DNA of 64,000 nucleotides, taken from the NCBI RefSeq assembly GCF_017052585.1, contig NZ_JAFFHZ010000001.1, positions 620,001-684,000 on the forward strand. The letters run 5' to 3'. This document shows, piece after piece, positions 1-64,000 of the stretch (position 1 is its first letter; each line of letters starts with the position of its first letter). The notes beneath the pieces were generated by a model. The model did not search any database. It was not told where the DNA came from and saw only the letters and a program-made list of their open reading frames with translations. Position numbers and translations under genes: made by a program. Source of the DNA: Paenibacillus apiarius (GTDB lineage: Bacteria; Bacillota; Bacilli; Paenibacillales; Paenibacillaceae).

Positions 1-52
1 AAGATGCTGCATCAACAGAGCGTCATACAAGCGCCGATAAAGGAGCCGGAGA

Positions 53-436
53 ATGAAACGACTATTGCTCATCACCGTTTTGTTTACAGTTGCCTATACG
101 GTTTATAACAGCCACTACCCGGTTATCGTAAATCTCTCGAATTCTTTTTTTATTTGCGGGCTCATCTATTTGTTTATTGCGTTGTTCAGTTATGTGCGGA
201 ATATCGGTTTCTTCAAAACGTTGAGCTACCATCTGTATCGAAAAAGACAGGCCGACAAGCACAATGACGTCCTCAATGCTTCAGACGCCACACCAGAGCA
301 GCATCGGCAGAAGAAGATTGCATTACATGAATACACCGCTCACCTCGGCCAAAATAAGTGGTCAAACAAATTATTTTATTTGTTCTCCATTCCGTTGCTG
401 CTCTGCTCGTGCGTTTTGGCGTTCGCTTCGATGTAA
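53..436 (+). CDS. DUF3899-like small membrane protein
   Basis: Protein of 127 residues with three hydrophobic segments, at about 5-20, 25-48 and 108-125. A basic, hydrophilic middle part (about 60-100) lies between the second and third. The size and pattern (two N-terminal helices, a charged loop, a last helix) resemble the DUF3899 family of Bacilli, whose function is unknown. A GGAGCCGGAG stretch precedes the ATG and acts as the ribosome site. The gene stands alone in the window: what lies upstream is cut off, and a strong hairpin follows at 495-535. The family assignment rests on general resemblance only. Confidence 0.65.
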   Translation: MKRLLLITVLFTVAYTVYNSHYPVIVNLSNSFFICGLIYLFIALFSYVRNIGFFKTLSYHLYRKRQADKHNDVLNASDATPEQHRQKKIALHEYTAHLGQNKWSNKLFYLFSIPLLLCSCVLAFASM

Positions 437-494
437 CTATGCGGCGAATAGTTCGGTGCTAAGACAGCCCTCAGACCATGCAGGGTAACTTAGT

Positions 495-535
495 AGAAGT
501 CCCCGGCACCGCTCTTATCAGGGCCGGAGACTTCT
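495..535 (+). terminator. Rho-independent terminator after the first gene
   Basis: The arms AGAAGTC-CCGGC and GCCGG-GACTTCT pair across a 15-nt loop, with one bulged base on each side. They are followed by a short T-rich stretch (TTGTC). The hairpin lies 59 nt past the stop of the membrane-protein gene. Confidence 0.6.
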
Positions 536-577
536 TTGTCATGCATATAGACGCTTGTTAGGTCGGGCATGAGGAAG

Positions 578-753
578 TGCAAAAGTACAGCTTAAAACAT
601 AAAATAGTCCTTTTTGGATTCAGGAGACTGCAAAAATGCAGGTGAAACCGCCGCTTTCCATCTATCAAGCCTCATTTGGCGCATATGGAATGCACTTTTG
701 CAGCAGAATCTGACAATCGCAGGGGAAACGATGAATTGAGATGTACTTTTGCA
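578..753. repeat. Four-palindrome intergenic element, copy A
   Basis: Four 12-bp units lie at 578-589 (TGCAAAAGTACA), 629-640 (TGCAAAAATGCA), 691-702 (TGCACTTTTGCA) and 742-753 (TGTACTTTTGCA). The first is the exact reverse complement of the fourth. The second is the reverse complement of the third with one mismatch. All four are symmetric about 665.5, with spacings of 51, 62 and 51 bp. The element fills most of the gap between two convergent genes (437-790). Two other loci in the window share the layout (20921-21097 and 49607-49790). Function unknown. Confidence 0.7.
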
Positions 754-790
754 GCAACGACCGCATATTGCAGTCATACTGTTCTGCAAA

Positions 791-3700
791 TTATCGCTCT
801 TGCTTCAGCTTCCACAGCGCCGGCACGTTCGGCGGCTCCCAGCCTTGCAGCGAGGTATGGCTTTGCACACATTTATACACTGTGCCGTTGTAGGCCACTT
901 CATCATTTAATCGATAGGCGGTTCCTGCTGACCAAGCTCCCGGTCCGGACTGCTCATCTGTCGTCACCTCGATGGACGCGCCTTTCGATACGTTGCCTGC
1001 GGCATCATAAGCGGTCACGGTGAAATGATACGCCGTGTTCGGATTCAATCCCGTGATGTCCGCAGACGGGGCGCTCACCTTCGCGCTCTTGGAGCCGTAC
1101 ACAACCGTATAGCCTGCGATCCCGACGTTATCGGCGGAAGCAGTCCAGCTCAAGCTCACGCTGGTCGATGTTTTCCCCGTCACCTGCAATTGCGAAGGCG
1201 CGGTTGGAGGCGTTTCATCAACGTCTGCAGAGGTCGTGACCGCTACTGCATTGCTCGGTCCGGACAACTTGCCTGCCGCATCTCTGGCTTTAACCGTGAA
1301 CGTATAAGCCGTGTCTGGAGTTAACTCTGTTACGGTATGATTTGTCGGCTGGACCGCTGTCAAATAGCTTCCGTTTTTGTACACCTTATAGGCCGCCGCT
1401 TCCGCCGACGCGTTCCACGCAAGCGACACGCTGTTCGCCGTTACCTTCGCAGCGCGCAATTGGTCTGGGGCCAACGGAATTGGCGGGTTTGGCTTCGTTC
1501 CATCCAGATACGCCCGGTGTTTCTCGGAAAATTCGAACTTATTGAAGCGGTCCCAGTTGATGGACCAAGTCATCAAGCCTCTTAACCCAGGATACCCCGC
1601 TGCGTTACGCAGCTTGTAGCGTCCTCCGAACGATTGTCCCTTCATTGCGTAATCAAGCGCCTTATGAACTTCGGACACTGGCGTAAATCCGCCGCCTGCA
1701 TTCACATTCGCAGGCAGACCGATGACTACTTGATCCGGTCGAAGCGGCGCAAAAAAACGATCCTGTTTTTTCGCCACCGGGAATCCTGTCAGCACCATAT
1801 CAACCATCGCCACATGAAAATCAGCATCGCCCATCGCATAATACGTATCATCGAGCGCCGTAATGGAGCCGGAATTGTAATGCTGCACCTGCAACCAATC
1901 CAATATGTCGCGCAATCCCTCAATGACCGGCAAATAAGCGCCCGCCCGATTATCTGCGCCAGTTGCGTTCCCGCCGTAGAAGCTATAGCCTACCTGCACG
2001 AAGAACGTTTCCGGAGCCATCGTCACCATGAACGAATCGCCGAAGTGACTATGCAAGTCACGCACGGCGGCAATCAGATTAGCAATGACGGGAGTCGTCG
2101 GATGACGGAAATCGGAATCTCCCGGATTCAAGTAGAGAGAGTGGCCTTCAAAGTCGATGTCCAATCCGTCAAAGCCGTAAGCGGAAATGATGCTTTTCAT
2201 CGATGAGACAAAGTTATTGCGCGCCTGTTCCGTCTCCAACTGAACCTGACCGTTCGCCCCGCCAATCGAGATGATTACTTTTTTGCCTTGGCTCTGCAAA
2301 TATTTCACGTCCGCCTTGAAATCGGAATCCGTATACTTGTAAGGCGCAAAGCCTATCGTCCCTCCTTTCGGGCCGTTGGACGGTTCTGCGAACGCCACGT
2401 TGATGACGTCAAAATTGGGCGACACGTCACGCAAGCGGATGAAACCGGAACCGTTGTCGAAGTTATGCCAATAGCCGACGATAATCTTTTTGTCTGCAGG
2501 AAGCGAGGCCGAATGACGATCCGCCGCCGATTCAGCCGGTTCCAAGACCAAAGGCGGCATATTGCCGCCCCCGGTACTATTTGTTGCTGCGGAGCAATCT
2601 CCGACTGCTTTCCACACGCCCCACTCGCCGCTTTGATCCGGACGATCGCCTTGGGTCCACCATTTGGCCTCATAGATTTTCCCGTTATAGGAAACTCGCT
2701 GTCCGCCCGTGTACACGGTATTCTCTCCCCAGGCCGGAGCGGAGCAAGAGGTGCCCCCTCCTGAATCAGTCGCCACCTCTATGCTCGTGCCGGGCGAGAT
2801 GTTGCCGGCCGCATCTGTTGCCGTAACGGTGAATGTGTAAGTCGTGGCGGGCGTCAGGCCGCTGATGGTTGCAGTCGTGCCCAATGTATTCTTGCTCCCG
2901 GATGAGTATGTTATTGTATAACCCGTCACTCCGACGTTATCCGTGGATGCCGTCCAACTAAGGCTCACGCTCGTTGCGGTTTTTGCGGTCGCGATTACAT
3001 TCGTCGGCGCGCTTGGCGGTGTCGTGTCGTTGCCGCCACCGGGGTTTCCGCCTTGCAGATCGCCGGTCAGCTTATTCAATAACACCTTATTGCGATCGCT
3101 GCTATAATCCCAGAACATGGCGCCGCCCAGCTGCTTCGACTTGATGAACGCCGTTTTATGTCCGAACGATTCGACGTCATCATACGTAATGAAGATACCA
3201 TTCGAAGGATTATACAAATAAGGGACTTTGGCTGCGTCGTTCCAATAGCGTGTATAACCGTTACGATTAATATAATTGCTCGCCAAGTCGCTATAGTCGA
3301 AGACGCCTTTCTCCCATGTTCCTACATTGGCCGTATCTGCGCATTGTTGATATTGCCCATTGCCCGCATTCCCGCATCCGCCCCAGCCGCGGCCGTAGAA
3401 CGGGACGCCCAGCACGATTTTATCGGCCGGAACGCCGGCATTGATATGTCCTTGCACTCCAGCTTCGGCATTGAACGACGCGGCATCGGGGACGCCTGCA
3501 GCGGCAGCGGCCGGATCGTAGTAGAGCGGTGAATTGTGGGCGCTAATTTTTTGCCAGCCGCCGTTGAAGTCGTACGTCATGATATTAATCCAATCGACGA
3601 CTTTGGCGATTTCGCCGAGCTCTGTGTTGTTGGCAAATGTCGGGCTCGCCCCGGATGCTATTGTCAGCAGATAAGCCTTGCCGTCGGCCGCTCCGGCCGT

Positions 3701-4405
3701 ATCTAGCTTAGCGCGGACCGCCTGCAGCAGCAGCGTGAAATTGTGTTTGTCCTCCGGGCGGGCGCTGTTGCCCTTCAAGCCTCCTCCAACCGGGTATTCC
3801 CAATCCAAATCGACACCGTCGAATTGATATTTCCGCAGGAAATCAACGGCCGAGTTGGCAAAATTCTCTCTCGTCGCCGCACTCGCCGCCACGTCTGAGA
3901 ATCGGTTGGACCACGACCAGCCGCCTACTGAAATAATTGTTTTCAAGCGGGGATTCGTCAGCTTCAATTTGTTTAGCTGCTTGATGTTGCCCCGTATCGG
4001 CTCATCCCACGTATCGCCGGGGAAGCTCTTCTGGACATCGATCCACGGGTCGCCCAGGACGATGGTGCCGTTCGGAGCATTTATCGTTCCCTTCTCATCC
4101 TGACACGGCCACGTCTGCGGATTCGGACCCGTCGGCTCCGGGTTGCCGTGAATCCCGTTCCAACAAATGTCCGCAAACGCATAGTTGACATGCGTCACCT
4201 TGGACACATCCATATCGCTAACTTGATAATTGCGGCCGTACGCCCCCCAGGAAGGATAGTAGCCCACGACTTTATACCCTGTCCCTGCAGCGGCCTCCTC
4301 CGCCTTCACAATTCCCGATCCCATTGCAGCAAACGGCGTAAACAACATCAATACAGCAAACGCAATAACAGCGAATTTGCGCACCCAAGCTGCCTGCAAA
4401 TGCAT
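791..4405 (-). CDS. Secreted chitinase with two GH18 catalytic domains, FN3 and chitin-binding modules
   Basis: A 1204-residue endo-type chitinase that hydrolyses beta-1,4-GlcNAc polymers outside the cell. The modules in order are: signal peptide about 1-36; GH18 domain of the Bacillus ChiA1 type about 42-450, with catalytic motif DGVDLDWEYP (proton donor near E203); FN3 about 463-550; a CBM5/12-like module about 552-605 (AKWWTQGDRP); a second GH18 domain of the ChiD type about 640-965, with motif DGLDIDFEG (donor near E753); two FN3 domains about 975-1150; and a C-terminal CBM5/12-like module about 1155-1204. Both DxxDxDxE motifs are intact, so both domains should be active. The ATG at 4405 follows AGGAGG by 9 nt. 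The two GH18 domains belong to different subtypes, which points to a fusion rather than an internal duplication. Family and role are secure; regulation is unknown. Confidence 0.95.
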   Translation of the reverse strand: MHLQAAWVRKFAVIAFAVLMLFTPFAAMGSGIVKAEEAAAGTGYKVVGYYPSWGAYGRNYQVSDMDVSKVTHVNYAFADICWNGIHGNPEPTGPNPQTWPCQDEKGTINAPNGTIVLGDPWIDVQKSFPGDTWDEPIRGNIKQLNKLKLTNPRLKTIISVGGWSWSNRFSDVAASAATRENFANSAVDFLRKYQFDGVDLDWEYPVGGGLKGNSARPEDKHNFTLLLQAVRAKLDTAGAADGKAYLLTIASGASPTFANNTELGEIAKVVDWINIMTYDFNGGWQKISAHNSPLYYDPAAAAAGVPDAASFNAEAGVQGHINAGVPADKIVLGVPFYGRGWGGCGNAGNGQYQQCADTANVGTWEKGVFDYSDLASNYINRNGYTRYWNDAAKVPYLYNPSNGIFITYDDVESFGHKTAFIKSKQLGGAMFWDYSSDRNKVLLNKLTGDLQGGNPGGGNDTTPPSAPTNVIATAKTATSVSLSWTASTDNVGVTGYTITYSSGSKNTLGTTATISGLTPATTYTFTVTATDAAGNISPGTSIEVATDSGGGTSCSAPAWGENTVYTGGQRVSYNGKIYEAKWWTQGDRPDQSGEWGVWKAVGDCSAATNSTGGGNMPPLVLEPAESAADRHSASLPADKKIIVGYWHNFDNGSGFIRLRDVSPNFDVINVAFAEPSNGPKGGTIGFAPYKYTDSDFKADVKYLQSQGKKVIISIGGANGQVQLETEQARNNFVSSMKSIISAYGFDGLDIDFEGHSLYLNPGDSDFRHPTTPVIANLIAAVRDLHSHFGDSFMVTMAPETFFVQVGYSFYGGNATGADNRAGAYLPVIEGLRDILDWLQVQHYNSGSITALDDTYYAMGDADFHVAMVDMVLTGFPVAKKQDRFFAPLRPDQVVIGLPANVNAGGGFTPVSEVHKALDYAMKGQSFGGRYKLRNAAGYPGLRGLMTWSINWDRFNKFEFSEKHRAYLDGTKPNPPIPLAPDQLRAAKVTANSVSLAWNASAEAAAYKVYKNGSYLTAVQPTNHTVTELTPDTAYTFTVKARDAAGKLSGPSNAVAVTTSADVDETPPTAPSQLQVTGKTSTSVSLSWTASADNVGIAGYTVVYGSKSAKVSAPSADITGLNPNTAYHFTVTAYDAAGNVSKGASIEVTTDEQSGPGAWSAGTAYRLNDEVAYNGTVYKCVQSHTSLQGWEPPNVPALWKLKQER

Positions 4406-4408
4406 TCA

Positions 4409-4519
4409 TCAATTCCTCCTGTCCCATAATAAAATGACATGCCGCCAATTCAGCCGGCAATCCGGAGGAATGCCGTCCAACTGGCCGCACGGTCTGACAA
4501 AAGTTGTGACGCTTGGCAT
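4409..4519 (-). other. Possible 36-codon leader ORF upstream of the chitinase
   Basis: The sequence AAGGAGGTG, a full match to the 16S rRNA tail, stands directly before an ATG at 4519. The frame runs 36 codons and stops at 4409, three bases before the chitinase start. That layout would suit translational coupling or a leader peptide. Against it, the gap from GGAGG to the ATG is only 2 nt, too short for efficient initiation, and I recognise no family. It may simply be an untranslated leader with a strong SD-like stretch. Confidence 0.25.
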
Positions 4520-5132
4520 CACCTCCTTGCAATGAGAGTGAAAAGGCAAATCGCTTAAACTAAAAGATGTGCGCTACGAATGGTGCTGCATGTTGAGGGG
4601 AAAGGAGAGTACGTGAAGGATGCGAAGATTTGAAAGTCCGGAATCGTCAAAACGGCAAAGCTGATATCACAACTAATTTACTTAGAGAACAGGCTGTAAT
4701 TAAAGGGATAACATTTTACTATGAGGGGGAGATTACTCCACAAGATTCGGAACGCTCGATTTCAGCGCAGGACACGATTACAAAGCAAGCGCTCCGTTCC
4801 AGTGCATGGACACCATTCAGAGCGAGCTCTCCATTCCAGTGAATGGATACTAGCACCCTCGATGTTCTTTTTCTCTTCAACTCGTGTTAACTGCTTTCGG
4901 GTACAGAATGTGGGAGCCACGGAGGTTATGCTTGCTGTACAACGATTCTCGCCCTATCTGATTCAATGGGAGAATGGAACAAAGGATAAAAGGATAGATA
5001 CCTGCTGATGCATGCATATAAATAAGCGGTCCATTTCCTATCGCCTCTTCCCCCTTGCCTCTCTCTGCATTCACCGCTCCCAATACCGAAAACATTGGAT
5101 AGCATCCACTGACCACCGGCAAACCGCACGGC
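4520..5132. other. Intergenic region without a recognisable gene
   Basis: About 600 bp between the chitinase leader and the pfkA terminator. No open frame here has a ribosome site or a recognisable product. The one structured part is a pair of palindromic 18-mers at 4793-4847, described separately. The chitinase promoter must lie in the lower part, but I could not pick a convincing -35/-10 pair. Confidence 0.5.
4793..4847. repeat. Two palindromic 18-mers 37 bp apart
   Basis: TCCATTCCAGTGAATGGA at 4830-4847 is a perfect hairpin: TCCATTC, CAGT, GAATGGA. TCCGTTCCAGTGCATGGA at 4793-4810 is a near copy with damaged symmetry. The centres are 37 bp apart. They resemble the palindrome arrays elsewhere in the window but lack their 51/62 spacing. 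Confidence 0.45.
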
Positions 5133-5172
5133 AAAAAGCCCGGCCAACCGCATTCATGCAGTCAACCGGGCT
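5133..5172 (-). terminator. Rho-independent terminator of pfkA
   Basis: Read on the minus strand, AGCCCGG and CCGGGCT form a 7-bp stem followed directly by a run of Ts (TTTTTG). It begins 42 nt past the pfkA stop. Confidence 0.8.
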
Positions 5173-5213
5173 CTCACAGCGCTTGCCCGAGTTCGTCGTC
5201 CAGCCCGCTTCCC

Positions 5214-6185
5214 TTATTGAGAAAGGCGAGTAGCCAGCTCGTACAGCTCCATATTGAATTCCTTCTTCGTATTGACGACCAAATCGATATCCGTCGCCAC
5301 CAGCTCGCCTTTGATAATGCCACAGCCTTTGCCGGATTCGCCTTCCATCAGCTTGCGAACCGCGAAGTCGCCAAGACGGCTTGCCAAGATGCGGTCAATC
5401 GCCGTAGGCGCGCCGCCGCGTTGAATGTGCCCGAGCACCGTTACGCGCGGTTCCACCGTTGGGCAGCGTTCGATAATGCCTTGCGCGACATCTTCTCCAC
5501 GGCCTACACCTTCGGCCACGATGACGATGCTGTGGCGTTTGCCGCATTCGAAGTTCTCCTTCATGCGCTGCGCCACCTCATCGATGCTGAACGCCACTTC
5601 CGGCACGAGAATCGACTCCGCACCGCTTGCCAGACCGGCATACAGCGCGATATCGCCGCAATGGCGTCCCATAACTTCCACGACGGAAGAGCGTTCATGC
5701 GAACTCATCGTGTCGCGAAGCTTGTTGACCGCATCGACGACAACGCTGACCGCTGTGTCGAAGCCGATTGTGTAGTCCGTGAAGGAAATATCATTATCTA
5801 TCGTACCAGGCAGCCCCATCGTCTTAATGCCAAGCTTGCTCAATTTGTTGGCGCCTTGATAGGAACCGTCTCCACCGATGACGATCAGGCCGTCGATGCC
5901 GTGAGCGCGCAAAATTTCCGCGCCCTTTTGCTGGCCTTCCGCCGTTCTGAATTCTTGACAGCGTGCCGATTGCAAAATCGTACCGCCGCGTTGGATAATA
6001 TCACCTACGCTGCGAATATCCATCGGGCGAATATCTTGATTGATAAGCCCTTGATATCCGCGTTGAATTCCATATACTTCGATACCATTGTACAGCGCCG
6101 TGCGAACCACCGCGCGGATAGCAGCATTCATTCCTTGAGAGTCTCCGCCGCTTGTCAATACGGCAATCTTTTTTACAGCAGTCAT
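5214..6185 (-). CDS. pfkA: ATP-dependent 6-phosphofructokinase
   Basis: A 323-residue enzyme that phosphorylates fructose 6-phosphate to fructose 1,6-bisphosphate, the committed step of glycolysis. Length and motifs are those of bacterial PfkA: N-terminal ATP loop TSGGDSQGMNAA near 11-22, IGGDGS near 102-107, and the catalytic PGTIDND near 125-131. TSGGDSQGMN, in place of the more usual TSGGDAPGMN, is a variant I associate with Paenibacillus. The ATG follows GGGAGGAAACAAC. The gene lies 21 nt downstream of ytpB and may be read through from it. It ends in its own terminator. pyk and accA, frequent neighbours in Bacillus, are absent. Confidence 0.97.
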   Translation of the reverse strand: MTAVKKIAVLTSGGDSQGMNAAIRAVVRTALYNGIEVYGIQRGYQGLINQDIRPMDIRSVGDIIQRGGTILQSARCQEFRTAEGQQKGAEILRAHGIDGLIVIGGDGSYQGANKLSKLGIKTMGLPGTIDNDISFTDYTIGFDTAVSVVVDAVNKLRDTMSSHERSSVVEVMGRHCGDIALYAGLASGAESILVPEVAFSIDEVAQRMKENFECGKRHSIVIVAEGVGRGEDVAQGIIERCPTVEPRVTVLGHIQRGGAPTAIDRILASRLGDFAVRKLMEGESGKGCGIIKGELVATDIDLVVNTKKEFNMELYELATRLSQ

Positions 6186-6206
6186 GTTGTTTCCTCCCTC
6201 TAATCC

Positions 6207-7289
6207 TCAATACATATGTTTACGTATCCAGCGGCTGTTCATCCAAAAAAACAATCGCATCAGCGGACTATTTCTCATTAATCGCTTGGATACGCTCTTC
6301 ACTTCTTCTTGTTCTCTCACTTTGGAATCGGATAGATATAGAGCAAGGAGCCCTTCGATAATCATACGGTGAAAGCGTCCTTCCGGCAGTGAACTAATTC
6401 GCACCGTCGCAAGTTCTGCAATGTGGCCAATTCGCTCCACCACTTTGCCCTGCCCGTCGTAATAATTACAAAAATTCAGATCCCCGCCGACTCTGTCTTC
6501 TTCTTGGTCAATCAAGTAATCAAGCAAAATGTGCAATCCGCATACGTAAGGAAAATAAGCCTCGCGAATTTGCTCCACTTCCCGATTCGTCAACTGCTCG
6601 TCCGCCGCAGCCAGGAACAACTGAAACACGCCGAGTGTGGACCCCGTTGCCGCCGCAAACTCGTTCCATGCCAGCTCCGGATATTCGGCCTCATAGGATT
6701 GCCACCACGTGAGCAGCGCGTCTTCCCGCTTGTCGGGGTGAATATGCTTATAGACTTGCAGATCGGCATACAGCCCGACAAGACGCACAATGCTTGACTG
6801 TGCGACCGCGTAGCCCGGCAGTCTTGCAATACAGGTGCGGCATTGCTCCACTAACGCGCACAAATAACCGCCATCGTCCTTATCTTCCCTTAACGCATAA
6901 TAATCCTTAAGCGGCTCCTCCGGCTGAACCGCATCCAGCATTGACTGGTGCAGCAATCGAAAATCATCCGGATCCATAGAAGTGCTGCGATCACACAGAT
7001 TGTCCAAATAATCGCTAATCGTCTGAAATGCCACAATGAGCGGAATTAACACATCACGCACCTCTAACCGAGCTGCAGCATACACCGCACCGCCTTCACA
7101 GTGAAATTGCTTGCCAGCAATGCTTGCCAGCGCCTGCTTGCGCAATTCCTCATTCGGTATAAGTTCCGCCCGCTTCTGCCATGCCGACAATGCGGAACGA
7201 ACTTCCGGCAGTATGTATTTATATACGCGGTACATGAGCCCGAGCGGCTCTTTCGGAGCAAATGTACGGCGTTTACTTTGCTGGTTCAA
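6207..7289 (-). CDS. ytpB: Tetraprenyl-beta-curcumene synthase family (DUF2600, YtpB)
   Basis: A 360-residue cytoplasmic protein matching the YtpB family, which cyclises linear tetraprenyl diphosphate to tetraprenyl-beta-curcumene on the way to sesquarterpenes in Bacillus. Aspartate-rich stretches that could bind the metal-diphosphate are visible: SDYLDN near 91-96 and LDYLIDQEED near 258-267. B. subtilis YtpB is about 367 residues, so this is full length. The start is a TTG at 7289, preceded by CGGAGGTTATCC. No prenyl transferase or second cyclase gene lies nearby, so the rest of the pathway must be elsewhere. pfkA follows on the same strand after 21 nt. Confidence 0.88.
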   Translation of the reverse strand: MNQQSKRRTFAPKEPLGLMYRVYKYILPEVRSALSAWQKRAELIPNEELRKQALASIAGKQFHCEGGAVYAAARLEVRDVLIPLIVAFQTISDYLDNLCDRSTSMDPDDFRLLHQSMLDAVQPEEPLKDYYALREDKDDGGYLCALVEQCRTCIARLPGYAVAQSSIVRLVGLYADLQVYKHIHPDKREDALLTWWQSYEAEYPELAWNEFAAATGSTLGVFQLFLAAADEQLTNREVEQIREAYFPYVCGLHILLDYLIDQEEDRVGGDLNFCNYYDGQGKVVERIGHIAELATVRISSLPEGRFHRMIIEGLLALYLSDSKVREQEEVKSVSKRLMRNSPLMRLFFWMNSRWIRKHMY

Positions 7290-7395
7290 GGATAACCTCC
7301 GTTCTCCATCGGTCTAGCTGTGAATGCACTCATTTTAGCCACAACTATTATATTACGAAGTGACAGTTTGCACAAACCTTCTGATGGCTTCTTTA

Positions 7396-7713
7396 TTAGT
7401 GGTGGATTTTGGCATCCATCTCTTGATGAATGTTGTACCACAAATGCAAATCATTAATGATGCTGGCCAGCTCGGCAATCTCTGAATTGAGACAGCAAGA
7501 GGCTTCGAATTGCTCCTCGTCATACAGAGCATTCTGCTTGGCTACGATATCCCGCTCCAACGCCTTTATCCGGTCCGGTATCATTCCCCGAATCTCTTCC
7601 CATTTTGCCAAAATCGCCGATCTTTCATCCCAATGGAGCGATTCCCAAGCGGCATGCAGAACCGGCACTTCAATGCCTAACCGGCCGTCCCATTCAAACA
7701 CAACATTCCCCAT
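7396..7713 (-). CDS. Small conserved hypothetical protein
   Basis: A 105-residue soluble protein with no signal peptide or membrane helix. The middle (about 35-90) is rich in alternating charged and hydrophobic residues (IKALERDIVAKQNALYDEEQ), as in a helical hairpin or short coiled coil. The end is histidine-rich. The ATG at 7713 has an AGAGGG ribosome site. It precedes ytpB on the same strand by about 107 nt. I do not recognise the family and assign no function. Confidence 0.6.
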   Translation of the reverse strand: MGNVVFEWDGRLGIEVPVLHAAWESLHWDERSAILAKWEEIRGMIPDRIKALERDIVAKQNALYDEEQFEASCCLNSEIAELASIINDLHLWYNIHQEMDAKIHH

Positions 7714-7902
7714 GCTGACAACCCTCTCTTATAAAATGAAGGATCTGCCGACGCCGACCCGATGTAGACTCATTATAACATGAATCTTGTGCCTTATTAT
7801 TCAAGGAAAGCAGCGTTCCTCCTGCCAGAAGCATGCTATACTATACCGTAATCTTTTTCACAATCTAACAAGATGGTCAAGACCGCAGAGGAGGATCTCA
7901 CA

Positions 7903-9099
7903 ATGCTGCACACAGCGCAGAGAAATAATGACGCAAACTGGCTGCGCGCTTTTACGTTCACGATTTTTATGACGACCTCTATAGTCGTCTCCTATTTACC
8001 GCTGTACTACAAAACGCTTGGCTTCACGAGTGTGCAAATTGGAATGCTCTATTCCATCGGGCCGCTCGTATCCATCGTATCGAACCTATTCTGGGGCGTA
8101 ACCAGCGACAAGCTTGGCACCGTTAAAAAAGTGCTTATCGTGCTGCTCGCAGCCCAAATCGCGCTGTCTGTCGCGTTGAGCCAATTCTCTTCCTTCGGCG
8201 CGGTTGTCGCCATGTTGATTTGTTTTTATTTTTTTTACTTTCCAATCTACCCGCTAAGCGACAGCTTTGCCATCATTACGGCCCAATCTCAAGGCAAAAG
8301 CTTCATCGGCATCCGCGTCTTCGGTTCGATCGGCTTTGCCGTATCCGCCATCGTCTTCGGCATGGTGCTGCGTTCCGTGGGCTCTCAATACAGCGTATGG
8401 GCCGTCGTTATGTTAGGGGCGCTTTCCCTTGTACTGGCCTTCTTCTTGACCGATAAGCGCGCCACGTTGAAGAAAATGGAGTTTTCCGGATTATGGGCCG
8501 TCTTGAAACAGCGGGAAGTCGTGCTGTTCTTTCTGTTTGTGCTGCTGCTTGCGATAGCCCATCGTTTGAACGAAGCGTTTTTAGGCTTATCTCTCTCCCT
8601 GTTGGGAGCGGATGAATCGTTGATTGGCTGGGCATGGATGCTCTCGGCGTTAAGCGAAATCCCCATCTTCTTCTTATTAAATGCATTCGGGGACAGGTTC
8701 AAGGAATTGCCGCTGCTCGCCTTCTCCGGACTTACTTACGCTATCCGCTTTCTACTCGTGGCATATATGCAGAATCCGGTGGGAATTGTCTCCACCCAGT
8801 TAATGCACAGCGTATCGTTCGGCATTTTTTATTTTGTAGCCGTACGCTATATTAGCCGCATTATTCCGGATGAATACCGTTCAACGGGGCTCGCGCTCTA
8901 TACGATCGTCTGGTCAAGCATCGCCGGATTGCTGAGCGGAACACTTGGCGGCGTGCTGCTGGAAGCATACGGAAAAGATACCGTCTACCGGGTCGGTGCG
9001 ATCTTCGCAGTCGCCGCTTGTCTCGGGTTCATCATGCTGGCGCTTCAATCCCATTATGCTGAAACGGGCTCGCGGCGGCCGATTCGGCGCAGACGTTGA
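7903..9099 (+). CDS. MFS transporter of the PPP/MFS_1-like group
   Basis: About 398 residues with twelve predicted membrane helices, a short basic C-terminus (RRPIRRRR) and a loop WGVTSDKLGTVKK after helix 2 that corresponds to the MFS signature. The overall pattern resembles the phenylpropionate/nucleoside-permease-like branch (PF12832) rather than the drug exporters. The substrate cannot be read from the sequence. I chose the ATG at 7903 because GAGGAGG lies 7 nt upstream; an in-frame ATG at 7873 has no ribosome site. It stands alone, and a weak hairpin (9101-9121) follows the stop. Confidence 0.85.
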   Translation: MLHTAQRNNDANWLRAFTFTIFMTTSIVVSYLPLYYKTLGFTSVQIGMLYSIGPLVSIVSNLFWGVTSDKLGTVKKVLIVLLAAQIALSVALSQFSSFGAVVAMLICFYFFYFPIYPLSDSFAIITAQSQGKSFIGIRVFGSIGFAVSAIVFGMVLRSVGSQYSVWAVVMLGALSLVLAFFLTDKRATLKKMEFSGLWAVLKQREVVLFFLFVLLLAIAHRLNEAFLGLSLSLLGADESLIGWAWMLSALSEIPIFFLLNAFGDRFKELPLLAFSGLTYAIRFLLVAYMQNPVGIVSTQLMHSVSFGIFYFVAVRYISRIIPDEYRSTGLALYTIVWSSIAGLLSGTLGGVLLEAYGKDTVYRVGAIFAVAACLGFIMLALQSHYAETGSRRPIRRRR

Positions 9100-9158
9100 A
9101 TCATACGACACAGACGTATGAGACGCATTAAGCATGTATTAAGCCTCGGACGGTTTCG

Positions 9159-9186
9159 TTGCAATTTTCCATCGGTACCGTATAAT
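9159..9186 (+). promoter_or_regulatory. Sigma-A promoter of the nitroreductase gene
   Basis: TTGCAA at 9159-9164 and TATAAT at 9181-9186 are separated by 16 bp. The expected start of transcription is near 9193, inside the first of two direct repeats AGGTCTTA (9193-9200 and 9206-9213). These could be an operator. Confidence 0.65.
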
Positions 9187-9300
9187 AAGGGTAGGTCTTA
9201 GTACAAGGTCTTAATCTATATGATTACAATCTTCAATTGTGCAACCAATATTTTACGATAGCTCAGGCTGCTTAAGGCAACCTCGGCGGAGGGATCAGAC

Positions 9301-9951
9301 ATGACAACGTATGAAATCATGAAAGAAGTCATTCACGAGCGCCGCAGCGTACGGCGTTATGAGGACAGGCCGGTAACGGCCGAAGATGTGAAGGAGCTTA
9401 TCGACTGTGCGCGATATGCGCCGAGCGACACGAACTCTCAGACGTGGGAATTCATCGCGATCTTGAACCGAGAATGGATTGCCCGGATTGAACAGCTTAC
9501 GTGGGATGCCCTGCATAAGCGCGCAGAACAGGCCGAAGCCCAGGGCCTGGCGAAGGAAGCCCGTTTGCTTGTCAAATCGTTCGGCCCGTACGCAACCGCT
9601 TTTTCCAATGCGCCTGCGCTTATCATATGTTTGGCGTCGCCGTATACGTCCAAATTCCGCGAGCGCATATTCGACCCGATCGGGCTCGTGCCATCCACGG
9701 TGTGGGATGAAGAAGGCATCAAGAGCAGTTGCCTGGCGATTCAGAACTTGATGCTCGCGGCGCATGCCCGTGGCTTGGCGAGCTGTCCAATGACCGGTCC
9801 CGTTCTCTTGGCCGACCAACAAATCAAAGATATGCTGGACATTCCGGAAGATCGTCAGGTTAACATGGTGCTTGCGCTTGGATATCCTTCAGATACGCCT
9901 GCGAAGCTGCCACGCAAGCCAGTTGAAGACATTTTGCGCATTATCGAATAG
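9301..9951 (+). CDS. Nitroreductase family protein
   Basis: A 216-residue FMN-dependent NAD(P)H oxidoreductase. The N-terminal motif ERRSVRRYEDRPV (about 13-25) is the family's FMN-phosphate binding region, and CARYAPSDTNSQTWEF (about 38-53) is the usual second flavin-contact segment. Such enzymes reduce nitro compounds, quinones or hypochlorite-derived products; the true substrate is open. The ATG follows CGGAGGG. It is a single-gene unit with a sigma-A promoter (9159-9186) and a strong bidirectional terminator (10001-10046) shared with the convergent AraC gene. Confidence 0.92.
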   Translation: MTTYEIMKEVIHERRSVRRYEDRPVTAEDVKELIDCARYAPSDTNSQTWEFIAILNREWIARIEQLTWDALHKRAEQAEAQGLAKEARLLVKSFGPYATAFSNAPALIICLASPYTSKFRERIFDPIGLVPSTVWDEEGIKSSCLAIQNLMLAAHARGLASCPMTGPVLLADQQIKDMLDIPEDRQVNMVLALGYPSDTPAKLPRKPVEDILRIIE

Positions 9952-10000
9952 AGGATTTGCTTTTAATCACGCTCGAATGAGGACTTATCCCATTCACTGC

Positions 10001-10046
10001 ACAAGCCCCTTCGTCCTTTCCAGCCGGAAAGAGCCAAGGGGCTTGT
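10001..10046. terminator. Bidirectional terminator between nitroreductase and AraC genes
   Basis: ACAAGCCCCTT and AAGGGGCTTGT form a perfect 11-bp stem, with T-rich flanks on both strands. It serves two convergent genes. Confidence 0.8.
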
Positions 10047-10052
10047 CTATGA

Positions 10053-10940
10053 TTACAGCTTCCGCAATACATTACTCAACGGCTCTTCCCTGGCCGCAAT
10101 CCCCCCATGAAGCTGGCGGAATTGAGCGGGCGTCATTCCTTCCTGCTGCCTGAAACGTTGAATAAAATAGCTGGCATGCTGAAATCCGACCTCGTTGCCG
10201 ATTTCACTGACGGACAGTTCGGACTGGCTCATTAACAATTGCTTTGCTTTGCGGATTCGAAGCCGATTCACATATTGAAGCGGCCGACATCCCATCGAGC
10301 GGCGAAATAACGTGCAAACATACTGCGGAGAGATGTGGATTCGATCCGCCATCTGCTGCAGCGTCACTTCCTTCATATAATGCTCATGAATCCAGTCCAA
10401 CAGAGGGGCCAGCAATTCAATCCCCTGCTTCGGTTGTCTTCCTGCTTTACCGGTATCCGCCCAGCCAGAGCGAGCCCATGCCATCACCAGCTCATAAGCG
10501 AGCGCAGACAACACAGTCCCTTGCCCGTATGCGGAATCGCTCAGCAACGCAAGCGCGCGCCGGATCGGCTCCATTGTAATATCGGGCGATCTCAACGTCA
10601 TATGCGTCGACTGGCGGATATTTACCGCAGACAGCAATTGTTGCGCCAATGCGCCTCGAAAGCCGAACCAATAGATTCCCCATGGCTCCTCCACGGGCCT
10701 GTATTCATGAGGAACGTCGGGAAACAGGAGTACGCCTTGCCCCGAACGAATCTCAATCGGATCCCCATGCCCTTCCCAGCGGAATACTCCCCGTCCCGAA
10801 GTGCATTGCAGCCATTGGTAATCAGGATAGCCATGTGGCCGGTCAATTTCGGTCTGGTTGTTCCAGCTCCCCACCGTGGTGACGATAAGCGGCAATGTCC
10901 GTTCCTTATCGGTAAGCATAGGGAAGTGCAAGCTGTCCAT
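10053..10940 (-). CDS. AraC family transcriptional regulator beside lacZ
   Basis: About 295 residues. The N-terminal half is a cupin-type sugar-binding domain (DYQWLQCTSGRGVFRWEG). The C-terminal part holds two helix-turn-helix motifs typical of AraC: LQQMADRIHISPQYVCTLFR and VSEIGNEVGFQHASYFIQRF. I take the ATG at 10940, which has AGGAG 9 nt upstream; an ATG at 10991 lacks a site. It diverges from the beta-galactosidase gene and very likely controls it in response to a galactoside. A TATAAT on the minus strand (11004-11009) fits its own promoter. Confidence 0.9.
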   Translation of the reverse strand: MDSLHFPMLTDKERTLPLIVTTVGSWNNQTEIDRPHGYPDYQWLQCTSGRGVFRWEGHGDPIEIRSGQGVLLFPDVPHEYRPVEEPWGIYWFGFRGALAQQLLSAVNIRQSTHMTLRSPDITMEPIRRALALLSDSAYGQGTVLSALAYELVMAWARSGWADTGKAGRQPKQGIELLAPLLDWIHEHYMKEVTLQQMADRIHISPQYVCTLFRRSMGCRPLQYVNRLRIRKAKQLLMSQSELSVSEIGNEVGFQHASYFIQRFRQQEGMTPAQFRQLHGGIAAREEPLSNVLRKL

Positions 10941-11003
10941 CGCTTCCCGCTCCTTTCCTTCGCTGGCAATATTCCAAATAAATTGTTTCATATCTTTATA
11001 TGT

Positions 11004-11083
11004 ATTATAAAATCGTTAGATTGAAAACCATCAGAATACCGTCCTATCATATAGACAGATGAAAAATTATGTTCAAATCGTTA
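11004..11083. promoter_or_regulatory. araC-lacZ divergent control region
   Basis: The direct repeat AAATCGTTA occurs at 11010-11018 and 11075-11083, 65 bp apart. The first copy abuts the minus-strand -10 box of the AraC gene (11004-11009). The second lies about 54 bp before the lacZ start. Paired direct repeats suit AraC-type dimers. No clear -35/-10 pair is seen for lacZ, as expected of an activated promoter. Confidence 0.45.
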
Positions 11084-11121
11084 TATCGCCGTGCCGTATT
11101 CATAACATGACACGATCATAG

Positions 11122-14373
<3,252 letters not shown>

Positions 14374-14423
14374 GGCGCCGGGTCGCAATGCCTCGTTCCG
14401 CTTCCTGACATAAGCAGCAAAAA

Positions 14424-14460
14424 AAGCAGCCTTGCCCGAATGAACGGAACAAGGCTGCTT
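14424..14460. terminator. Bidirectional terminator between lacZ and csp
   Basis: AAGCAGCCTTG and CAAGGCTGCTT form a perfect 11-bp stem, with a TTTT tract 3' on the plus strand and seven Ts on the minus strand. Confidence 0.85.
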
Positions 14461-14514
14461 GGTTTTGCTATTGTACACTATTTATAGATGACATCCCCGA
14501 GCCGGGTAATCTCA

Positions 14515-14712
14515 TTATAATTTAATGACATTAGCAGCTTGTGGACCACGGTTTCCTTGAGTAATTTCGAATTCAACCTCTTGGCCTTCGTCCAAAGCTT
14601 TGAATCCTTCGCCTTGGATTGCGGAATAGTGAACGAATACATCTTCACCGTTCTCCACTTGAATAAATCCGTAGCCTTTTTCTGCGTTAAACCATTTTAC
14701 AGTACCTTTCAA
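14515..14712 (-). CDS. Cold-shock protein, CspA family
   Basis: A protein of about 65 residues forming one OB-fold cold-shock domain that binds single-stranded RNA and DNA. Both RNA-binding motifs are present: KGYGFIQV (RNP1) and DVFVHY (RNP2). I chose the TTG at 14712, 8 nt after AGGAGG, giving MKGTVKWFN as in other Csp proteins. A TTG two codons upstream is too close to the ribosome site. A near-consensus sigma-A promoter lies upstream (14759-14787), giving a leader of about 40 nt, short for a cold-regulated csp. The gene is monocistronic. Confidence 0.95.
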
Positions 14713-14758
14713 GATCAAAACCTCCTCACTTAATCCACCCTTACAGGCGAATATTTAC

Positions 14759-14787
14759 ATTATAATTGAGGTCATTTGAGAACGCAA
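14759..14787 (-). promoter_or_regulatory. Sigma-A promoter of csp
   Basis: On the minus strand, TTGCGT (14782-14787) and TATAAT (14759-14764) are separated by exactly 17 bp. Confidence 0.8.
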
Positions 14788-14909
14788 CTTTTTTTATTGA
14801 ACAATTATTTGATTTCAAGTATGGGCTGGGGTATCATGATCGATAAGGCTGTCTTCGCGGCAGTGCGCAAGATTCACGGTGTCCTGCACCATGGAAACGG
14901 GGTTTTTAT

Positions 14910-15143
14910 ATGATAAAAAAGCATGTCATTTACAAGACGGACAAGTGGAATATGATGACGGTTGAAGTGCAGGGCCGTTATATCATATTGCGGGAAATTT
15001 CAGACCAATGGGGCGAAGAATGCCACAACTTTCTGAGCCGCCCGGCACTGATGCATTGGGCCAAACAGCGCTTCCCCAAAGAAGACTATGTCGGCAAGGA
15101 AGATGAATGGAATCAGATTATGGACGCTTTCAAGCAAGTGTAA
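14910..15143 (+). CDS. Small hypothetical protein
   Basis: A 77-residue soluble, charged protein with no membrane segment, aromatic-rich around residues 30-62 (QWGEECHNFL, HWAKQRFP). The ATG is preceded only by a weak purine stretch (GGAAACGGGG, 7 nt away). It is followed after 13 nt by a 59-codon membrane-protein gene, so the two probably form an operon. I do not recognise the family. Confidence 0.55.
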   Translation: MIKKHVIYKTDKWNMMTVEVQGRYIILREISDQWGEECHNFLSRPALMHWAKQRFPKEDYVGKEDEWNQIMDAFKQV

Positions 15144-15156
15144 AGGCAGGTAATCC

Positions 15157-15336
15157 ATGAATTCGTCAACGAATCTAATCTTCATTATTTTGGCTTTTTC
15201 TCTCGGGGCCATTCTGATTTGGAAAAAAGAAACGGTGCCTGCTCCGCTGCGCCGCCCGATGGCTATTGTGGCGCTTCTCTTAATCGCATTCGCTTTTTTC
15301 CTGATTGTATACTCGCTTGTGACGCTGGGCGCCTAA
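15157..15336 (+). CDS. Small membrane protein, 59 residues
   Basis: An open frame of 59 codons with an AGGCAGG ribosome site just before the ATG. It starts 13 nt after the stop of the preceding gene. The protein has two clear membrane helices, about 5-22 (NLIFIILAFSLGAILIW) and about 36-56 (IVALLLIAFAFFLIVYSL), joined by a short basic loop (KKETVPAPLRRP). The layout supports a true gene. No function can be assigned. Confidence 0.6.
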   Translation: MNSSTNLIFIILAFSLGAILIWKKETVPAPLRRPMAIVALLLIAFAFFLIVYSLVTLGA

Positions 15337-15384
15337 GACAAGATTCGATGTCGATCAGATTTCTTGGGATGCTTCGTGATCATA

Positions 15385-15407
15385 AGGGTGCTTTTTAAAG
15401 CAACCTC
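15385..15407 (+). terminator. Possible terminator after the small membrane-protein gene
   Basis: AGG-TGCTTT and AAAGCA-CCT pair around a 2-nt loop with one bulge, followed by a T-rich stretch. It is a weak candidate. Confidence 0.35.
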
Positions 15408-15483
15408 TTTCAATAGTTTTACGGCACTTCGGTCATACTAGCCTTCAGATTCGAGTCTCAGCCCGAACGACAGGAGGATAGAT

Positions 15484-17424
15484 ATGACCGCACAGCGCCG
15501 CGCTATAATCTTACTCGTCGCAGGAGCTTTATTAAGCGCCGCGTTGATCCCTGCTCCGGCTGTGCCGGCTCAAGCAGCAGATTCATCACGGCAATCGCGA
15601 TTCCAAGAACATTTAATGAGGAGGGCACATATGCAACAAGTAATGAAACGCTCGGAAGTACCGCAAGAAGACCGTTGGAAGCTGGAGGATCTGTTCGGAT
15701 CCAAGGCGGAATGGGAGCGAGAGTACGAACTCGTGCTTCAATTGTTGGAGAAGATGAAGCAATACCACGGCAAGCTCAGCGACGCCAAGACGTTGAGCGC
15801 TTGCTTCGAGCTGGAAGATGATATTTCCTTACATACCGAGCGCTTATACGTATATGCGAATATGCGCCATCACGAAGATACTGCCGAACCGCAATATCAG
15901 TCGCTGTCCGAGAAGTCCAAGCAGTTGACAGTCACAGTAGGAGAAGCGCTCTCCTTCATGACTCCGGAAATTTTGGCTCTGTCCGACGAACAGCTCGATA
16001 AGCTGATTGCGGATCCGGCGCTTGCAAGCTACCGCTTTACGCTGACAGAAATGAAGCGCCAGAAGGCCCATGTGCTGTCCAAGCAAGAGGAAGCGCTGCT
16101 GGCCCAAGTCGGAAGCATGTCGAAGGCGCCGGAAAGCATCTACAGCATGCTGAACAATGCCGATATGAAGTTTCCCAAGATCAAAAATGAAAAAGGCGAA
16201 GAAGTAGAATTGACGCACGGCCGTTACATTCAATTTCTCGAGAGCCGCAACGCCGACGTGCGCAAAGCTTCTTTCGAAGCCGTATACGGGACGTATCGCG
16301 CTCAACGCAACACAATTGCCGCGACGCTGAATGCCAACGTGACGAAGAATCTGTTCTACGCGCGAGCGCGCAAATATCCTTCCGCGCTCGAAATGTACCT
16401 TTTCGGTGACAACATTCCGAAGGAAGTATATACGAACCTGATTAACACCATTCATAAGCATTTGCCGCTCATGCATCGCTATATGAAGCTTCGCAAGCAG
16501 CTCTTGAATGCCGACGAGCTCCATATGTATGATTTGTTCGCTCCTGTCGTGGATGAGTTCGACATGAACATCACGTTCGACGAAGCAAAGGCAACCGTCA
16601 AAGAGAGCTTGAAGCCGCTTGGCGAGAAATATCTAGAGGCGCTGCAGGAAGGCTTCGATAAGGGCTGGATCGACGTGTACGAGAACGAAGGAAAGCGTAC
16701 GGGGGCTTACAGCTGGGGCGCATACGGCACACATCCTTACGTGCTGTTGAATCACAAGGACAACCTGAACAGCATGTTCACGTTGACTCACGAAATGGGC
16801 CATGCGCTCCATTCGTATCATTCCGACAACAACCTGCCGTATCGTGATGCGCAATATACGATTTTCTTGGCCGAAGTAGCGTCGACATTGAACGAGGCGC
16901 TGCTCATGGATTATATGCTGAAGAAGACGAACGACAAGAAAGAGAAGATGTACCTGCTCGCCTACTACATCGACCAGTTCCGGACAACAGTATTCCGTCA
17001 GACGATGTTCGCGGAGTTCGAGATGATTATTCACGAGCGCGCCGAGAAAGGCGAAGCATTGACTCCGCAGCTGCTGTGCGAAGTGTACTATGATTTGAAC
17101 AAAAAGTACTACGGAGACGACATGGTCGTCGACAAAGATATCGAAATGGAATGGGCACGCATTCCGCACTTCTATACCAGCTTCTACGTGTATAAATACG
17201 CGACAGGCTTTTCTGCCGCGCAAAGCTTTGCCAAGCAAATACTGGATGATGGCCAGCCAGCCGTTGAACGCTATTTGGGCTTCCTGAAGAGCGGCGGCAG
17301 CGACTACTCGATCAACATTTTGAAGAAAGCCGGCGTCGACATGTCCACGCCTACTCCAATCGAGGAAGGCATGAGCCTTCTGGAATCGCTCATTACCGAA
17401 ATGGAGCAAATGGCTGCCAAATAA
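15484..17424 (+). CDS. pepF: Oligoendopeptidase F (M3B) with N-terminal signal extension and internal start
   Basis: A zinc metallopeptidase of the PepF family that cleaves short peptides. The HExxH zinc motif is in LTHEMGHALHSYH (H436, E437, H440). The 646-residue product starts at 15484 after AGGAGG and carries a hydrophobic segment ending in AVPAQAA (about 7-32), which looks like a secretion signal. A second strong site, GAGGAGGG at 15618-15625, stands 5 nt before an in-frame ATG at 15631. Initiation there would give a 597-residue protein beginning MQQVMKRSEVPQ, the usual length and start of cytoplasmic PepF. Both a secreted and a cytoplasmic form may therefore be made. It is monocistronic with its own terminator. 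Confidence 0.93.
   Translation: MTAQRRAIILLVAGALLSAALIPAPAVPAQAADSSRQSRFQEHLMRRAHMQQVMKRSEVPQEDRWKLEDLFGSKAEWEREYELVLQLLEKMKQYHGKLSDAKTLSACFELEDDISLHTERLYVYANMRHHEDTAEPQYQSLSEKSKQLTVTVGEALSFMTPEILALSDEQLDKLIADPALASYRFTLTEMKRQKAHVLSKQEEALLAQVGSMSKAPESIYSMLNNADMKFPKIKNEKGEEVELTHGRYIQFLESRNADVRKASFEAVYGTYRAQRNTIAATLNANVTKNLFYARARKYPSALEMYLFGDNIPKEVYTNLINTIHKHLPLMHRYMKLRKQLLNADELHMYDLFAPVVDEFDMNITFDEAKATVKESLKPLGEKYLEALQEGFDKGWIDVYENEGKRTGAYSWGAYGTHPYVLLNHKDNLNSMFTLTHEMGHALHSYHSDNNLPYRDAQYTIFLAEVASTLNEALLMDYMLKKTNDKKEKMYLLAYYIDQFRTTVFRQTMFAEFEMIIHERAEKGEALTPQLLCEVYYDLNKKYYGDDMVVDKDIEMEWARIPHFYTSFYVYKYATGFSAAQSFAKQILDDGQPAVERYLGFLKSGGSDYSINILKKAGVDMSTPTPIEEGMSLLESLITEMEQMAAK
15618..15633 (+). promoter_or_regulatory. 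Internal ribosome binding site and second start of pepF
   Basis: GAGGAGGG followed by CACAT and ATG, in frame with the upstream start 49 codons earlier. It sits exactly where the conserved PepF fold begins. Confidence 0.6.
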
Positions 17425-17440
17425 GATGCCATGCAATGAG

Positions 17441-17471
17441 AAAGCGGGGTCCTGTCGGGCACCCGCTTTTT
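17441..17471 (+). terminator. Terminator of pepF
   Basis: AAAGCGGG and CCCGCTTT form an 8-bp stem followed by Ts. It lies between two convergent genes. Confidence 0.8.
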
Positions 17472-17483
17472 CTCGCTTATCCC

Positions 17484-19091
17484 CTAATGCTGCACGTCCG
17501 TTCCGTCGAATGGCCAGCTGCGCTGGATTCCCGCCTCATCGAGTTCTTTTTGATAGGCCTTCAAGTGGGGCATATGACCGTGCACTTCGTGTGGCGTCAC
17601 GCCATTGTCCAAAGCATATGCGACGAGATGGCCAATCGACTCCCCAATATTCCATTCCGTCGGGTGGAGGCGATAGCAGCCGTTCGCAATTTGCGTCGTG
17701 CCGATATTTTTGCAGGCGGGGAGCACATTTTGCACCCGCTTCGGAATGAGCGCGCCAAGCGGAATCTCATACCGATAGGCCGGAATGAACATACTGCGGC
17801 GGCTCTTGGCCGTCATGTGCAGATCCAGAAAGTAATGTCCTACACCGACACTGTCCTCGTAACGGCGGATTCCCTCCCCTTTGCCCTGCCGCAACTCCTT
17901 ATTTACATCTGCTTCCGTAATCGTATAGATCGCCTGAATTCGTCTCGATTCTCGAATATACGGCGACTTCGCCAAGCCGTCCTCCGTTCCGACCGCCTTG
18001 CCGCACAGCCTGAGTCCCGGATAGCCCGTTCCACCGTCCTCGCGAGGAGCTTCCGTCTGCAGCCAATATAACAACGACAAGCTTAATTGCTTCGCCCTCT
18101 CCACATGCTGCTGCCGTTCTTCATAAGGCATCTCGATGATCGATGCCAAGGAGTAATCGTTCTGCGGCCAATTGATGAGCGAAATATCGCCCTCTGCCTC
18201 CCCTATCCTGAACTGCGCCGCATCCAAGACGCGGCGATAGGTCCACATTGGCAGCTCGCTGCTTCCCGGCAGGAACGTAAAGCTGCGATATTCATCATTG
18301 GCGTTCGGCTTCGTATCCCACCAGCTTAGCAGCGGATAGGGCGATCCCTCATGATAGAAGCTGCGCCAGAATTCGTACATTTCGGGTTGCGGTATCGGAG
18401 CCGTGAGATGAGCTGCATGCTCCGGCAGCATCTCAACCGCGATGACGACCGTGAACGCTTGGGTATCCTCTGGATTCGCTTCATCGGGCGCGTGCGGCTC
18501 TCCGGTATCGTGCCTCGATTCGGCCCCGACATTGTATTCCACCCCAGCGAGCGGAAGCAAGTCGCCATATTCAGTAGCATCCACGAAATAATCGCCGGCA
18601 AGAGCCGTCTCTTCTCCGCTCTTCAAATGCCGGACGGTGACCTCCTGCACCTGGTCTCCCTCCGTCTGTGCCCGGACCGGTATCGTGTCATACAAAATAT
18701 GCAGACGGCCCTCTTCCACGAATGGCCGCAGCCATTGCTGCAAAATGCCATGCGCTGCGGCCGGTTCATGACTTATACGGCTGACCCACGCATTGCCGGG
18801 ATTGAAATGTTCGTAGAAGCGCGCCTCGTCGCATACTAGATCCGGCCGCACTCGCCTGCGGTAATAATGCCGAACCTGTTGGCGGAATTCCCGATAGGAG
18901 TCCGTGCATCCCGTCTGTTCTATCCAAGGATGCTCATCCGGCGGCACAGCCTGACTCGTCAGCTGTCCGCCTACCCAATCCGTCTCTTCCGTCAAGACGA
19001 CTTGATATCCCCGCTTTGCCAACACCCATGCCGCAAGCGTGCCTCCAAGCCCCCCGCCGTTAACCACTGCATCCGCTTTCATCCTTTTCAT
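17484..19091 (-). CDS. FAD-dependent oxidoreductase (PF12831 type)
   Basis: About 535 residues. The N-terminal dinucleotide-binding site reads ADAVVNGGGLGGTLAAWVLA (about 5-24), followed by the acidic residue pair of the FAD ribose site (LTEETDWVGGQLTSQ). The rest matches the FAD-dependent oxidoreductases annotated near polysaccharide or xanthan degradation genes; the substrate is unknown. The conserved Cys in EQTGCTDSYREFR and the HPTEWNIGESIGHL segment near the end are typical. The ATG at 19091 has GGGGG 6 nt upstream, while an in-frame ATG at 19148 lacks a site. It is a single gene, convergent with pepF. Confidence 0.85.
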   Translation of the reverse strand: MKRMKADAVVNGGGLGGTLAAWVLAKRGYQVVLTEETDWVGGQLTSQAVPPDEHPWIEQTGCTDSYREFRQQVRHYYRRRVRPDLVCDEARFYEHFNPGNAWVSRISHEPAAAHGILQQWLRPFVEEGRLHILYDTIPVRAQTEGDQVQEVTVRHLKSGEETALAGDYFVDATEYGDLLPLAGVEYNVGAESRHDTGEPHAPDEANPEDTQAFTVVIAVEMLPEHAAHLTAPIPQPEMYEFWRSFYHEGSPYPLLSWWDTKPNANDEYRSFTFLPGSSELPMWTYRRVLDAAQFRIGEAEGDISLINWPQNDYSLASIIEMPYEERQQHVERAKQLSLSLLYWLQTEAPREDGGTGYPGLRLCGKAVGTEDGLAKSPYIRESRRIQAIYTITEADVNKELRQGKGEGIRRYEDSVGVGHYFLDLHMTAKSRRSMFIPAYRYEIPLGALIPKRVQNVLPACKNIGTTQIANGCYRLHPTEWNIGESIGHLVAYALDNGVTPHEVHGHMPHLKAYQKELDEAGIQRSWPFDGTDVQH

Positions 19092-19201
19092 CGCGATCCC
19101 CCTTTTCCACATTAACCCGCCTGATACGAGCATATCATGCTTTAGCATTGTTTTGAATCATTTCGCCTTAATTTATTTTATTTTTGGAGAATGCATTCAA
19201 C

Positions 19202-19230
19202 TTGTGACGAAAGCAGTCGAACATTATACT
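19202..19230 (+). promoter_or_regulatory. Sigma-A promoter of the LapA-like gene
   Basis: TTGTGA (19202-19207) and TATACT (19225-19230) are separated by 17 bp, 39 bp before the start codon. Confidence 0.7.
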
Positions 19231-19268
19231 GATAAGTAGATATATAGAACCATGAGGAGGATTTCTCG

Positions 19269-19625
19269 ATGCGTATTCAATGGTCTTTGCTGGCTGGGCT
19301 CTTTTTCGCGTTGATTACGGCCATCTTCGCCGTTATTAACGTCAATCCGGTCCAAGTTAATTTGTTGTTCGGCACATTTGACGTACCACTCATTTTGCTC
19401 ATCCTTGGCTGCACCTTGTTAGGGGCCATCATTGTGGGTTCTTACAGCATTTATTTGCAGTACAAATCCCAGAAGAAGCTGAAAGGGCTGGAACAGCAGC
19501 TTGCTCAAGTGCTGGACGCGACAGGATATGTCATTCCGGACACTGCAGGAGAGCCGGCTCCGCAAGGCACTGAGGATCTGGGCGACGCCTCCAACGCTTC
19601 CGCTGATCGGAAGCATGCCGAGTAA
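19269..19625 (+). CDS. LapA/DUF1049 domain membrane protein
   Basis: 118 residues. Two membrane helices, about 5-25 and 38-62, flank the motif INVNPVQVNLLFG, the hallmark of the LapA (DUF1049) family. A cytoplasmic tail follows: a short coiled stretch (KSQKKLKGLEQQLAQVL), then an acidic, low-complexity end. In Gram-negatives LapA acts in LPS assembly with LapB; the role in Firmicutes is not known. GAGGAGG precedes the ATG. The M42 peptidase gene follows after 50 nt with its own ribosome site, so co-transcription is likely. Confidence 0.85.
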   Translation: MRIQWSLLAGLFFALITAIFAVINVNPVQVNLLFGTFDVPLILLILGCTLLGAIIVGSYSIYLQYKSQKKLKGLEQQLAQVLDATGYVIPDTAGEPAPQGTEDLGDASNASADRKHAE

Positions 19626-19675
19626 CATAACGATTCGCTCGGGATGAGTTGGATATACAATAAGGAGGATATACA

Positions 19676-20749
19676 ATGAATCAACCTGTCATAACATCGG
19701 AGCCGTTTCATGCGGCGATAGACGAGAATTATGTAATTTCATTTTTAATGGAGCTGCTTCAGACCCCAAGCCCAACCGGCTATACGCATCACATTATGAA
19801 GCGTATCGGCGAAGAAGCGCAGCGTCTCGGCTATTCATTCGAGCTTACACAAAAAGGATGCGGCGTAATTAGAGTGAATGGCGCAAAAGGCAATGCGGAG
19901 AAAGTCATCGGCTTATCGGCCCATGTCGATACGCTTGGCGCCATGGTCCGTTCCATTAACGCAGACGGGACGCTACGGCTCACTTCGTTAGGCGGATACA
20001 TGTCTCATTCGATGGAGAACGAGTACTGCCAAATACATACTCGGGACGGACGTGTCTACACCGGCACGATTATGACGAATCACCCATCCGTTCACGTGTT
20101 CAGCGACGCGCGCGATTATGCGCGTGAAGAAAAAAATATGATGGTGCGCATTGATGAGCTTGTGCACACCAAGCCGGATACCGAAGCGCTTGGCATCCGC
20201 ACGGGCGATTATGTGTCCTTCGATGCGCGCCCGGTTCACCTGCATAACGGCTTGATCAAATCGCGGCATTTGGACGACAAAGCAAGCGTCGCAGCACTCT
20301 TCGGCGTATTGGAGAGCATGAAGCGGACATCTTGGCAGCCGCAGCATAATATTGTCATCTTCATTACGAACTATGAGGAGATCGGTCATGGCGCATCATA
20401 CATTCCTCAAGAAATAACGGAATTGATCGCGGTCGACATGGGCGCAATGGGGGACGATTTGGCTTGCAAAGAGACCGATGTGTCTATATGCGCCAAAGAT
20501 TCCTCCGGTCCTTACGACTACATGATGACCGGACAATTGATCGCACTGGCCGAGCGTGAAGGCGTAGAGTATGCCGTGGACATTTATCCGCATTACGGTT
20601 CGGATGCTTCCGCCGCTTTGCGGGGAGGCCATAACATTCGCGCCGCGCTCATCGGACCGGGCGTGCACGCATCCCATGCGATGGAACGCACCCATCAGAA
20701 TGCGGTCCTCAATACGGCGCGGCTTCTCTCCGCTTACATTAGGGAGTAG
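19676..20749 (+). CDS. M42 family aminopeptidase (FrvX-like)
   Basis: A 357-residue dinuclear-metal aminopeptidase of the tetrahedral (TET) M42 group, acting on peptides in the cytoplasm. The metal and catalytic residues are present: AHVDTLGAMV (first His/Asp), SRHLDDKASVAAL (bridging Asp), NYEEIGHGAS (catalytic Glu pair), AVDMGAMGDD, and HASHAMERTH near the end. AAGGAGG sits 8 nt before the ATG. The length is normal. It follows the LapA-like gene on the same strand. A weak hairpin lies at 20787-20808, then a repeat-rich gap. Confidence 0.92.
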   Translation: MNQPVITSEPFHAAIDENYVISFLMELLQTPSPTGYTHHIMKRIGEEAQRLGYSFELTQKGCGVIRVNGAKGNAEKVIGLSAHVDTLGAMVRSINADGTLRLTSLGGYMSHSMENEYCQIHTRDGRVYTGTIMTNHPSVHVFSDARDYAREEKNMMVRIDELVHTKPDTEALGIRTGDYVSFDARPVHLHNGLIKSRHLDDKASVAALFGVLESMKRTSWQPQHNIVIFITNYEEIGHGASYIPQEITELIAVDMGAMGDDLACKETDVSICAKDSSGPYDYMMTGQLIALAEREGVEYAVDIYPHYGSDASAALRGGHNIRAALIGPGVHASHAMERTHQNAVLNTARLLSAYIRE

Positions 20750-20920
20750 TAACCAACCGGCCGGCGCACAGCAGAACAATGTTAGCCGGAGAGACGATAC
20801 TCTCTCCGTTCGGCGCTTCCGCTCACTCTCCCCTTCGGTCAGTAACTACGATTCCAGCATCACCGAAGCTCCATGGTGTGGTCGAATGGTTGAGATAATA
20901 GCTGGAGGGAGCGTCTCCCA

Positions 20921-21097
20921 CTCAATCCTGCAATTGAGAGGTTCCCTTTTTGCATCTTTCACAGCGCTGGACTGCAATCGTGCAGTTCAGATTCGCATAA
21001 TTGCAAAAATTATGGCAATCATTCTGATTTGAATTGCACTTTTGCACTTCAAACGCCGAAAAGGGAAAGATTTCGCAAAAACTGCTGCACATTTGCA
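20921..21097. repeat. Four-palindrome intergenic element, copy B
   Basis: Palindromic units lie at 20973-20984 (TGCAATCGTGCA), 21035-21046 (TGCACTTTTGCA) and 21086-21097 (TGCACATTTGCA), spaced 62 and 51 bp. These are the same spacings as units 2-3-4 of the element at 578-753, and the middle unit is identical to that copy's third unit. A decayed fourth unit may sit near 20921 (CTCAATCCTGCA). The spacer holds CCGAAAAG 10 nt after the middle unit, as does the element at 49.7 kb. The surrounding gap (20750-21236) holds no gene. Confidence 0.65.
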
Positions 21098-21236
21098 GTT
21101 CGTCGGCTCCATCCAGCGGGAGGAATGACCTTTCTGAACGAGAGAGTGTGTAAAGAGAAGTGCCAGCAGCGTAATCTATTTATTAGAATTGTATCAGCCG
21201 GACGGCAAACTGTACCCATGATAAGGAGGAAGAACC

Positions 21237-22250
21237 ATGTCGGAGCGCTTTCAAGCACTAGTCGTGCGCAAATCAGATAGCGATAACGTAGACGTGTCCG
21301 TACAGGAGCTTGGCATGTCCGATCTGCCGGAAGGCAGCGTTACGATCCGCGTCGCGTATTCCAGCTTGAATTACAAAGACGCATTGGCTTGCTCGCCGAT
21401 TGGCGGCATCGTTAAAGCGTACCCCTTCATCCCGGGAATCGATCTGTCGGGCATCGTAATGGCAAGCCAAGACCCGCGCTTTACCGTCGGCCAGCCTGTA
21501 CTGGTGACCGGATATGAACTAGGGGTATCTCATTTCGGCGGTCTCGCCGAAATCGTGCGCGTCCCTGGAGATTGGGTCGTGCCTGTGCCCGATTCACTCA
21601 GCTTACGGGAGGCGATGGTGTTCGGTACGGCAGGATTGACGGCAGCGTTAGCCGTAGAGCGCCTTGAACGGCACGGCGTTCGTCCGGATGACGGCCCGGT
21701 GCTTGTTACCGGAGCAAGCGGCGGGGTCGGCTCCATTTCCGTCGCCATGCTGGCCAAGCTCGGATACGAGGTTACCGCCGCCAGCGGCAAGAGCCAATTG
21801 GCCGGCAGCCTGCGGAATTTAGGCGCCGCTCATGTCGTATCGCGGCAGGAGTGGCAGCCGGAACGGCCGCGCGCGTTGGATAAGCAGCGCTGGGCGGCGG
21901 CCATCGATGTATGCGGCGGCGACATTCTTGCGGCCGTCCTCGCTTCTACCCGGTATGGCGGAGCCGTTGCCGCCGCCGGACTGACGGCAGGAGGACAGCT
22001 GCCGACGACGGTCTATCCCTTCATCTTGAGGGGGATAGCCTTATATGGAATTGATTCGGTCTATGTTTCGGCCGATCAGCGGACCAGGCTCTGGTCCAGA
22101 ATGGCTGGTGAATGGAAGTTCATTGCCGGAGACAATGAATGGATTCATGACCTATCTCTTCAAGAGGTTCCGGAATATACCGCACGCATGCTCGAAGGGC
22201 AGACATGGGGACGCGCGCTTGTCCGCATCGCGGCGGAAGAACGGGAATAA
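21237..22250 (+). CDS. YhdH/YhfP family quinone oxidoreductase (acrylyl-CoA reductase-like)
   Basis: A 337-residue zinc-free medium-chain dehydrogenase. The N-terminal catalytic domain has SSLNYKDALAC (about 38-48). The Rossmann domain has VTGASGGVGSISVAMLAKLG (about 157-176), typical of NADPH binding. The family includes YhdH of E. coli and AcuI acrylyl-CoA reductases; the natural substrate here is unproven. AAGGAGG lies 7 nt before the ATG. A 13-bp stem terminator follows, shared with the convergent STM3941-like gene. Confidence 0.93.
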   Translation: MSERFQALVVRKSDSDNVDVSVQELGMSDLPEGSVTIRVAYSSLNYKDALACSPIGGIVKAYPFIPGIDLSGIVMASQDPRFTVGQPVLVTGYELGVSHFGGLAEIVRVPGDWVVPVPDSLSLREAMVFGTAGLTAALAVERLERHGVRPDDGPVLVTGASGGVGSISVAMLAKLGYEVTAASGKSQLAGSLRNLGAAHVVSRQEWQPERPRALDKQRWAAAIDVCGGDILAAVLASTRYGGAVAAAGLTAGGQLPTTVYPFILRGIALYGIDSVYVSADQRTRLWSRMAGEWKFIAGDNEWIHDLSLQEVPEYTARMLEGQTWGRALVRIAAEERE

Positions 22251-22353
22251 TCGCGCCGAACTTGACGGTGCAGCAGAGAGCTTATTCCTGCAACGATGCC
22301 GCACGGGAGAGCGCGCCAATGTCAGTTTTATATGCCCATATTTTCATACAACA

Positions 22354-22394
22354 AAAGAGCAGGCGCCGATTCATAAGATCAGCGCCTGCTCTTT
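22354..22394. terminator. Bidirectional terminator, 13-bp stem
   Basis: AAAGAGCAGGCGC and GCGCCTGCTCTTT form a perfect stem between convergent genes. Plus-strand transcripts end on a T stretch within the stem, and the minus strand also ends in Ts. Confidence 0.85.
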
Positions 22395-22399
22395 CGTTA

Positions 22400-22936
22400 T
22401 TACGATGATTCTCCCAACGCCTGTCCGGATCGTTTCCATCGCGCGATCATTTCGTTGGCCGCCTGTTCCAGCGGCACGCTGATGGCCACCTTCGGAATGT
22501 TAACTTGAGCCTTGACCAAATGCTTGTTCGCTTTCGCAATCGATTGCTTCCACGACGGAATCCGGGCCATGAGCCGATCTGGATTCACGACTTGAATGCC
22601 GATAAAATGCTCGCCCATAAATTCATAAATAAAAATGTCTTTCACTTCTTCCCATGTCACTTCGCCTGCCGCACTCAAGGAGGCATTATCAATGAAGCCT
22701 TCCTCCGAGATAACCAGCGCCGGCTTCGGCACCGCCAAGCGGAAGAGGGCGTACGCCAACGTTAGCGCAAAAAATAACGCGCAAACTCCGCCGACGACAA
22801 CGGATACGCCCTCACTGTCAAGCATCAGTAAGATACCGATGGCGACGAATACAAGCGACCCCAACAGAGTTAATATCAATTTGCGCTTGCTTGGATAAAT
22901 TACATATGCATTCGGCTCTGCTTCATATGCTGTCAC
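22400..22936 (-). CDS. STM3941-like membrane protein
   Basis: About 178 residues from the GTG at 22936. An open frame continues upstream to 23095, but that part lacks a ribosome site, whereas AAGGAG lies 12 nt before this GTG. The start gives MTAYEAEPNAYVIYPSKRKL, where PSKRK followed by two membrane helices (about 19-65) is the pattern of the STM3941 family of unknown function. A PH-like soluble part follows (VISEEGFIDN, EVTWEEVKDIFIYE). It follows the ABC-F gene on the same strand. Confidence 0.65.
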   Translation of the reverse strand: MTAYEAEPNAYVIYPSKRKLILTLLGSLVFVAIGILLMLDSEGVSVVVGGVCALFFALTLAYALFRLAVPKPALVISEEGFIDNASLSAAGEVTWEEVKDIFIYEFMGEHFIGIQVVNPDRLMARIPSWKQSIAKANKHLVKAQVNIPKVAISVPLEQAANEMIARWKRSGQALGESS

Positions 22937-23072
22937 GACAGGGCATCTCTCCTTTCCTCCCACATCCTTTTTATCTAAACCGTTAAAGGATGATGCAACC
23001 TCTTGCAGCAAAATCATTTCACTTATTGCGGAGCTCCCTCGGCCGCCGAGTATCCCGTTCCACCGGCCAATG

Positions 23073-24989
23073 TTATTTTTGCTTCTCCGCCTCAATCTGT
23101 TCCGCCAGCTCGCTTAAATAGGTCCAGCGCTCCATTAAATCACTCAGCTGTATCTGGGCCGCGCTGTCTTCCTTCATGAGCTCCTGCAGACGGGCGGAGT
23201 CGCTGAATGCTTGCTCCATTTCCTTCTGGATGCGCTCGATATTTGCTTCGGCCTCGGCAATTCGATCCTCGATTTTCTCATATTCACGCTCTTCCTTATA
23301 AGACATTTTCAGCTTTGTCTTACGGTCGAGACGTTCGGATTTATCTGCCGCCGGCTTGGCTGCTTGTTCGGCCTCCGCCCTTGCTCCTTCGCCGTATTTC
23401 GCCTTCCACTCCATATATTCTGAATAATTGCCCACATGCTGTTCTATCGCTCCATTTTCGAACGACCAGATTCGTTCTGCCACCCGATCCAAGAAGTAGC
23501 GATCATGGGAGACGGCAATGACAACGCCAGGGAAATCGTCCAAATAATCTTCGAGCACGGCCAACGTTTGCACGTCCAAATCATTCGTCGGCTCATCGAG
23601 CAGCAGGACGTTCGGCGCTTCCAGCAGCATGCGCAGCAGCTGGAGCCTTCTCTTCTCTCCCCCCGACAGCTTGCCGATTAAGGTCCACTGCATGGCGGGA
23701 GAGAACAAGAACCGCTCGAGCATTTGCGCCGCGGTAATGGTCTGCCCGTCCGCCGTACGGACCGTCTCCGCGCCTTCGCGCACGTATTCGATTACCCGCA
23801 TCGATTCATCCATTTCCTCATGCTCCTGCGTGAAGAATCCAATGCGCACCGTCGGCCCGAGCACGATCGAGCCTGCATCGGGTTCTCGCAGCCCGGCAAT
23901 CATCCGAAGCAGCGTTGATTTTCCGCTTCCATTCGGTCCGATGATGCCGATGCGATCTTCAGGAACCGCAATATAATTTACATCCTGGAACAGCGCTTGA
24001 CCGTTAACGGAACAGCCGACATGCTCAAGCTCCATTATCTTCTTCCCGAGCCGGGCGGACAAGGTTGAGACGTCCACCTGATCGCCCTTCGCAAGCGAGC
24101 CGTCCGCTTGCAGCGCTTCGAATCGTTGAATGCGGGCCTTCTGTTTCGTCGACCGCGCTTTCGCGCCGCGCCGGATCCATGCCAGCTCCTGACGCAGCAG
24201 ATTCTGCCGCTTATCTTCGCTTGCCGCTTCCCTTGCTTCACGGTCTGCCTTTAGCTCCAAGAAACGGGTATAGTTCGCTTCATAAAAGAAAGCGCGTCCT
24301 TGATCAAGCTCCATCATGCGATTGGCAACCCGGTCCAGAAAGTAACGATCATGCGTAATCATAAGCAGCGCACCCGAGCGCTTCTGCAGCAACGTCTCCA
24401 GCCATGCGACCGTATCGTTGTCGATATGGTTCGTCGGCTCGTCAAGCAACAAAATATCAGATGGATGAATGAGCGCGGAAGCAAGCGCAACACGCTTCCG
24501 CTGCCCGCCGGACAAGGTGCCCATCTTGGCGTCGAACTGCCGAATGCCGAGCTTGGACAGAATCGTCTTCGCTTCGCTTTCAAGCTGCCATGCTTGCAGC
24601 CGCTCCATATCGTCGCTTGCGCGCACAAGTCTCATCTGTGCGGCTTCATCGTCAGGCTTGCGGCGCGCTTCTTCCAAGCATTCCGTATACGTCCGGACGG
24701 CGACCATCTCGGGCGCATCTCCCCCAAGCACTTGATCGAGCACGGCAGTCTCCGGATCAAATACAGGCTCCTGCGGCACATATTGCATAGTCACCCGATT
24801 GCCTATAAGCACTTGCCCTTCTTCCAACGGCTCCAATCCAGCGATCGTACGCATAAACGTGGATTTTCCCGTTCCGTTCACACCGACGATGCCAACGCGG
24901 TCCCCAGCTTCAATTCCGAAGGTTACCTCCTTGAACAGCGTCTTCTCGCCGTAGCTTTTGCCGAGCTGATCTATCGTCATTACATGCAT
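23073..24989 (-). CDS. ABC-F ATPase, Uup/YfmR type
   Basis: About 638 residues with two nucleotide-binding domains and no membrane domain. Walker A motifs are GVNGTGKST (about 36-44) and GPNGSGKST (about 348-356). The signature motifs are LSGGQRKR and LSGGEKRR, and the Walker B motifs are LLLDEPTNHID and LLLDEPTNDLD. A linker of about 80 residues lies between the domains, and a charged C-terminal coiled coil (about 535-639) is like that of Uup and YfmR. ABC-F proteins act on the ribosome, relieving stalls or antibiotic blocks. The C-terminal domain favours the housekeeping Uup/YfmR type over a resistance factor. GGGGG precedes the ATG at 24989. Confidence 0.93.
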   Translation of the reverse strand: MHVMTIDQLGKSYGEKTLFKEVTFGIEAGDRVGIVGVNGTGKSTFMRTIAGLEPLEEGQVLIGNRVTMQYVPQEPVFDPETAVLDQVLGGDAPEMVAVRTYTECLEEARRKPDDEAAQMRLVRASDDMERLQAWQLESEAKTILSKLGIRQFDAKMGTLSGGQRKRVALASALIHPSDILLLDEPTNHIDNDTVAWLETLLQKRSGALLMITHDRYFLDRVANRMMELDQGRAFFYEANYTRFLELKADREAREAASEDKRQNLLRQELAWIRRGAKARSTKQKARIQRFEALQADGSLAKGDQVDVSTLSARLGKKIMELEHVGCSVNGQALFQDVNYIAVPEDRIGIIGPNGSGKSTLLRMIAGLREPDAGSIVLGPTVRIGFFTQEHEEMDESMRVIEYVREGAETVRTADGQTITAAQMLERFLFSPAMQWTLIGKLSGGEKRRLQLLRMLLEAPNVLLLDEPTNDLDVQTLAVLEDYLDDFPGVVIAVSHDRYFLDRVAERIWSFENGAIEQHVGNYSEYMEWKAKYGEGARAEAEQAAKPAADKSERLDRKTKLKMSYKEEREYEKIEDRIAEAEANIERIQKEMEQAFSDSARLQELMKEDSAAQIQLSDLMERWTYLSELAEQIEAEKQK

Positions 24990-25035
24990 CACAAATCCCC
25001 CATTCGGTTCGCAAGCAAATACGCATCATTTACTC

Positions 25036-25060
25036 AAAAAAGGAGAACCCGAGGTTCTCC
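25036..25060 (-). terminator. Terminator of the TetR gene
   Basis: GGAGAACC and GGTTCTCC form an 8-bp stem with a 3-nt loop, followed on the minus strand by TTTTTT. Confidence 0.8.
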
Positions 25061-25105
25061 CCTTGCTGTTATCCATTTCCGGCACCATTGGCCGAGCCGC
25101 CCCTA

Positions 25106-25696
25106 TTACCGCCGAGAGACTTCTGCATGATTCGCGGCACACCCATTCATGAACAAATCGGCAACAAATCGAATGCGCTGCTGCAAATCTCGTTCCGTAA
25201 ATTCAGGCGAGAATAAAATATCCAACTTGATCATATCCAGCATGCCCGTGTACGATTTGGCATGCAGTATCGGCTCCGGCAAGCCGTAAGCCTCCATCGT
25301 CTCCGAAATAAGACGCATATAGCTTTGCATGAAGTCCCGAAGCGCAGCCATCATGTCCGGGTCGTTATTCGGCTTCTTGAAGAACAGGTTCGTATACTGT
25401 TTGCGGTTATAGTAATAGCGCAAGTGATGGTCGGCAATAAATCGCAGCCGTTCCTCCAATGAATGGCGCTGATTCAGGCCGAATTCAAGCTCGCGCAAAT
25501 ATTGTTCAAAATCACGCACCGTCATCGCGGTGAACAATTGTTCCTTACTCTTGAAATATAAATAAAGCGTTCCTTTGGCAATGCCTGCTTTATCGGCAAT
25601 ATCGGACATTTTCGTCTCATAAAAGCCATCGGAACCGAAGAGCTCGTATGCCGCATCTAAAATGAGGTGCAGCTTATCGCCATAACCGTAACTCAT
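25106..25696 (-). CDS. TetR family transcriptional regulator
   Basis: About 196 residues. The TetR N-terminal HTH reads MSDIADKAGIAKGTLYLYFKSKEQLF (quoted in two parts: MSDIADKAGIAKG and TLYLYFKSKEQLF), near 30-56. The variable C-terminal domain (about 60-196) would bind an unknown ligand. The ATG at 25696 has GGAGGAG 8 nt upstream; the open frame upstream of it lacks a site. It lies between the DUF92 and ABC-F genes on the same strand, with its own terminator. The target genes are not evident. Confidence 0.9.
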   Translation of the reverse strand: MSYGYGDKLHLILDAAYELFGSDGFYETKMSDIADKAGIAKGTLYLYFKSKEQLFTAMTVRDFEQYLRELEFGLNQRHSLEERLRFIADHHLRYYYNRKQYTNLFFKKPNNDPDMMAALRDFMQSYMRLISETMEAYGLPEPILHAKSYTGMLDMIKLDILFSPEFTERDLQQRIRFVADLFMNGCAANHAEVSRR

Positions 25697-25823
25697 CGGC
25701 CCATCTCCTCCACTTCTGCCCAAGCCATGACCTATGCCTGATATTCTTTGTTCGAATATATCACGAGTTCGATTGCTTGTCGATTTCAATCCATTTTATT
25801 TCTATAAAGCTCATATACTTCCA

Positions 25824-26678
25824 TCACATTCCATATAACAATAGCACAAGCAAAGAAACAACACCGCCGGCGCATGAAGTAGTCATATTGACCCTATCAT
25901 TGTTCATCCAGCCAGCGCCGCGAACGAGCTCGGTTGGAATACCGCAATGTTCCGTTCGTTCCGTGGCAGCGCCGCACTTGCTGCAGCGGTAGCTCGCTTG
26001 GACAGTGGCGCCGAATAAGGAGTCGAGCATGGCTCCTGCCACGCCTCCTATTCCAGCCGCGCCAATAATCGCCCCTGCATCAATCCAGCTAAGCCGCTCG
26101 GCCCCCATAATAAGCATGAACGCTACGGCAGCAACGCCAATAGTCAGCGCTCCCGCAGCGGAAGCAAGGGTCCCTATGACGGATACGGCCCCGGATGTTC
26201 CTGCGGGAACCGTACGGCCCGTCAGGATGGAACGGGGAGGCTTCGGGCTGAGGCTGCCGATTTCCGTAGCCCACGTGTCCGCATTGACCGTAGCCATCAC
26301 CCCGATGAACAACCACATCCAGAGCGAGTTCGGAGCAGCGTAATTCAAGAGACAGAGAAGCATGCCAATGCCGCCGTTCGCAAACACCTGGCCCGCATCG
26401 CGCTCTCCGGTTTTTTCATATAATTCATCAAAGCGCGCCTTCCTTCGCTTCTTCCACTTGGACCAACCGGTTGACGTAACGAAAAAAGCCAACAGCAATC
26501 CGAACCAGAAAAGGTCTCCGCTCCCGTAATATATCGTCCCCATCATAACAGCTGCGGCGGCGCCCGATGCTGTAAGCGATCGTTTCCACCACGCCGCGCC
26601 TGCCACGAGCAGACTTCCAGCGAAACCAATCAACCAAGGACTGATGGCGCCCCATAGGCTCATCCACTCTTCAAACAA
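25824..26678 (-). CDS. DUF92 family membrane protein
   Basis: About 284 residues, with six or more membrane helices and the DUF92 (PF01940) landmarks: FFVTSTGWSKWKKRRKA, a conserved ATVNADTWATEIGSLSPKPPRS segment and a glycine-rich GGVAGAMLDSLFGATVQ. Plant relatives include phytyl-phosphate kinase VTE6; the bacterial function is unknown. A cysteine cluster (YRCSKCGAATERTEHCG) could bind metal. I chose the TTG at 26678, 6 nt after AGGAGGG. It follows the FAH-family gene on the same strand, after 48 nt, and may belong to a capA-FAH-DUF92 operon. Confidence 0.85.
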   Translation of the reverse strand: MFEEWMSLWGAISPWLIGFAGSLLVAGAAWWKRSLTASGAAAAVMMGTIYYGSGDLFWFGLLLAFFVTSTGWSKWKKRRKARFDELYEKTGERDAGQVFANGGIGMLLCLLNYAAPNSLWMWLFIGVMATVNADTWATEIGSLSPKPPRSILTGRTVPAGTSGAVSVIGTLASAAGALTIGVAAVAFMLIMGAERLSWIDAGAIIGAAGIGGVAGAMLDSLFGATVQASYRCSKCGAATERTEHCGIPTELVRGAGWMNNDRVNMTTSCAGGVVSLLVLLLYGM

Positions 26679-26726
26679 CTTCGTCCCTCCTCGAGACTCC
26701 AACAAGCCTCTTCTGTTCCGGCCATT

Positions 26727-27389
26727 CTAACCCAGATCCGCAATCGTGCAGGAACCGAGCACCTCTTCGCGCAGACAGAGCGCCAGCCGATCTCCGGCCT
26801 GCACCGGACCTACTCCTGCAGGCGTCCCGGTAAACAATAGGTCTCCTTCACCCAAGCCATAATGCTTAGCGACATAGGAAATGAGCGCATTCAGCGGGAA
26901 TATCATCTCTTCTGCGGCCCCAAGCTGTACAGTTGCATCATTTTTCACCAGCGAAAAAGGCATGCGCTCAAGCTCAGACGTGCCCGGAAACGGCACAAAA
27001 CGCGTAATGGGGGCACTATTCAGCACTCCCTTCGCCGCAAGCCACGGATGTCCTTTTTGCTTCAGCAGATCCTGCACGTCTCTAAGCGTAAAGTCAATGC
27101 CTAACGCATAAGCATCCACCGCTTCGTCTGCAGTCATACCCGTCGTCACCTTGCGGCCAATACGAAGCACAAGCTCAAGCTCATGGTGAACCGCGCCGGC
27201 ATGAAGCGGCAGAGGAAGCTCCGTCCAATCGGCAATCAACGTTACAGCGTGGGAAGGCTTCAAAAACACCATCGGCTGTGCAGGCACGTCATTGCCGAGC
27301 TCTGCCGCATGCAGGCGGTAATTGCGTCCGATGCAGTACACGTTGCGCACGGAGGACGGGACGAAATTTACATTTACATCCGCGTTCAT
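26727..27389 (-). CDS. Fumarylacetoacetate hydrolase family protein
   Basis: A 220-residue single-domain FAH enzyme of the acylpyruvase/oxaloacetate tautomerase type. The metal-binding acidic residues sit in HHELELVLRIG (about 67-77). Further family motifs are DFTLRDVQ (about 99-106) and LLFTGTPAGVGPVQAGD near 184-200. Family members hydrolyse acylpyruvates or decarboxylate or tautomerise oxaloacetate; which one applies cannot be decided. GGGAGA precedes the ATG. It is 31 nt downstream of capA on the same strand. Confidence 0.9.
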   Translation of the reverse strand: MNADVNVNFVPSSVRNVYCIGRNYRLHAAELGNDVPAQPMVFLKPSHAVTLIADWTELPLPLHAGAVHHELELVLRIGRKVTTGMTADEAVDAYALGIDFTLRDVQDLLKQKGHPWLAAKGVLNSAPITRFVPFPGTSELERMPFSLVKNDATVQLGAAEEMIFPLNALISYVAKHYGLGEGDLLFTGTPAGVGPVQAGDRLALCLREEVLGSCTIADLG

Positions 27390-27420
27390 CGTTCATGTCT
27401 CCCTTCAAGGCACCTATTTT

Positions 27421-28683
27421 TTATTTCGATTCAATACGTCCATGATCGTCAATGGATACACGGCTGGAGATGCTTTCGACGTGCTTCATCAGTTCGGTTC
27501 CTTTTTCTCCCTCAAGCGGCACCGGCTGCCCCAGATCGGTGCGGAACGGCTTCATCTGCAGGTCGCATTTGCCGCTCTTCGTGCATTCCGCCTGCAGCAC
27601 CATCGTATCCCACGTCTTAGGCAGCTCGTTCAGCGTAAACACAAAATTGCCCACGCTGTACGCAATCCACTTGTCTTTATACCGCTCAAAGCCTTGCAGC
27701 ACATGCGGGTGGCCGCCGACAATCAGATCGGCGCCGGAATCGACATATAATTGCGCCAATTCTTTTTGATACTCGACAGGATAATCCTCGCGCTCTTTAC
27801 CCCAATGGGCAATGACGATAACAAGATCGGCCTGCTGCTTCGCTTCCTTAATCGCCTTTGCCGCCTGCTCTTTCGTGCCTTCATAGGTGGTCGCCACCCC
27901 CGGCTTGTTCTTCCCTGCATACCAGCTTGAGTCCGGGATGACGCGGGTAAAGCCGAGAATCGCCATCTTAATGCCTTGGCGTTCCACAATAACGGGAGTG
28001 TAAGCTTCTCTGCTGTCCTTCCCTGCCCCGACATATTTCACATTCGCTTTATTGAGCGCTTTGAACGTATCGAGCAGTCCGTCTTCCCCTTGATCCATCG
28101 TATGGTTGTTGGCCAGATTGACGATGTCGATGCCTGCATTCGCGATGGCTTCGGCCGCCAGCGGGGATGTCTTGTATATGAAGTCCTTCTCTTCCGCCGG
28201 AACGCCGTCCGTCGTAAGCGGCGTCTCCAAGTTCCCAATGGACAGATCTGCCGCTTGCAGCAACCCTTTGACATATTGAAACGGAAAGTCGTACCCCTTC
28301 TCCTGGACGAGGGCCTCTACTTTGCCAGCCATCATTATATCCCCGACAAAGGATAGGCGCACCACCGGCTCTTTCCCTGGAGAATCTTGATCTTCGGGCT
28401 GAACGCCCTCTGCATCGCCTCCATCTCCCCGTTGACCGCTCGCGTCATCCTGCCCCTTCGCTTCGTTGGCATCAGCGCCATCCGATGAAGGTCCGGCCGC
28501 CGGCTCGACAGTCAACTCATTCACATCAGGCGCAGAGCCGCCGATTAATCCGCTCTGCCAACCGTAGATGGCGGCTGCAATGATGACAATGCCCAGAATG
28601 GCATTTCCCCATAGACGATTCCGCTTCTTCTTTTTACGTTGTTCCCGCTCCTCTTTAGCTCGATCCACTCTCGATAATGTCAT
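27421..28683 (-). CDS. CapA family protein (metallophosphoesterase fold)
   Basis: 420 residues. A basic cytoplasmic N-terminus (KEEREQRKKKKRNRL) is followed by one membrane helix (about 26-48), then a low-complexity linker rich in Gly, Asp and Glu, then an extracellular CapA/PgsA domain. The metallophosphatase-like motifs are GDIMMAG, LANNHTMDQGEDG, AHWGKEREDYP and VGGHPHVLQGFE. PgsA in Bacillus takes part in poly-gamma-glutamate export. No pgsB or pgsC lies nearby, so a direct capsule role is uncertain. AGGAGA precedes the ATG. FAH and DUF92 genes follow. Confidence 0.9.
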   Translation of the reverse strand: MTLSRVDRAKEEREQRKKKKRNRLWGNAILGIVIIAAAIYGWQSGLIGGSAPDVNELTVEPAAGPSSDGADANEAKGQDDASGQRGDGGDAEGVQPEDQDSPGKEPVVRLSFVGDIMMAGKVEALVQEKGYDFPFQYVKGLLQAADLSIGNLETPLTTDGVPAEEKDFIYKTSPLAAEAIANAGIDIVNLANNHTMDQGEDGLLDTFKALNKANVKYVGAGKDSREAYTPVIVERQGIKMAILGFTRVIPDSSWYAGKNKPGVATTYEGTKEQAAKAIKEAKQQADLVIVIAHWGKEREDYPVEYQKELAQLYVDSGADLIVGGHPHVLQGFERYKDKWIAYSVGNFVFTLNELPKTWDTMVLQAECTKSGKCDLQMKPFRTDLGQPVPLEGEKGTELMKHVESISSRVSIDDHGRIESK

Positions 28684-28843
28684 AGTCTCTCCTCAATCTC
28701 GGTCACTGAGTGACTTCTATTTTAACGTTCGGCGCCAATAGCAAAGAACTAGGAGTTCCCCAAGTCCTATGGTAAGATGGGTTCAAACAAGATGTTAAAA
28801 GATGTTGCGTTCATCGCAACAGCGGGAGAAAGAAGGTTATAAA

Positions 28844-29599
28844 ATGCTATATCACGTGCATTGCTTTGCCGGCCTGGGCGAATTGATCGGACAAGCCGTC
28901 GCGACGGTCGAAGCCGACCGCGCGTCAATCTCCGCAGCAGAGCTGAAAGGAATGATGGCTGTCCGGTATCCGCATGCCGCGCAAGCGGTTTTGCGCGCCT
29001 TTGTGGCGGTCAATCAACAATATGCCGCGGACGACCGCATGATCGCGCCGCAGGATGAATTGGCCTTAATCCCGCCGGTATCCGGCGGAGACGGAACCTC
29101 GGCGTCCTCCGCCGGGACAGGCCCCGTCCGTTCCGGCGATGGCCGATTTGCGCTTATGTATGAACCCATCTCGGTCGAAGCCGTCTCTGGCGCGGTTGCG
29201 CATCCCGACCACGGCGCAGCGCTGCTGTTCATCGGCACGACCCGCGAGCATACGAACGGCAAGCGAACGATGCAGCTCGATTATGAGGCGTACGTGCCGA
29301 TGGCGCTCAAGATGCTCCAGTCCATCGGCGAAGAGATTGCCGCGCGCTGGCCCGGCACATTAACCGCGATTGCTCACCGCTTGGGCACGGTTCCTGTCGG
29401 AGAAGCAAGCGTCGTTATCGCGGTGTCTTCCCCGCATCGGCCAGGCTGCTATGATGCAAGCCGTTATGCCATCGAGCGCTTGAAGCAGCGCGTCCCTATC
29501 TGGAAGAAAGAAATATGGGAGGATGGATCTGAATGGGTCGGTCATCAGCTCGGGGACGAGTCCTGGAATCCGATGACCGAGCCGGATCAGCCCAAGTAA
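28844..29599 (+). CDS. Molybdopterin synthase, fused small (MoaD) and large (MoaE) subunits
   Basis: About 251 residues. Residues 1-82 form a ubiquitin-like MoaD ending in IPPVSGG (Gly81-Gly82). After a linker rich in Ser, Gly and Ala (about 83-105), residues 106-251 are MoaE, with ALLFIGTTREHTNGK, the helix RPGCYDASRYAIERLKQ and the catalytic-lysine region IWKKEIWEDG. The enzyme inserts sulfur into precursor Z to make molybdopterin. MoaD normally needs a free C-terminal Gly-Gly for thiocarboxylation, and here it is internal, so processing seems required. M. tuberculosis MoaX is a precedent for such a fusion. The ATG at 28844 follows AGAAGG. Its 3' end overlaps that of the convergent moeB by 13 bp. 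Confidence 0.93.
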   Translation: MLYHVHCFAGLGELIGQAVATVEADRASISAAELKGMMAVRYPHAAQAVLRAFVAVNQQYAADDRMIAPQDELALIPPVSGGDGTSASSAGTGPVRSGDGRFALMYEPISVEAVSGAVAHPDHGAALLFIGTTREHTNGKRTMQLDYEAYVPMALKMLQSIGEEIAARWPGTLTAIAHRLGTVPVGEASVVIAVSSPHRPGCYDASRYAIERLKQRVPIWKKEIWEDGSEWVGHQLGDESWNPMTEPDQPK

Positions 29600-30663
29600 C
29601 GGTCATGTACGATGCGCGCTTCGACCGGATCTTTCGTCCCGTGCACCAGCACCCTTCCGTCGCGGAAGACGACTAGGCGGTGCGCATCGGCCTGCAAAGA
29701 CACCAAATACGGATTGACCCGCACCTCTCCATGGCGAACAGAACGAAATCGCTCGGCGATATCGTCCAAATCAAGCTCCACTCGATGGGCAGGCCGTATT
29801 TGAACGGTATCCCGGCCGCACAGAATATCAGTCTTGCGGTGATGGGCAGCGCTAAGATACGGATACGCGGCGTCTATCCCGCAGGACGGGCAATCGGGAC
29901 GTTTTGCATCCTTCACTCCGATGGCCGTGTGCTGATTCGTCCACAAGTCGAACGAGACCAAAGTATGGCGCAGCGCTTCATGATGTCCCGTCAGCCACTT
30001 CAACGCCTCGGCCGTCTGATAAGAGACCACCATCTGTACGGCTGGGGCAATAATTCCCGCCGTATCGCATGTTGCCCCGCCAAGCGGCACTGTCTCCAGC
30101 AGACAGTTCAGGCATGGCGTCTCCTGCGGCACAAACATCATCGACATGCCGTAGCTCCCCACACAAGCGCCGTAAATCCATGGGATTCCCTTTTTCATCG
30201 CGTAATCGTTAACCAAAAGACGCGTATCGAAATTATCGGTCGCATCCATAATCAACTGCGCCCCGGCCGCTAATGCGTCTAGTTCGTCAACCGTCACGTC
30301 GGCAACCACCCCGTGCACATGCGCTTCGCTATTAATCGCCTTCAATCGCCGTTCGGCGGCAACCGCCTTCGGCAGACGCTCATCCGCATCCGCTTCGGCG
30401 TACAGCTGCTGGCGCTGCAGATTGCTCCACTCCACATAATCCCGATCCACGATCGTCACCGTTCCAACTCCCGCGCGCACCAGCATTTCGGCAGTGCCTG
30501 ATCCGAGCGCTCCCGCACCGACGATGAGAACACGGCTCTCCTTCAGCCGGCGCTGCCCTTCCGGGCCGATAGGCTGAAAGCGTTCTTGGCGAGAATAGCG
30601 ATCATGGCTTGAATGATTGCTTATTGTCCCATCCGGCACGGCCGACGCTTTCGTCTCCCGCAT
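29587..30663 (-). CDS. moeB: MoeB/ThiF family adenylyltransferase
   Basis: A 358-residue E1-like enzyme that adenylates the C-terminal glycine of MoaD (or ThiS) for sulfur transfer. It has the ATP-binding loop VGAGALGSGTAEML (about 48-61), the conserved SNLQRQ, the DATDNFDTR segment and two zinc CxxC pairs (PCLNC and DCPSC). The C-terminal extension (about 270-358) has no rhodanese cysteine motif that I can see. The position against moaD-moaE and close to moeA argues for the molybdopterin role over thiamine. GGGAGG precedes the ATG. Confidence 0.9.
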   Translation of the reverse strand: MRETKASAVPDGTISNHSSHDRYSRQERFQPIGPEGQRRLKESRVLIVGAGALGSGTAEMLVRAGVGTVTIVDRDYVEWSNLQRQQLYAEADADERLPKAVAAERRLKAINSEAHVHGVVADVTVDELDALAAGAQLIMDATDNFDTRLLVNDYAMKKGIPWIYGACVGSYGMSMMFVPQETPCLNCLLETVPLGGATCDTAGIIAPAVQMVVSYQTAEALKWLTGHHEALRHTLVSFDLWTNQHTAIGVKDAKRPDCPSCGIDAAYPYLSAAHHRKTDILCGRDTVQIRPAHRVELDLDDIAERFRSVRHGEVRVNPYLVSLQADAHRLVVFRDGRVLVHGTKDPVEARIVHDRYLG

Positions 30664-30881
30664 GTCGTCGCCTCCCTCAAGTGTTGCGTGCAGCTGCTTG
30701 ATAATACCCTTTTTATCATCACTACTATTTTACATGAATGCGATTCAAAAGCCTACTTCATCCCTCTCATCCAGCGGACATTCGCTAATTTCGCTTTCTT
30801 CCTGTATTGAATCTCTCCCGCCGAACATACAATGTAGGTGATCGACCGTTTAAGTCCCATCACATGTACTGAGGTGAAGTC

Positions 30882-31491
30882 ATGCCCGCCCCGCGTGTGC
30901 TTATCGGAAGTCCCGTCCGCCAAACAGCGGACATATTGAATCCTTTTCTAACGTCGCTGGAACGGCTGGATGCGAAGCGGCATGCCGCAGACTGCCTGTT
31001 CATTGACGATATGAATCCCCCGAAGCATCGCTTGAGCTGGTTGCGTGATTAGCCGTCAGGCGGTTCGCGCCGGTGTGAGCTTCGCTGAAATCCGCAATGT
31101 GTCCTTCTGGGGAGAGGACCGGCACTTTTGCATCCGTGCGGCAGCTCTGGGTTTTCCATTGTTTGTCGATACGCGGCGGCCGGCCTATCACATCTATCGT
31201 GCTTCGGACCTGCAAGGAGCGGACGCTTATTTGCAGAGCGCCTCTCAGATCCATTCAGACGGCAACGAACACGGCCATAATTAAAAATCAGGCTTCCCTG
31301 CTCAAATCGAGCATTTGTCCTACGCGTGCCATCCTGCCCGTATCCAACATTTCGGTTGGGCGCTACCGGAGGATCGCCGCGCTAAATACGAACGCTACCG
31401 CCGTTTGGATCCTGACGGGACATGGGGCTCCACGGCACAGTACGAATCGATTCTCGATCCTGAGCCGCGGCTGCTGCCTTGGAAAGAGTAA
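30882..31491 (+). pseudogene. Decayed family 2 glycosyltransferase gene(s)
   Basis: Three fragments lie in different frames. At 30882-31052 an ATG with AGGTGA upstream opens MPAPRVLIGSPVRQTADILN and reaches a CLFIDD motif before a stop at 31050. This looks like a GT2 N-terminus. At about 31036-31284 another frame gives VSFWGEDRHFCIRAAALGFP and PAYHIYR, as in the acceptor half of such proteins. From about 31282 a third frame gives IEHLSYACHPARIQHFGWAL, KYERYRRLDPDG and a stop at 31489-31491. The middle of the enzyme, with the DxD region, is missing. Whether one gene or two tandem paralogues decayed is unclear. It interrupts the molybdopterin genes. Confidence 0.75.
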
Positions 31492-31589
31492 CGCCGCGCT
31501 CTTATTCCTGCTGCAAGATGCCTGCATCGTGACTGCTGTTCTGAATCAAGCCTTTGGCTTCCCCACTGGGAAGCTCGCCTTCAGCCTTC

Positions 31590-32870
31590 TTAGCGCCTCA
31601 GCCGCAGCGGGATGATATCCACCCGCGTTCCCGCAGGCATGACCCCGTTCGTCGGCGGAATGCAGATGAGGCAGTCCGCATCGCGAATCGTAATCGTCGC
31701 GTTGGACATATCGATGCCTGCCAGCCGTACCGTAAGGTTCCCGTTCTCATCGGTCGCATAATTGCCCCGAACGAACCGTTCAAAGCGATCCTGCTTCGCA
31801 AACGGCTCCATAAGCGCCGCCGTCATTCGATGAGGACTCGGTTCATGCGCCCCCTGCATGCGCAGCAGCGCGGGACGGACGAACATTTCGAAACCGACAT
31901 AGCAAGCGCTTGGATTGCCGGATAGGGCAAAAAGCAGCTTCCCGTGTAGCAAGCCGACGGTTGTCGGACTGCCTGGACGCATCGCAACCTTATTGAACAG
32001 CAATTCGCCTGACCAATTATTCGTCAGATCGTACATGACATCGTAGTCGCCGACGGACACGCCTCCCGTCGTAACGACGGCGTCGAATTCCTTCATCGCT
32101 TCCATGATGACTGACTTCGCCCGCTCCAGTTCATCGGGAACATGCGGCAGCAGATGCGGAATCCCGCCTGCTTCCCGGACTTGAGCGGCCAGCATGAAGC
32201 TGTTGCTGTTGCGAATCTTGCCCGGCTCCAGCGGCGCAGAGACGTCGAGCAGCTCGTGCCCGGTGGACAAGATTGCCACGCGCGGCCGGCGGTGCACTTG
32301 AACGGTCGCGCAGCCGAACATGGCAAGCAAGGCCATTTCTCCCGCTCCGATGCGGCGGCCGCTGCCCACCATCAGCTCGCCCTGCTCAATCTCTACGCCG
32401 ACAGGCAATAGGTTATCGCCTTCCGTTACCGGCTGCCGCAGCTCCAGCTCGCGCTTGCCGGCAGAGCCGCATTCCGTCGTCTCCTCCAGCTTGACGACCG
32501 CGTCTGCTCCTTCCGGGACCTGTGCGCCCGTCATTATGCGCACTGCTTCTCCCGGACGCAACGAACGGCTTGCAACCGTTCCGCACGCTACCTCCTCCGT
32601 TACTCGCAGCCGGACCGGCTTCTCCAGCCCAGCAGACGCAAGGTCTGCTGCACGGACCGCATAGCCGTCCATCATGGAACGGCAAAAATGCGGCACCGGC
32701 ACATCCGAGCGCACTGTCGCCGCCGCATGTCTGCCGTATGCTTCTTCCAGCGGAATGAATTCCACTCCTCCCGCCTTCATTCGTGACATGACCCTGGATT
32801 GCGCTTCCTGCACGGATATAATCGTGCGATTAAATTTAGGATCTGTTGCATAATTATTGGGCTTCGTCAT
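31590..32870 (-). CDS. moeA: Molybdopterin molybdotransferase MoeA
   Basis: A 426-residue enzyme that inserts molybdate into adenylylated molybdopterin. MoeA motifs are present: FCRSMMDGYAVRAAD (about 62-76), PGEAVRIMTGAQVPEGADAV (about 105-124), LSTGHELLD (about 200-208), TTGGVSVGDYD (about 267-277) and LFALSGNPSACYVGFE (about 313-328). AAGGAGG lies 9 nt before the ATG. It belongs with the fused moaD-moaE gene and moeB, although a dead glycosyltransferase lies between. moaA, moaC and mobA are not in the window. Confidence 0.96.
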   Translation of the reverse strand: MTKPNNYATDPKFNRTIISVQEAQSRVMSRMKAGGVEFIPLEEAYGRHAAATVRSDVPVPHFCRSMMDGYAVRAADLASAGLEKPVRLRVTEEVACGTVASRSLRPGEAVRIMTGAQVPEGADAVVKLEETTECGSAGKRELELRQPVTEGDNLLPVGVEIEQGELMVGSGRRIGAGEMALLAMFGCATVQVHRRPRVAILSTGHELLDVSAPLEPGKIRNSNSFMLAAQVREAGGIPHLLPHVPDELERAKSVIMEAMKEFDAVVTTGGVSVGDYDVMYDLTNNWSGELLFNKVAMRPGSPTTVGLLHGKLLFALSGNPSACYVGFEMFVRPALLRMQGAHEPSPHRMTAALMEPFAKQDRFERFVRGNYATDENGNLTVRLAGIDMSNATITIRDADCLICIPPTNGVMPAGTRVDIIPLRLRR

Positions 32871-32983
32871 TTGCGCCCTCCTTCTATTCGCTGCGGGCTG
32901 TTTCTGTCACGTCAACATGTCTTTGCAAATACATATACACGGTTGCGAGCAGACATGTCAAGGACAGCCCCTGGCAACACAAA

Positions 32984-33006
32984 GAAGGCCGCGCAGAACG
33001 GCCTTC
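32984..33006 (-). terminator. Probable terminator of the heme operon
   Basis: GAAGGCCG and CGGCCTTC form an 8-bp stem with a 7-nt loop, 22 nt past the last heme gene. The following stretch is only moderately T-rich (TTTGTGTTG). Confidence 0.55.
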
Positions 33007-33027
33007 CCTGAAAAAAACGATTCAATA

Positions 33028-34494
33028 TCACCCGGTTGTCGTATAGACGGGCTTCAATTCATTGTCGCGGCTTGCACTGTACGAATACGCATCTTCTCCC
33101 GCCGCTCTGCCGCTGCGGATGCAGTCTGGCATTCCGACGCCTTCATACGGCTGTCCAGCCAAATATACGCCAGGCAGCTCGCGACGAACGGCCTCGCGCA
33201 GGGCGGCAATCGCCTGCACGTGTCCGACCGGATACTGCGGCATGGAGCTCCGTAAGCGGGTAATCTCCACGAATTCCGGCTCGGCTTCAATAGCCATCAG
33301 ATCGAGCAGCTCTTTTTTCACCGTTCGTTTCAGCGCATCGTCCGGCCATTCCACGCGTTCTTCATCACCGGCACGGCCGATATAGCAACGAACGATAAGT
33401 TTGTCCTCGCTGCTCGTGTGCGGCCATTTGATAGAAGTCCACGTACAAGCGGTAATGGCTCTTCCTTCCTTGCGGGAAATAAGGAAGCCGGTCCCGTCCA
33501 CCGGCATTTTAATCTGCGTGCGGTCGAATACGCTGACGACATTCGCCACCGACACATGATTGATGGCCTGAAGCGCGCTAACATCGACGTGCGCATCCAG
33601 GAATGATGCCGCGTGATAAGACGGAGTCGTCACGACGATGGAAGACGCCTCCAACGTGCTGCCATCCTGCAAAGCAATGAGGTAACGGCCGTCATCCTGC
33701 TTGTCGAACCTTTCCGCGCCGGCGCCCAACCGAAGCTCGACCTTGTCCTTCAGCACTTCTTCCAGCCTCTCGACAAGCGATGTCAAGCCGTTCCGGAACG
33801 TCAAGAACATCGAGCCCTTCGCCACATCCGGCAGTCCGGGCAGCGATTGTCCCGCCTTGCGGTTCGACTGCATCCCGCGGATTAGGCTGCCATGCTTGCG
33901 CTCGACTTCCCCGAATTGCGGAAATGTGGCCTGCAGGCTCAACTTGCTCATATCCCCCGCATAAATGCCGGCCAAGAGCGGTTCCGCCACGTTCTCGGTT
34001 ACTTCCTTGCCCAGGCGCCGGTCCAGAAACGAGCCCAGCGACTCGTCATCCGGCGAGGTGCGGGGCTTCTTCACCAAGTCCATCAGGGCCCGCATCTTCC
34101 CGAAGACGGAGATAAGGCCCGTCTTGGCGAACGGACCCAATTCCGTCGGAATGCCAAGCACGAGCCCCGGCGGCATGCGGTACATTTTGCCCCGCCGTAC
34201 AATATATGTTTTTTTGGCATGCGGATTCGTCGCCACGAGCTCCGATTCCAAACCTAAATCGCGCGCTAAATCAATCATCGGCAGCTTGCGCGCAAGAAAG
34301 GAATCCGGTCCCTTCTCAATGACGCAGCCTTCCTTCCGCAGCGTTTCTATCTTGCCGCCCAAGCGTGAAGCCGATTCGACAACGGTGACCGACAGCGTTT
34401 GGCCGCGCTCCTCCGCTTGCTTCACCGCATAATAAGCGGCCGATAGTCCCGTAATTCCTCCGCCGATAATGACAAGATCCCGCGAACCATTCAT
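33028..34494 (-). CDS. hemY: Coproporphyrinogen III oxidase, HemY/CgoX
   Basis: A 488-residue FAD enzyme of the PPO family. The N-terminal FAD site reads LVIIGGGITGLSAAYYA (about 7-23), and the second ribose-binding segment is VVESASRLGGKIET. A C-terminal flavin segment, VYLAGQPYEGVGMPDCIRSG (about 452-471), closes the domain. In Gram-positive bacteria this protein oxidises coproporphyrinogen III to coproporphyrin III in the coproporphyrin-dependent heme pathway. It is the last gene of the hemE-hemH-hemY operon, 19 nt after hemH. AAGGGG precedes the ATG. Confidence 0.95.
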   Translation of the reverse strand: MNGSRDLVIIGGGITGLSAAYYAVKQAEERGQTLSVTVVESASRLGGKIETLRKEGCVIEKGPDSFLARKLPMIDLARDLGLESELVATNPHAKKTYIVRRGKMYRMPPGLVLGIPTELGPFAKTGLISVFGKMRALMDLVKKPRTSPDDESLGSFLDRRLGKEVTENVAEPLLAGIYAGDMSKLSLQATFPQFGEVERKHGSLIRGMQSNRKAGQSLPGLPDVAKGSMFLTFRNGLTSLVERLEEVLKDKVELRLGAGAERFDKQDDGRYLIALQDGSTLEASSIVVTTPSYHAASFLDAHVDVSALQAINHVSVANVVSVFDRTQIKMPVDGTGFLISRKEGRAITACTWTSIKWPHTSSEDKLIVRCYIGRAGDEERVEWPDDALKRTVKKELLDLMAIEAEPEFVEITRLRSSMPQYPVGHVQAIAALREAVRRELPGVYLAGQPYEGVGMPDCIRSGRAAGEDAYSYSASRDNELKPVYTTTG

Positions 34495-34513
34495 GTTGTG
34501 CCCCTTCTTTCTT

Positions 34514-35467
34514 TCAAGCTCCCAATTGATTCAATTTCATGACGACATCCGCAAGCGCTGACATATATTTCGGATCATCATTCAGCATGCGAATGCGTTT
34601 AAAATTCATATTCATGCGTTCTGCCGACTGCGTCGCCTCGATATCCAAGTCGTACAGCACTTCCAAATGATCGGACACGAATCCGATCGGTGCGGACAGC
34701 ACATGCTTCACACCCTCTTGGCGCAGCGCATCAAGCGTATCCAATATATCCGGCCCCAGCCACGGCGCAGCAGTTCGTCCGGCGCTCTGCCAGGTGAAGC
34801 GCCATTGTCCTTCCTTCAATCCGCAGCGCTCCGCAATGGCGGAAGCAGTCGCATTCAATTCGTCCGGATACGGATCGTTCATTTCTAGGATGCGTGCCGG
34901 CAAGCTGTGCGCACTGAACAGCACTTCCACTTTTTCACGGGACACGCCTTCCGACACATAAGCGTCCAATTGCTCTTGAACGCGCTCTGTCAACGCATCT
35001 AGCAAATCGGGATGCAGATGGTAGCTATTCACGCATTTCAGCGCGATATCCCGCTTCTCCGCCGCTTCCTGCGCGCGTTTGTTGTAGCTTCCCACGCTCA
35101 TTACGGAATAATGCGGCGCCAACACCACGCTGACAGCTTCGCGAATGCCATTCTGCGCCATCGCGGCGATGCCGTCCTCAATAAACGGATCGACATGCTT
35201 CAGGCCCTGATAGCACACATATTGCACATCCGTTCCTTCCGCCGCGCGATCAAGCATGCGCTGCAATCCTTGGACTTGACGGTCGGTATGCTCGCGCAGC
35301 GGAAATACTCCGCCCACAATCGCTTCATACCGCTCTGTAAGCTCCTGCAGCTGCTCTTCCGAAGGCGGATGTCCACGGCGAATATGCGTGTAATACGGCT
35401 CTATTTCTTCCATGCTGCGCGGTGTCCCGTAGGACATCACGAGAACTCCTACTTTGCGTTTACCCAT
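34514..35467 (-). CDS. hemH: Ferrochelatase (coproporphyrin ferrochelatase, CpfC)
   Basis: About 317 residues. The enzyme inserts Fe2+ into coproporphyrin III in the Gram-positive pathway. The N-terminal VGVLVMSYGTPRSMEEIEPY, the catalytic-His segment LFSAHSLPARI (about 183-193) and the acidic motif near the end (PIGFVSDHLEVLYDLDIEA) match the family. The short length without a C-terminal Fe-S extension matches the Bacillus type. I chose the ATG at 35467, 8 nt after GGGAGG; an ATG ten codons earlier is less well placed. It lies between hemE and hemY. Confidence 0.96.
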   Translation of the reverse strand: MGKRKVGVLVMSYGTPRSMEEIEPYYTHIRRGHPPSEEQLQELTERYEAIVGGVFPLREHTDRQVQGLQRMLDRAAEGTDVQYVCYQGLKHVDPFIEDGIAAMAQNGIREAVSVVLAPHYSVMSVGSYNKRAQEAAEKRDIALKCVNSYHLHPDLLDALTERVQEQLDAYVSEGVSREKVEVLFSAHSLPARILEMNDPYPDELNATASAIAERCGLKEGQWRFTWQSAGRTAAPWLGPDILDTLDALRQEGVKHVLSAPIGFVSDHLEVLYDLDIEATQSAERMNMNFKRIRMLNDDPKYMSALADVVMKLNQLGA

Positions 35468-35506
35468 CTCTTCGCCTCCCTCTTGTATCCGGTACAACGT
35501 TCTATT

Positions 35507-36553
35507 CTATTGTTTGGCGAGTACCCCGCTGGAATAAGAATGGATGAAATCCGTTAATTGCTTCAATTTATCTAGCGATGCTTCCGGGAACAGCCCATGG
35601 CCGAGGTTGAAAATATAACCCGGCTCCTGCAAGCCCTCATCCATGATGTGGGCCGCTTCGCGTGTGATAACTTCCATCGGGCCTGTAAGCACATATGGAT
35701 CCAGGTTGCCCTGCACCGCAAAGCGCCCGCCCAGACGCCGGCGCCCTTCCTGCATCGACACGCGCCAATCCAAGCCGATCACGTCAGCCTGCAGCTCTCG
35801 CAAGCAAGGCAGAAGCTCGCCTGAGCTTACGCCCGGGAAGTAAATTTTCGGCACATCCAAGTCAGACAGCTCCGCATAAATGCGTTCTATCGTCGGCAGC
35901 ACAAAGCGCTTGAAATCACGCGGCGACAATGAACCTACCCAACTGTCAAACAGCTGGAACGCCTTGCTTCCATGCTTCACCTGAGCGCGAATATAAGTGA
36001 TGACCATATCGCCCAGCTTATCCATCAGGGCAAACCATATTTCGGGCGTGTCATACATCATTGTCTTCGTACGGATATACGACTTGGACGGACGCCCTTC
36101 GATCAGATAGCTCGCGATGGTGAATGGAGCTCCCGCGAACGTGATAAGCGGAACCTTCAGCTCCGCATCCAAGATGCGAATCGTCTCCAAAATATGTCCC
36201 AGATCGCCTTCCGGATCAACCGGCTTCAGCCGTTCGACATCGGCAGCGCTTTGAATCGGATTGTGAATGACAGGTCCGACTTGGGCCACGATATCAAAAT
36301 CAATGCCGATGGAAGCAACCGGATTCATAATATCGGAATACAAAATCGCCGCATCGACGCCGAGCTTGTTCACGGGCATCATGGTGACTTCCGCAGCCAG
36401 TTCGGGCTGGCGGCATATTTCAAGCAAACTGTATTTCTCTTTGATTTTGCGATAATCAGGATCATAACGTCCCGCTTGTCTCATGTACCATACAGGCAGC
36501 CGATCCACTTGTTCTCCTCGGCATGCACGCAAGAAACGATCATTATAATTCAT
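35507..36553 (-). CDS. hemE: Uroporphyrinogen decarboxylase
   Basis: About 348 residues. The enzyme decarboxylates uroporphyrinogen III to coproporphyrinogen III. The family signature PVWYMRQAGRYDPDYR lies near 19-34, the catalytic Asp-containing AILYSDIMNP near 73-82, and the conserved GLDWRVSMQEG near 245-255. I chose the ATG at 36553, 6 nt after GGGGG; an ATG 8 codons upstream has no site. It is the first gene of the heme operon, behind a sigma-A promoter (36607-36635), and diverges from phoX. Confidence 0.97.
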   Translation of the reverse strand: MNYNDRFLRACRGEQVDRLPVWYMRQAGRYDPDYRKIKEKYSLLEICRQPELAAEVTMMPVNKLGVDAAILYSDIMNPVASIGIDFDIVAQVGPVIHNPIQSAADVERLKPVDPEGDLGHILETIRILDAELKVPLITFAGAPFTIASYLIEGRPSKSYIRTKTMMYDTPEIWFALMDKLGDMVITYIRAQVKHGSKAFQLFDSWVGSLSPRDFKRFVLPTIERIYAELSDLDVPKIYFPGVSSGELLPCLRELQADVIGLDWRVSMQEGRRRLGGRFAVQGNLDPYVLTGPMEVITREAAHIMDEGLQEPGYIFNLGHGLFPEASLDKLKQLTDFIHSYSSGVLAKQ

Positions 36554-36606
36554 CAATAACCCCCACTTTGACGGCATTGTGCAATTTGTTACAACCCACC
36601 GTTTCC

Positions 36607-36635
36607 ATTATGCCCCTTTTCTCGTCAAGCCACAA
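36607..36635 (-). promoter_or_regulatory. Sigma-A promoter of hemE-hemH-hemY
   Basis: On the minus strand, TTGTGG (36630-36635) and CATAAT (36607-36612) are 17 bp apart, about 55 bp before hemE. Confidence 0.55.
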
Positions 36636-36666
36636 CCGGACCTTCCTGCGAAGCTATGACAATCTG

Positions 36667-36727
36667 TTGACAAAAATCACCCAGATGTGAACAACTTCTG
36701 ACATTTTATCACACAATTTCTTAAAAT
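36667..36727 (+). promoter_or_regulatory. Putative PHO box (PhoP-binding repeats) and -10 of phoX
   Basis: Hexamers resembling the PhoP consensus TT(A/T/C)ACA recur every 10-11 bp: TTGACA 36667, CACCCA 36678, TGAACA 36688, CTGACA 36698 and ATCACA 36708. A -10-like TAAAAT lies at 36722-36727. The implied start of transcription near 36734 would place the repeats at about -21 to -67, where PhoP binds in B. subtilis. The downstream gene encodes an alkaline-phosphatase-type enzyme. The second hexamer is a poor match. Confidence 0.55.
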
Positions 36728-36824
36728 GCCGATAACACCCCGGTTACAAGTAACTTTTACCTTTATAGTGACGAGCTAACGCATTCACAATCAACTTCTT
36801 CGTCATCATTGGAAAAAGGGAGAG

Positions 36825-38504
36825 ATGATGTTCATGGACCAGACGATGGATCGCCGTAAATTTCTCACGTATTTAGGCAGCGGAGCGGCTGCGCTTGCCG
36901 TCGCTTCTACCGGATTGGGCGTATTGGAGAACAAAGCCGAAGCACGTTCGGCAGATCACTTATTCGGGTTCAAGACGAACAAAGTATCCGGATATTTCAC
37001 TCCAATCGAGCCATCGGATGCAGACGATCTCATTTTGCCGGCGGGATATAAATACGATGTCGTAGCCGCCTACGGCGATGTCATCAATAAAGCGGGAGAG
37101 ACGTTTGGCTTTAATTGCGATTTTACGATGTATCTGCCGATGAACGGATCGAGTGAGCGCGGATTGCTCTGGGTCAATCATGAATACTCCAGCGATGTGT
37201 TCGTGCATGGTGCGAGGCAGGGCGATAAATATACGGCCGAACAAATTCGAACCATGCTGTATGTGCAGGGAGGCTCCATTATAGAAGTGTACCGCGGTCA
37301 AGATGGTGTATGGAAAATGGACGCGGGCTCAAAGTATGCGCGCCGCGTGACCGGCTTGACTCCGTTCCATTTGACCGGTCCCGCCCGGGGCTCCAAGGCT
37401 GTCGGCGGGAAGACGGAGGTGCAGGGCACCTTTGCGAATTGCTCCGGCGGCATGACGCTATGGAACACCGTGCTGTCCTGCGAGGAAAATTTCGAGACGA
37501 CATCGGAAGATGCCGGGCTCAATCCGACGCATTACGGCTGGGTCATCGAGGTCGATCCGTTCGATAGCGGCTTTCAAGTGCGCAAGCATACCGCCCTGGG
37601 ACGGTTCCATCATGAGAATTCCGCCATGGGCCTTGCCAAGGACGGGCGCGTGGTCGTCTATATGGGCGACGATACAACAGACGCATGCGTATACAAGTTC
37701 ATTTCCAAGGGCGCCTATTCTCCAAGCGCGGGACGAGCCAATAGCGAGCTGCTCACGGAAGGAACCTTGTATGCTGCCGATATGAAAAAAGGCCGCTGGA
37801 TCGCTCTGACGGTTGACGCAGTGCAACGGGCGCTCAAAGACGCCAAGTTCAAAGCGCCGTCCGCCGTCAAGCTGTCGCAGGCAGATTTGCTGAAGAAATA
37901 TGCCGCGCAAGCGGATGTGCTGGTGAATGCCGCGGAGGTCGCCGTTCTGCTCGGGGCTACGCCAACGGACCGTCCGGAAGATCTCGAAATCAGCCCGTTC
38001 GACAGCTCCATTTTTATTGCGCACACGAACAATGACAAGCATGGCAACATTCACGGACATATCACCCGTTTCTTCGAGAAGGACAATGACCTGGGCGCCA
38101 CGGAATTTGACTTTGAAATTTTTGCCGCCGGCGGACGCCAAAGCGGATTCAGCGCACCGGACAACTTAACCTTCGACAGCAACGGCAATCTGTGGACCGT
38201 GACGGATATCTCTTCGAGCAAGCTGAATACCGGCGTCTATTCTTCCTTCAAAAACAATGGGGTATTCGTAATCCCTACAACAGGGCCGAGCACCGGACAT
38301 GCGCTGCAATTCGCTTCCGCGCCGGTGGAAGCCGAAATGACCGGACCCTGGTTTACGCCGGATGAACGCACGCTGTTCATGGCGGTACAGCATCCAGGCG
38401 AAGAAACGTCTGACCTGAAGCAGCCGACCAGCATGTGGCCGCACCGCAAAGGCGATACCATGCCGCGCCCATCCGTCGTCGCCATCACCGGCTTCACATG
38501 GTAA
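36825..38504 (+). CDS. PhoX family phosphatase (DUF839) with Tat signal
   Basis: A 559-residue exported phosphatase. The Tat signal peptide reads MDRRKFLTYLGSGAAALAVA (twin Arg near 8-9), followed by a cleavage region around NKAEARS. The mature part matches PhoX, a Ca/Fe-dependent phosphomonoesterase: LLWVNHEYSSDVFVHG, LGRFHHENSAMGLAKDG, VYMGDDTTDACVYKF and PFDSSIFIAHTNNDKHGNIH. It releases phosphate from organic esters outside the cell. Three clustered ATGs (36825, 36828, 36834) compete; 36828 has the best spacing to AGGGAG. tatA follows after 12 nt, so the substrate and part of its export machine are made together. Confidence 0.92.
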   Translation: MMFMDQTMDRRKFLTYLGSGAAALAVASTGLGVLENKAEARSADHLFGFKTNKVSGYFTPIEPSDADDLILPAGYKYDVVAAYGDVINKAGETFGFNCDFTMYLPMNGSSERGLLWVNHEYSSDVFVHGARQGDKYTAEQIRTMLYVQGGSIIEVYRGQDGVWKMDAGSKYARRVTGLTPFHLTGPARGSKAVGGKTEVQGTFANCSGGMTLWNTVLSCEENFETTSEDAGLNPTHYGWVIEVDPFDSGFQVRKHTALGRFHHENSAMGLAKDGRVVVYMGDDTTDACVYKFISKGAYSPSAGRANSELLTEGTLYAADMKKGRWIALTVDAVQRALKDAKFKAPSAVKLSQADLLKKYAAQADVLVNAAEVAVLLGATPTDRPEDLEISPFDSSIFIAHTNNDKHGNIHGHITRFFEKDNDLGATEFDFEIFAAGGRQSGFSAPDNLTFDSNGNLWTVTDISSSKLNTGVYSSFKNNGVFVIPTTGPSTGHALQFASAPVEAEMTGPWFTPDERTLFMAVQHPGEETSDLKQPTSMWPHRKGDTMPRPSVVAITGFTW

Positions 38505-38516
38505 GGGGGCGAGCAT

Positions 38517-38753
38517 ATGGGGATCGGTAATATTGGCGTCGGCGGCATCGTTCTTATCGTCATCCTTGCCCTGCTGCTCTTCGGGCCGTCCAAGCTTCCG
38601 GAGCTTGGGCGCGCGTTCGGAAGAACGCTGAGCGAATTCAAAAGCGCGACGAGAACTCTTATCTCGCCGCTAGAAGATGACGGTGAAGAGGAGCAAACCT
38701 ATAAGAAGAAAGCTTCTGGAGAACCGCCAGCGGTTTCCGGTTCCAAAAAATAG
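38517..38753 (+). CDS. tatA: Twin-arginine translocase subunit TatA
   Basis: 78 residues: one N-terminal membrane helix (about 5-21) ending in the conserved [17 protein letters not shown], then an amphipathic helix and a charged tail ([12 protein letters not shown]). This is the classical TatA pore subunit. GGGGGCGAG precedes the ATG. It lies 12 nt after the Tat-dependent PhoX gene, a pairing like B. subtilis phoD-tatAd-tatCd, except that no tatC follows. TatC must be encoded elsewhere. Confidence 0.95.
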
Positions 38754-38768
38754 AGTTGCTGCCGATAT

Positions 38769-38811
38769 AAGCTGCCCGTTCGATGCGCACAACGCGCATG
38801 GAGGGCAGCTT
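38769..38811 (+). terminator. Terminator of phoX-tatA
   Basis: AAGCTGCCC and GGGCAGCTT form a 9-bp stem, with a further inner pairing (ATGCGC with GCGCAT) and a following CTTTGTT. Confidence 0.75.
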
Positions 38812-38950
38812 CTTTGTTGCTTGCAGTCATAAAAAAAACAAGATTTGCGCACCATATTCAGGTAATAAAAGGGATTATGAAGAGATATGGAATGCGATAC
38901 CGCACATGCATCCGTGTATGTCATATGGCACAATCGATATAGAAAAAGTA

Positions 38951-38959
38951 TGATATAAT
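38951..38959 (+). promoter_or_regulatory. Extended -10 promoter of the MdtG-like gene
   Basis: TGATATAAT (TG-N-TATAAT) lies 45 bp before the start codon. No good -35 is seen, as is common for extended -10 promoters. Confidence 0.5.
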
Positions 38960-39003
38960 GAATACCAGTTGCTGGCACATCGGACGGACCGTGACCTGAG
39001 AAA

Positions 39004-40230
39004 GTGGTGAATAGAGAAATGCAGCAATGGAAAGTCAATCTAATCATCCTATGGTTCGGGTCATTTCTAGCCATGGCAGGCATGACCATGGTAACGCCAT
39101 TTTTAGCGCTGTATCTCCAGCACGACATCGGCATGAGCAACCAGCATGAAATCGCCGTCTGGTCGGGCCTTATTTTTGCGGCAAATTTCTTGACCTCATT
39201 CATATTTCAGCCAATATGGGGCAAATTCGCGGATAAGTACGGCCGCAAAATCATGATTTTGCGTTCCGGCTTCGGAATGGCGGCGGTAACGGCATTGATG
39301 GGATTGGCGCAGACGCCTATGCATCTGCTGCTTCTGCGCATGTTGAACGGAACGATTTCAGGCTTCAACCCCGCTGCCGTCGCGCTCGTGTCGTCAACGA
39401 CGCCCAAGGAACGCATGGGCTTCGCGATGGGTATCCTTCAATCCGGTGTCGTCGCCGGCACGATTCTGGGACCGCTTATAGGCGGGGTTCTTGCGGATAT
39501 GGTGGGCTATCGGCCAATCTTCTATATTACCGGTACGCTGCTCTTCCTAGCGACCATGCTCACAATGATTATGGTTAAGGAGCCGTTCGACCGCGAGAAA
39601 GCGGCCGAGACGCCGCAAATGTCCGTCATGGCGGGCTTTAAGCAGCTGGCAGGCATTCCGCAGCTGCTTGCTTTGTTTGCGGTCACCTTTTTACTGCAAT
39701 TCGCGATGATGAGCCCTGCATCTCTGCTGCCGCTCTATGTGCAGGAGCTGCACGGTTCACAGCAGAACTTGGCGCTCCTCGCCGGCTTTGTCAGCGCGGT
39801 CGCGGGTATGTCGAACATGATATGCTCGCCGATATTGGGCCGGCTGAGCGATCGAATCGGCTCCCACCGCATCTTGACAGTATGCTTAATCGGGGCTGCC
39901 TGCACACTCATTCCGCAAGCCTTCGTGAGTAAAGTATGGCAGCTTGTCGCCATAAGATTCCTGTTGGGTATGTTTATGGGCGGTCTCCTGCCTTCCGTCA
40001 ATGCGCTCATTCGGAAATATACGCCTGACGGAATGGAGAGCCGTGCCTATAGTTTTAACAGCAGCACGCTCGCTCTAGGAAATATGATCGGTCCCGTTAT
40101 GGGCGGAGCGGTATCTGGCTTCATCGGCATCCAAGGCATTTTCATTATGTCCGGAGTATTTCTGCTTATCAATACAGCTTGGGCCCGCTTTTCTCTCTAT
40201 GGCCGGAACCGTGCGGCGCACCGTCCGTGA
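39004..40230 (+). CDS. MFS multidrug exporter, MdtG-like
   Basis: 408 residues with twelve membrane helices. The motif after helix 2 reads IWGKFADKYGRKIMILRS (about 76-93), typical of drug:H+ antiporters. The helix-5 motif C region (GVVAGTILGPLIGGVLAD) marks an antiporter. The closest family resemblance I see is E. coli MdtG. The start is GTG at 39004 in a weak SD context; an ATG five codons on (39019) is an alternative. It is a single gene with an extended -10 promoter and a terminator shared with the convergent lacI-type gene. Confidence 0.88.
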   Translation: MVNREMQQWKVNLIILWFGSFLAMAGMTMVTPFLALYLQHDIGMSNQHEIAVWSGLIFAANFLTSFIFQPIWGKFADKYGRKIMILRSGFGMAAVTALMGLAQTPMHLLLLRMLNGTISGFNPAAVALVSSTTPKERMGFAMGILQSGVVAGTILGPLIGGVLADMVGYRPIFYITGTLLFLATMLTMIMVKEPFDREKAAETPQMSVMAGFKQLAGIPQLLALFAVTFLLQFAMMSPASLLPLYVQELHGSQQNLALLAGFVSAVAGMSNMICSPILGRLSDRIGSHRILTVCLIGAACTLIPQAFVSKVWQLVAIRFLLGMFMGGLLPSVNALIRKYTPDGMESRAYSFNSSTLALGNMIGPVMGGAVSGFIGIQGIFIMSGVFLLINTAWARFSLYGRNRAAHRP

Positions 40231-40317
40231 CGCCACTATCGTACGATTGCAATCAACTAAGATAAGGTCACACGTCGCACGTTTCAATCAACCTCTTAAG
40301 GGTTTCTCAACAGCCAG

Positions 40318-40344
40318 AGATGCCAAGGGATAACCTTGGCATCT
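40318..40344. terminator. Bidirectional terminator between MFS and LacI genes
   Basis: AGATGCCAAGG and CCTTGGCATCT form an 11-bp stem with a 5-nt loop, followed by TTTGCT. Confidence 0.8.
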
Positions 40345-40347
40345 TTG

Positions 40348-41337
40348 CTATGCCATCAGCTTGACAGATGCGCGTTCGACGAATTGAAAGGGAAGCTTAT
40401 GCTTCTCTGTCTCTTCGGCCGGATTTATAATTTTACGATAACAGACCTGAAACATCAGACTTCCAGCCTCTTCGTTGCGGTGTCCAAGAGCTGTCAGTTC
40501 CAGCGCATCGGCCAGCGGCAAGTTCTCGCAGCTGATGATGGAGAGATCGTCCGGCACCCTTATCCCCAGCCTCCGCCCTTCAAGCATCATGCCTGCCGCG
40601 ATTTCGTCCCCGGATACGAGCATGGCCGTAGGACGTTCCTTCAACCCGGCTAAGCTTCTTATCACTTCGGCACCCTTCGAAATGTCATAGCATTGATAGA
40701 ACATCCACTCCTGACGCGGATGCTCGCCAATCCGCTCCAGCGCATCTCTGAAGGCGCGCTTGCGGATGCCGCTGTTGAAGCTGTGCTCCCGTGCCAGCGT
40801 AAGGCCGATATGCCGGTGGCCCCGCTTGATGAAATAATCGAGCGCATGCATATAGCTGTTATAATGGTCGAACGACACCGAGGAAATCGCCTGTTCCCCT
40901 GTATCTTCAAAGGCAACAATCGGCCCATATGCCGCGTATTCCTCCACGACATGCCAAGGCACTGCTTTGGATACGATAATTAAGCCGTCAATCTGCTTCA
41001 TCTTAAGCATGTCCATGGCGCGCAGCTCTTCTTGCTCCCGGTAGTCGGATTGAAAAAAAATGAGGTTGTATTGATGCTTCAATGCCTCGTCGGCAAGCCC
41101 TTTCATAAAACTCGAAAAGAAGGGCTGATTCATATACGGCAATAAAATACCGATCATTTGCGTTCGCCCTCTGACCAAATGGACAGCGTTAACGTTCTGG
41201 CTGTAATTCAGCCTGCGAACGACTTCCAGCACGGCTTCTCTCTTCTCCCGGCTGACATAGGGATGATTGTTCAACACGCGCGACACCGTAGTGACGGATA
41301 CGCCGGAGAGCTCCGCGATTTGCTTTATGTTTGCCAT
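40348..41337 (-). CDS. LacI family transcriptional regulator
   Basis: 329 residues. The N-terminal HTH reads IKQIAELSGVSVTTVSRVLN (about 4-23), with hinge region YSQNVNAVHLVRGRTQ. The periplasmic-binding-like effector domain (about 60-329) is complete and would bind a sugar. The ATG follows AGGGGG. A possible LacI-type operator (41379-41392) lies next to its own -10 box (41371-41376), suggesting autoregulation. It diverges from the HAD hydrolase gene; any sugar-uptake targets lie elsewhere. Confidence 0.93.
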   Translation of the reverse strand: MANIKQIAELSGVSVTTVSRVLNNHPYVSREKREAVLEVVRRLNYSQNVNAVHLVRGRTQMIGILLPYMNQPFFSSFMKGLADEALKHQYNLIFFQSDYREQEELRAMDMLKMKQIDGLIIVSKAVPWHVVEEYAAYGPIVAFEDTGEQAISSVSFDHYNSYMHALDYFIKRGHRHIGLTLAREHSFNSGIRKRAFRDALERIGEHPRQEWMFYQCYDISKGAEVIRSLAGLKERPTAMLVSGDEIAAGMMLEGRRLGIRVPDDLSIISCENLPLADALELTALGHRNEEAGSLMFQVCYRKIINPAEETEKHKLPFQFVERASVKLMA

Positions 41338-41370
41338 GCGCTTATTCCCCCTGTCCAGATTGCTACTTGT

Positions 41371-41392
41371 ATTATAGATGATTACGATAACA
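41371..41392 (-). promoter_or_regulatory. Promoter and putative operator of the LacI gene
   Basis: On the minus strand a TATAAT (41371-41376) is preceded directly by TGTTATCGTAATCA (41379-41392). That site has the CG centre of LacI/CcpA-type operators and 12 of 14 matches to the cre consensus. The -35 is poor. Confidence 0.45.
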
Positions 41393-41399
41393 TTTACGA

Positions 41400-41452
41400 A
41401 ATTTGCATTTACGCAAATTCAGCTTGACCTGAAATGCATTTCATCATTTATG
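41400..41452 (+). promoter_or_regulatory. Promoter of the HAD gene with a palindromic operator in the spacer
   Basis: TTGACC (41424-41429) is followed after 17 bp by TTTATG (41447-41452). The spacer holds the perfect 14-bp palindrome TGAAATGCATTTCA (41430-41443). A second inverted repeat, AATTTGC-N6-GCAAATT (41400-41419), lies just upstream. A repressor on the spacer palindrome would block RNA polymerase. Confidence 0.5.
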
Positions 41453-41556
41453 TTGAGATTGCAGCCGCCTGAAGTCGGCGTAACCGGATGTTGCAGGGCG
41501 TTACGGCTCGGTGGCTCACTTCCCCAAACCAACAGCATGAAGCAGGAGGCTAAGTT

Positions 41557-42327
41557 ATGACGCAAAATATCGTTTTCTTTGATATAGACGGCACGCTCTT
41601 GGACAAGAACCACCAAATTGCCCCATCGACGAAGCGCGCCATCCTACAATTGCAGGATGCCGGTGTCTATACCGCCATTGCGACCGGCCGAGCGCCGTCC
41701 GCCTTCGCATGGATTCGCGAACAACTCGGCATCCGCACCTATGTATCGATTAACGGCCAATACGTCGTCTTCGAAGATGAGGTCATATACGACCAACCGA
41801 TGGACCCCAATGAGCTTAAGGCCTTCGCTTCCATGGCCGCCGCGCTTGACCATCCAATTGTATACGTTCATGCGGACGGTATGTCCGCCTCTATGGAGCA
41901 TCAGCTCATTCACGACGGCTTGCGAACCTGCAATCTGGAGCATCCGCCCGTCAATGAATCGGGCGATGAGGAAACTGCGGTATATCAAGGCATTCTATTC
42001 TGCGATGACAAGGCGACGATACCGTATGCCGAGCGTTTTCGGAATATGCAATTCTACCGCTGGCACTCCTTGGCGACGGACTTCCTGCAGAAGGGCGGCT
42101 CGAAAGCGGTCGGCATTCGCAAGCTGCTGGAACGGACAGGTATTAGCCAGGAGCACTGCTATGCATTCGGAGACGGCGTGAACGATGTCGAGATGCTGCA
42201 GTTCGCTGGAACGGGAATAGCTATGGGCAATGCTTCGCGCGAGGTCAAGCGGCACGCCGATCTCGTCACGGCTTCTCATGCCGAGGACGGCATATCCAAA
42301 GGGCTTCGGACTGTGGGCCTGCTGTAA
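41557..42327 (+). CDS. Cof-type HAD-IIB sugar-phosphatase-like hydrolase
   Basis: 256 residues. The HAD motifs are present: VFFDIDGTLLDK (catalytic Asp pair near 8 and 10), ATGRAPSAF (motif II region), the lysine segment QKGGSKAVGIRKLL, and FGDGVNDVEMLQFAGTGIAMGNA (quoted in parts: FGDGVNDVEML, TGIAMGNA). It belongs to the Cof/YidA group of sugar-phosphate and nucleotide phosphatases with a large C2 cap. The substrate is unknown. AGGAGG precedes the ATG. It diverges from the LacI gene. Confidence 0.93.
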   Translation: MTQNIVFFDIDGTLLDKNHQIAPSTKRAILQLQDAGVYTAIATGRAPSAFAWIREQLGIRTYVSINGQYVVFEDEVIYDQPMDPNELKAFASMAAALDHPIVYVHADGMSASMEHQLIHDGLRTCNLEHPPVNESGDEETAVYQGILFCDDKATIPYAERFRNMQFYRWHSLATDFLQKGGSKAVGIRKLLERTGISQEHCYAFGDGVNDVEMLQFAGTGIAMGNASREVKRHADLVTASHAEDGISKGLRTVGLL

Positions 42328-42331
42328 TGCG

Positions 42332-42366
42332 AACAAGCCTCCGGCCCAGACGGGCGGAGGCTTGTT
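42332..42366. terminator. Bidirectional terminator after the HAD gene
   Basis: AACAAGCCTCCG and CGGAGGCTTGTT form a perfect 12-bp stem between convergent genes. Confidence 0.85.
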
Positions 42367-42391
42367 GTCATTCTTTCTTGCGGCAGAGGTA

Positions 42392-43738
42392 CTAAATTGG
42401 CAGGATATTCAGAACGTTTAGGAAAACGATGACGATGATGACCGGAATGACGTACCGCAAGAGCAGCACATACAAAGCCAAGCCTTTGCGCCAGCCTGCC
42501 GTCTCCGCTGCAAATTCGGCGTGCAACCGCTCTTTTGGGAGGCGGTATCCGACAAACAAAGCGATAAGCAGCACGCCGATCGGCATCAGAACATTCGTCA
42601 CGGCAAAATCGGCCGCATCAAACAGCGACAGTCCCATAATGCGAACGTCCGACCATACGCCGAAGGACAAAGCCGACGGAATGCCCGCCATAAAGATGAG
42701 AGCCCCAAACAGCCAGCTTAACCGTTTGCGCTTTTGCTCCTCCCCGCCGGAAAATCCAGACACGAGAATTTCCAGCATCGAAAAGGCCGAGGTCAGAGCC
42801 GCAAACAAGAACAGAGCCAAAAACAGCGTGATGAAGATACTTCCGTACGGCATCTGCTCAAATAGGGCGGGCAATGTGCTGAACAGCAGTCCCGGTCCTT
42901 CCTGCGGCTTCATGCCAAGCGCGAATAATGCCGGGAAGATAGCCAAGCCGGCCATGAACGAGGTCAAGACGTTCAATCCGACAACGGAGAAAGAAGACTT
43001 CACCAACGACTCTTTTTTATTTAAATAGGAACTGTACGTGACCATGACGGATACCCCGACGCTAAGGCAGAAAAAAGATTGTCCCAGGGCGTACAGAACC
43101 GCTTTTCCCGTCAGTTTTCCAAAGTCGGGCTGCAAAAAATACAACAGGCCTTCGGTCATGCCAGGCAGCGTCAACGAACGTGCGATCAGAACGAGAAACA
43201 AAATGAACAAGCCTGGCATCAAAATACGGCTGGCACGCTCAATGCCGCCTTTAATGCCTTGTCCGACCACGATAATCGTAATGAGCATGAAGGCGAACTG
43301 CGCCGTCACGGATGACCAGGGATTGGATACGGTCTGGCCAAACAACGTATCGTAATTTTGTCCTGCCTGCAGCAGCCCGCCTGCTATTCCGCGCGCCAAA
43401 TACAGCAGTATCCAGCCTCCTACCACGCTGTAATAAGATAATAGCAAGAAGCATGTCCCCATACCGAGATATCCGGTCCAATGCCACTTGGAGCCCGGAG
43501 CGATATCCCGATAGGCGGAAATCGCTTCTTTACCGGTGCTGCGCCCGATAACGAACTCCGCAAGCAGCAGTGGCAACCCGATGCCTAATGTAAATAGCAA
43601 AAAAACGAGAAAGAAAGCGCCGCCCCCGCTCGTTGCCACCACGTTGGGAAATTTCCAAATTGCCCCCAATCCGATGGCCGACCCGGCTGACGCCAATATA
43701 AAACCTATTTTTGAAGTCCACTGATCTCGCGATTTCAT
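42392..43738 (-). CDS. Sodium-dependent transporter, NSS/SNF family (copy 1)
   Basis: 448 residues, eleven or twelve membrane helices. The family signature SAGSAIGLGAIWKFPNVVATSGGGAF (quoted in parts: SAGSAIGLGAIWKFPNV, ATSGGGAF) at about 18-43 contains the Na+ and substrate sites of LeuT-like proteins. NSS carriers take up amino acids or related compounds with sodium; the substrate is open. GGGGGAAC precedes the ATG. It lies 89 nt downstream of a paralogue of exactly the same length, with which it shares roughly two thirds of its residues by eye. Confidence 0.92.
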   Translation of the reverse strand: MKSRDQWTSKIGFILASAGSAIGLGAIWKFPNVVATSGGGAFFLVFLLFTLGIGLPLLLAEFVIGRSTGKEAISAYRDIAPGSKWHWTGYLGMGTCFLLLSYYSVVGGWILLYLARGIAGGLLQAGQNYDTLFGQTVSNPWSSVTAQFAFMLITIIVVGQGIKGGIERASRILMPGLFILFLVLIARSLTLPGMTEGLLYFLQPDFGKLTGKAVLYALGQSFFCLSVGVSVMVTYSSYLNKKESLVKSSFSVVGLNVLTSFMAGLAIFPALFALGMKPQEGPGLLFSTLPALFEQMPYGSIFITLFLALFLFAALTSAFSMLEILVSGFSGGEEQKRKRLSWLFGALIFMAGIPSALSFGVWSDVRIMGLSLFDAADFAVTNVLMPIGVLLIALFVGYRLPKERLHAEFAAETAGWRKGLALYVLLLRYVIPVIIVIVFLNVLNILPI

Positions 43739-43827
43739 TAGTTCCCCCTGTTGTCACTCTCTTAGAAGATAGTTGCGCTCTAGAAATGTGTGTTCCAATA
43801 TGTGTTCAAAAAGGTCACAAAACCTCT

Positions 43828-45174
43828 CTAAATGGGCAGCCAGTTCATCCCGTGCAAAAAGACTAGCACAACAATGACAGGAAGGACAAAGCGCAGCATG
43901 AAGACATACAAGGCAAGTCCCTTCCGCGCCCAGGCCGACTCGCCCGACCACTCTGCCTGCAGCCGCTCCCGCGGAAATCGAAAGCCGACAAAGACAGAGA
44001 TGAGCAGCACGCCCAGCGGCAGCATCACATTGGTCACCGCAAAATCCGCCCACGCGAATACGTTTCTGCCAAGCCATACGAAGTCGCTGCCGACCCCGAA
44101 GGAAAGCGCCGACGGAATGCCGAGCATGAAAATAAGCGTTCCGAACAGCCAGCACATCTTGATGCGGCGGGCTGCATCGCCGTGGGCGAACGCCGCGACG
44201 ACTATCTCCAGCAGAGAGAAGGCCGAGGTCAATGTGGCGAACAGGAACAAAGCTAAAAACACCGTAATGAACAAACTCCCGTACGGCAGCTGCTCGAACA
44301 CGGCAGGCAGCGTTACGAACAACAATCCCGGTCCTTCTACCGGCTTCATGCCAAGCGCGAACAGCGCCGGAAAAATGGCAATGCCCGCCATGAATGAAGT
44401 CATCACGTTCAAGCCGACAACGGACAGCGCCGGCTTGCCAAGCGGTTCGTGCTTCTGCAAATAGGAGCTGTACGTCACCATGCAGGATCCGCCTACGCTT
44501 AAGCAGAAAAAGGACTGTCCGAGGGCATACAGCAGCGCCTCGGAGGACAATCGGCCGAAATCCGGCTTCAAAAAGTAGACGAGCCCTTCACTCATTCCCG
44601 GCAGCGTTAGCGCCCGGATAATAAGCACGACAAAGAGCAAGAACAGCCCTGGCATCAGAATCCGGCTTGCCTTCTCAATGCCCTGCTTGACCCCTCTTGC
44701 CACAACTACAATCGTCAGCAGCATAAATGCGCCTTGAGAAAGCACGGCCTCCCACGGACTGGCCGACGTCTGGTCAAAGAAGGCGCCATAGTCGCGTCCA
44801 GCCGTCAGCAACGAGCCGGTAACGGCGCGCATGAAATACAGGACGATCCAGCCCCCTACGACGCTGTAGAAGGAAAGCAATATCGAGCAGGTCGCCATTC
44901 CTAAATATCCGACCCAATGCCAGCGGCTATTCGGCGCCAGATCGCGGTAGGCAGACACCGCTTCTTGCCCGGTGCTGCGTCCGATTAAGAATTCCGCGAG
45001 CAGGAGCGGCAATCCGATCCCGAACGTAAATAAAATGAAGACAAGAAAAAAGGCGCCCCCGCCGCTTGTCGCCACGACATTCGGAAATTTCCATATCGCT
45101 CCGAGTCCGATGGCTGAACCGGCTGACGCCAAAATAAATCCAAGCTTGGAAGTCCATTGTTCTCCCGATTTCAT
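43828..45174 (-). CDS. Sodium-dependent transporter, NSS/SNF family (copy 2)
   Basis: 448 residues with the same signature (SAGSAIGLGAIWKFPNV) and helix pattern as the next gene downstream. The N-terminal 90 residues are nearly identical between the two. Differences cluster in the loops after helices 3-4 and 8-9 and in the C-terminal third (SEWSGESAWARKG against AEFAAETAGWRKG). This is a tandem duplication that has diverged. GGAGGG lies about 12 nt before the ATG, and this copy leads the pair. Confidence 0.92.
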   Translation of the reverse strand: MKSGEQWTSKLGFILASAGSAIGLGAIWKFPNVVATSGGGAFFLVFILFTFGIGLPLLLAEFLIGRSTGQEAVSAYRDLAPNSRWHWVGYLGMATCSILLSFYSVVGGWIVLYFMRAVTGSLLTAGRDYGAFFDQTSASPWEAVLSQGAFMLLTIVVVARGVKQGIEKASRILMPGLFLLFVVLIIRALTLPGMSEGLVYFLKPDFGRLSSEALLYALGQSFFCLSVGGSCMVTYSSYLQKHEPLGKPALSVVGLNVMTSFMAGIAIFPALFALGMKPVEGPGLLFVTLPAVFEQLPYGSLFITVFLALFLFATLTSAFSLLEIVVAAFAHGDAARRIKMCWLFGTLIFMLGIPSALSFGVGSDFVWLGRNVFAWADFAVTNVMLPLGVLLISVFVGFRFPRERLQAEWSGESAWARKGLALYVFMLRFVLPVIVVLVFLHGMNWLPI

Positions 45175-45270
45175 AATGGTCCGTACCCTCCGATATATAA
45201 GTCGCTGTCACATATTATAACACAAGAGAGCAACGACCTTTCCACACGCAAATCATTACACTTATGCCCA

Positions 45271-45906
45271 TTAGCGCACGATGGCTAACGCCAGTCCGTC
45301 ATAAGCCGGCAGCATCGTGCTCATCAGACGCTCGTCTTGCGCGATCATTTCATTAAAGCGGCGCATCGCCAGTACAGAAGGCCCCCGCTTCTCGCTATCC
45401 AGAGTGCGTCCCCTCAGCATGAGATTGTCACCGGCAATAATGGCTCCAGGCCGAGCCAGCTTAATGGCATATTCCAAGTAGTTCGGATAATTTCCTTTAT
45501 CGGCATCGATAAAAAAGAAATCAAAGCGTGCGCCTTCCTGTTCCAAAGCCGCCAATGAATCAAGCGCTTCCCCGATCCTATACTCCACTTGTTCGCCGAA
45601 GCCCGCCTCCGTTAAGTGCCGCTTCGCTAAATCGGCATAGTCCTGACGCAATTCAAGCGACACGAGCCTGCCATCAGCGGGCAGCCCCCTTAGCAGGCAG
45701 CAGCCGCTGTATCCGCCCAGCGCGCCGATTTCCAATGCATCCCTTGCATGCGACATGCGGACAAGCATCGTCAGCAAGCGCCCATATCCTGCCGGAACGG
45801 ATATTTCGGGCATTCCATTGGCGCGAATTTGCCCTTTAATATGCTCCAACGTATCATCCTTCGTGTATAACTGATCTAAATACGTTTCCACCGCTTCATT
45901 AGACAT
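45271..45906 (-). CDS. SAM-dependent O-methyltransferase
   Basis: A 211-residue class I methyltransferase of the PF01596 (caffeoyl-CoA/COMT-like, YrrM) group. The SAM loop is ALEIGALGGYSGCCLLRGLP (about 56-75), and the metal-site motif is FFFIDADKGNYPNYLEYA (about 131-148) followed by AGDNLMLRG. The substrate is unknown. AGGAGG precedes the ATG. It is a single gene, divergent from ypsC. Confidence 0.92.
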   Translation of the reverse strand: MSNEAVETYLDQLYTKDDTLEHIKGQIRANGMPEISVPAGYGRLLTMLVRMSHARDALEIGALGGYSGCCLLRGLPADGRLVSLELRQDYADLAKRHLTEAGFGEQVEYRIGEALDSLAALEQEGARFDFFFIDADKGNYPNYLEYAIKLARPGAIIAGDNLMLRGRTLDSEKRGPSVLAMRRFNEMIAQDERLMSTMLPAYDGLALAIVR

Positions 45907-45989
45907 TTTCCCAACCTCCTGCTTTTTATGATATGATGAATGCCAGATCAGTACAAGTCACATAAAGTAGAACGGAGTGAAGAACACCG

Positions 45990-47159
45990 ATGAATCGACC
46001 TTGGTCGTTAATCGCTACCGCCCCGATGGGACTGGAAGCCATAGTGGTGCGGGAATTGCACCAGCTAGGCTATGAAGATGCGCGTGCAGAGAACGGACGC
46101 GTGCATTTCACGGGAGGGCCGCTCGATATATGCAGGACCAACCTGTGGCTGCGCACGGCGGACCGCGTCCTTATCAATATGGGAGAATTCCCGGCGCGAA
46201 CATTTGAAGAACTGTTTGAAGGAACGAAGGCGATCCCGTGGCATGAGTGGATTCCCGCACATGGAGAATTCCCGGTCGACGGCCGCTCTCATAAATCCCA
46301 GCTTTCCAGCGTTCCCGCTTGCCAAGGGATCGTGAAGAAGGCGATTGTCGAACAATTGAAGCAGCATTATCATATCGACTGGTTCGAAGAAACCGGACCG
46401 CTATACCGAATCGAGATTTCTTTATTGAATGACCGGGCGCTCCTTACCTTGGATACGACCGGACCGGGACTGCACAAGCGCGGCTACCGGAAGCTTACCG
46501 CCAAGGCTCCGCTCAAAGAAACGATGGCAGCCGCGCTGGTGCTGTTAAGCCGCTGGAATCCGAATCGCCCGATGTACGACCCGTTCTGCGGATCGGGTAC
46601 GCTGCTCATTGAAGCGGCAATGATAGGCTGGAACGTAGCTCCCGGGCTGCGTCGTTCCTTCCCTGCGGAGGCTTGGCCCGTCATCGAAGAAGCACACTGG
46701 GAAGCGGCGCGCGAGGAAGCATTCGATTCGGTAAAGGATGATATCGATCTGCAGCTGACGGGCTCCGATATCGATGCCGAAGCAATTCGTCTCGCTGAAG
46801 CGGCTGCCAAGAGCGCAGGCTTCTCCAGGGAGATCAGCTTCCATGTTGCTCCAGTCGCCAAAGCGAAGCCGGAGGGCGATTACGGCGTTGTCATTACGAA
46901 CCCTCCTTACGGGGAACGGTTGAATGAAAAAGATGAAGTGGAACGCATGGTGCGCCAGCTGGGCTTTATGGCGAAAAGCTTGCCGACATGGTCGTTCTTC
47001 ACGATTAGTCCGAATCGGCAGTTCGAGCATTATTTCGGCAGACCGGCCGACAAGCGGCGCAAGCTCTTTAACGGAAATATCGAATGCCAGTTCTACCAAT
47101 ATTTCGGCCCGCTTCCTCCCCGGCCGCCTCGCGGATTGCACACGCCGGAGCAGAGCTAA
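45990..47159 (+). CDS. ypsC: THUMP-domain 23S rRNA m2G methyltransferase (YpsC/RlmL N-terminal type)
   Basis: 389 residues. The N-terminal ferredoxin-like plus THUMP RNA-binding part covers about 1-155 (RVHFTGGPLDICRTNLWLRT). The C-terminal Rossmann methyltransferase has YDPFCGSGTLLIEAAM (about 193-208), GSDIDAEAI and the catalytic VITNPPYGERL (about 305-315). The NPPY motif is typical of exocyclic-N methylation. By family it modifies guanine in 23S rRNA helix 74 (the G2445-type site). The ATG has a distant GGAGTGAAG. A clear terminator follows. Confidence 0.9.
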   Translation: MNRPWSLIATAPMGLEAIVVRELHQLGYEDARAENGRVHFTGGPLDICRTNLWLRTADRVLINMGEFPARTFEELFEGTKAIPWHEWIPAHGEFPVDGRSHKSQLSSVPACQGIVKKAIVEQLKQHYHIDWFEETGPLYRIEISLLNDRALLTLDTTGPGLHKRGYRKLTAKAPLKETMAAALVLLSRWNPNRPMYDPFCGSGTLLIEAAMIGWNVAPGLRRSFPAEAWPVIEEAHWEAAREEAFDSVKDDIDLQLTGSDIDAEAIRLAEAAAKSAGFSREISFHVAPVAKAKPEGDYGVVITNPPYGERLNEKDEVERMVRQLGFMAKSLPTWSFFTISPNRQFEHYFGRPADKRRKLFNGNIECQFYQYFGPLPPRPPRGLHTPEQS

Positions 47160-47171
47160 GCTGAACCAAGC

Positions 47172-47206
47172 AGACATTCACGACGAGCTTCTCGTTATGG
47201 ATGTCT
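47172..47206 (+). terminator. Terminator of ypsC
   Basis: AGACAT/ATGTCT outer and ACGAG/CTCGT inner stems are followed by CTTTATTTTTAT. Confidence 0.8.
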
Positions 47207-47301
47207 CTTTATTTTTATATATTTTGTAAATCTGTTATGATGGGTAGTGTTTATTTTTCTTTGCGGATGTTATCAACCCGCACGAGAGAAGGGAAGAAGT
47301 T

Positions 47302-49284
47302 ATGAAGCCGACAATAAACAGTCCAAGCCGGTATTCGAACCGCAGTTTGTCGCTGCTGTCTTTCATTGGGCGGTTGGATATCGTCTGGTTTATCGCCTTG
47401 ATGATGTGGAAGCTTATCTGGTTCGACAAGGCGCTCTCCATCCCCAATATGAAGATGTCCATGAGTGATTTCTGGGTGTCCCTTGGTGCGGTTCTTATCG
47501 CCGGGGGTTGGACCTTGTGGTTATCAGCCCGTTGGCGCGCCTTGACCTTAATGATACTGAACGTGCTTCTCACGATATTGATCTTTTCGGATTTAGTTTA
47601 TTTCCGGTATTTTCAAGATTTCATTTCGGTGCCGGTTCTGCTGCAAGCGGCACAGGTCAGCTCCCTCGGAGACAGCATCGCTTCGTTAATCATGCTTAAG
47701 GATGCCATGTTATTCATTGATTGGATCGTCATCATTCCGCTTTCAATCTTTATGTTCCGCATGCTCTCGAAGGAGCGTCGCGCTCAGAGCAACAGCTATA
47801 TTCTCCCGGAAGCATCCAGAAGACGTTCCAAGACAATTGCGCGCCTGATCAGCGGCGTGCTTAGCATCGTAATCGGTTCATTGCTGATCGCAGTGCCCGT
47901 GCAGCAAGCGACAAGCACGTGGGCGAAAGGCTTGTTCGCCGGTCATTGGTGGAACGCATCGATCTATAATGTTACCGGACTGCTCGGATTTCACGGCTAT
48001 GACGTGTACCGCTATGCCATGGAGAATTGGTTCTCCGGCTCCGCGATTTCCGCCGAAGAGCTGGCGGCTGCGAAGCAATGGTTTGCGGATCATCGCGCCG
48101 ATCGGCAAGGTCCGCCCGTCTCGTTCGGGAAATACAAGGACAGCAACGTCATCATCGTGCAAGCGGAAGCATTCGAAAATTTCGTCATTGACAAGCAGAT
48201 TAACGGACAGGAAATTACACCGCACCTTAATGCCTTGTTGAAGGAAAGCATGTATTTCAATCGCTTCTTCCATCAAACCGGGCAAGGCCGGACTTCGGAT
48301 GCGGACTTCGGGGTCAATGGCAGCCTGCACCCGCTTCCCACGGGCTCTGTCTTCATTCGTTATCCGAATCAGACGTATGATACGCTGCCGGGAATTTTAA
48401 AGTCAGCGGGCTACGAGACAGGGGCATACCACGCATATGACGCAGGGTTTTGGAATCGATATTTGATGTATGACAATATGGGCTATGATTTCTTCATGAG
48501 CCGCAAAGATTATAAAGTGGACGAGCCGCTCGGATGGTCGGTGGGAGATAAGTCTTTCCTGCGCCAATCCGTTGCGCGCATGACGGAAGCACAGGGTCCG
48601 TTCTACAGCTTCTTAATTACGCTCACGAGCCATCACCCGTACAAGCTGCCGGAATCCGCACAGCAATTGAACGTCGCTCCGCACAAGGACACTATGTTCG
48701 GTGATTATTTGCAGGCCATGCGTTACGTGGATGATGCCGTTGGAGAGATGGTCGCCGATTTGAAGCAGCGCGGATTATGGGAGAAGACGATTTGGGTGCT
48801 GTACGGGGACCATGACAATTCTATCGGGGACAGGGAGCCGCTTGCTCAATTGCTGGGGCATGACATCAGCAACCTGGATATGCTCGAAATGAAAAATCAA
48901 GTGCCGCTAATCGTCCATCTTCCAGACGGAGCAAACGCAGGAACATACGACACCGCGGGCGGCCAGTTGGATGTCGCTCCTACGATATTGCACTGGCTTG
49001 GCATCGATGCGGGAGACAAATATATGATGGGCCACAATCTGCTCGACCCGAATAACCGGCTCGTCGTGCTGCGCAACGGCTCCTTTACCGACGGCAACGT
49101 CTTCTATGTGCCTTCGGCAGACAGCCTGTTCGAGAACGGCACCTGCTTCGATTACGGAACACGGGAGAGGGCCGCGGTCTCCCGCTGCGAGCCTTTTGAA
49201 GCTGAGGCCAAGCATCGCCTAAGCATTTCGGATCAAGTCATTACGCATAACTTGATCAAACGATTCAGGCAAGACGGGAATTGA
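47302..49284 (+). CDS. Lipoteichoic acid synthase family protein (LtaS type)
   Basis: 660 residues. The N-terminal part (about 20-215) has five membrane helices. The extracellular sulfatase-fold domain (about 270-640) holds the catalytic Thr in FFHQTGQGRTSDADFG, a metal Glu in VIIVQAEAFENF and the metal segment VLYGDHDNSIGD. LtaS enzymes polymerise glycerolphosphate from phosphatidylglycerol onto a glycolipid anchor. Whether this one is the main synthase, a primase or a stress paralogue cannot be told here. GAAGGGAAGAAG precedes the ATG. It is monocistronic. Confidence 0.93.
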   Translation: MKPTINSPSRYSNRSLSLLSFIGRLDIVWFIALMMWKLIWFDKALSIPNMKMSMSDFWVSLGAVLIAGGWTLWLSARWRALTLMILNVLLTILIFSDLVYFRYFQDFISVPVLLQAAQVSSLGDSIASLIMLKDAMLFIDWIVIIPLSIFMFRMLSKERRAQSNSYILPEASRRRSKTIARLISGVLSIVIGSLLIAVPVQQATSTWAKGLFAGHWWNASIYNVTGLLGFHGYDVYRYAMENWFSGSAISAEELAAAKQWFADHRADRQGPPVSFGKYKDSNVIIVQAEAFENFVIDKQINGQEITPHLNALLKESMYFNRFFHQTGQGRTSDADFGVNGSLHPLPTGSVFIRYPNQTYDTLPGILKSAGYETGAYHAYDAGFWNRYLMYDNMGYDFFMSRKDYKVDEPLGWSVGDKSFLRQSVARMTEAQGPFYSFLITLTSHHPYKLPESAQQLNVAPHKDTMFGDYLQAMRYVDDAVGEMVADLKQRGLWEKTIWVLYGDHDNSIGDREPLAQLLGHDISNLDMLEMKNQVPLIVHLPDGANAGTYDTAGGQLDVAPTILHWLGIDAGDKYMMGHNLLDPNNRLVVLRNGSFTDGNVFYVPSADSLFENGTCFDYGTRERAAVSRCEPFEAEAKHRLSISDQVITHNLIKRFRQDGN

Positions 49285-49305
49285 ACATGTATTTCACTAG
49301 AAAAG

Positions 49306-49350
49306 GGGCGTCTCGCAAGCGGTTTTTTCACTGCAGAGGCGGCCTTTTTT
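49306..49350 (+). terminator. Terminator of the LTA synthase gene
   Basis: GGGCGTCTC pairs with GAGGCGGCC (eight of nine positions, counting one G-U pair) and is followed by TTTTTT. Confidence 0.6.
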
Positions 49351-49606
49351 AGGATCAGCTAGCAACTCATCCCAGATCAGTATCTCTCTTCTAGTGCTTA
49401 GCTTCACTATTCCCTTGGTTCAGAAACGAAACTGCGCTCGTGAATAACTATTGAAATGGTAAAATCGATATCTATCTCTCAACTTATTAAATTGCATACC
49501 TTCGTCGCGAAAATTAGGCGTATCTGCCTGTCTTGCTCGGCTTTTTCGCCTTTCGATAGCGTGAACAACTATCAGCCTCATTTTTTTCGGTTCGGCAAAA
49601 CAAACC

Positions 49607-49790
49607 ATTGGAAAACATGCAGTGGAATGTGTGAGGGAGGCGAGTAAATGTCATGCAGATTGGATTTTGTCCAATGGATCCGGCTGTTTGGCAACGTTTG
49701 AGGCGGTTGAAGTTCCAAACCATTGGATCAATTCCAATGATATCGACCGAAAAGCGATATATGACTCGCTTTCACTGGACAAAATCCAAT
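49607..49790. repeat. Four-palindrome intergenic element, copy C
   Basis: The 17-bp units lie at 49607-49623 (ATTGGAAAACATGCAGT, decayed), 49659-49675 (ATTGGATTTTGTCCAAT), 49722-49738 (ATTGGATCAATTCCAAT) and 49774-49790 (ACTGGACAAAATCCAAT). Two are perfect ATTGGA-N5-TCCAAT hairpins. The spacings are 52, 63 and 52 bp, symmetric about 49698.5. Units 2 and 4 also pair as an exact 15-bp inverted repeat. The layout matches the elements at 578-753 and 20921-21097 although the palindrome sequence differs. The rest of the gap (49285-49852) shows no gene. Confidence 0.7.
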
Positions 49791-49852
49791 GCGGGAATGG
49801 GGATGCGGCCCATCTTCTCTTTAGCTCAAATTAAGATGGGCCGGGCGTTCAT

Positions 49853-50599
49853 CTATAAGGCTGCGAAGGATTCAGCCGCAAAGCATAAGTAATATGCCAA
49901 TCCAATGTGCCGGGATTCCAGCATTGCGCGGTGAAAATCATCCTCCAGGAAAAATCGCGCTTGAGACGCAAAGTCTGCCGCACTTAGTTGATGTCCGTGC
50001 CGATTCAAAAATTCGATATGGCTGCGAATAAGCATCGTGACGTTCTCATCGTCAGCCTTTCGAAGATTTTCAAGCGCATGCGCCATATTTTGAATGAATG
50101 CTTCCGCTTCGGCCGCCATCTCGTTCATGGACTGTGCCTGAATGGGGTTGGCTTCAAGCATGTCGTAATTGTACGTCTCTTTGAGATGCTCATTTTGTTC
50201 GGCTAATGCATCCCTCCATTCTTCCTCGCTCTCAAATCCTTTAAACATGGCGGATATGTCCATATGTTCTCCTTTCACGGCGCAGCTAATCGATTCTTCT
50301 ATCGTCTGAATGAGACAGGCAAGCCTGTTCTTGCGGACAAGCAGCTGTTCTCTTTGTGCGGACAATAGAGTCAATCGATCTCGATCGCCGTCCATTAGTT
50401 GTTTGATCTGCTCGAGAGGAAGGTCCAACTCCCGATAAAACAAAATTTCCTGCAATCGCTCCAATTCTTTTCTTCCGTACAGACGGTAGCCCGCACCACT
50501 CACTTCGCATGGAAAGAGCAGACCGATTTTGTGATAATGGTGCAAGGCTTTAATCGTTACATTCGCAAGTTCGGACATCTCTTTTACCGTGTACAGCAT
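49853..50599 (-). CDS. MerR family regulator with TipAS-like effector domain
   Basis: 248 residues. The N-terminal MerR HTH with its wing (YTVKEMSELANVTIKALHHYHK, quoted as YTVKEMSELANV and TIKALHHYHK; then YRLYGRKELERLQEI) covers about 1-70. A coiled coil (about 75-105) leads to a TipAS-type domain (about 120-245) with the helical pattern FLNRHGHQLSAADFASQARFF. TipAL relatives sense thiopeptide or other drugs and remodel sigma-A promoters with long spacers. No efflux gene is adjacent, so the target is unknown. GGAGGTGATTAAGGG precedes the ATG. Confidence 0.88.
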   Translation of the reverse strand: MLYTVKEMSELANVTIKALHHYHKIGLLFPCEVSGAGYRLYGRKELERLQEILFYRELDLPLEQIKQLMDGDRDRLTLLSAQREQLLVRKNRLACLIQTIEESISCAVKGEHMDISAMFKGFESEEEWRDALAEQNEHLKETYNYDMLEANPIQAQSMNEMAAEAEAFIQNMAHALENLRKADDENVTMLIRSHIEFLNRHGHQLSAADFASQARFFLEDDFHRAMLESRHIGLAYYLCFAAESFAAL

Positions 50600-50765
50600 C
50601 CCTTAATCACCTCCATCGTCATTGTAGAGTCTCCTCCAAGGTCGGAGTCAACATCGTTCGCATCTTTTCATTATTCAAAGCTCAGTCGACAACGGATATC
50701 CTGCCGAGAGGATGGAGGTTCAGAGCTGGGTGCAAGGTTATGGAGAATTGGTCATGACGCTCAAT

Positions 50766-50792
50766 AAAAAATGCGCCGAAAGCTCGACGCAT
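50766..50792 (-). terminator. Terminator of the BCCT transporter gene
   Basis: Read on the minus strand, ATGCG and CGCAT close a hairpin that is followed by TTTTTTATT. Confidence 0.7.
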
Positions 50793-50843
50793 GTTCACTA
50801 GTTCAACAGATCCAATTACGAAGTAAAAAAGAGGTCCCGCCAA

Positions 50844-52370
50844 TCAACCCCCGTCCTGCTCCAGCAGCTTGTCCAGCTTCCTGCGCCGCTTCTTCTCCTT
50901 CAAGCGCCACTCGCGCTCTTCCTTGCGCAGCGCCTTCGCGAGCGACAGGCACATGCCGAGCAGAATGACCGCGAACGGCAGGGCGGTCAAGATTGAGGCC
51001 GTCTGCAAGGCCTCCAGCCCGCCGCTTAACAGCAGCACAATCGCGATCAGCGACTGAAAGATGCCCCATGCCAGCTTAACCGCAACGCTTGGATTCGGAT
51101 TGCCGTTCGAAGACATCATGCCAAGGACGAACGTAGCCGAATCGGCGGACGTGATGAAGAAGGTTACGATAAGCAGCGTCGCCAGCATCGCCAGGAACAT
51201 GCCCCAAGGCAAGTTATCCAGTGTAATGAACAAAGCCGACGTAATATCTTGCTTCACCGATTCGGCAATGGGCAGGCCATCGAACATTTCGAACTTCAGG
51301 CTGGTCGCACCAAAAACGGAGAACCAGATGAAGCTGAATCCGCTTGGCAAGAGCAGCGTTCCAAGCACGAACTCTCTAATCGTGCGTCCGCGTGAAACGC
51401 GGGCGATGAACGAACCGACGAACGGCGCCCAAGCAATCCACCACGCCCAGTAGAACAACGTCCAGCTCGCCACCCAGGAATCCTCCGTGAACGGCGTCAA
51501 GCGCAAGCTCATTTGAATAATGTTCTGCAAATATCCGCCCAGCGTTGTCGTGAATGAGTCAAAAATAAACGACGTCGGACCCAGCACCAGTGTAAAGATA
51601 AGCAAACCCAGCGCGATAAGCAAATTCGTATTGCTCAGGATGCGAATGCCCTTGTCCAAGCCAGAGACGGCCGAAGTTAGGAACAGCACCGTTACGATCG
51701 CAATGATAATGATTTGAACCGTTGTATTGCTCGGAATGCCGAACATATGCGTGAGTCCGCCATTGATCTGCATGACGCCAAGGCCAAGAGATGTGGCTAC
51801 GCCGAATGCAGTCGCAATAATGGCCAAAATGTCGATCGTCTTTCCGATTGGCCCGTTCACTCTGTCCCCAAGCAGCGGCTGAAACGTCCAGCTAATCAGT
51901 CCCTTGTATCCTTTGCGGAACGTAAAGTATGCCAATCCGAGCGACACGAGAGTATAGATCCCCCACGGATGAAGTCCCCAATGGAAAAAGGAATACCGCA
52001 ACGCCTCGCGCGCTGCGCCCGGCGTCATCCCGTCATTCGTAGGAGGAGTAACATAGTGGCTGATCGGTTCTGCAACTCCCCAGAATACAAGGCCAATCCC
52101 CATTCCTGCGCTGAACAGCATGGCAAACCAAGAAATATTGGAATATTCAGGCTCATCATCATCGTTCCCGAGTGTAATGTGCCCGGATTTGCCAAAGGCC
52201 AAAACAAAACAGAATATCAATATAACCAGTGCCGTAATGAGATAGAACCAGCCGAACGTCTCCGTCGTAAACGACAATGCCGCGCTTGATTGCTCCGCAA
52301 GAGTATCCGGCGCAATCAATCCCCATATAACAAACGCCAGTATGATAATGACTGAAATGCCAAAAACCAC
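50844..52370 (-). CDS. BCCT family betaine/choline/carnitine transporter
   Basis: 508 residues with twelve membrane helices and the BCCT signature region (GWFYLITA, SAGMGIGLVFWGVAEP, WTLFYWAWWIAWAPFVGSF). The conserved Trp-rich helix 8 binds trimethylammonium compounds with Na+. It resembles OpuD/BetL-type glycine-betaine carriers, which take up osmoprotectants. The highly charged C-terminus (KEEREWRLKEKKRRRKLDK) is a likely osmosensing tail, as in BetP. The start is GTG at 52370, 7 nt after AGGAG. Confidence 0.93.
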   Translation of the reverse strand: MVFGISVIIILAFVIWGLIAPDTLAEQSSAALSFTTETFGWFYLITALVILIFCFVLAFGKSGHITLGNDDDEPEYSNISWFAMLFSAGMGIGLVFWGVAEPISHYVTPPTNDGMTPGAAREALRYSFFHWGLHPWGIYTLVSLGLAYFTFRKGYKGLISWTFQPLLGDRVNGPIGKTIDILAIIATAFGVATSLGLGVMQINGGLTHMFGIPSNTTVQIIIIAIVTVLFLTSAVSGLDKGIRILSNTNLLIALGLLIFTLVLGPTSFIFDSFTTTLGGYLQNIIQMSLRLTPFTEDSWVASWTLFYWAWWIAWAPFVGSFIARVSRGRTIREFVLGTLLLPSGFSFIWFSVFGATSLKFEMFDGLPIAESVKQDITSALFITLDNLPWGMFLAMLATLLIVTFFITSADSATFVLGMMSSNGNPNPSVAVKLAWGIFQSLIAIVLLLSGGLEALQTASILTALPFAVILLGMCLSLAKALRKEEREWRLKEKKRRRKLDKLLEQDGG

Positions 52371-52483
52371 ATAACCACTCCTAGATGCTTGTCTTGACTA
52401 TCTTGTTGCTATGTATGATATGTAAAAAATCCCAGACCTATTGTGTCCGGGATAAAAAAACATCATCGCCTTATTGCGAAACT

Positions 52484-52768
52484 CTACCCCTCTTGATTCT
52501 CCCATTGCTCACTTTCAAGGAGGGATTGCAAGCGGGCCTGTTCGTCTGCAAGCATTTCTTCTGCTAATTGGACCGGATGTGGATTCACGCTCAGACCGGC
52601 TTGTTCAACCGCGCGTTCAGCGTGCTCAAGTGATTGTTCCGCTTGTAGTACGGATTGGTCCGTTGGATGTGACATAGCCTGAGAAACAGCATTATGCGCT
52701 GTTTCAATGGCATTTTGCGCTTGCGAGATCGGATTCTGGGACTGCAAGCTGGAGTCATATTTGGACAT
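52484..52768 (-). CDS. Small helical hypothetical protein
   Basis: About 94 residues, soluble, very rich in Gln, Glu, Ala and Ser. A repeating helical pattern (AQNAIETAHNAVSQAM, QAEQSLEHAERAVEQAGLS) suggests a short alpha-helical bundle. Two imperfect repeats of about 30 residues are visible (about 18-45 and 48-65). I chose the ATG at 52768 because AAGGAGG lies 8 nt upstream. It follows the DUF1450 gene on the same strand. No family is recognised. Confidence 0.6.
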   Translation of the reverse strand: MSKYDSSLQSQNPISQAQNAIETAHNAVSQAMSHPTDQSVLQAEQSLEHAERAVEQAGLSVNPHPVQLAEEMLADEQARLQSLLESEQWENQEG

Positions 52769-52852
52769 GCTGCGAGCCTCCTTCATTGGATCATTAATCG
52801 TTGCGGTTATTCTCCAATGATTAGGATGTGCTCAGCAGCATTTTCTATACCC

Positions 52853-53077
52853 TCATTCTTTCAAGAAGGATTTCGCCTTCTCGATTGCTTCGTCCTCCGT
52901 CGGTGCGGTTACGTATCTGCCATTTATAAAAATGAACACCCGCTTGGCGCAATGCCCGCAATATGATTTGCACCCAACCTTAATGTCAGCGCTCGGATCG
53001 AGCTTTTTCACTTTCGGTAAAAATGACTTCATCTTAATATGCCGACATTTATCACAAATACGTATATCGTTTGCCAT
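52853..53077 (-). CDS. DUF1450 family protein (YuzB-like)
   Basis: 74 residues with four cysteines in two pairs: ICDKCRH near 7-13 and KSYCGHC near 37-43. The spacing matches the DUF1450/YuzB family of Bacilli, which has a thioredoxin-like (2Fe-2S ferredoxin-like) look. The function is unknown; metal or redox binding is a fair guess. CGGAGTGACG precedes the ATG. Confidence 0.85.
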   Translation of the reverse strand: MANDIRICDKCRHIKMKSFLPKVKKLDPSADIKVGCKSYCGHCAKRVFIFINGRYVTAPTEDEAIEKAKSFLKE

Positions 53078-53205
53078 TATTCGTCACTCCGCTTATAAAC
53101 ACTTAGTCATGATGCATGATATACTTTCGCAATCATTTTGTTTGCTTAACCTACTATGTCATTGTAAGGGAACCTGTGCAGAGAAGCAACTATATCGCGC
53201 AAACT

Positions 53206-53472
53206 TCATGATAACTGTTCATATTTCAGAGAACGTTTGGCAAACCATGGCATCAGAATGAAGGTGAACAAAATATCGTCTATCGGCATAAACGGCAAAA
53301 CGTCCGGCATAATCCAGTACAGGACGACAAGACCGACGAACAGTGCTTTTTCCCAAATCGGCACGTTGCGTGATGCTAACAACCGGGGAACGGAACTGAT
53401 AAGCCACCACAGATTGTTCCAAGGGCGCCTTCCTCCCGAACGCTGCTTCGGGTCCCGCGATGATGGTGCCAT
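53206..53472 (-). CDS. Small membrane protein, DUF1232-like
   Basis: About 88 residues. A basic N-terminus (PKQRSGGRRPWNN) precedes a hydrophobic segment, VGLVVLYWIMPDVLPFMPID (about 48-67), which recalls the hairpin of DUF1232/YkvA proteins (a P-D-x-x-P motif between two membrane segments). A second hydrophobic stretch, DILFTFILMPWFA, follows. The ATG at 53472 is preceded by AAGGAGG. It lies just upstream of the LysM peptidase in the opposite order, so no clear operon. The family link is tentative. Confidence 0.6.
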   Translation of the reverse strand: MAPSSRDPKQRSGGRRPWNNLWWLISSVPRLLASRNVPIWEKALFVGLVVLYWIMPDVLPFMPIDDILFTFILMPWFAKRSLKYEQLS

Positions 53473-53552
53473 TCCGCGCACACCTCCTTCACGGTATTGT
53501 GCGTCACGTCCTTGGGAACATACAACAAAACAGAATACATATTTACCTAGTT

Positions 53553-54782
53553 TTACTGGTTCTCGGCGTCGATCAGGTCTCCTCTTAAGGCCTCCATCAG
53601 AATGGAAGACACTTCACGATACATCGAATTGAAGTCGCACAAAGGCAAGGGGCTTGTTCCAAGTCCCACTTCGACAGTAAAGCCCGGCTTGCGGAACTGC
53701 TGTATGAACCAGTCTTTATAGCCTGCATCGCTTCCCGAGAGCTTGACGGCGCGATACCCGCTAACCTGTTGGAACCGTTCCGCCCAATACAGTGACTCCT
53801 CTGGTTCGTAATCGCGGTAATTCCAATAAATCTCTTGCCCTTGCGTATGGAATGATAAAGCAAGTTCGAATGGGATCCGCTCTGTAAATGACGCCAGAGC
53901 GGCCGCCTCCGGCTCGGATAACGGCTGCTCTCCTCCATAATTAAGCGGTGCCGGACAACGCATCCCTCTCCTTTCCCGCTCCTCTTCCCAATGGGCCGGG
54001 AATTGATCGTTCAGATCGACGCCGCGCACGTTCGCTTTCCACCGCTGAAACCGATGCGATCCTTGATTCCACTCCATAATCGCCTTATAAAATGAATGCC
54101 TTGGTGATATCCCTTCCTGCACCAGTTCTACGCCGTCTGGATTGACCATCGGCACAATCCACAATGACGTCCGTTCATAAGCCGCATGCGCATCCCATCC
54201 GCGCCAGGCCAAGCCGCTGTCATAAGCATTGGCATAATCCTCAATGAACTGAACCAATAGAGCCGAGGTAATCCATTCATTCGCATGCACCGCGCCATTC
54301 GCATGTACCGGAACGCCTCCCCTGCCGATGCCAATAGCCTGTATCGGCTTGCCCAATACACTATGTCCGATCGTTTCGACAGAGATGAAGGAATAGCGGC
54401 TGCTCAGTCGATGAATATCTTCGGCAAGTTGCGCATGTCCGTATTCGGCTTTTCGTCTTATCGCCCCTTCCGGACTTCCATAAGGAATCAGCAAGTTCTG
54501 CCCTTCCATCAATCGGCTCGGATTGATGCATGGATTGGCGGAGGACAGCAGCTGCGCCGGCACATGAAACCGGGAAGCGATATCGTAAAACGTGTCATGG
54601 GGCTGAACGATATACGTATTGTTCGGCCGAGTCGGAATCGTTATAACTTGCCCCGGCAGCGCGTAATCCTCCGTATCCAGCTGTGGATTGTGCGCTAACA
54701 ACGCAGGCAGATTGATGCCGTAACGCGCGCATATGCGCAAGTAGGTGTCTCCTCGCTGCACCATATAAGGGATAGCCATCAT
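53553..54782 (-). CDS. LysM-M14 peptidoglycan peptidase (gamma-D-Glu-diaminopimelate type)
   Basis: 409 residues. Two LysM repeats (about 6-51 and 56-100; VQRGDTYLRICARYGI, VQPHDTFYDIASRF) bind the cell wall. The M14 carboxypeptidase domain (about 115-405) has zinc ligands in GAVHANEWIT (HxxE) and LSFHTQGQEIYW, and the catalytic Glu in FTVEVGLGTSPLP. It matches endopeptidase I of Lysinibacillus sphaericus, which cuts gamma-D-Glu-meso-DAP bonds. There is no signal peptide, as in that enzyme, so it may act inside the sporangium. Two adjacent ATGs follow AAGGAGG. Confidence 0.92.
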   Translation of the reverse strand: MMAIPYMVQRGDTYLRICARYGINLPALLAHNPQLDTEDYALPGQVITIPTRPNNTYIVQPHDTFYDIASRFHVPAQLLSSANPCINPSRLMEGQNLLIPYGSPEGAIRRKAEYGHAQLAEDIHRLSSRYSFISVETIGHSVLGKPIQAIGIGRGGVPVHANGAVHANEWITSALLVQFIEDYANAYDSGLAWRGWDAHAAYERTSLWIVPMVNPDGVELVQEGISPRHSFYKAIMEWNQGSHRFQRWKANVRGVDLNDQFPAHWEEERERRGMRCPAPLNYGGEQPLSEPEAAALASFTERIPFELALSFHTQGQEIYWNYRDYEPEESLYWAERFQQVSGYRAVKLSGSDAGYKDWFIQQFRKPGFTVEVGLGTSPLPLCDFNSMYREVSSILMEALRGDLIDAENQ

Positions 54783-54865
54783 GGCACCTCCTTAGCCTAT
54801 CATCATTGATGCATATGCCAGGAGAAGGGCGAACATTACAGGTTACACCCGGCTAAAATATTGAA

Positions 54866-54894
54866 AGGCTTGAAAGGGCATCCCCTTCAAGCCT
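54866..54894 (-). terminator. Terminator of murI
   Basis: AGGCTTG and CAAGCCT close a GC-rich hairpin that extends inward. On the minus strand it is followed by TTTCAATATTTT. Confidence 0.65.
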
Positions 54895-54957
54895 CTATGG
54901 CAGTATCCTTTTTCATTTCATTGCGGCATTAGTTAGAAGCTGCTCGATCTGCTGACG

Positions 54958-55767
54958 TTAAATGATTTGCGGCATTTGCCATACGACCGGTACGGCATGA
55001 ATCTGTTCACCGAGCCACGAGCGCGCGATCTGCTGGAATATGTCAGGGTCGCCGCTGCAAAAGAATTGATGGACAGGCACGACGTCGTTATGAGCCAATT
55101 GTCCTTTATCATGCAGGATCGTGCTGATTTCTCTTGCTGTCTCTTCAGCTGAATTAATCAACTGAACGCTTGATCCCATTACTTGTTTAATCGGTTCCGT
55201 TAAAAAAGGATAGTGAGTGCATCCAAGAATAAGGGTGTCTATCGGAACGTTCCGCAATGGATCCAATGAGTCACTGACGATGCGCCAGCTTTCATCAGAT
55301 CGGAACAATCCCTTCTCCACCAGCGGCACAAAATTGGGACAGGCTCTGCTGATGACTTCGACGTGCGGATTCAGCCGTTTCAGTGCTTGTTCGTATGCTC
55401 CGCTCTTAATCGTTCCATCCGTACCGATAACTCCGATATAACCTGTGTCTGTTGCTGATAGAGCCGCCCTTGCGCCAGGATGAATGACGCCAACGACAGG
55501 AATCGAAACGTATGCACGCAGTTCTTCCAATGCTACGGCAGTCGCTGTGTTGCAAGCGATGACGATCATTTTGGGTTCATATTGAATGAGATAATCTACG
55601 ATTTGTCGGGTGAACAGTCTTACTTCCTCCGCTGAGCGCGGGCCGTAAGGCGAACGGGCAGTATCTCCGAAATAAATGATTTTTTCCCGTGGCAGCTGAC
55701 GCATCACTTCCTTGACGACCGTCAGTCCTCCCACACCCGAATCAAACATTGCTATGGCTTGCTGCAC
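54958..55767 (-). CDS. murI: Glutamate racemase
   Basis: About 269 residues. The enzyme converts L-glutamate to D-glutamate for peptidoglycan. The catalytic Cys pair lies in VIACNTATAVALEE (about 72-85) and LILGCTHYPFLTEPI (about 181-195). The N-terminus AMFDSGVGGLTVVKEVMRQL and YFGDTARSPYGPRS are typical. I chose the GTG at 55767, with AAGGAAG about 10 nt upstream, because it gives the usual MQQAIAMFDSG start and length; the open frame extends 68 codons further upstream without a site. It lies alone between the LysM peptidase and a divergent gene. Confidence 0.94.
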   Translation of the reverse strand: MQQAIAMFDSGVGGLTVVKEVMRQLPREKIIYFGDTARSPYGPRSAEEVRLFTRQIVDYLIQYEPKMIVIACNTATAVALEELRAYVSIPVVGVIHPGARAALSATDTGYIGVIGTDGTIKSGAYEQALKRLNPHVEVISRACPNFVPLVEKGLFRSDESWRIVSDSLDPLRNVPIDTLILGCTHYPFLTEPIKQVMGSSVQLINSAEETAREISTILHDKGQLAHNDVVPVHQFFCSGDPDIFQQIARSWLGEQIHAVPVVWQMPQII

Positions 55768-55995
55768 GAATACACCGCTTCCTTCGTCTCTTGTTTGACT
55801 GACCTTTGATACCATATGATTGCCAGAGCTAAAACGTACCTCGATCTTATCAGCAAGTCGGACAAGGTTCAAGTCACATGTTCGGGAAGCGCATGCAGCG
55901 AAAATCATTGCTTTCACATTGTTACATTCCTGCAACCTTTTGACTCTAAAAAAACGTTTATAATGATGCAAGATAATGTAGAAAGGACTTGAAAT

Positions 55996-57168
55996 ATGTA
56001 TCCTGAACGTTCATCTGCGGGAAAAAGCACCGCTCGTTCCCTGCCGTCTCGAAAGTCCGCTCAACAACGGACAGGACGGCGTAAGCAGCAAAAGACACAA
56101 CGTCGCCGCAAACGTTCATTCTGGCGCACGCTCAGATTAATAGCAGTCGTCATGCTCATCATGAGCGCATTTGGGGCAGGGTGGTTATTTTTCACGCCAT
56201 CCGGAACGGAAATGCGTTTCTTGATTGCCGATACTTTAATTACAACGAGACACCGTCATTGGGCAAAATATGTAATTGGACAAGAGGAGCTCGATAAACG
56301 AGTCGCAGCGTATCAGAAGAAGTTCATCGAAATGGGCGAAGAAAAGTCCACTCTCGAAATAAAGAAGCCCTCACCTGTTGAAGAAAAGCAGAAGCCGTTG
56401 ATTGAATACAAGACAGTAAGCGGAAAGGGAACTAGCGGCTATTTTAGCGGGTATTTAATGATTGTTAACGACCCGACCAAGATTCGAATCGCCGTCCCGA
56501 ATCGAATCGGGCGCGGTGAAAAGGTAAGCAGCATGGTCGAGCGCACCGGCGCATTGGCAGGCGTCAATGCAGGCGGTTTTGCCGATCCGAACTGGAAGGG
56601 GAACGGATTCCAGCCTATCGGTGTCGTCTTCGCTGACGGCAAACTGTATTACGATGGCGTAGGCAAGAACCACCGCACTCAGATCGTCGGCATTGACAAG
56701 GAAGGCAAGATGGTGGCGGGCAACTACAAAGTCAATGAGCTGCTGGAAATGGGCATCGAGGAAGGCGTCACTTTTCAACCCCGCATGATAGTCAATGGCA
56801 AAGGACAGATTAAAGATCATGCAGATGGCTGGGGGATTGCGCCCCGGACGGTAATGGGACAACGGGAAGACGGCGCCATCCTCTTCCTCGTCATCGATGG
56901 CCGCCAGACTCACAGCATCGGCGCCGATTTATATGACTGCCAACAAATTATGCTGGAGAACGGAGCCGTTATCGCAGCGAACTTGGATGGAGGCTCCTCG
57001 ACCGTGTTGGTCGAACGGGGCGGATCGATTAAGAACTCGCCTGCAAGCCAATACGGTGAGCGCTATTTGCCTACCGCCTTCTTGGTCTTTGAGCATCCGG
57101 AGCAAGTTACAATCAAGAACATCTGGGAGGGTCTCGATCCAAGCGAGATCGACCCAAGCACATGGTAA
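55996..57168 (+). CDS. Phosphodiester glycosidase (NAGPA) domain protein, membrane-anchored
   Basis: 390 residues. A very basic N-terminus of about 45 residues (RRKQQKTQRRRKRSFW) precedes one membrane helix (about 50-70). The extracellular NAGPA domain (about 150-380, PF09992) has GVNAGGFADPNWKGNG, the acidic segment LFLVIDGRQ and ANLDGGSSTVLVERGG. Relatives act on phosphodiester-linked sugars or on exopolysaccharide and teichoic acid; the substrate is unproven. GAAAGGACTTG precedes the ATG. It ends in a terminator shared with ytxH. Confidence 0.88.
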   Translation: MYPERSSAGKSTARSLPSRKSAQQRTGRRKQQKTQRRRKRSFWRTLRLIAVVMLIMSAFGAGWLFFTPSGTEMRFLIADTLITTRHRHWAKYVIGQEELDKRVAAYQKKFIEMGEEKSTLEIKKPSPVEEKQKPLIEYKTVSGKGTSGYFSGYLMIVNDPTKIRIAVPNRIGRGEKVSSMVERTGALAGVNAGGFADPNWKGNGFQPIGVVFADGKLYYDGVGKNHRTQIVGIDKEGKMVAGNYKVNELLEMGIEEGVTFQPRMIVNGKGQIKDHADGWGIAPRTVMGQREDGAILFLVIDGRQTHSIGADLYDCQQIMLENGAVIAANLDGGSSTVLVERGGSIKNSPASQYGERYLPTAFLVFEHPEQVTIKNIWEGLDPSEIDPSTW

Positions 57169-57192
57169 TCCTATCGTAATAGGAATAAACGG

Positions 57193-57236
57193 TCCCTTCA
57201 CGCAACCGGGTACAATGGTTGTATGAAGGGATTTTT
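57193..57236 (+). terminator. Terminator of the NAGPA gene
   Basis: TCCCTTCA and TGAAGGGA enclose a second small stem (CAACC/GGTTG) and are followed by TTTTTC. Confidence 0.8.
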
Positions 57237-57256
57237 CACCATCCATTGCACCGTTA

Positions 57257-57646
57257 TCAGGATTGATGCGCCGATTTGTTCTCCGTCTCGGCTTGACTTT
57301 CGAATTCCTCGCCGGGATTGACGATGTCTTCGGCTTCATTCCGTGTATGGTCCGCAACCGCAGTTACTATAACCTTTTCTTCCTCTTCCGCTCCGTTCTG
57401 TCTCCACTCGCTCCATTCTTGTTTCATAGCAACGACTTTCTCTTTTGCCGTTGTCAGCAGTTCACCCGACTGCTCCCCGAATTGCTTTGCCAATTGTTGT
57501 GTCTTCTCGCTGACCTGCTGCGCCCCCTCGGCAATATCATGGCGCAATTCACGGCCTGATTTGGGAGCCAAGAGCAGAGCGGACACCGAGCCGAGCACTC
57601 CGCCGATTAAAGCCCCAATCCAGAAAGTTTTGTTAGCTTTCGCCAT
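57257..57646 (-). CDS. ytxH: YtxH domain protein
   Basis: About 129 residues. The N-terminal hydrophobic, glycine-rich segment FWIGALIGGVLGSVSALLLA is followed by the hallmark PKSGRELRHDI (about 30-40) and then a long charged helix (VSEKTQQLAKQFGEQSGELL). YtxH is a general-stress/cell-envelope protein in B. subtilis with no known mechanism. I chose the ATG at 57646, 9 nt after AAGGAGG. It follows the ytxG-like gene on the same strand after 51 nt, as in B. subtilis. Confidence 0.88.
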   Translation of the reverse strand: MAKANKTFWIGALIGGVLGSVSALLLAPKSGRELRHDIAEGAQQVSEKTQQLAKQFGEQSGELLTTAKEKVVAMKQEWSEWRQNGAEEEEKVIVTAVADHTRNEAEDIVNPGEEFESQAETENKSAHQS

Positions 57647-57697
57647 TGTTAGTTCCTCCTTCTCTTGCATTCATCCTTTTTGCGCATCCAATGAAAA

Positions 57698-58111
57698 TCA
57701 CGATGAACGGGAGCGGCGGGAACGAATTTCACTCCATACCTTACATGCAAGGTCCATCCAGAACAGCGTATCGGACTCGGTGCGTTCACCCGAACTTCTC
57801 GCAGCGCTGATGCCGGAATAGGTTCGTTGAGACCATTTGCCGAAGGTTTCATTCCACCGTTCTGCCTCTTTGTGCCATCTCTGCAGCGTTAGGGACCACT
57901 CCTGTATCACATCGCCCGTCTGTTCCGCTTGCTTCAGCACCTTCTCTGCTCGGCGGGTAAGCTCTTGAAGCTGCTCAATCAGCTTGCGGCCCTCTTCCAT
58001 GCCAGCATCCACCCTTCTCAGGCTGCGCCAGCTGCGACAGATAAGCGCAATCGCGGCAATACATAAAGCAGTCCAGGCGATTGCGGCGACACAAATGCTC
58101 CAGGCTACCAT
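57698..58111 (-). CDS. DUF948-like protein (YtxG type)
   Basis: About 137 residues. One N-terminal membrane helix (about 3-25, SICVAAIAWTALCIAAIALI) is followed by a long helix with coiled-coil character (IEQLQELTRRAEKVLKQAEQ) and a basic tail (SRRSRSS). The layout and its place before ytxH match YtxG (DUF948). The ATG at 58111 has GAGGAGG 7 nt upstream. It is probably co-transcribed with ytxH. The function is unknown beyond stress association in Bacillus. Confidence 0.78.
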   Translation of the reverse strand: MVAWSICVAAIAWTALCIAAIALICRSWRSLRRVDAGMEEGRKLIEQLQELTRRAEKVLKQAEQTGDVIQEWSLTLQRWHKEAERWNETFGKWSQRTYSGISAARSSGERTESDTLFWMDLACKVWSEIRSRRSRSS

Positions 58112-58238
58112 CGTGTGCCTCCTCGGATTGCGGCATCGATCAGGACGAATGCCCATGTCGTAATGACAGTATAAGAAAGTTGGGCTCGTCTTGACACAAG
58201 AGGGATCGTCCTTTTTTCATTTGCATGTCCGCTGCAAC

Positions 58239-58264
58239 AAAAAAAGCCGGGATTTATCCCGACT
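58239..58264 (-). terminator. Terminator of the cysteine-rich HTH regulator gene
   Basis: AGTCGGGAT and ATCCCGGCT pair (eight of nine) around a 2-nt loop and are followed on the minus strand by TTTTTTT. Confidence 0.8.
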
Positions 58265-58265
58265 T

Positions 58266-58901
58266 TTATGAACGCGGCTTTATGCGATACGTGCAGCGCT
58301 GTCCTTGCTCGGCCAAGCACTCCGTCCGTTCCACATCAGCTTCCAGCAAATCGCGAAACAACGCCAATTCACACGCGCACGGTTCTTTATATAGATGGGT
58401 CACTTGGGCTATCGGACAATTGTACTCATGAAGCAGCCAGTTGCCGTCATCCGTCTTCTCCGTCTCCACCATATAGCCGTTCATATCTTGAATGCCGCCC
58501 AGAGCCTGTACACGTTCGTCCAACGATTTCTGACTGAGCTGTGGAGCGTACTTTTGCAAGAGCGAATGCTGCCGGCCTTCAAATAGGCGCTGCACTCCGT
58601 TTTCCTCCTGCCATGATTCCATCTCTTTCAACAAATCAAGTATCAATTGATGATATTGTTTCGGGAACCGCTCGTTCCCGTTATCAGAAAGGCGGTACAT
58701 TTGCAATGGCCTGCCCATTGGCTGGCGAACCATGTCCGTCACTAACAATTGTTCCTGCTGCATCGCGTAAAGATGTCTTCTGACGCCCATCTCCGTCATG
58801 CCAAGCTCCTTCGCAAGCTGGGCAACGGACATAGAGCCATTCGTCTTCAGTAAAGTAAGCAGCATCTGACGCGTTGTCACTTTACGTTCCGGTTGTTTCA
58901 A
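58266..58901 (-). CDS. HTH regulator with C-terminal cysteine cluster (SufR-like)
   Basis: 211 residues. The N-terminal winged HTH reads MSVAQLAKELGMTEMGVRRH (about 23-42), with wing QEQLLVTDMVRQPMGRPLQM. The C-terminal half has cysteines in EYNCPIAQ, EPCACEL, TECLAE and QRCTYRI, a pattern like the Fe-S binding part of SufR-type regulators. Iron-sulfur or metal sensing is therefore likely but not proven. The start is a TTG at 58901 with AGGTGG 6 nt upstream. No suf genes are in the window. Confidence 0.8.
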   Translation of the reverse strand: MKQPERKVTTRQMLLTLLKTNGSMSVAQLAKELGMTEMGVRRHLYAMQQEQLLVTDMVRQPMGRPLQMYRLSDNGNERFPKQYHQLILDLLKEMESWQEENGVQRLFEGRQHSLLQKYAPQLSQKSLDERVQALGGIQDMNGYMVETEKTDDGNWLLHEYNCPIAQVTHLYKEPCACELALFRDLLEADVERTECLAEQGQRCTYRIKPRS

Positions 58902-58982
58902 TTTTAACCACCTTAACCTTGGTTGTCATCGTATCGTCATTGTAACGTATCATGTTCGGATAGACAACAAGGACATGCCGTT

Positions 58983-59411
58983 TCAGGCAAGATTCATTTC
59001 CTTGGCAATGAACCGGCGAACCGAATCGTCAAATTCCGGAAGGATGCCGGGAAGCTCCAAAAGCGCTGAGTGGATGCCATTTCGTTCCCACTCCGTGTAG
59101 TGCTGCACCAGCGCCCGGCGCAGGCGGACCAACCGGAGAAGGGAATCGTGAAGCGAAGGCGATACGACCTGCTCCTGCGCCAATATATCAACGATATCTT
59201 CGTAGCTGCTCGCATCGCGCATTAGAAACCCGTCAATTAACAAGCTGCCGACATCCGTCACTATCTCGATGGCGATATGCAGCGCTCGTTCCTGCGCAAA
59301 GGAAGCGTATAAACTTCCATCCCAGCGCGTATTCATTTCCGTAACAACTTGGACCACCTTCGGAATAAACGTTAAACGCTCTTCAATTTGCTCGGTATTG
59401 ACATAGTACAT
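58983..59411 (-). CDS. yutE: DUF86/HepT-like protein (YutE type)
   Basis: About 142 residues forming a helical bundle. The HepT-like motif appears as RDASSYEDIVDILAQEQVV, then RLRRALVQHYTEWERNGIHS (about 102-121). HepT ribonuclease toxins carry RxxxxHxY, and RRALVQHY here matches it closely. No MNT-type antitoxin gene is beside it; in Bacilli YutE stands alone and its role is unclear. I chose the ATG at 59411, 9 nt after AAGGAGA. An upstream open frame has no site. Confidence 0.8.
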   Translation of the reverse strand: MYYVNTEQIEERLTFIPKVVQVVTEMNTRWDGSLYASFAQERALHIAIEIVTDVGSLLIDGFLMRDASSYEDIVDILAQEQVVSPSLHDSLLRLVRLRRALVQHYTEWERNGIHSALLELPGILPEFDDSVRRFIAKEMNLA

Positions 59412-59464
59412 ATCCTTCATTCTCCTTCGACTCTGTATATGTATCCATTCGTTCGCGCGCAGAC

Positions 59465-59491
59465 ACAAAAAAAGGAGCTGAAAAGCCCCTT
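59465..59491 (-). terminator. Terminator of the cupredoxin gene
   Basis: AAGGGGCT and AGCTCCTT pair (seven of eight) around 4 nt and are followed on the minus strand by TTTTTTTG. Confidence 0.8.
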
Positions 59492-59510
59492 CTCTTGTCA
59501 TTCAGCTTGG

Positions 59511-59888
59511 TTATTCTACGACCAAATAAGATTTCATATCGTCGTGACCCGTGCCGCACATGACGGAACAATGAATTTCATATTTACCTGGCTTGTCGAA
59601 CACGACGTCCTTCTCCATCTGGCCATCCTTGAGATCGATGTTGAAATCTTTGATGCCGGCGCCATGGAATCCGGATTTGTTCACAAGTTTCAAGCGAACC
59701 TTTTCCCCGGCTTTAACCTTATATTCCGCTTGATCAAACTTAAAATCGTTGGTCGCTTCAATCTTAACAAGCTGAACACCTTCCGGAGCTGCTTCCTCTA
59801 CTTCAGGTTGCGGCATGTTGAACAGCATCAAACCGGCGGCAAACAAGCACGCGACGCTGAACAATATGAACATCGCCCATTTCTGCAT
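59511..59888 (-). CDS. Membrane-anchored CuA/cupredoxin domain protein
   Basis: 125 residues. One N-terminal membrane helix (about 5-23) is followed by an extracytoplasmic cupredoxin domain. The full binuclear CuA ligand set is visible: an upstream His in NKSGFHGAGIKDF and the block CSVMCGTGHDDM, which is Cys-x3-Cys-x3-His-x2-Met. This matches cytochrome oxidase subunit II, but the two-helix subunit II anchor and the other oxidase genes are absent. It may ferry electrons or copper to an oxidase encoded elsewhere. A weak AGGGGCG precedes the ATG. Confidence 0.88.
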   Translation of the reverse strand: MQKWAMFILFSVACLFAAGLMLFNMPQPEVEEAAPEGVQLVKIEATNDFKFDQAEYKVKAGEKVRLKLVNKSGFHGAGIKDFNIDLKDGQMEKDVVFDKPGKYEIHCSVMCGTGHDDMKSYLVVE

Positions 59889-60194
59889 AACTGCTCTACG
59901 CCCCTTTGTCAGTTACATTCATCACCTTACATATTACAAAATGTTTCCTATTTCTCTCAATACAAACTTGCATATTTCGGAATCATTTTCCCAATTTGTG
60001 ACGAAATATTGAACGAATAGAGGTTATATTATGTAAAAAATTCCTTTTTCATTCAATAAACCATATTTTTAAATAAGGCTACAATTCTTTCTCAGTACAC
60101 CGGACAGCGCCTGCAGCACAGAAACAAGACATGATGAGCCGGAGCGAGTAAATTCACAGTCCCATCATGCCTGCATTATTTGGTTGAATCACCA
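59889..60194. other. AT-rich gap without a gene
   Basis: A gap of about 300 bp between the cupredoxin and holin genes, AT-rich in its first half. A 7-bp inverted repeat, CATGATG (60130-60136) with CATCATG (60163-60169), may end the holin transcript, but the T-tract is poor. I see no coding frame with a ribosome site. Confidence 0.4.
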
Positions 60195-60602
60195 TCACGA
60201 TTTATTTTGGTCATTGGAATCCGACTTTAAAGAAGCAATAATGTTTTTGACTTTCGGAGGAAGCGGCAAACCAAGTCGCGCATAATTTTCAGTAATGGAA
60301 ATGAGCTCGTTCGCCAGATAAAAGCTAATCGTTCCGTCTTTTATCCAGCTCGTTCCGAACAGCATGTCCATATGATGAGCCAACGTAACAATAAGCAGCA
60401 TCAAGCCTTTTTTGGCAAGACCCCAAAAACCGACCTTACTGCTTAAACCTTTATTTTGCTTGAGCGAGGCGGCAATACCTGAAATATAATCTATCGCGAT
60501 CGCTACCATAAATAAAGTGAGCAAATGACCCCATACACCAAATAAAAATGTCATAACGATGCCGCATACCCCGCAGATACTGTTAATAATGAGTAGTCTC
60601 AT
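60195..60602 (-). CDS. Phage-type holin (Holin_4_1 family), isolated
   Basis: About 135 residues with three or four membrane segments (about 3-22, 26-45, 65-85) and the family segment AIAIDYISGIAASLKQNKGLSSKVGFWG (quoted in parts: AIAIDYISGIAASLK, GLSSKVGFWGLAKK). A polar C-terminus follows. Holins permeabilise the membrane for an endolysin. No endolysin or other phage gene is near, so this is either a remnant or a domesticated lysis/secretion gene. The ATG at 60602 has GAGGAGG 7-8 nt upstream. Two ACACGGTGT palindromes lie 53-78 bp before it. Confidence 0.85.
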   Translation of the reverse strand: MRLLIINSICGVCGIVMTFLFGVWGHLLTLFMVAIAIDYISGIAASLKQNKGLSSKVGFWGLAKKGLMLLIVTLAHHMDMLFGTSWIKDGTISFYLANELISITENYARLGLPLPPKVKNIIASLKSDSNDQNKS

Positions 60603-60654
60603 AAACGTTCCTCCTCTAACGCGGGATAATATTATTGTATGCGAGTCCTTGTCC

Positions 60655-60680
60655 ACACGGTGTCGGCTTGTACACGGTGT
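60655..60680 (-). promoter_or_regulatory. Paired ACACGGTGT sites upstream of the holin gene
   Basis: ACACGGTGT occurs at 60655-60663 and 60672-60680, 17 bp apart. Each copy is itself palindromic around its central base. They lie just upstream of AT-rich -10 candidates for the holin gene and may be operators. Confidence 0.4.
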
Positions 60681-60730
60681 GGAATCTCAGGCGTGACATC
60701 ATGTAGAACATGTGCTGCGCGCAGCCCAAA

Positions 60731-60800
60731 AAGACCCTGCATCTATTGTGCGGCAACCTAGTAACTCGGCAGCTAACCCACAATCAATGTGCAAGGTCTT
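60731..60800 (-). terminator. Long structured terminator of the GH4 gene
   Basis: On the minus strand, AAGACC-TGCA pairs with TGCA-GGTCTT, with an inner ATTGTG/CACAAT stem and a 30-nt apical region. It is followed by TTTTT. The structure is more complex than a usual terminator. Confidence 0.6.
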
Positions 60801-60844
60801 CTTGCTCTGAAAGGTAAAGTGCTAGATTTGAAAACGCGACTTTA

Positions 60845-62155
60845 TTAGGATTTGAAAAATTGGGGCAAGTAAGCCCGATTCGCTTCCAGCATTTCATCCA
60901 AGAGTGTTTTGGCAACCGACACCGAAGGAACTAACGGATGATGAACCATCGCCTGCAGCGCAATGCCGCGATCGCCGCTGACCGCCGCTTCGATGGTGAG
61001 TTGCTCATACGTCTTCACCGCATGCAGGAGTCCTTTAATATGCTCAGGCACCCGTCTTGGCGGCAGTGGAATCGGCCCTTGCGCCGTCACGACGCAGTTC
61101 ACCTCGATGCTTGCATCCACAGGCAGGAAATCATAAATATTGCCGTTGGACACGTTCAACGTCTGAATGTCGTGTCTATCCGTATAGAGCGAATTCATCA
61201 GGTTGACGGCAGCCTCCGAATAGTAGGCGCCGCCGCGTTGTTCAAGCTGCTTCGGCTTTACGCGCAGCGTTTCGTCTTTGTACAGCTCGAACAATTCGGC
61301 TTCGACGCGGCTGACGACATCGGCGCGCGTGCCGTTCTTCGTTAATGCATCCTTCATTTCGTCGAACATGACATCAGTCATGTAGAAATACTTTAAGTAA
61401 TATGTCGGAATAGCTCCCAACGATTGCAGAAATTCGGCATCCCAGCCCAGAGTCGGCACATTCGTAGCTGTATACGTTTTGCCGCCATCGAGCAGCTCCG
61501 GCAGTTTTTCCACGCCTTTCACCGCTGCGGAAGTGACCCAGTGCAGATGGTTGATGCCGACAAACTCGGGCAGCACTTCGGCTTCAGACACATTGTATTG
61601 CTCCGCTAGGAATTTCTTGAAATTAATCGGTGAATTGCACAGGCCGATCGAGCGGACACGACTGTGCTTAGTGACCGCTTCCGTCACGATTCCGGCAGGA
61701 TTCGTGAAGTTCAGCATCCATGCCTCTGGCGCTAGACGCTCGATATCGCGGCAAATGTCCAGCAATACGGGAATGGTGCGCAGCGCCTTCATCATTCCCC
61801 CCGGACCCGTCGTCTCTTGTCCGATAACGCCATGCGTAATCGGGATATGCTCGTCGCGCTTGCGAGCCTCCAGCAAGCCGACACGCATCTGCGTCGTCAC
61901 GAAATCAGCGCCTTCAATCGCGCGCTCGCGATCCAACGTCAAGTGCACATCGATCGGCACGCCAGCTTCCTTCACCATGCGTTTGGCAAGATTGCCCACG
62001 ATATCGAGCTTGTGCTTGCCCGCTTCGATGTCGACGAGCCATAGCTCGCGAAGCGGCATTTGCTCGTAATTTTTGATGAACCCTTCTACAATTTCCGGCG
62101 TGTAAGAAGAACCGCCGCCGATGACCGATACTTTTAAGCCTGCTTTTTCTCCCAT
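60845..62155 (-). CDS. GH4 6-phospho-beta-glucosidase/6-phospho-chitobiase-type enzyme
   Basis: A 436-residue NAD+- and metal-dependent glycosidase acting on phosphorylated disaccharides in the cytoplasm. The NAD site is VSVIGGGSSYTPEIVEGFI (about 9-27). The metal-binding Cys and His lie in GLCNSPINFKKF (about 170-181) and VGINHLHWVTS (about 198-208). GH4 includes LicH/CelF and the chitobiose-phosphate enzyme ChbF. With a GlcNAc-kinase-like gene directly upstream (52 nt), a chito-oligosaccharide role is plausible but unproven. AGGAGG precedes the ATG. No PTS genes are in the window. Confidence 0.9.
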   Translation of the reverse strand: MGEKAGLKVSVIGGGSSYTPEIVEGFIKNYEQMPLRELWLVDIEAGKHKLDIVGNLAKRMVKEAGVPIDVHLTLDRERAIEGADFVTTQMRVGLLEARKRDEHIPITHGVIGQETTGPGGMMKALRTIPVLLDICRDIERLAPEAWMLNFTNPAGIVTEAVTKHSRVRSIGLCNSPINFKKFLAEQYNVSEAEVLPEFVGINHLHWVTSAAVKGVEKLPELLDGGKTYTATNVPTLGWDAEFLQSLGAIPTYYLKYFYMTDVMFDEMKDALTKNGTRADVVSRVEAELFELYKDETLRVKPKQLEQRGGAYYSEAAVNLMNSLYTDRHDIQTLNVSNGNIYDFLPVDASIEVNCVVTAQGPIPLPPRRVPEHIKGLLHAVKTYEQLTIEAAVSGDRGIALQAMVHHPLVPSVSVAKTLLDEMLEANRAYLPQFFKS

Positions 62156-62207
62156 AGCAACAACCTCCTAAACTAATAAAGATAATCGCTTTAACTTTTA
62201 GGCGAGC

Positions 62208-63182
62208 TCAGTCCTCATGAAATGTGAATGATTTCAGACGAGCGTCCAATTCGGGGCTGATGGTCATGCCGTCTTCATCCATTGCGCTCAGCACTGCTCC
62301 GATGACTGGATCCGCGGCGAGCCGCACGCAGCTGGCGTGTGGCGCAATCGTCTTCACCTTGCGGCTGATCGCGTCAATAAAATAAGGCCCTTGTCCCCGT
62401 GTCAACACGCTGCCGATCAGCACAACGTCAAAGGCTTCCTCTGTCATATGAAGGCGCCGTATGAGCGCGTTAACGGCATTGCCAAGCTCTGTCCCTTCCT
62501 CCTCCAATATACGGAGCGCCACGGCATCACCCTCTGCCGCCGCTTGGAACAATGCTTTCGCCAAATCCCTGGGGACGGAATAAACATGATCCAGCACATC
62601 GTTATACATCTCATCAACTGAGCTGTAGCCCAATTGTTCAAGCACGATAGGGGTCAGCTTCGTCGCTTCTCCCCGTCCGTCCCAGGCGCGTATGACCGCA
62701 CGGAACGCCAATACAGCCAAGCTTGAGCCTGCGCCGAAGCCGTCGCCGTACATATGACCGAAACCGCCGTATTGCAGTTCCTGCCCATTCCGGTTGCGAG
62801 CGGCGCTGTTGAAGCCCGAGCCGCTAATGATGACCGCACCATACGGACGGTTCGTGCCTGCACGCATCCCAATCATCGTGTCGCACGAGATGGCATGGCG
62901 TTCATAGCCAAGCTCCGCAATCATCGGGCGCAAAATTTTGTAATCCGGCTCCCGATCTGCGCCGGCAAGCCCAAAATAAGCAAACGTTACGTCGTCCTTC
63001 GTCAGACAGGCCGCTTCAAGTGCCGCGTCGCAAGCAAGACGAATATTGCGCGCGGCAATGTCACGGTTGATTTGGTGATTGCCATTGCCGGCTAATCCTT
63101 TGCCTACTATGCTTCCTTCGGCGTCAATCAGCAGGGCGTGTGTTTTGCTGCCTCCAGCGTCCACTCCCAAGTAGATGCTCAT
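62208..63182 (-). CDS. BadF/BadG family ATPase, N-acetylglucosamine-kinase-like
   Basis: About 324 residues of the ASKHA sugar-kinase fold. The phosphate-1 loop is YLGVDAGGSKTHALLIDAEG (about 4-23), followed by GNGNHQIN and the phosphate-2 region GAVIISGSGFNSAARNRNGQ. The protein resembles GlcNAc kinases of the BadF group, which phosphorylate free GlcNAc. I chose the ATG at 63182, where GGAGAGGAATTG is upstream. It leads an operon with the GH4 gene and lies downstream of an AraC regulator gene. Confidence 0.87.
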   Translation of the reverse strand: MSIYLGVDAGGSKTHALLIDAEGSIVGKGLAGNGNHQINRDIAARNIRLACDAALEAACLTKDDVTFAYFGLAGADREPDYKILRPMIAELGYERHAISCDTMIGMRAGTNRPYGAVIISGSGFNSAARNRNGQELQYGGFGHMYGDGFGAGSSLAVLAFRAVIRAWDGRGEATKLTPIVLEQLGYSSVDEMYNDVLDHVYSVPRDLAKALFQAAAEGDAVALRILEEEGTELGNAVNALIRRLHMTEEAFDVVLIGSVLTRGQGPYFIDAISRKVKTIAPHASCVRLAADPVIGAVLSAMDEDGMTISPELDARLKSFTFHED

Positions 63183-63316
63183 CAATTCCTCTCCTATCTC
63201 TGGATTTGTGCGGCGTCCCTGCAACAAGCGAGAACACGCATACAACGCTTTAAAGCTACCTTACACCTTTGTTCCAAAGATAGACTACTACTAATTTCGC
63301 ATAAACTAATACAATC

Positions 63317-64000
63317 TTACTGTTTATTCAATTGTCTTTGGTGTCGAAGTTCACTGGGAGACATCGTGTAGTGTTGCTTGAACAAGCGATTGAAGTTGGA
63401 TAAGTTCCGAAAGCCGCATTCTTCTGCGACATCAATTATCTTCTCGTCTGAGGATTCTAATAAATGGGCCGCATGAGTCAGGCGCAGCTGGATAAGGTAA
63501 TCAAGCGGCGAAGTGCCGACAGCCTGTTGGAACAAAGCGCTAAAGCGGGAGGGGCTTAGATGGGCCAGATCCGCAAGCTGCTTCAACGTCCATTGGTATG
63601 ATAAATGCAGCTCCATCGTGCGTATGACCTCTTTGAGCGCATGCATGCCACGATGCTTGACAGGCGCAGGATTGGCATCCGGCACGGAAAAATGACGATT
63701 CACCAACGCGAGAAATCGGGTCAATTGCGCATGAACCACGGAAGGATAGGACGCTTCTCTCCGGTCCATCTCAACCGTAATATTCTGCAAAATATCGACA
63801 AGCTGCAGATGGATGGGATGCTGCCGGCTGAGCAGGTTCGTAAACTGGGCGCCCATCTCGCGAAACGGTCGCAGCACATCGTGATCATAGCGCAGCTCCA
63901 TGGCTAGCAGCGCTTGATCGAACATGAACACATCCATCGTAAGGTTGTCCGTTTCGAAGGCTCGATGCAGATCATGAGCGTTAATCAGCAATATATCCCC
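63317..64000 (-). CDS. AraC family regulator, N-terminus cut by the window end
   Basis: At least 227 residues are visible. The open frame continues past base 64000 (GDILLINAHDLH at the edge, from a cupin sensing domain). The C-terminal DNA-binding part holds both AraC helix-turn-helices: LKQLADLAHLSPSRFSALFQ and IIDVAEECGFRNLSNFNRLF. It ends before the sugar kinase and GH4 genes on the same strand, so it probably regulates that sugar locus. Confidence 0.88.
   Translation of the reverse strand, partial: GDILLINAHDLHRAFETDNLTMDVFMFDQALLAMELRYDHDVLRPFREMGAQFTNLLSRQHPIHLQLVDILQNITVEMDRREASYPSVVHAQLTRFLALVNRHFSVPDANPAPVKHRGMHALKEVIRTMELHLSYQWTLKQLADLAHLSPSRFSALFQQAVGTSPLDYLIQLRLTHAAHLLESSDEKIIDVAEECGFRNLSNFNRLFKQHYTMSPSELRHQRQLNKQ

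Follow-up and report, generated by a model that had tools for sequence, protein, structure and literature searches.

Four-dyad repeats in Paenibacillus apiarius and its relatives keep a common spacing and differ in unit sequence

Results

A four-dyad array occurs three times in the window

The DNA analysed here, a stretch of 64,000 nucleotides from Paenibacillus apiarius (referred to as the window), contains three copies (A, B and C) of an element of about 200 bases. Each is built from four dyads of 17–22 bp, two in direct and then two in inverted orientation, which lie ~51, 62 and 51 bp apart (Table 1). Our results suggested that this element is probably an interspersed, mostly intergenic and non-coding repeat, whose core would consist of four putative protein-binding dyads on one face of the DNA.

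The preliminary description of this DNA had placed the four palindromes of copy B at steps of 52/63/52 around a symmetry centre at 49698.5, and coordinates, steps and centre are as read by us. Its count of the hairpins was also borne out by direct reading: units 2 and 3 (both ATTGGA-N5-TCCAAT) are perfect, unit 4 (ACTGGA-N5-TCCAAT) has one mismatch and unit 1 (ATTGGA-N5-TGCAGT) is decayed. Similarly, the unit positions of copies A and C agree with the layouts of the 51/62/51 type, with TGCA units, that had been proposed for them, and CCGAAAAG is indeed common to copies B and C, where it follows unit 3. We refer to copies A and C as class A and to copy B as class B. The steps are one base shorter in class A, in keeping with its dyad centre of N4 (class B has N5); from one 7-bp arm to the next, both classes alike have gaps of 33/44/33.

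Lone TGCA-N4-TGCA units with up to one mismatch were not above chance in the window (44 found, 39.9 expected). Their arrangement in fours, in contrast, did exceed chance: in a sequence-agnostic palindrome scan of the window and 60 host stretches, copy B scored 24 of 28 and was among the top three; the one shuffled run had a single place at 23, its maximum.

Table 1. Positions of the arrays and associated elements
Feature	Location	Strand	Details
Class B four-dyad array (copy B)	49607..49790	.	units 49607-49623, 49659-49675, 49722-49738, 49774-49790; steps 52/63/52
Class A four-dyad array (copy A)	578..753	.	units 578, 629, 691, 742; steps 51/62/51
Class A four-dyad array (copy C)	20921..21097	- (subfamily orientation)	units 20921/22, 20973, 21035, 21086; first unit decayed
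Segment of ~410 bp, array C plus carrier	20765..21175	.	missing in G014 ortholog; approximate limits
IS1182-family IS	L029:7223-8790, and 11 complete copies within L122-L133		centre of class A-like units
Class B array	L014		between CTATATAAGTTGAACTA-type TIRs
MITE with four TTAACGGGA-N5 dyads	L149:6242-6636		steps 51/62/52; between CTATATAAGTTGAACTA-type TIRs; adjoins class A array
Class A array	L223		poor left TIR
IS630-family transposase element	L319:1501-2652		TIRs like CTATATAAGTTGAACTA
IS630-family transposase element	L318:346-1517		gene in two reading frames; TIRs like CTATATAAGTTGAACTA

The host genome carries many further copies

Searching the host and related genomes with unit patterns found many further copies, and their spacing is non-random. 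The preliminary description had named a lack of other copies, or random spacing among them, as grounds for refuting its reading, and neither was encountered. In the host genome (6.58 Mb, three contigs), BLAST with copy A gave mainly short partial matches. The one-unit pattern, with up to one mismatch, matched 139 times compared to 24 for the reversed control, and among the matches listed many neighbours were 51 or 61–62 apart. About 1.02 Mb of host sequence, chosen mostly around these one-unit matches, contains 39 four-unit class A elements (called at 27 or more of the 32 core positions), with a consensus unit close to AACTGCA-N4-TGCAGTT. The exact spacing 51/62/51 was observed in 23 of the 39, with 36 step combinations permitted. 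Class B (CATTGGA/CACTGGA-N5) is represented in this sample by ~8 members, a count made by eye on 11 rows.

Several scans made no use of the known unit sequences. The palindrome-only scan gave 62 places at or above threshold and 11 in one shuffle; at scores of 23 or more, 16 of the 17 places were class A or B, one place in L014 being an off-register part of class B. The unit-similarity scan gave 229 places (43 shuffled), and at scores of 70 or more 44 of 45 were class A or B, the exception being L031. When similarity was combined with symmetry, a scan in which coding repeats and GC-rich genes produced many spurious matches, the matches other than class A were 38 in the host sample (class B and IS-split class A among them; 3 shuffled), 70 in the GTDB loci (7 shuffled) and 17 in other loci (3 shuffled). 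Finally, with class A masked and a wide range of spacings permitted, the equal-outer-step scan returned 48 real and 2 block-shuffled matches. Four of these 48 have steps within 49–53/58–64 (expected share 0.7%), and several of those outside resemble coding tandem repeats. Since other candidate classes were seen only in scans with false positives, and four of 48 matches had the expected steps, we treat these classes as leads and not as results.

Candidate four-unit arrays with other unit sequences were listed by the agnostic scan at L182:4436, L173:2616, L148:91, L155:2181, L203:1873 and L229:3957. In addition, L014:11611 and L018:13782 share one palindrome-scan match, which is probably another dispersed repeat. 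An early palindrome-histogram signal was rejected, as it turned out to be an IS; the first of these histograms were spoiled by runs of N or by too few perfect units. Note that L041 and L054 hold 2500 and 7500 N bases.

Classes with different unit sequences share the spacing in other genomes

Adjacent class A unit pairs were present in 17 of 60 genomes, host included, and the reversed-pattern control was zero in all of them. Within the genus the pattern is patchy, being found in 9 of 19 genomes (host included). The three-unit class A pattern occurred in at least 115 stretches of GTDB genomes, and the 80 named matches among them come from Paenibacillus, Cohnella, Fontibacillus and Paenibacillaceae MAGs, together with two MAGs of other phyla (L162 and L184). 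These stretches contain 131 four-unit class A elements, a count that, like that of the 105 elements used below, includes L162, L184 and the tandem-array loci, with some overlap in L216 and L192. The first step is 50–51 in 114 of the elements, the middle step 61–62 in 112 and the last step 50–51 in 108, two of the three steps being constrained by the search pattern. Longer arrays were also seen: one of nine units near 845 in L192 and one of seventeen units, with a 164-bp period, near 2362 in L216, both of which keep class A steps near 51 and 62 bp.

Of 197 genomes of the family, 13 (one being the host's) contain class B pairs, with a maximum of 51 per genome and a reversed control of zero. Their spacing was 51–52 in 17 of 17 loci (44–52 permitted, 52 being the upper limit). 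A further class, D (AACGGA-N11-CTATT, steps 50/59/50), first came up when loci selected for class A were scanned agnostically, and was then sought independently. It was found in 8 of 60 relatives; each of the eight is from a different genus, four belong to other families within the order, and the reversed control was again zero. The first step was 50 in all 11 class D loci used (48–53 permitted). Averaging these loci revealed inverted units at +59 (identity 0.75) and +109 (0.66), compared to a background of 0.26, and the search had not required either of them; the best inverted unit of each locus was at 59 in 5 of the 11 and at +109 in 6 of the 11. This result for the third and fourth units is the strongest test of the idea that the geometry is kept where the sequence differs.

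Outside class D, the third-unit test is weak. The averaged inverted-unit peaks of class B, at 62–63 and 114–115, reached 0.35–0.44 compared to 0.275, and the best inverted unit was at 57–65 in 3 of 16 loci for class B and 9 of 18 for class A in other genomes. The loci used for the test were 11 of 30 for class D, 17 of 17 for class B and 18 of 30 for class A; the class D loci that were dropped had identical spacers or were too near contig ends.

The steps of 50–52 and 59–63 bp correspond to about 5 and 6 turns of B-DNA, and in classes A, B and D the middle step exceeds the outer step by 9–11 bp, about one turn. The structured class envisaged in the preliminary description, in which the palindrome sequence differs and the symmetry and the 5-6-5-turn spacing are kept, was supported by all three classes. 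Some genomes carry more than one of them: the host has A and B, G035 has A and D, and G036 has B and D. The related claim that copy B is a diverged descendant of class A in this genome was not supported: more than one genome carries A and B side by side, and homology of their spacers was not established.

A phage origin of class A was considered and rejected, as the three-unit pattern had no matches in viral contigs. Class D had five and class B four matches in these contigs, and the three of these nine that were inspected were all discarded as arrays: L376 is a repetitive coding region of 1353 aa, L374 looks like repetitive sequence of the L376 type, and L379 has two TTGGA units and, by eye, no four-unit array.

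The unit cores are conserved and the elements are mostly intergenic

Identity to copy C of the window was 343/381 in the cores, 546/666 in the arms and 942/1294 in the spacers, these totals being taken from the 12 loci, of 22 found by their flank, that cover all four units. The identity of the query flank, which contained ~15 bases of unit 1, was 1595/2036 over all 22 loci. Among 21 elements with exact 51/62/51 spacing and no IS end, core identity stayed at 0.87–0.89 in four bins (covering 196 of 210 pairs) and spacer identity dropped from 0.66 to 0.35. Note that the core conservation in this comparison is inflated, because class A was found by its core.

Placement was judged with mechanically called ORFs. 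The overlap is below 5% for 27 of the 39 host class A elements, compared to 8% of random positions, and exceeds half of the element for 10 of the 39, compared to 84% of random positions. Whether the neighbouring genes were convergent, divergent or tandem made no clear difference to where the elements lie.

No compensatory changes were seen in the units

The preliminary description had offered two mechanisms, RNA hairpins and a protein bound to symmetric DNA. None of the 56 unit pair positions (4 units x 14 pairs, the outer ones being flank) beat shuffled partners at p<0.1 in the 39 elements, a test whose power is limited because many of these positions hardly vary. In unit 4, an A is mostly opposite a G at one arm position. 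Spacers 1 and 3 of the same element are not complementary (z -0.68). Reverse-complemented unit 4 and unit 1 of the same element are more similar than expected (p 0.0085), and a like degree of similarity was obtained when units 1 and 2 were compared directly (p 0.007). The stretches of copies B and A fold more strongly as RNA than shuffles do (z -3.4 and -3.2, respectively), an excess that the inverted arrangement alone could explain. When Rfam was searched, the window had no match at gathering level, three carrier loci had none, and locus L001 had chance-level matches only, one of which, sroH (13.4 bits, gathering 80), overlaps array A. With no compensatory change in the unit pairs and no pairing of the spacers, the RNA reading is disfavoured and DNA sites are favoured. 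The term 'covarying palindromes' thus applies to differences between classes; as compensatory change inside units it does not stand.

The arrays are dispersed, with or without carriers of several kinds

Spacer identity within a genome was clearly higher than shuffled in six of seven genomes, the host among them. In P. faecis the mean was 0.77 compared to 0.40 shuffled, and identities went up to 0.99 in that species and 0.98 in Fontibacillus; the four elements of P. sacheonensis were barely above shuffled (0.42 compared to 0.40). Array C and its carrier (~410 bp) are missing from the orthologous site of the close relative G014, whose flanks are 86–91% identical; as an alternative to insertion, G014 may have lost the segment. 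The 14 carrier-like loci sampled from G014 lack a complete class A array (remnants in L281, L282 and L291), so the carrier seems to spread without it. Class B-like four-unit arrays were seen near carrier copies of G014, at L282:3719 and L281:3551.

Some G014 carrier copies end in the TIR CTATATAAGTTGAACTA, L285 at both ends, and copy C of the window has no such TIR. Among nine stretches bounded by CTATATAAGTTGAACTA or its variants, three contain a recognisable array. For this IS630-type TIR an autonomous partner with matching ends was found, but none was found for the array itself; the IS630-family elements of L318 and L319 may be what supplies transposase to MITEs, in G014 as elsewhere.

The homology between copies stops within ~30 bp of the array in P. 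alba and P. oralis, and in P. faecis some arrays are inside composites of ~600 bp. No signal of a target-site duplication was obtained in 37 host elements; in the relatives there was a weak excess, with a duplication in 5 of 105 elements where 0.27 were expected, at one of thousands of offsets tried. No outer ends were found to be constant between genomes. The outer flanks gave no sign of TIRs belonging to the array (mean 16.8, compared to 17.6 at random positions), and only those of L014 (26) and L066 (25) had inverted repeats above the 99th percentile of the control (24). No array split around a gene was demonstrated in the loci sampled, where five pairs are listed as candidates.

An IS1182-family element inserts at the unit centres

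The host genome has 12 complete copies and one partial copy of a 1.57-kb IS, whose transposase belongs to the IS1182 family (NF033551). Each of the 12 complete copies interrupts a class A-like unit at its centre, nine of the loci having been chosen for a nearby element and three (L127, L128 and L131) not. The 6-bp duplication is the unit centre, ANNNNT in ten copies and GNNNNT in two. IS1272, of the same family, targets inverted repeats and replaces the repeat without a TSD, as stated in PMC5678879. In contrast, the host IS leaves the unit in place and duplicates its central 6 bp, which is near the loop-duplicating pathway of the model in PMC5678879. Note that in this relationship of IS1182-family elements to target palindromes the four-dyad array is the target and not the IS itself. 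Targeting of palindrome centres, accompanied by a 6-bp duplication, is clearly exemplified by these insertions.

Discussion

The arrangement described here suggests how the repeat might work. Four dyads, the first two direct and the last two inverted, about 5, 6 and 5 turns apart, would all be presented on one face of the DNA, where four copies of a DNA-binding dimer could assemble a symmetric nucleoprotein complex. Related binding proteins whose specificity has diverged would then use the classes, which have differing recognition sequences and one architecture, and the repeats would spread inside genomes, sometimes within or beside MITE-like carriers. The turn-phased steps and the independently conserved half-sites fit four dimers on one DNA face, and the same architecture with different recognition sequences is as expected for a family of binders of diverged specificity. 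Protein binding, assembly on one face, such a protein family and any link between binding and movement are what we infer from these features.

Other readings have to be considered. In one of them the element would be a non-autonomous transposon, mobilised by a transposase or recombinase for which the dyads are the binding sites, with a separate enzyme for each class. Copies that are homologous within most tested genomes and patchy between related ones, spacer identities that reach 0.99 (P. faecis) or 0.98 (Fontibacillus), and the empty G014 site are what such an element would give; however, the sampled loci have no consistent target duplication, fixed ends or array-flanked transposase gene, and the 14 carrier-like loci of G014 have no complete class A array. 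We consider this reading possible and on balance unlikely. A somewhat lower probability is given to host architectural or regulatory sites resembling REP/BIME, read by a chromosome-organising or regulatory protein, with their spread being incidental. The strong intergenic bias and the retention of unit cores as the spacers diverge speak for such sites, but a pattern present in 9 of 19 genomes of the genus, with more than one class in some genomes, would be odd for a core host function, and there is no clear gene-order preference.

The arrays could also be functionless passengers of IS630-type MITEs and other repeats, given that three of nine CTATATAAGTTGAACTA-type TIR stretches contain one and that elements with similar TIRs encode IS630 transposases. 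We consider this improbable, because it leaves the persistence of geometry and cores in three sequence classes unexplained, and because the homology in P. alba and P. oralis ends so close to the array. Least credible is a structured RNA, made of four hairpins or of one long hairpin: hairpins can form from the units, folding of the A and B stretches is stronger than that of shuffles and unit 1 resembles reversed unit 4 in the same element, but this has to be set against the 0/56 pair positions above shuffles, the A-G opposition in unit 4, the unpaired spacers and the Rfam null at gathering level in the window. We regard four putative protein-binding dyads on one DNA face as the probable core of the repeat.

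BOX, bcr1 and ERIC-type repeats are 100–200 bp long, intergenic and of inverted symmetry, as are the arrays; a similarly fixed arrangement of four dyads, in which the unit sequence can be exchanged, is not known for any of them. The arrays are like REP, BIME and REPIN in being short, high-copy intergenic palindromes that occur in direct and inverted combinations, and with a unit of ~18–28 bp they agree with the 20–40 bp palindromic unit, intergenic position and high copy number by which REP/BIME are defined. They differ from these in having four units, a fixed 5-6-5-turn spacing and several sequences that share this spacing. Moreover, a REP unit has a GTAG or CGTC tag at one end, as given in PMC3733652, and the class A consensus has neither. 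Insertion sequences are also known to target the palindromic units of REP/BIME, in cases at the palindrome axis (PMC1525189). With MITEs of the IS630 type the arrays share a short, non-coding and dispersed nature, and some lie inside such MITEs; however, the array shows neither TIRs of its own nor a consistent TSD, and its carriers are various or none. Judging by titles and the openings of abstracts, we found no description of such an element in the literature.

Repeats are ordinarily recognised by their sequence. Clustering by sequence would split the classes described here into separate families, because what is conserved across genera is the spacing and orientation and not the unit sequence. 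We tentatively propose, as an idea that may well prove wrong, that the arrays represent a new kind of element, a phased scaffold of four sites with interchangeable recognition sequences, read by a diversified protein family, in which the geometry would be the heritable identity. If a protein complex does read these arrays, they would constitute an abundant and so far unrecognised nucleoprotein structure in the Paenibacillaceae and their relatives, and their classes would be a natural experiment in the divergence of binding specificity at constant geometry.
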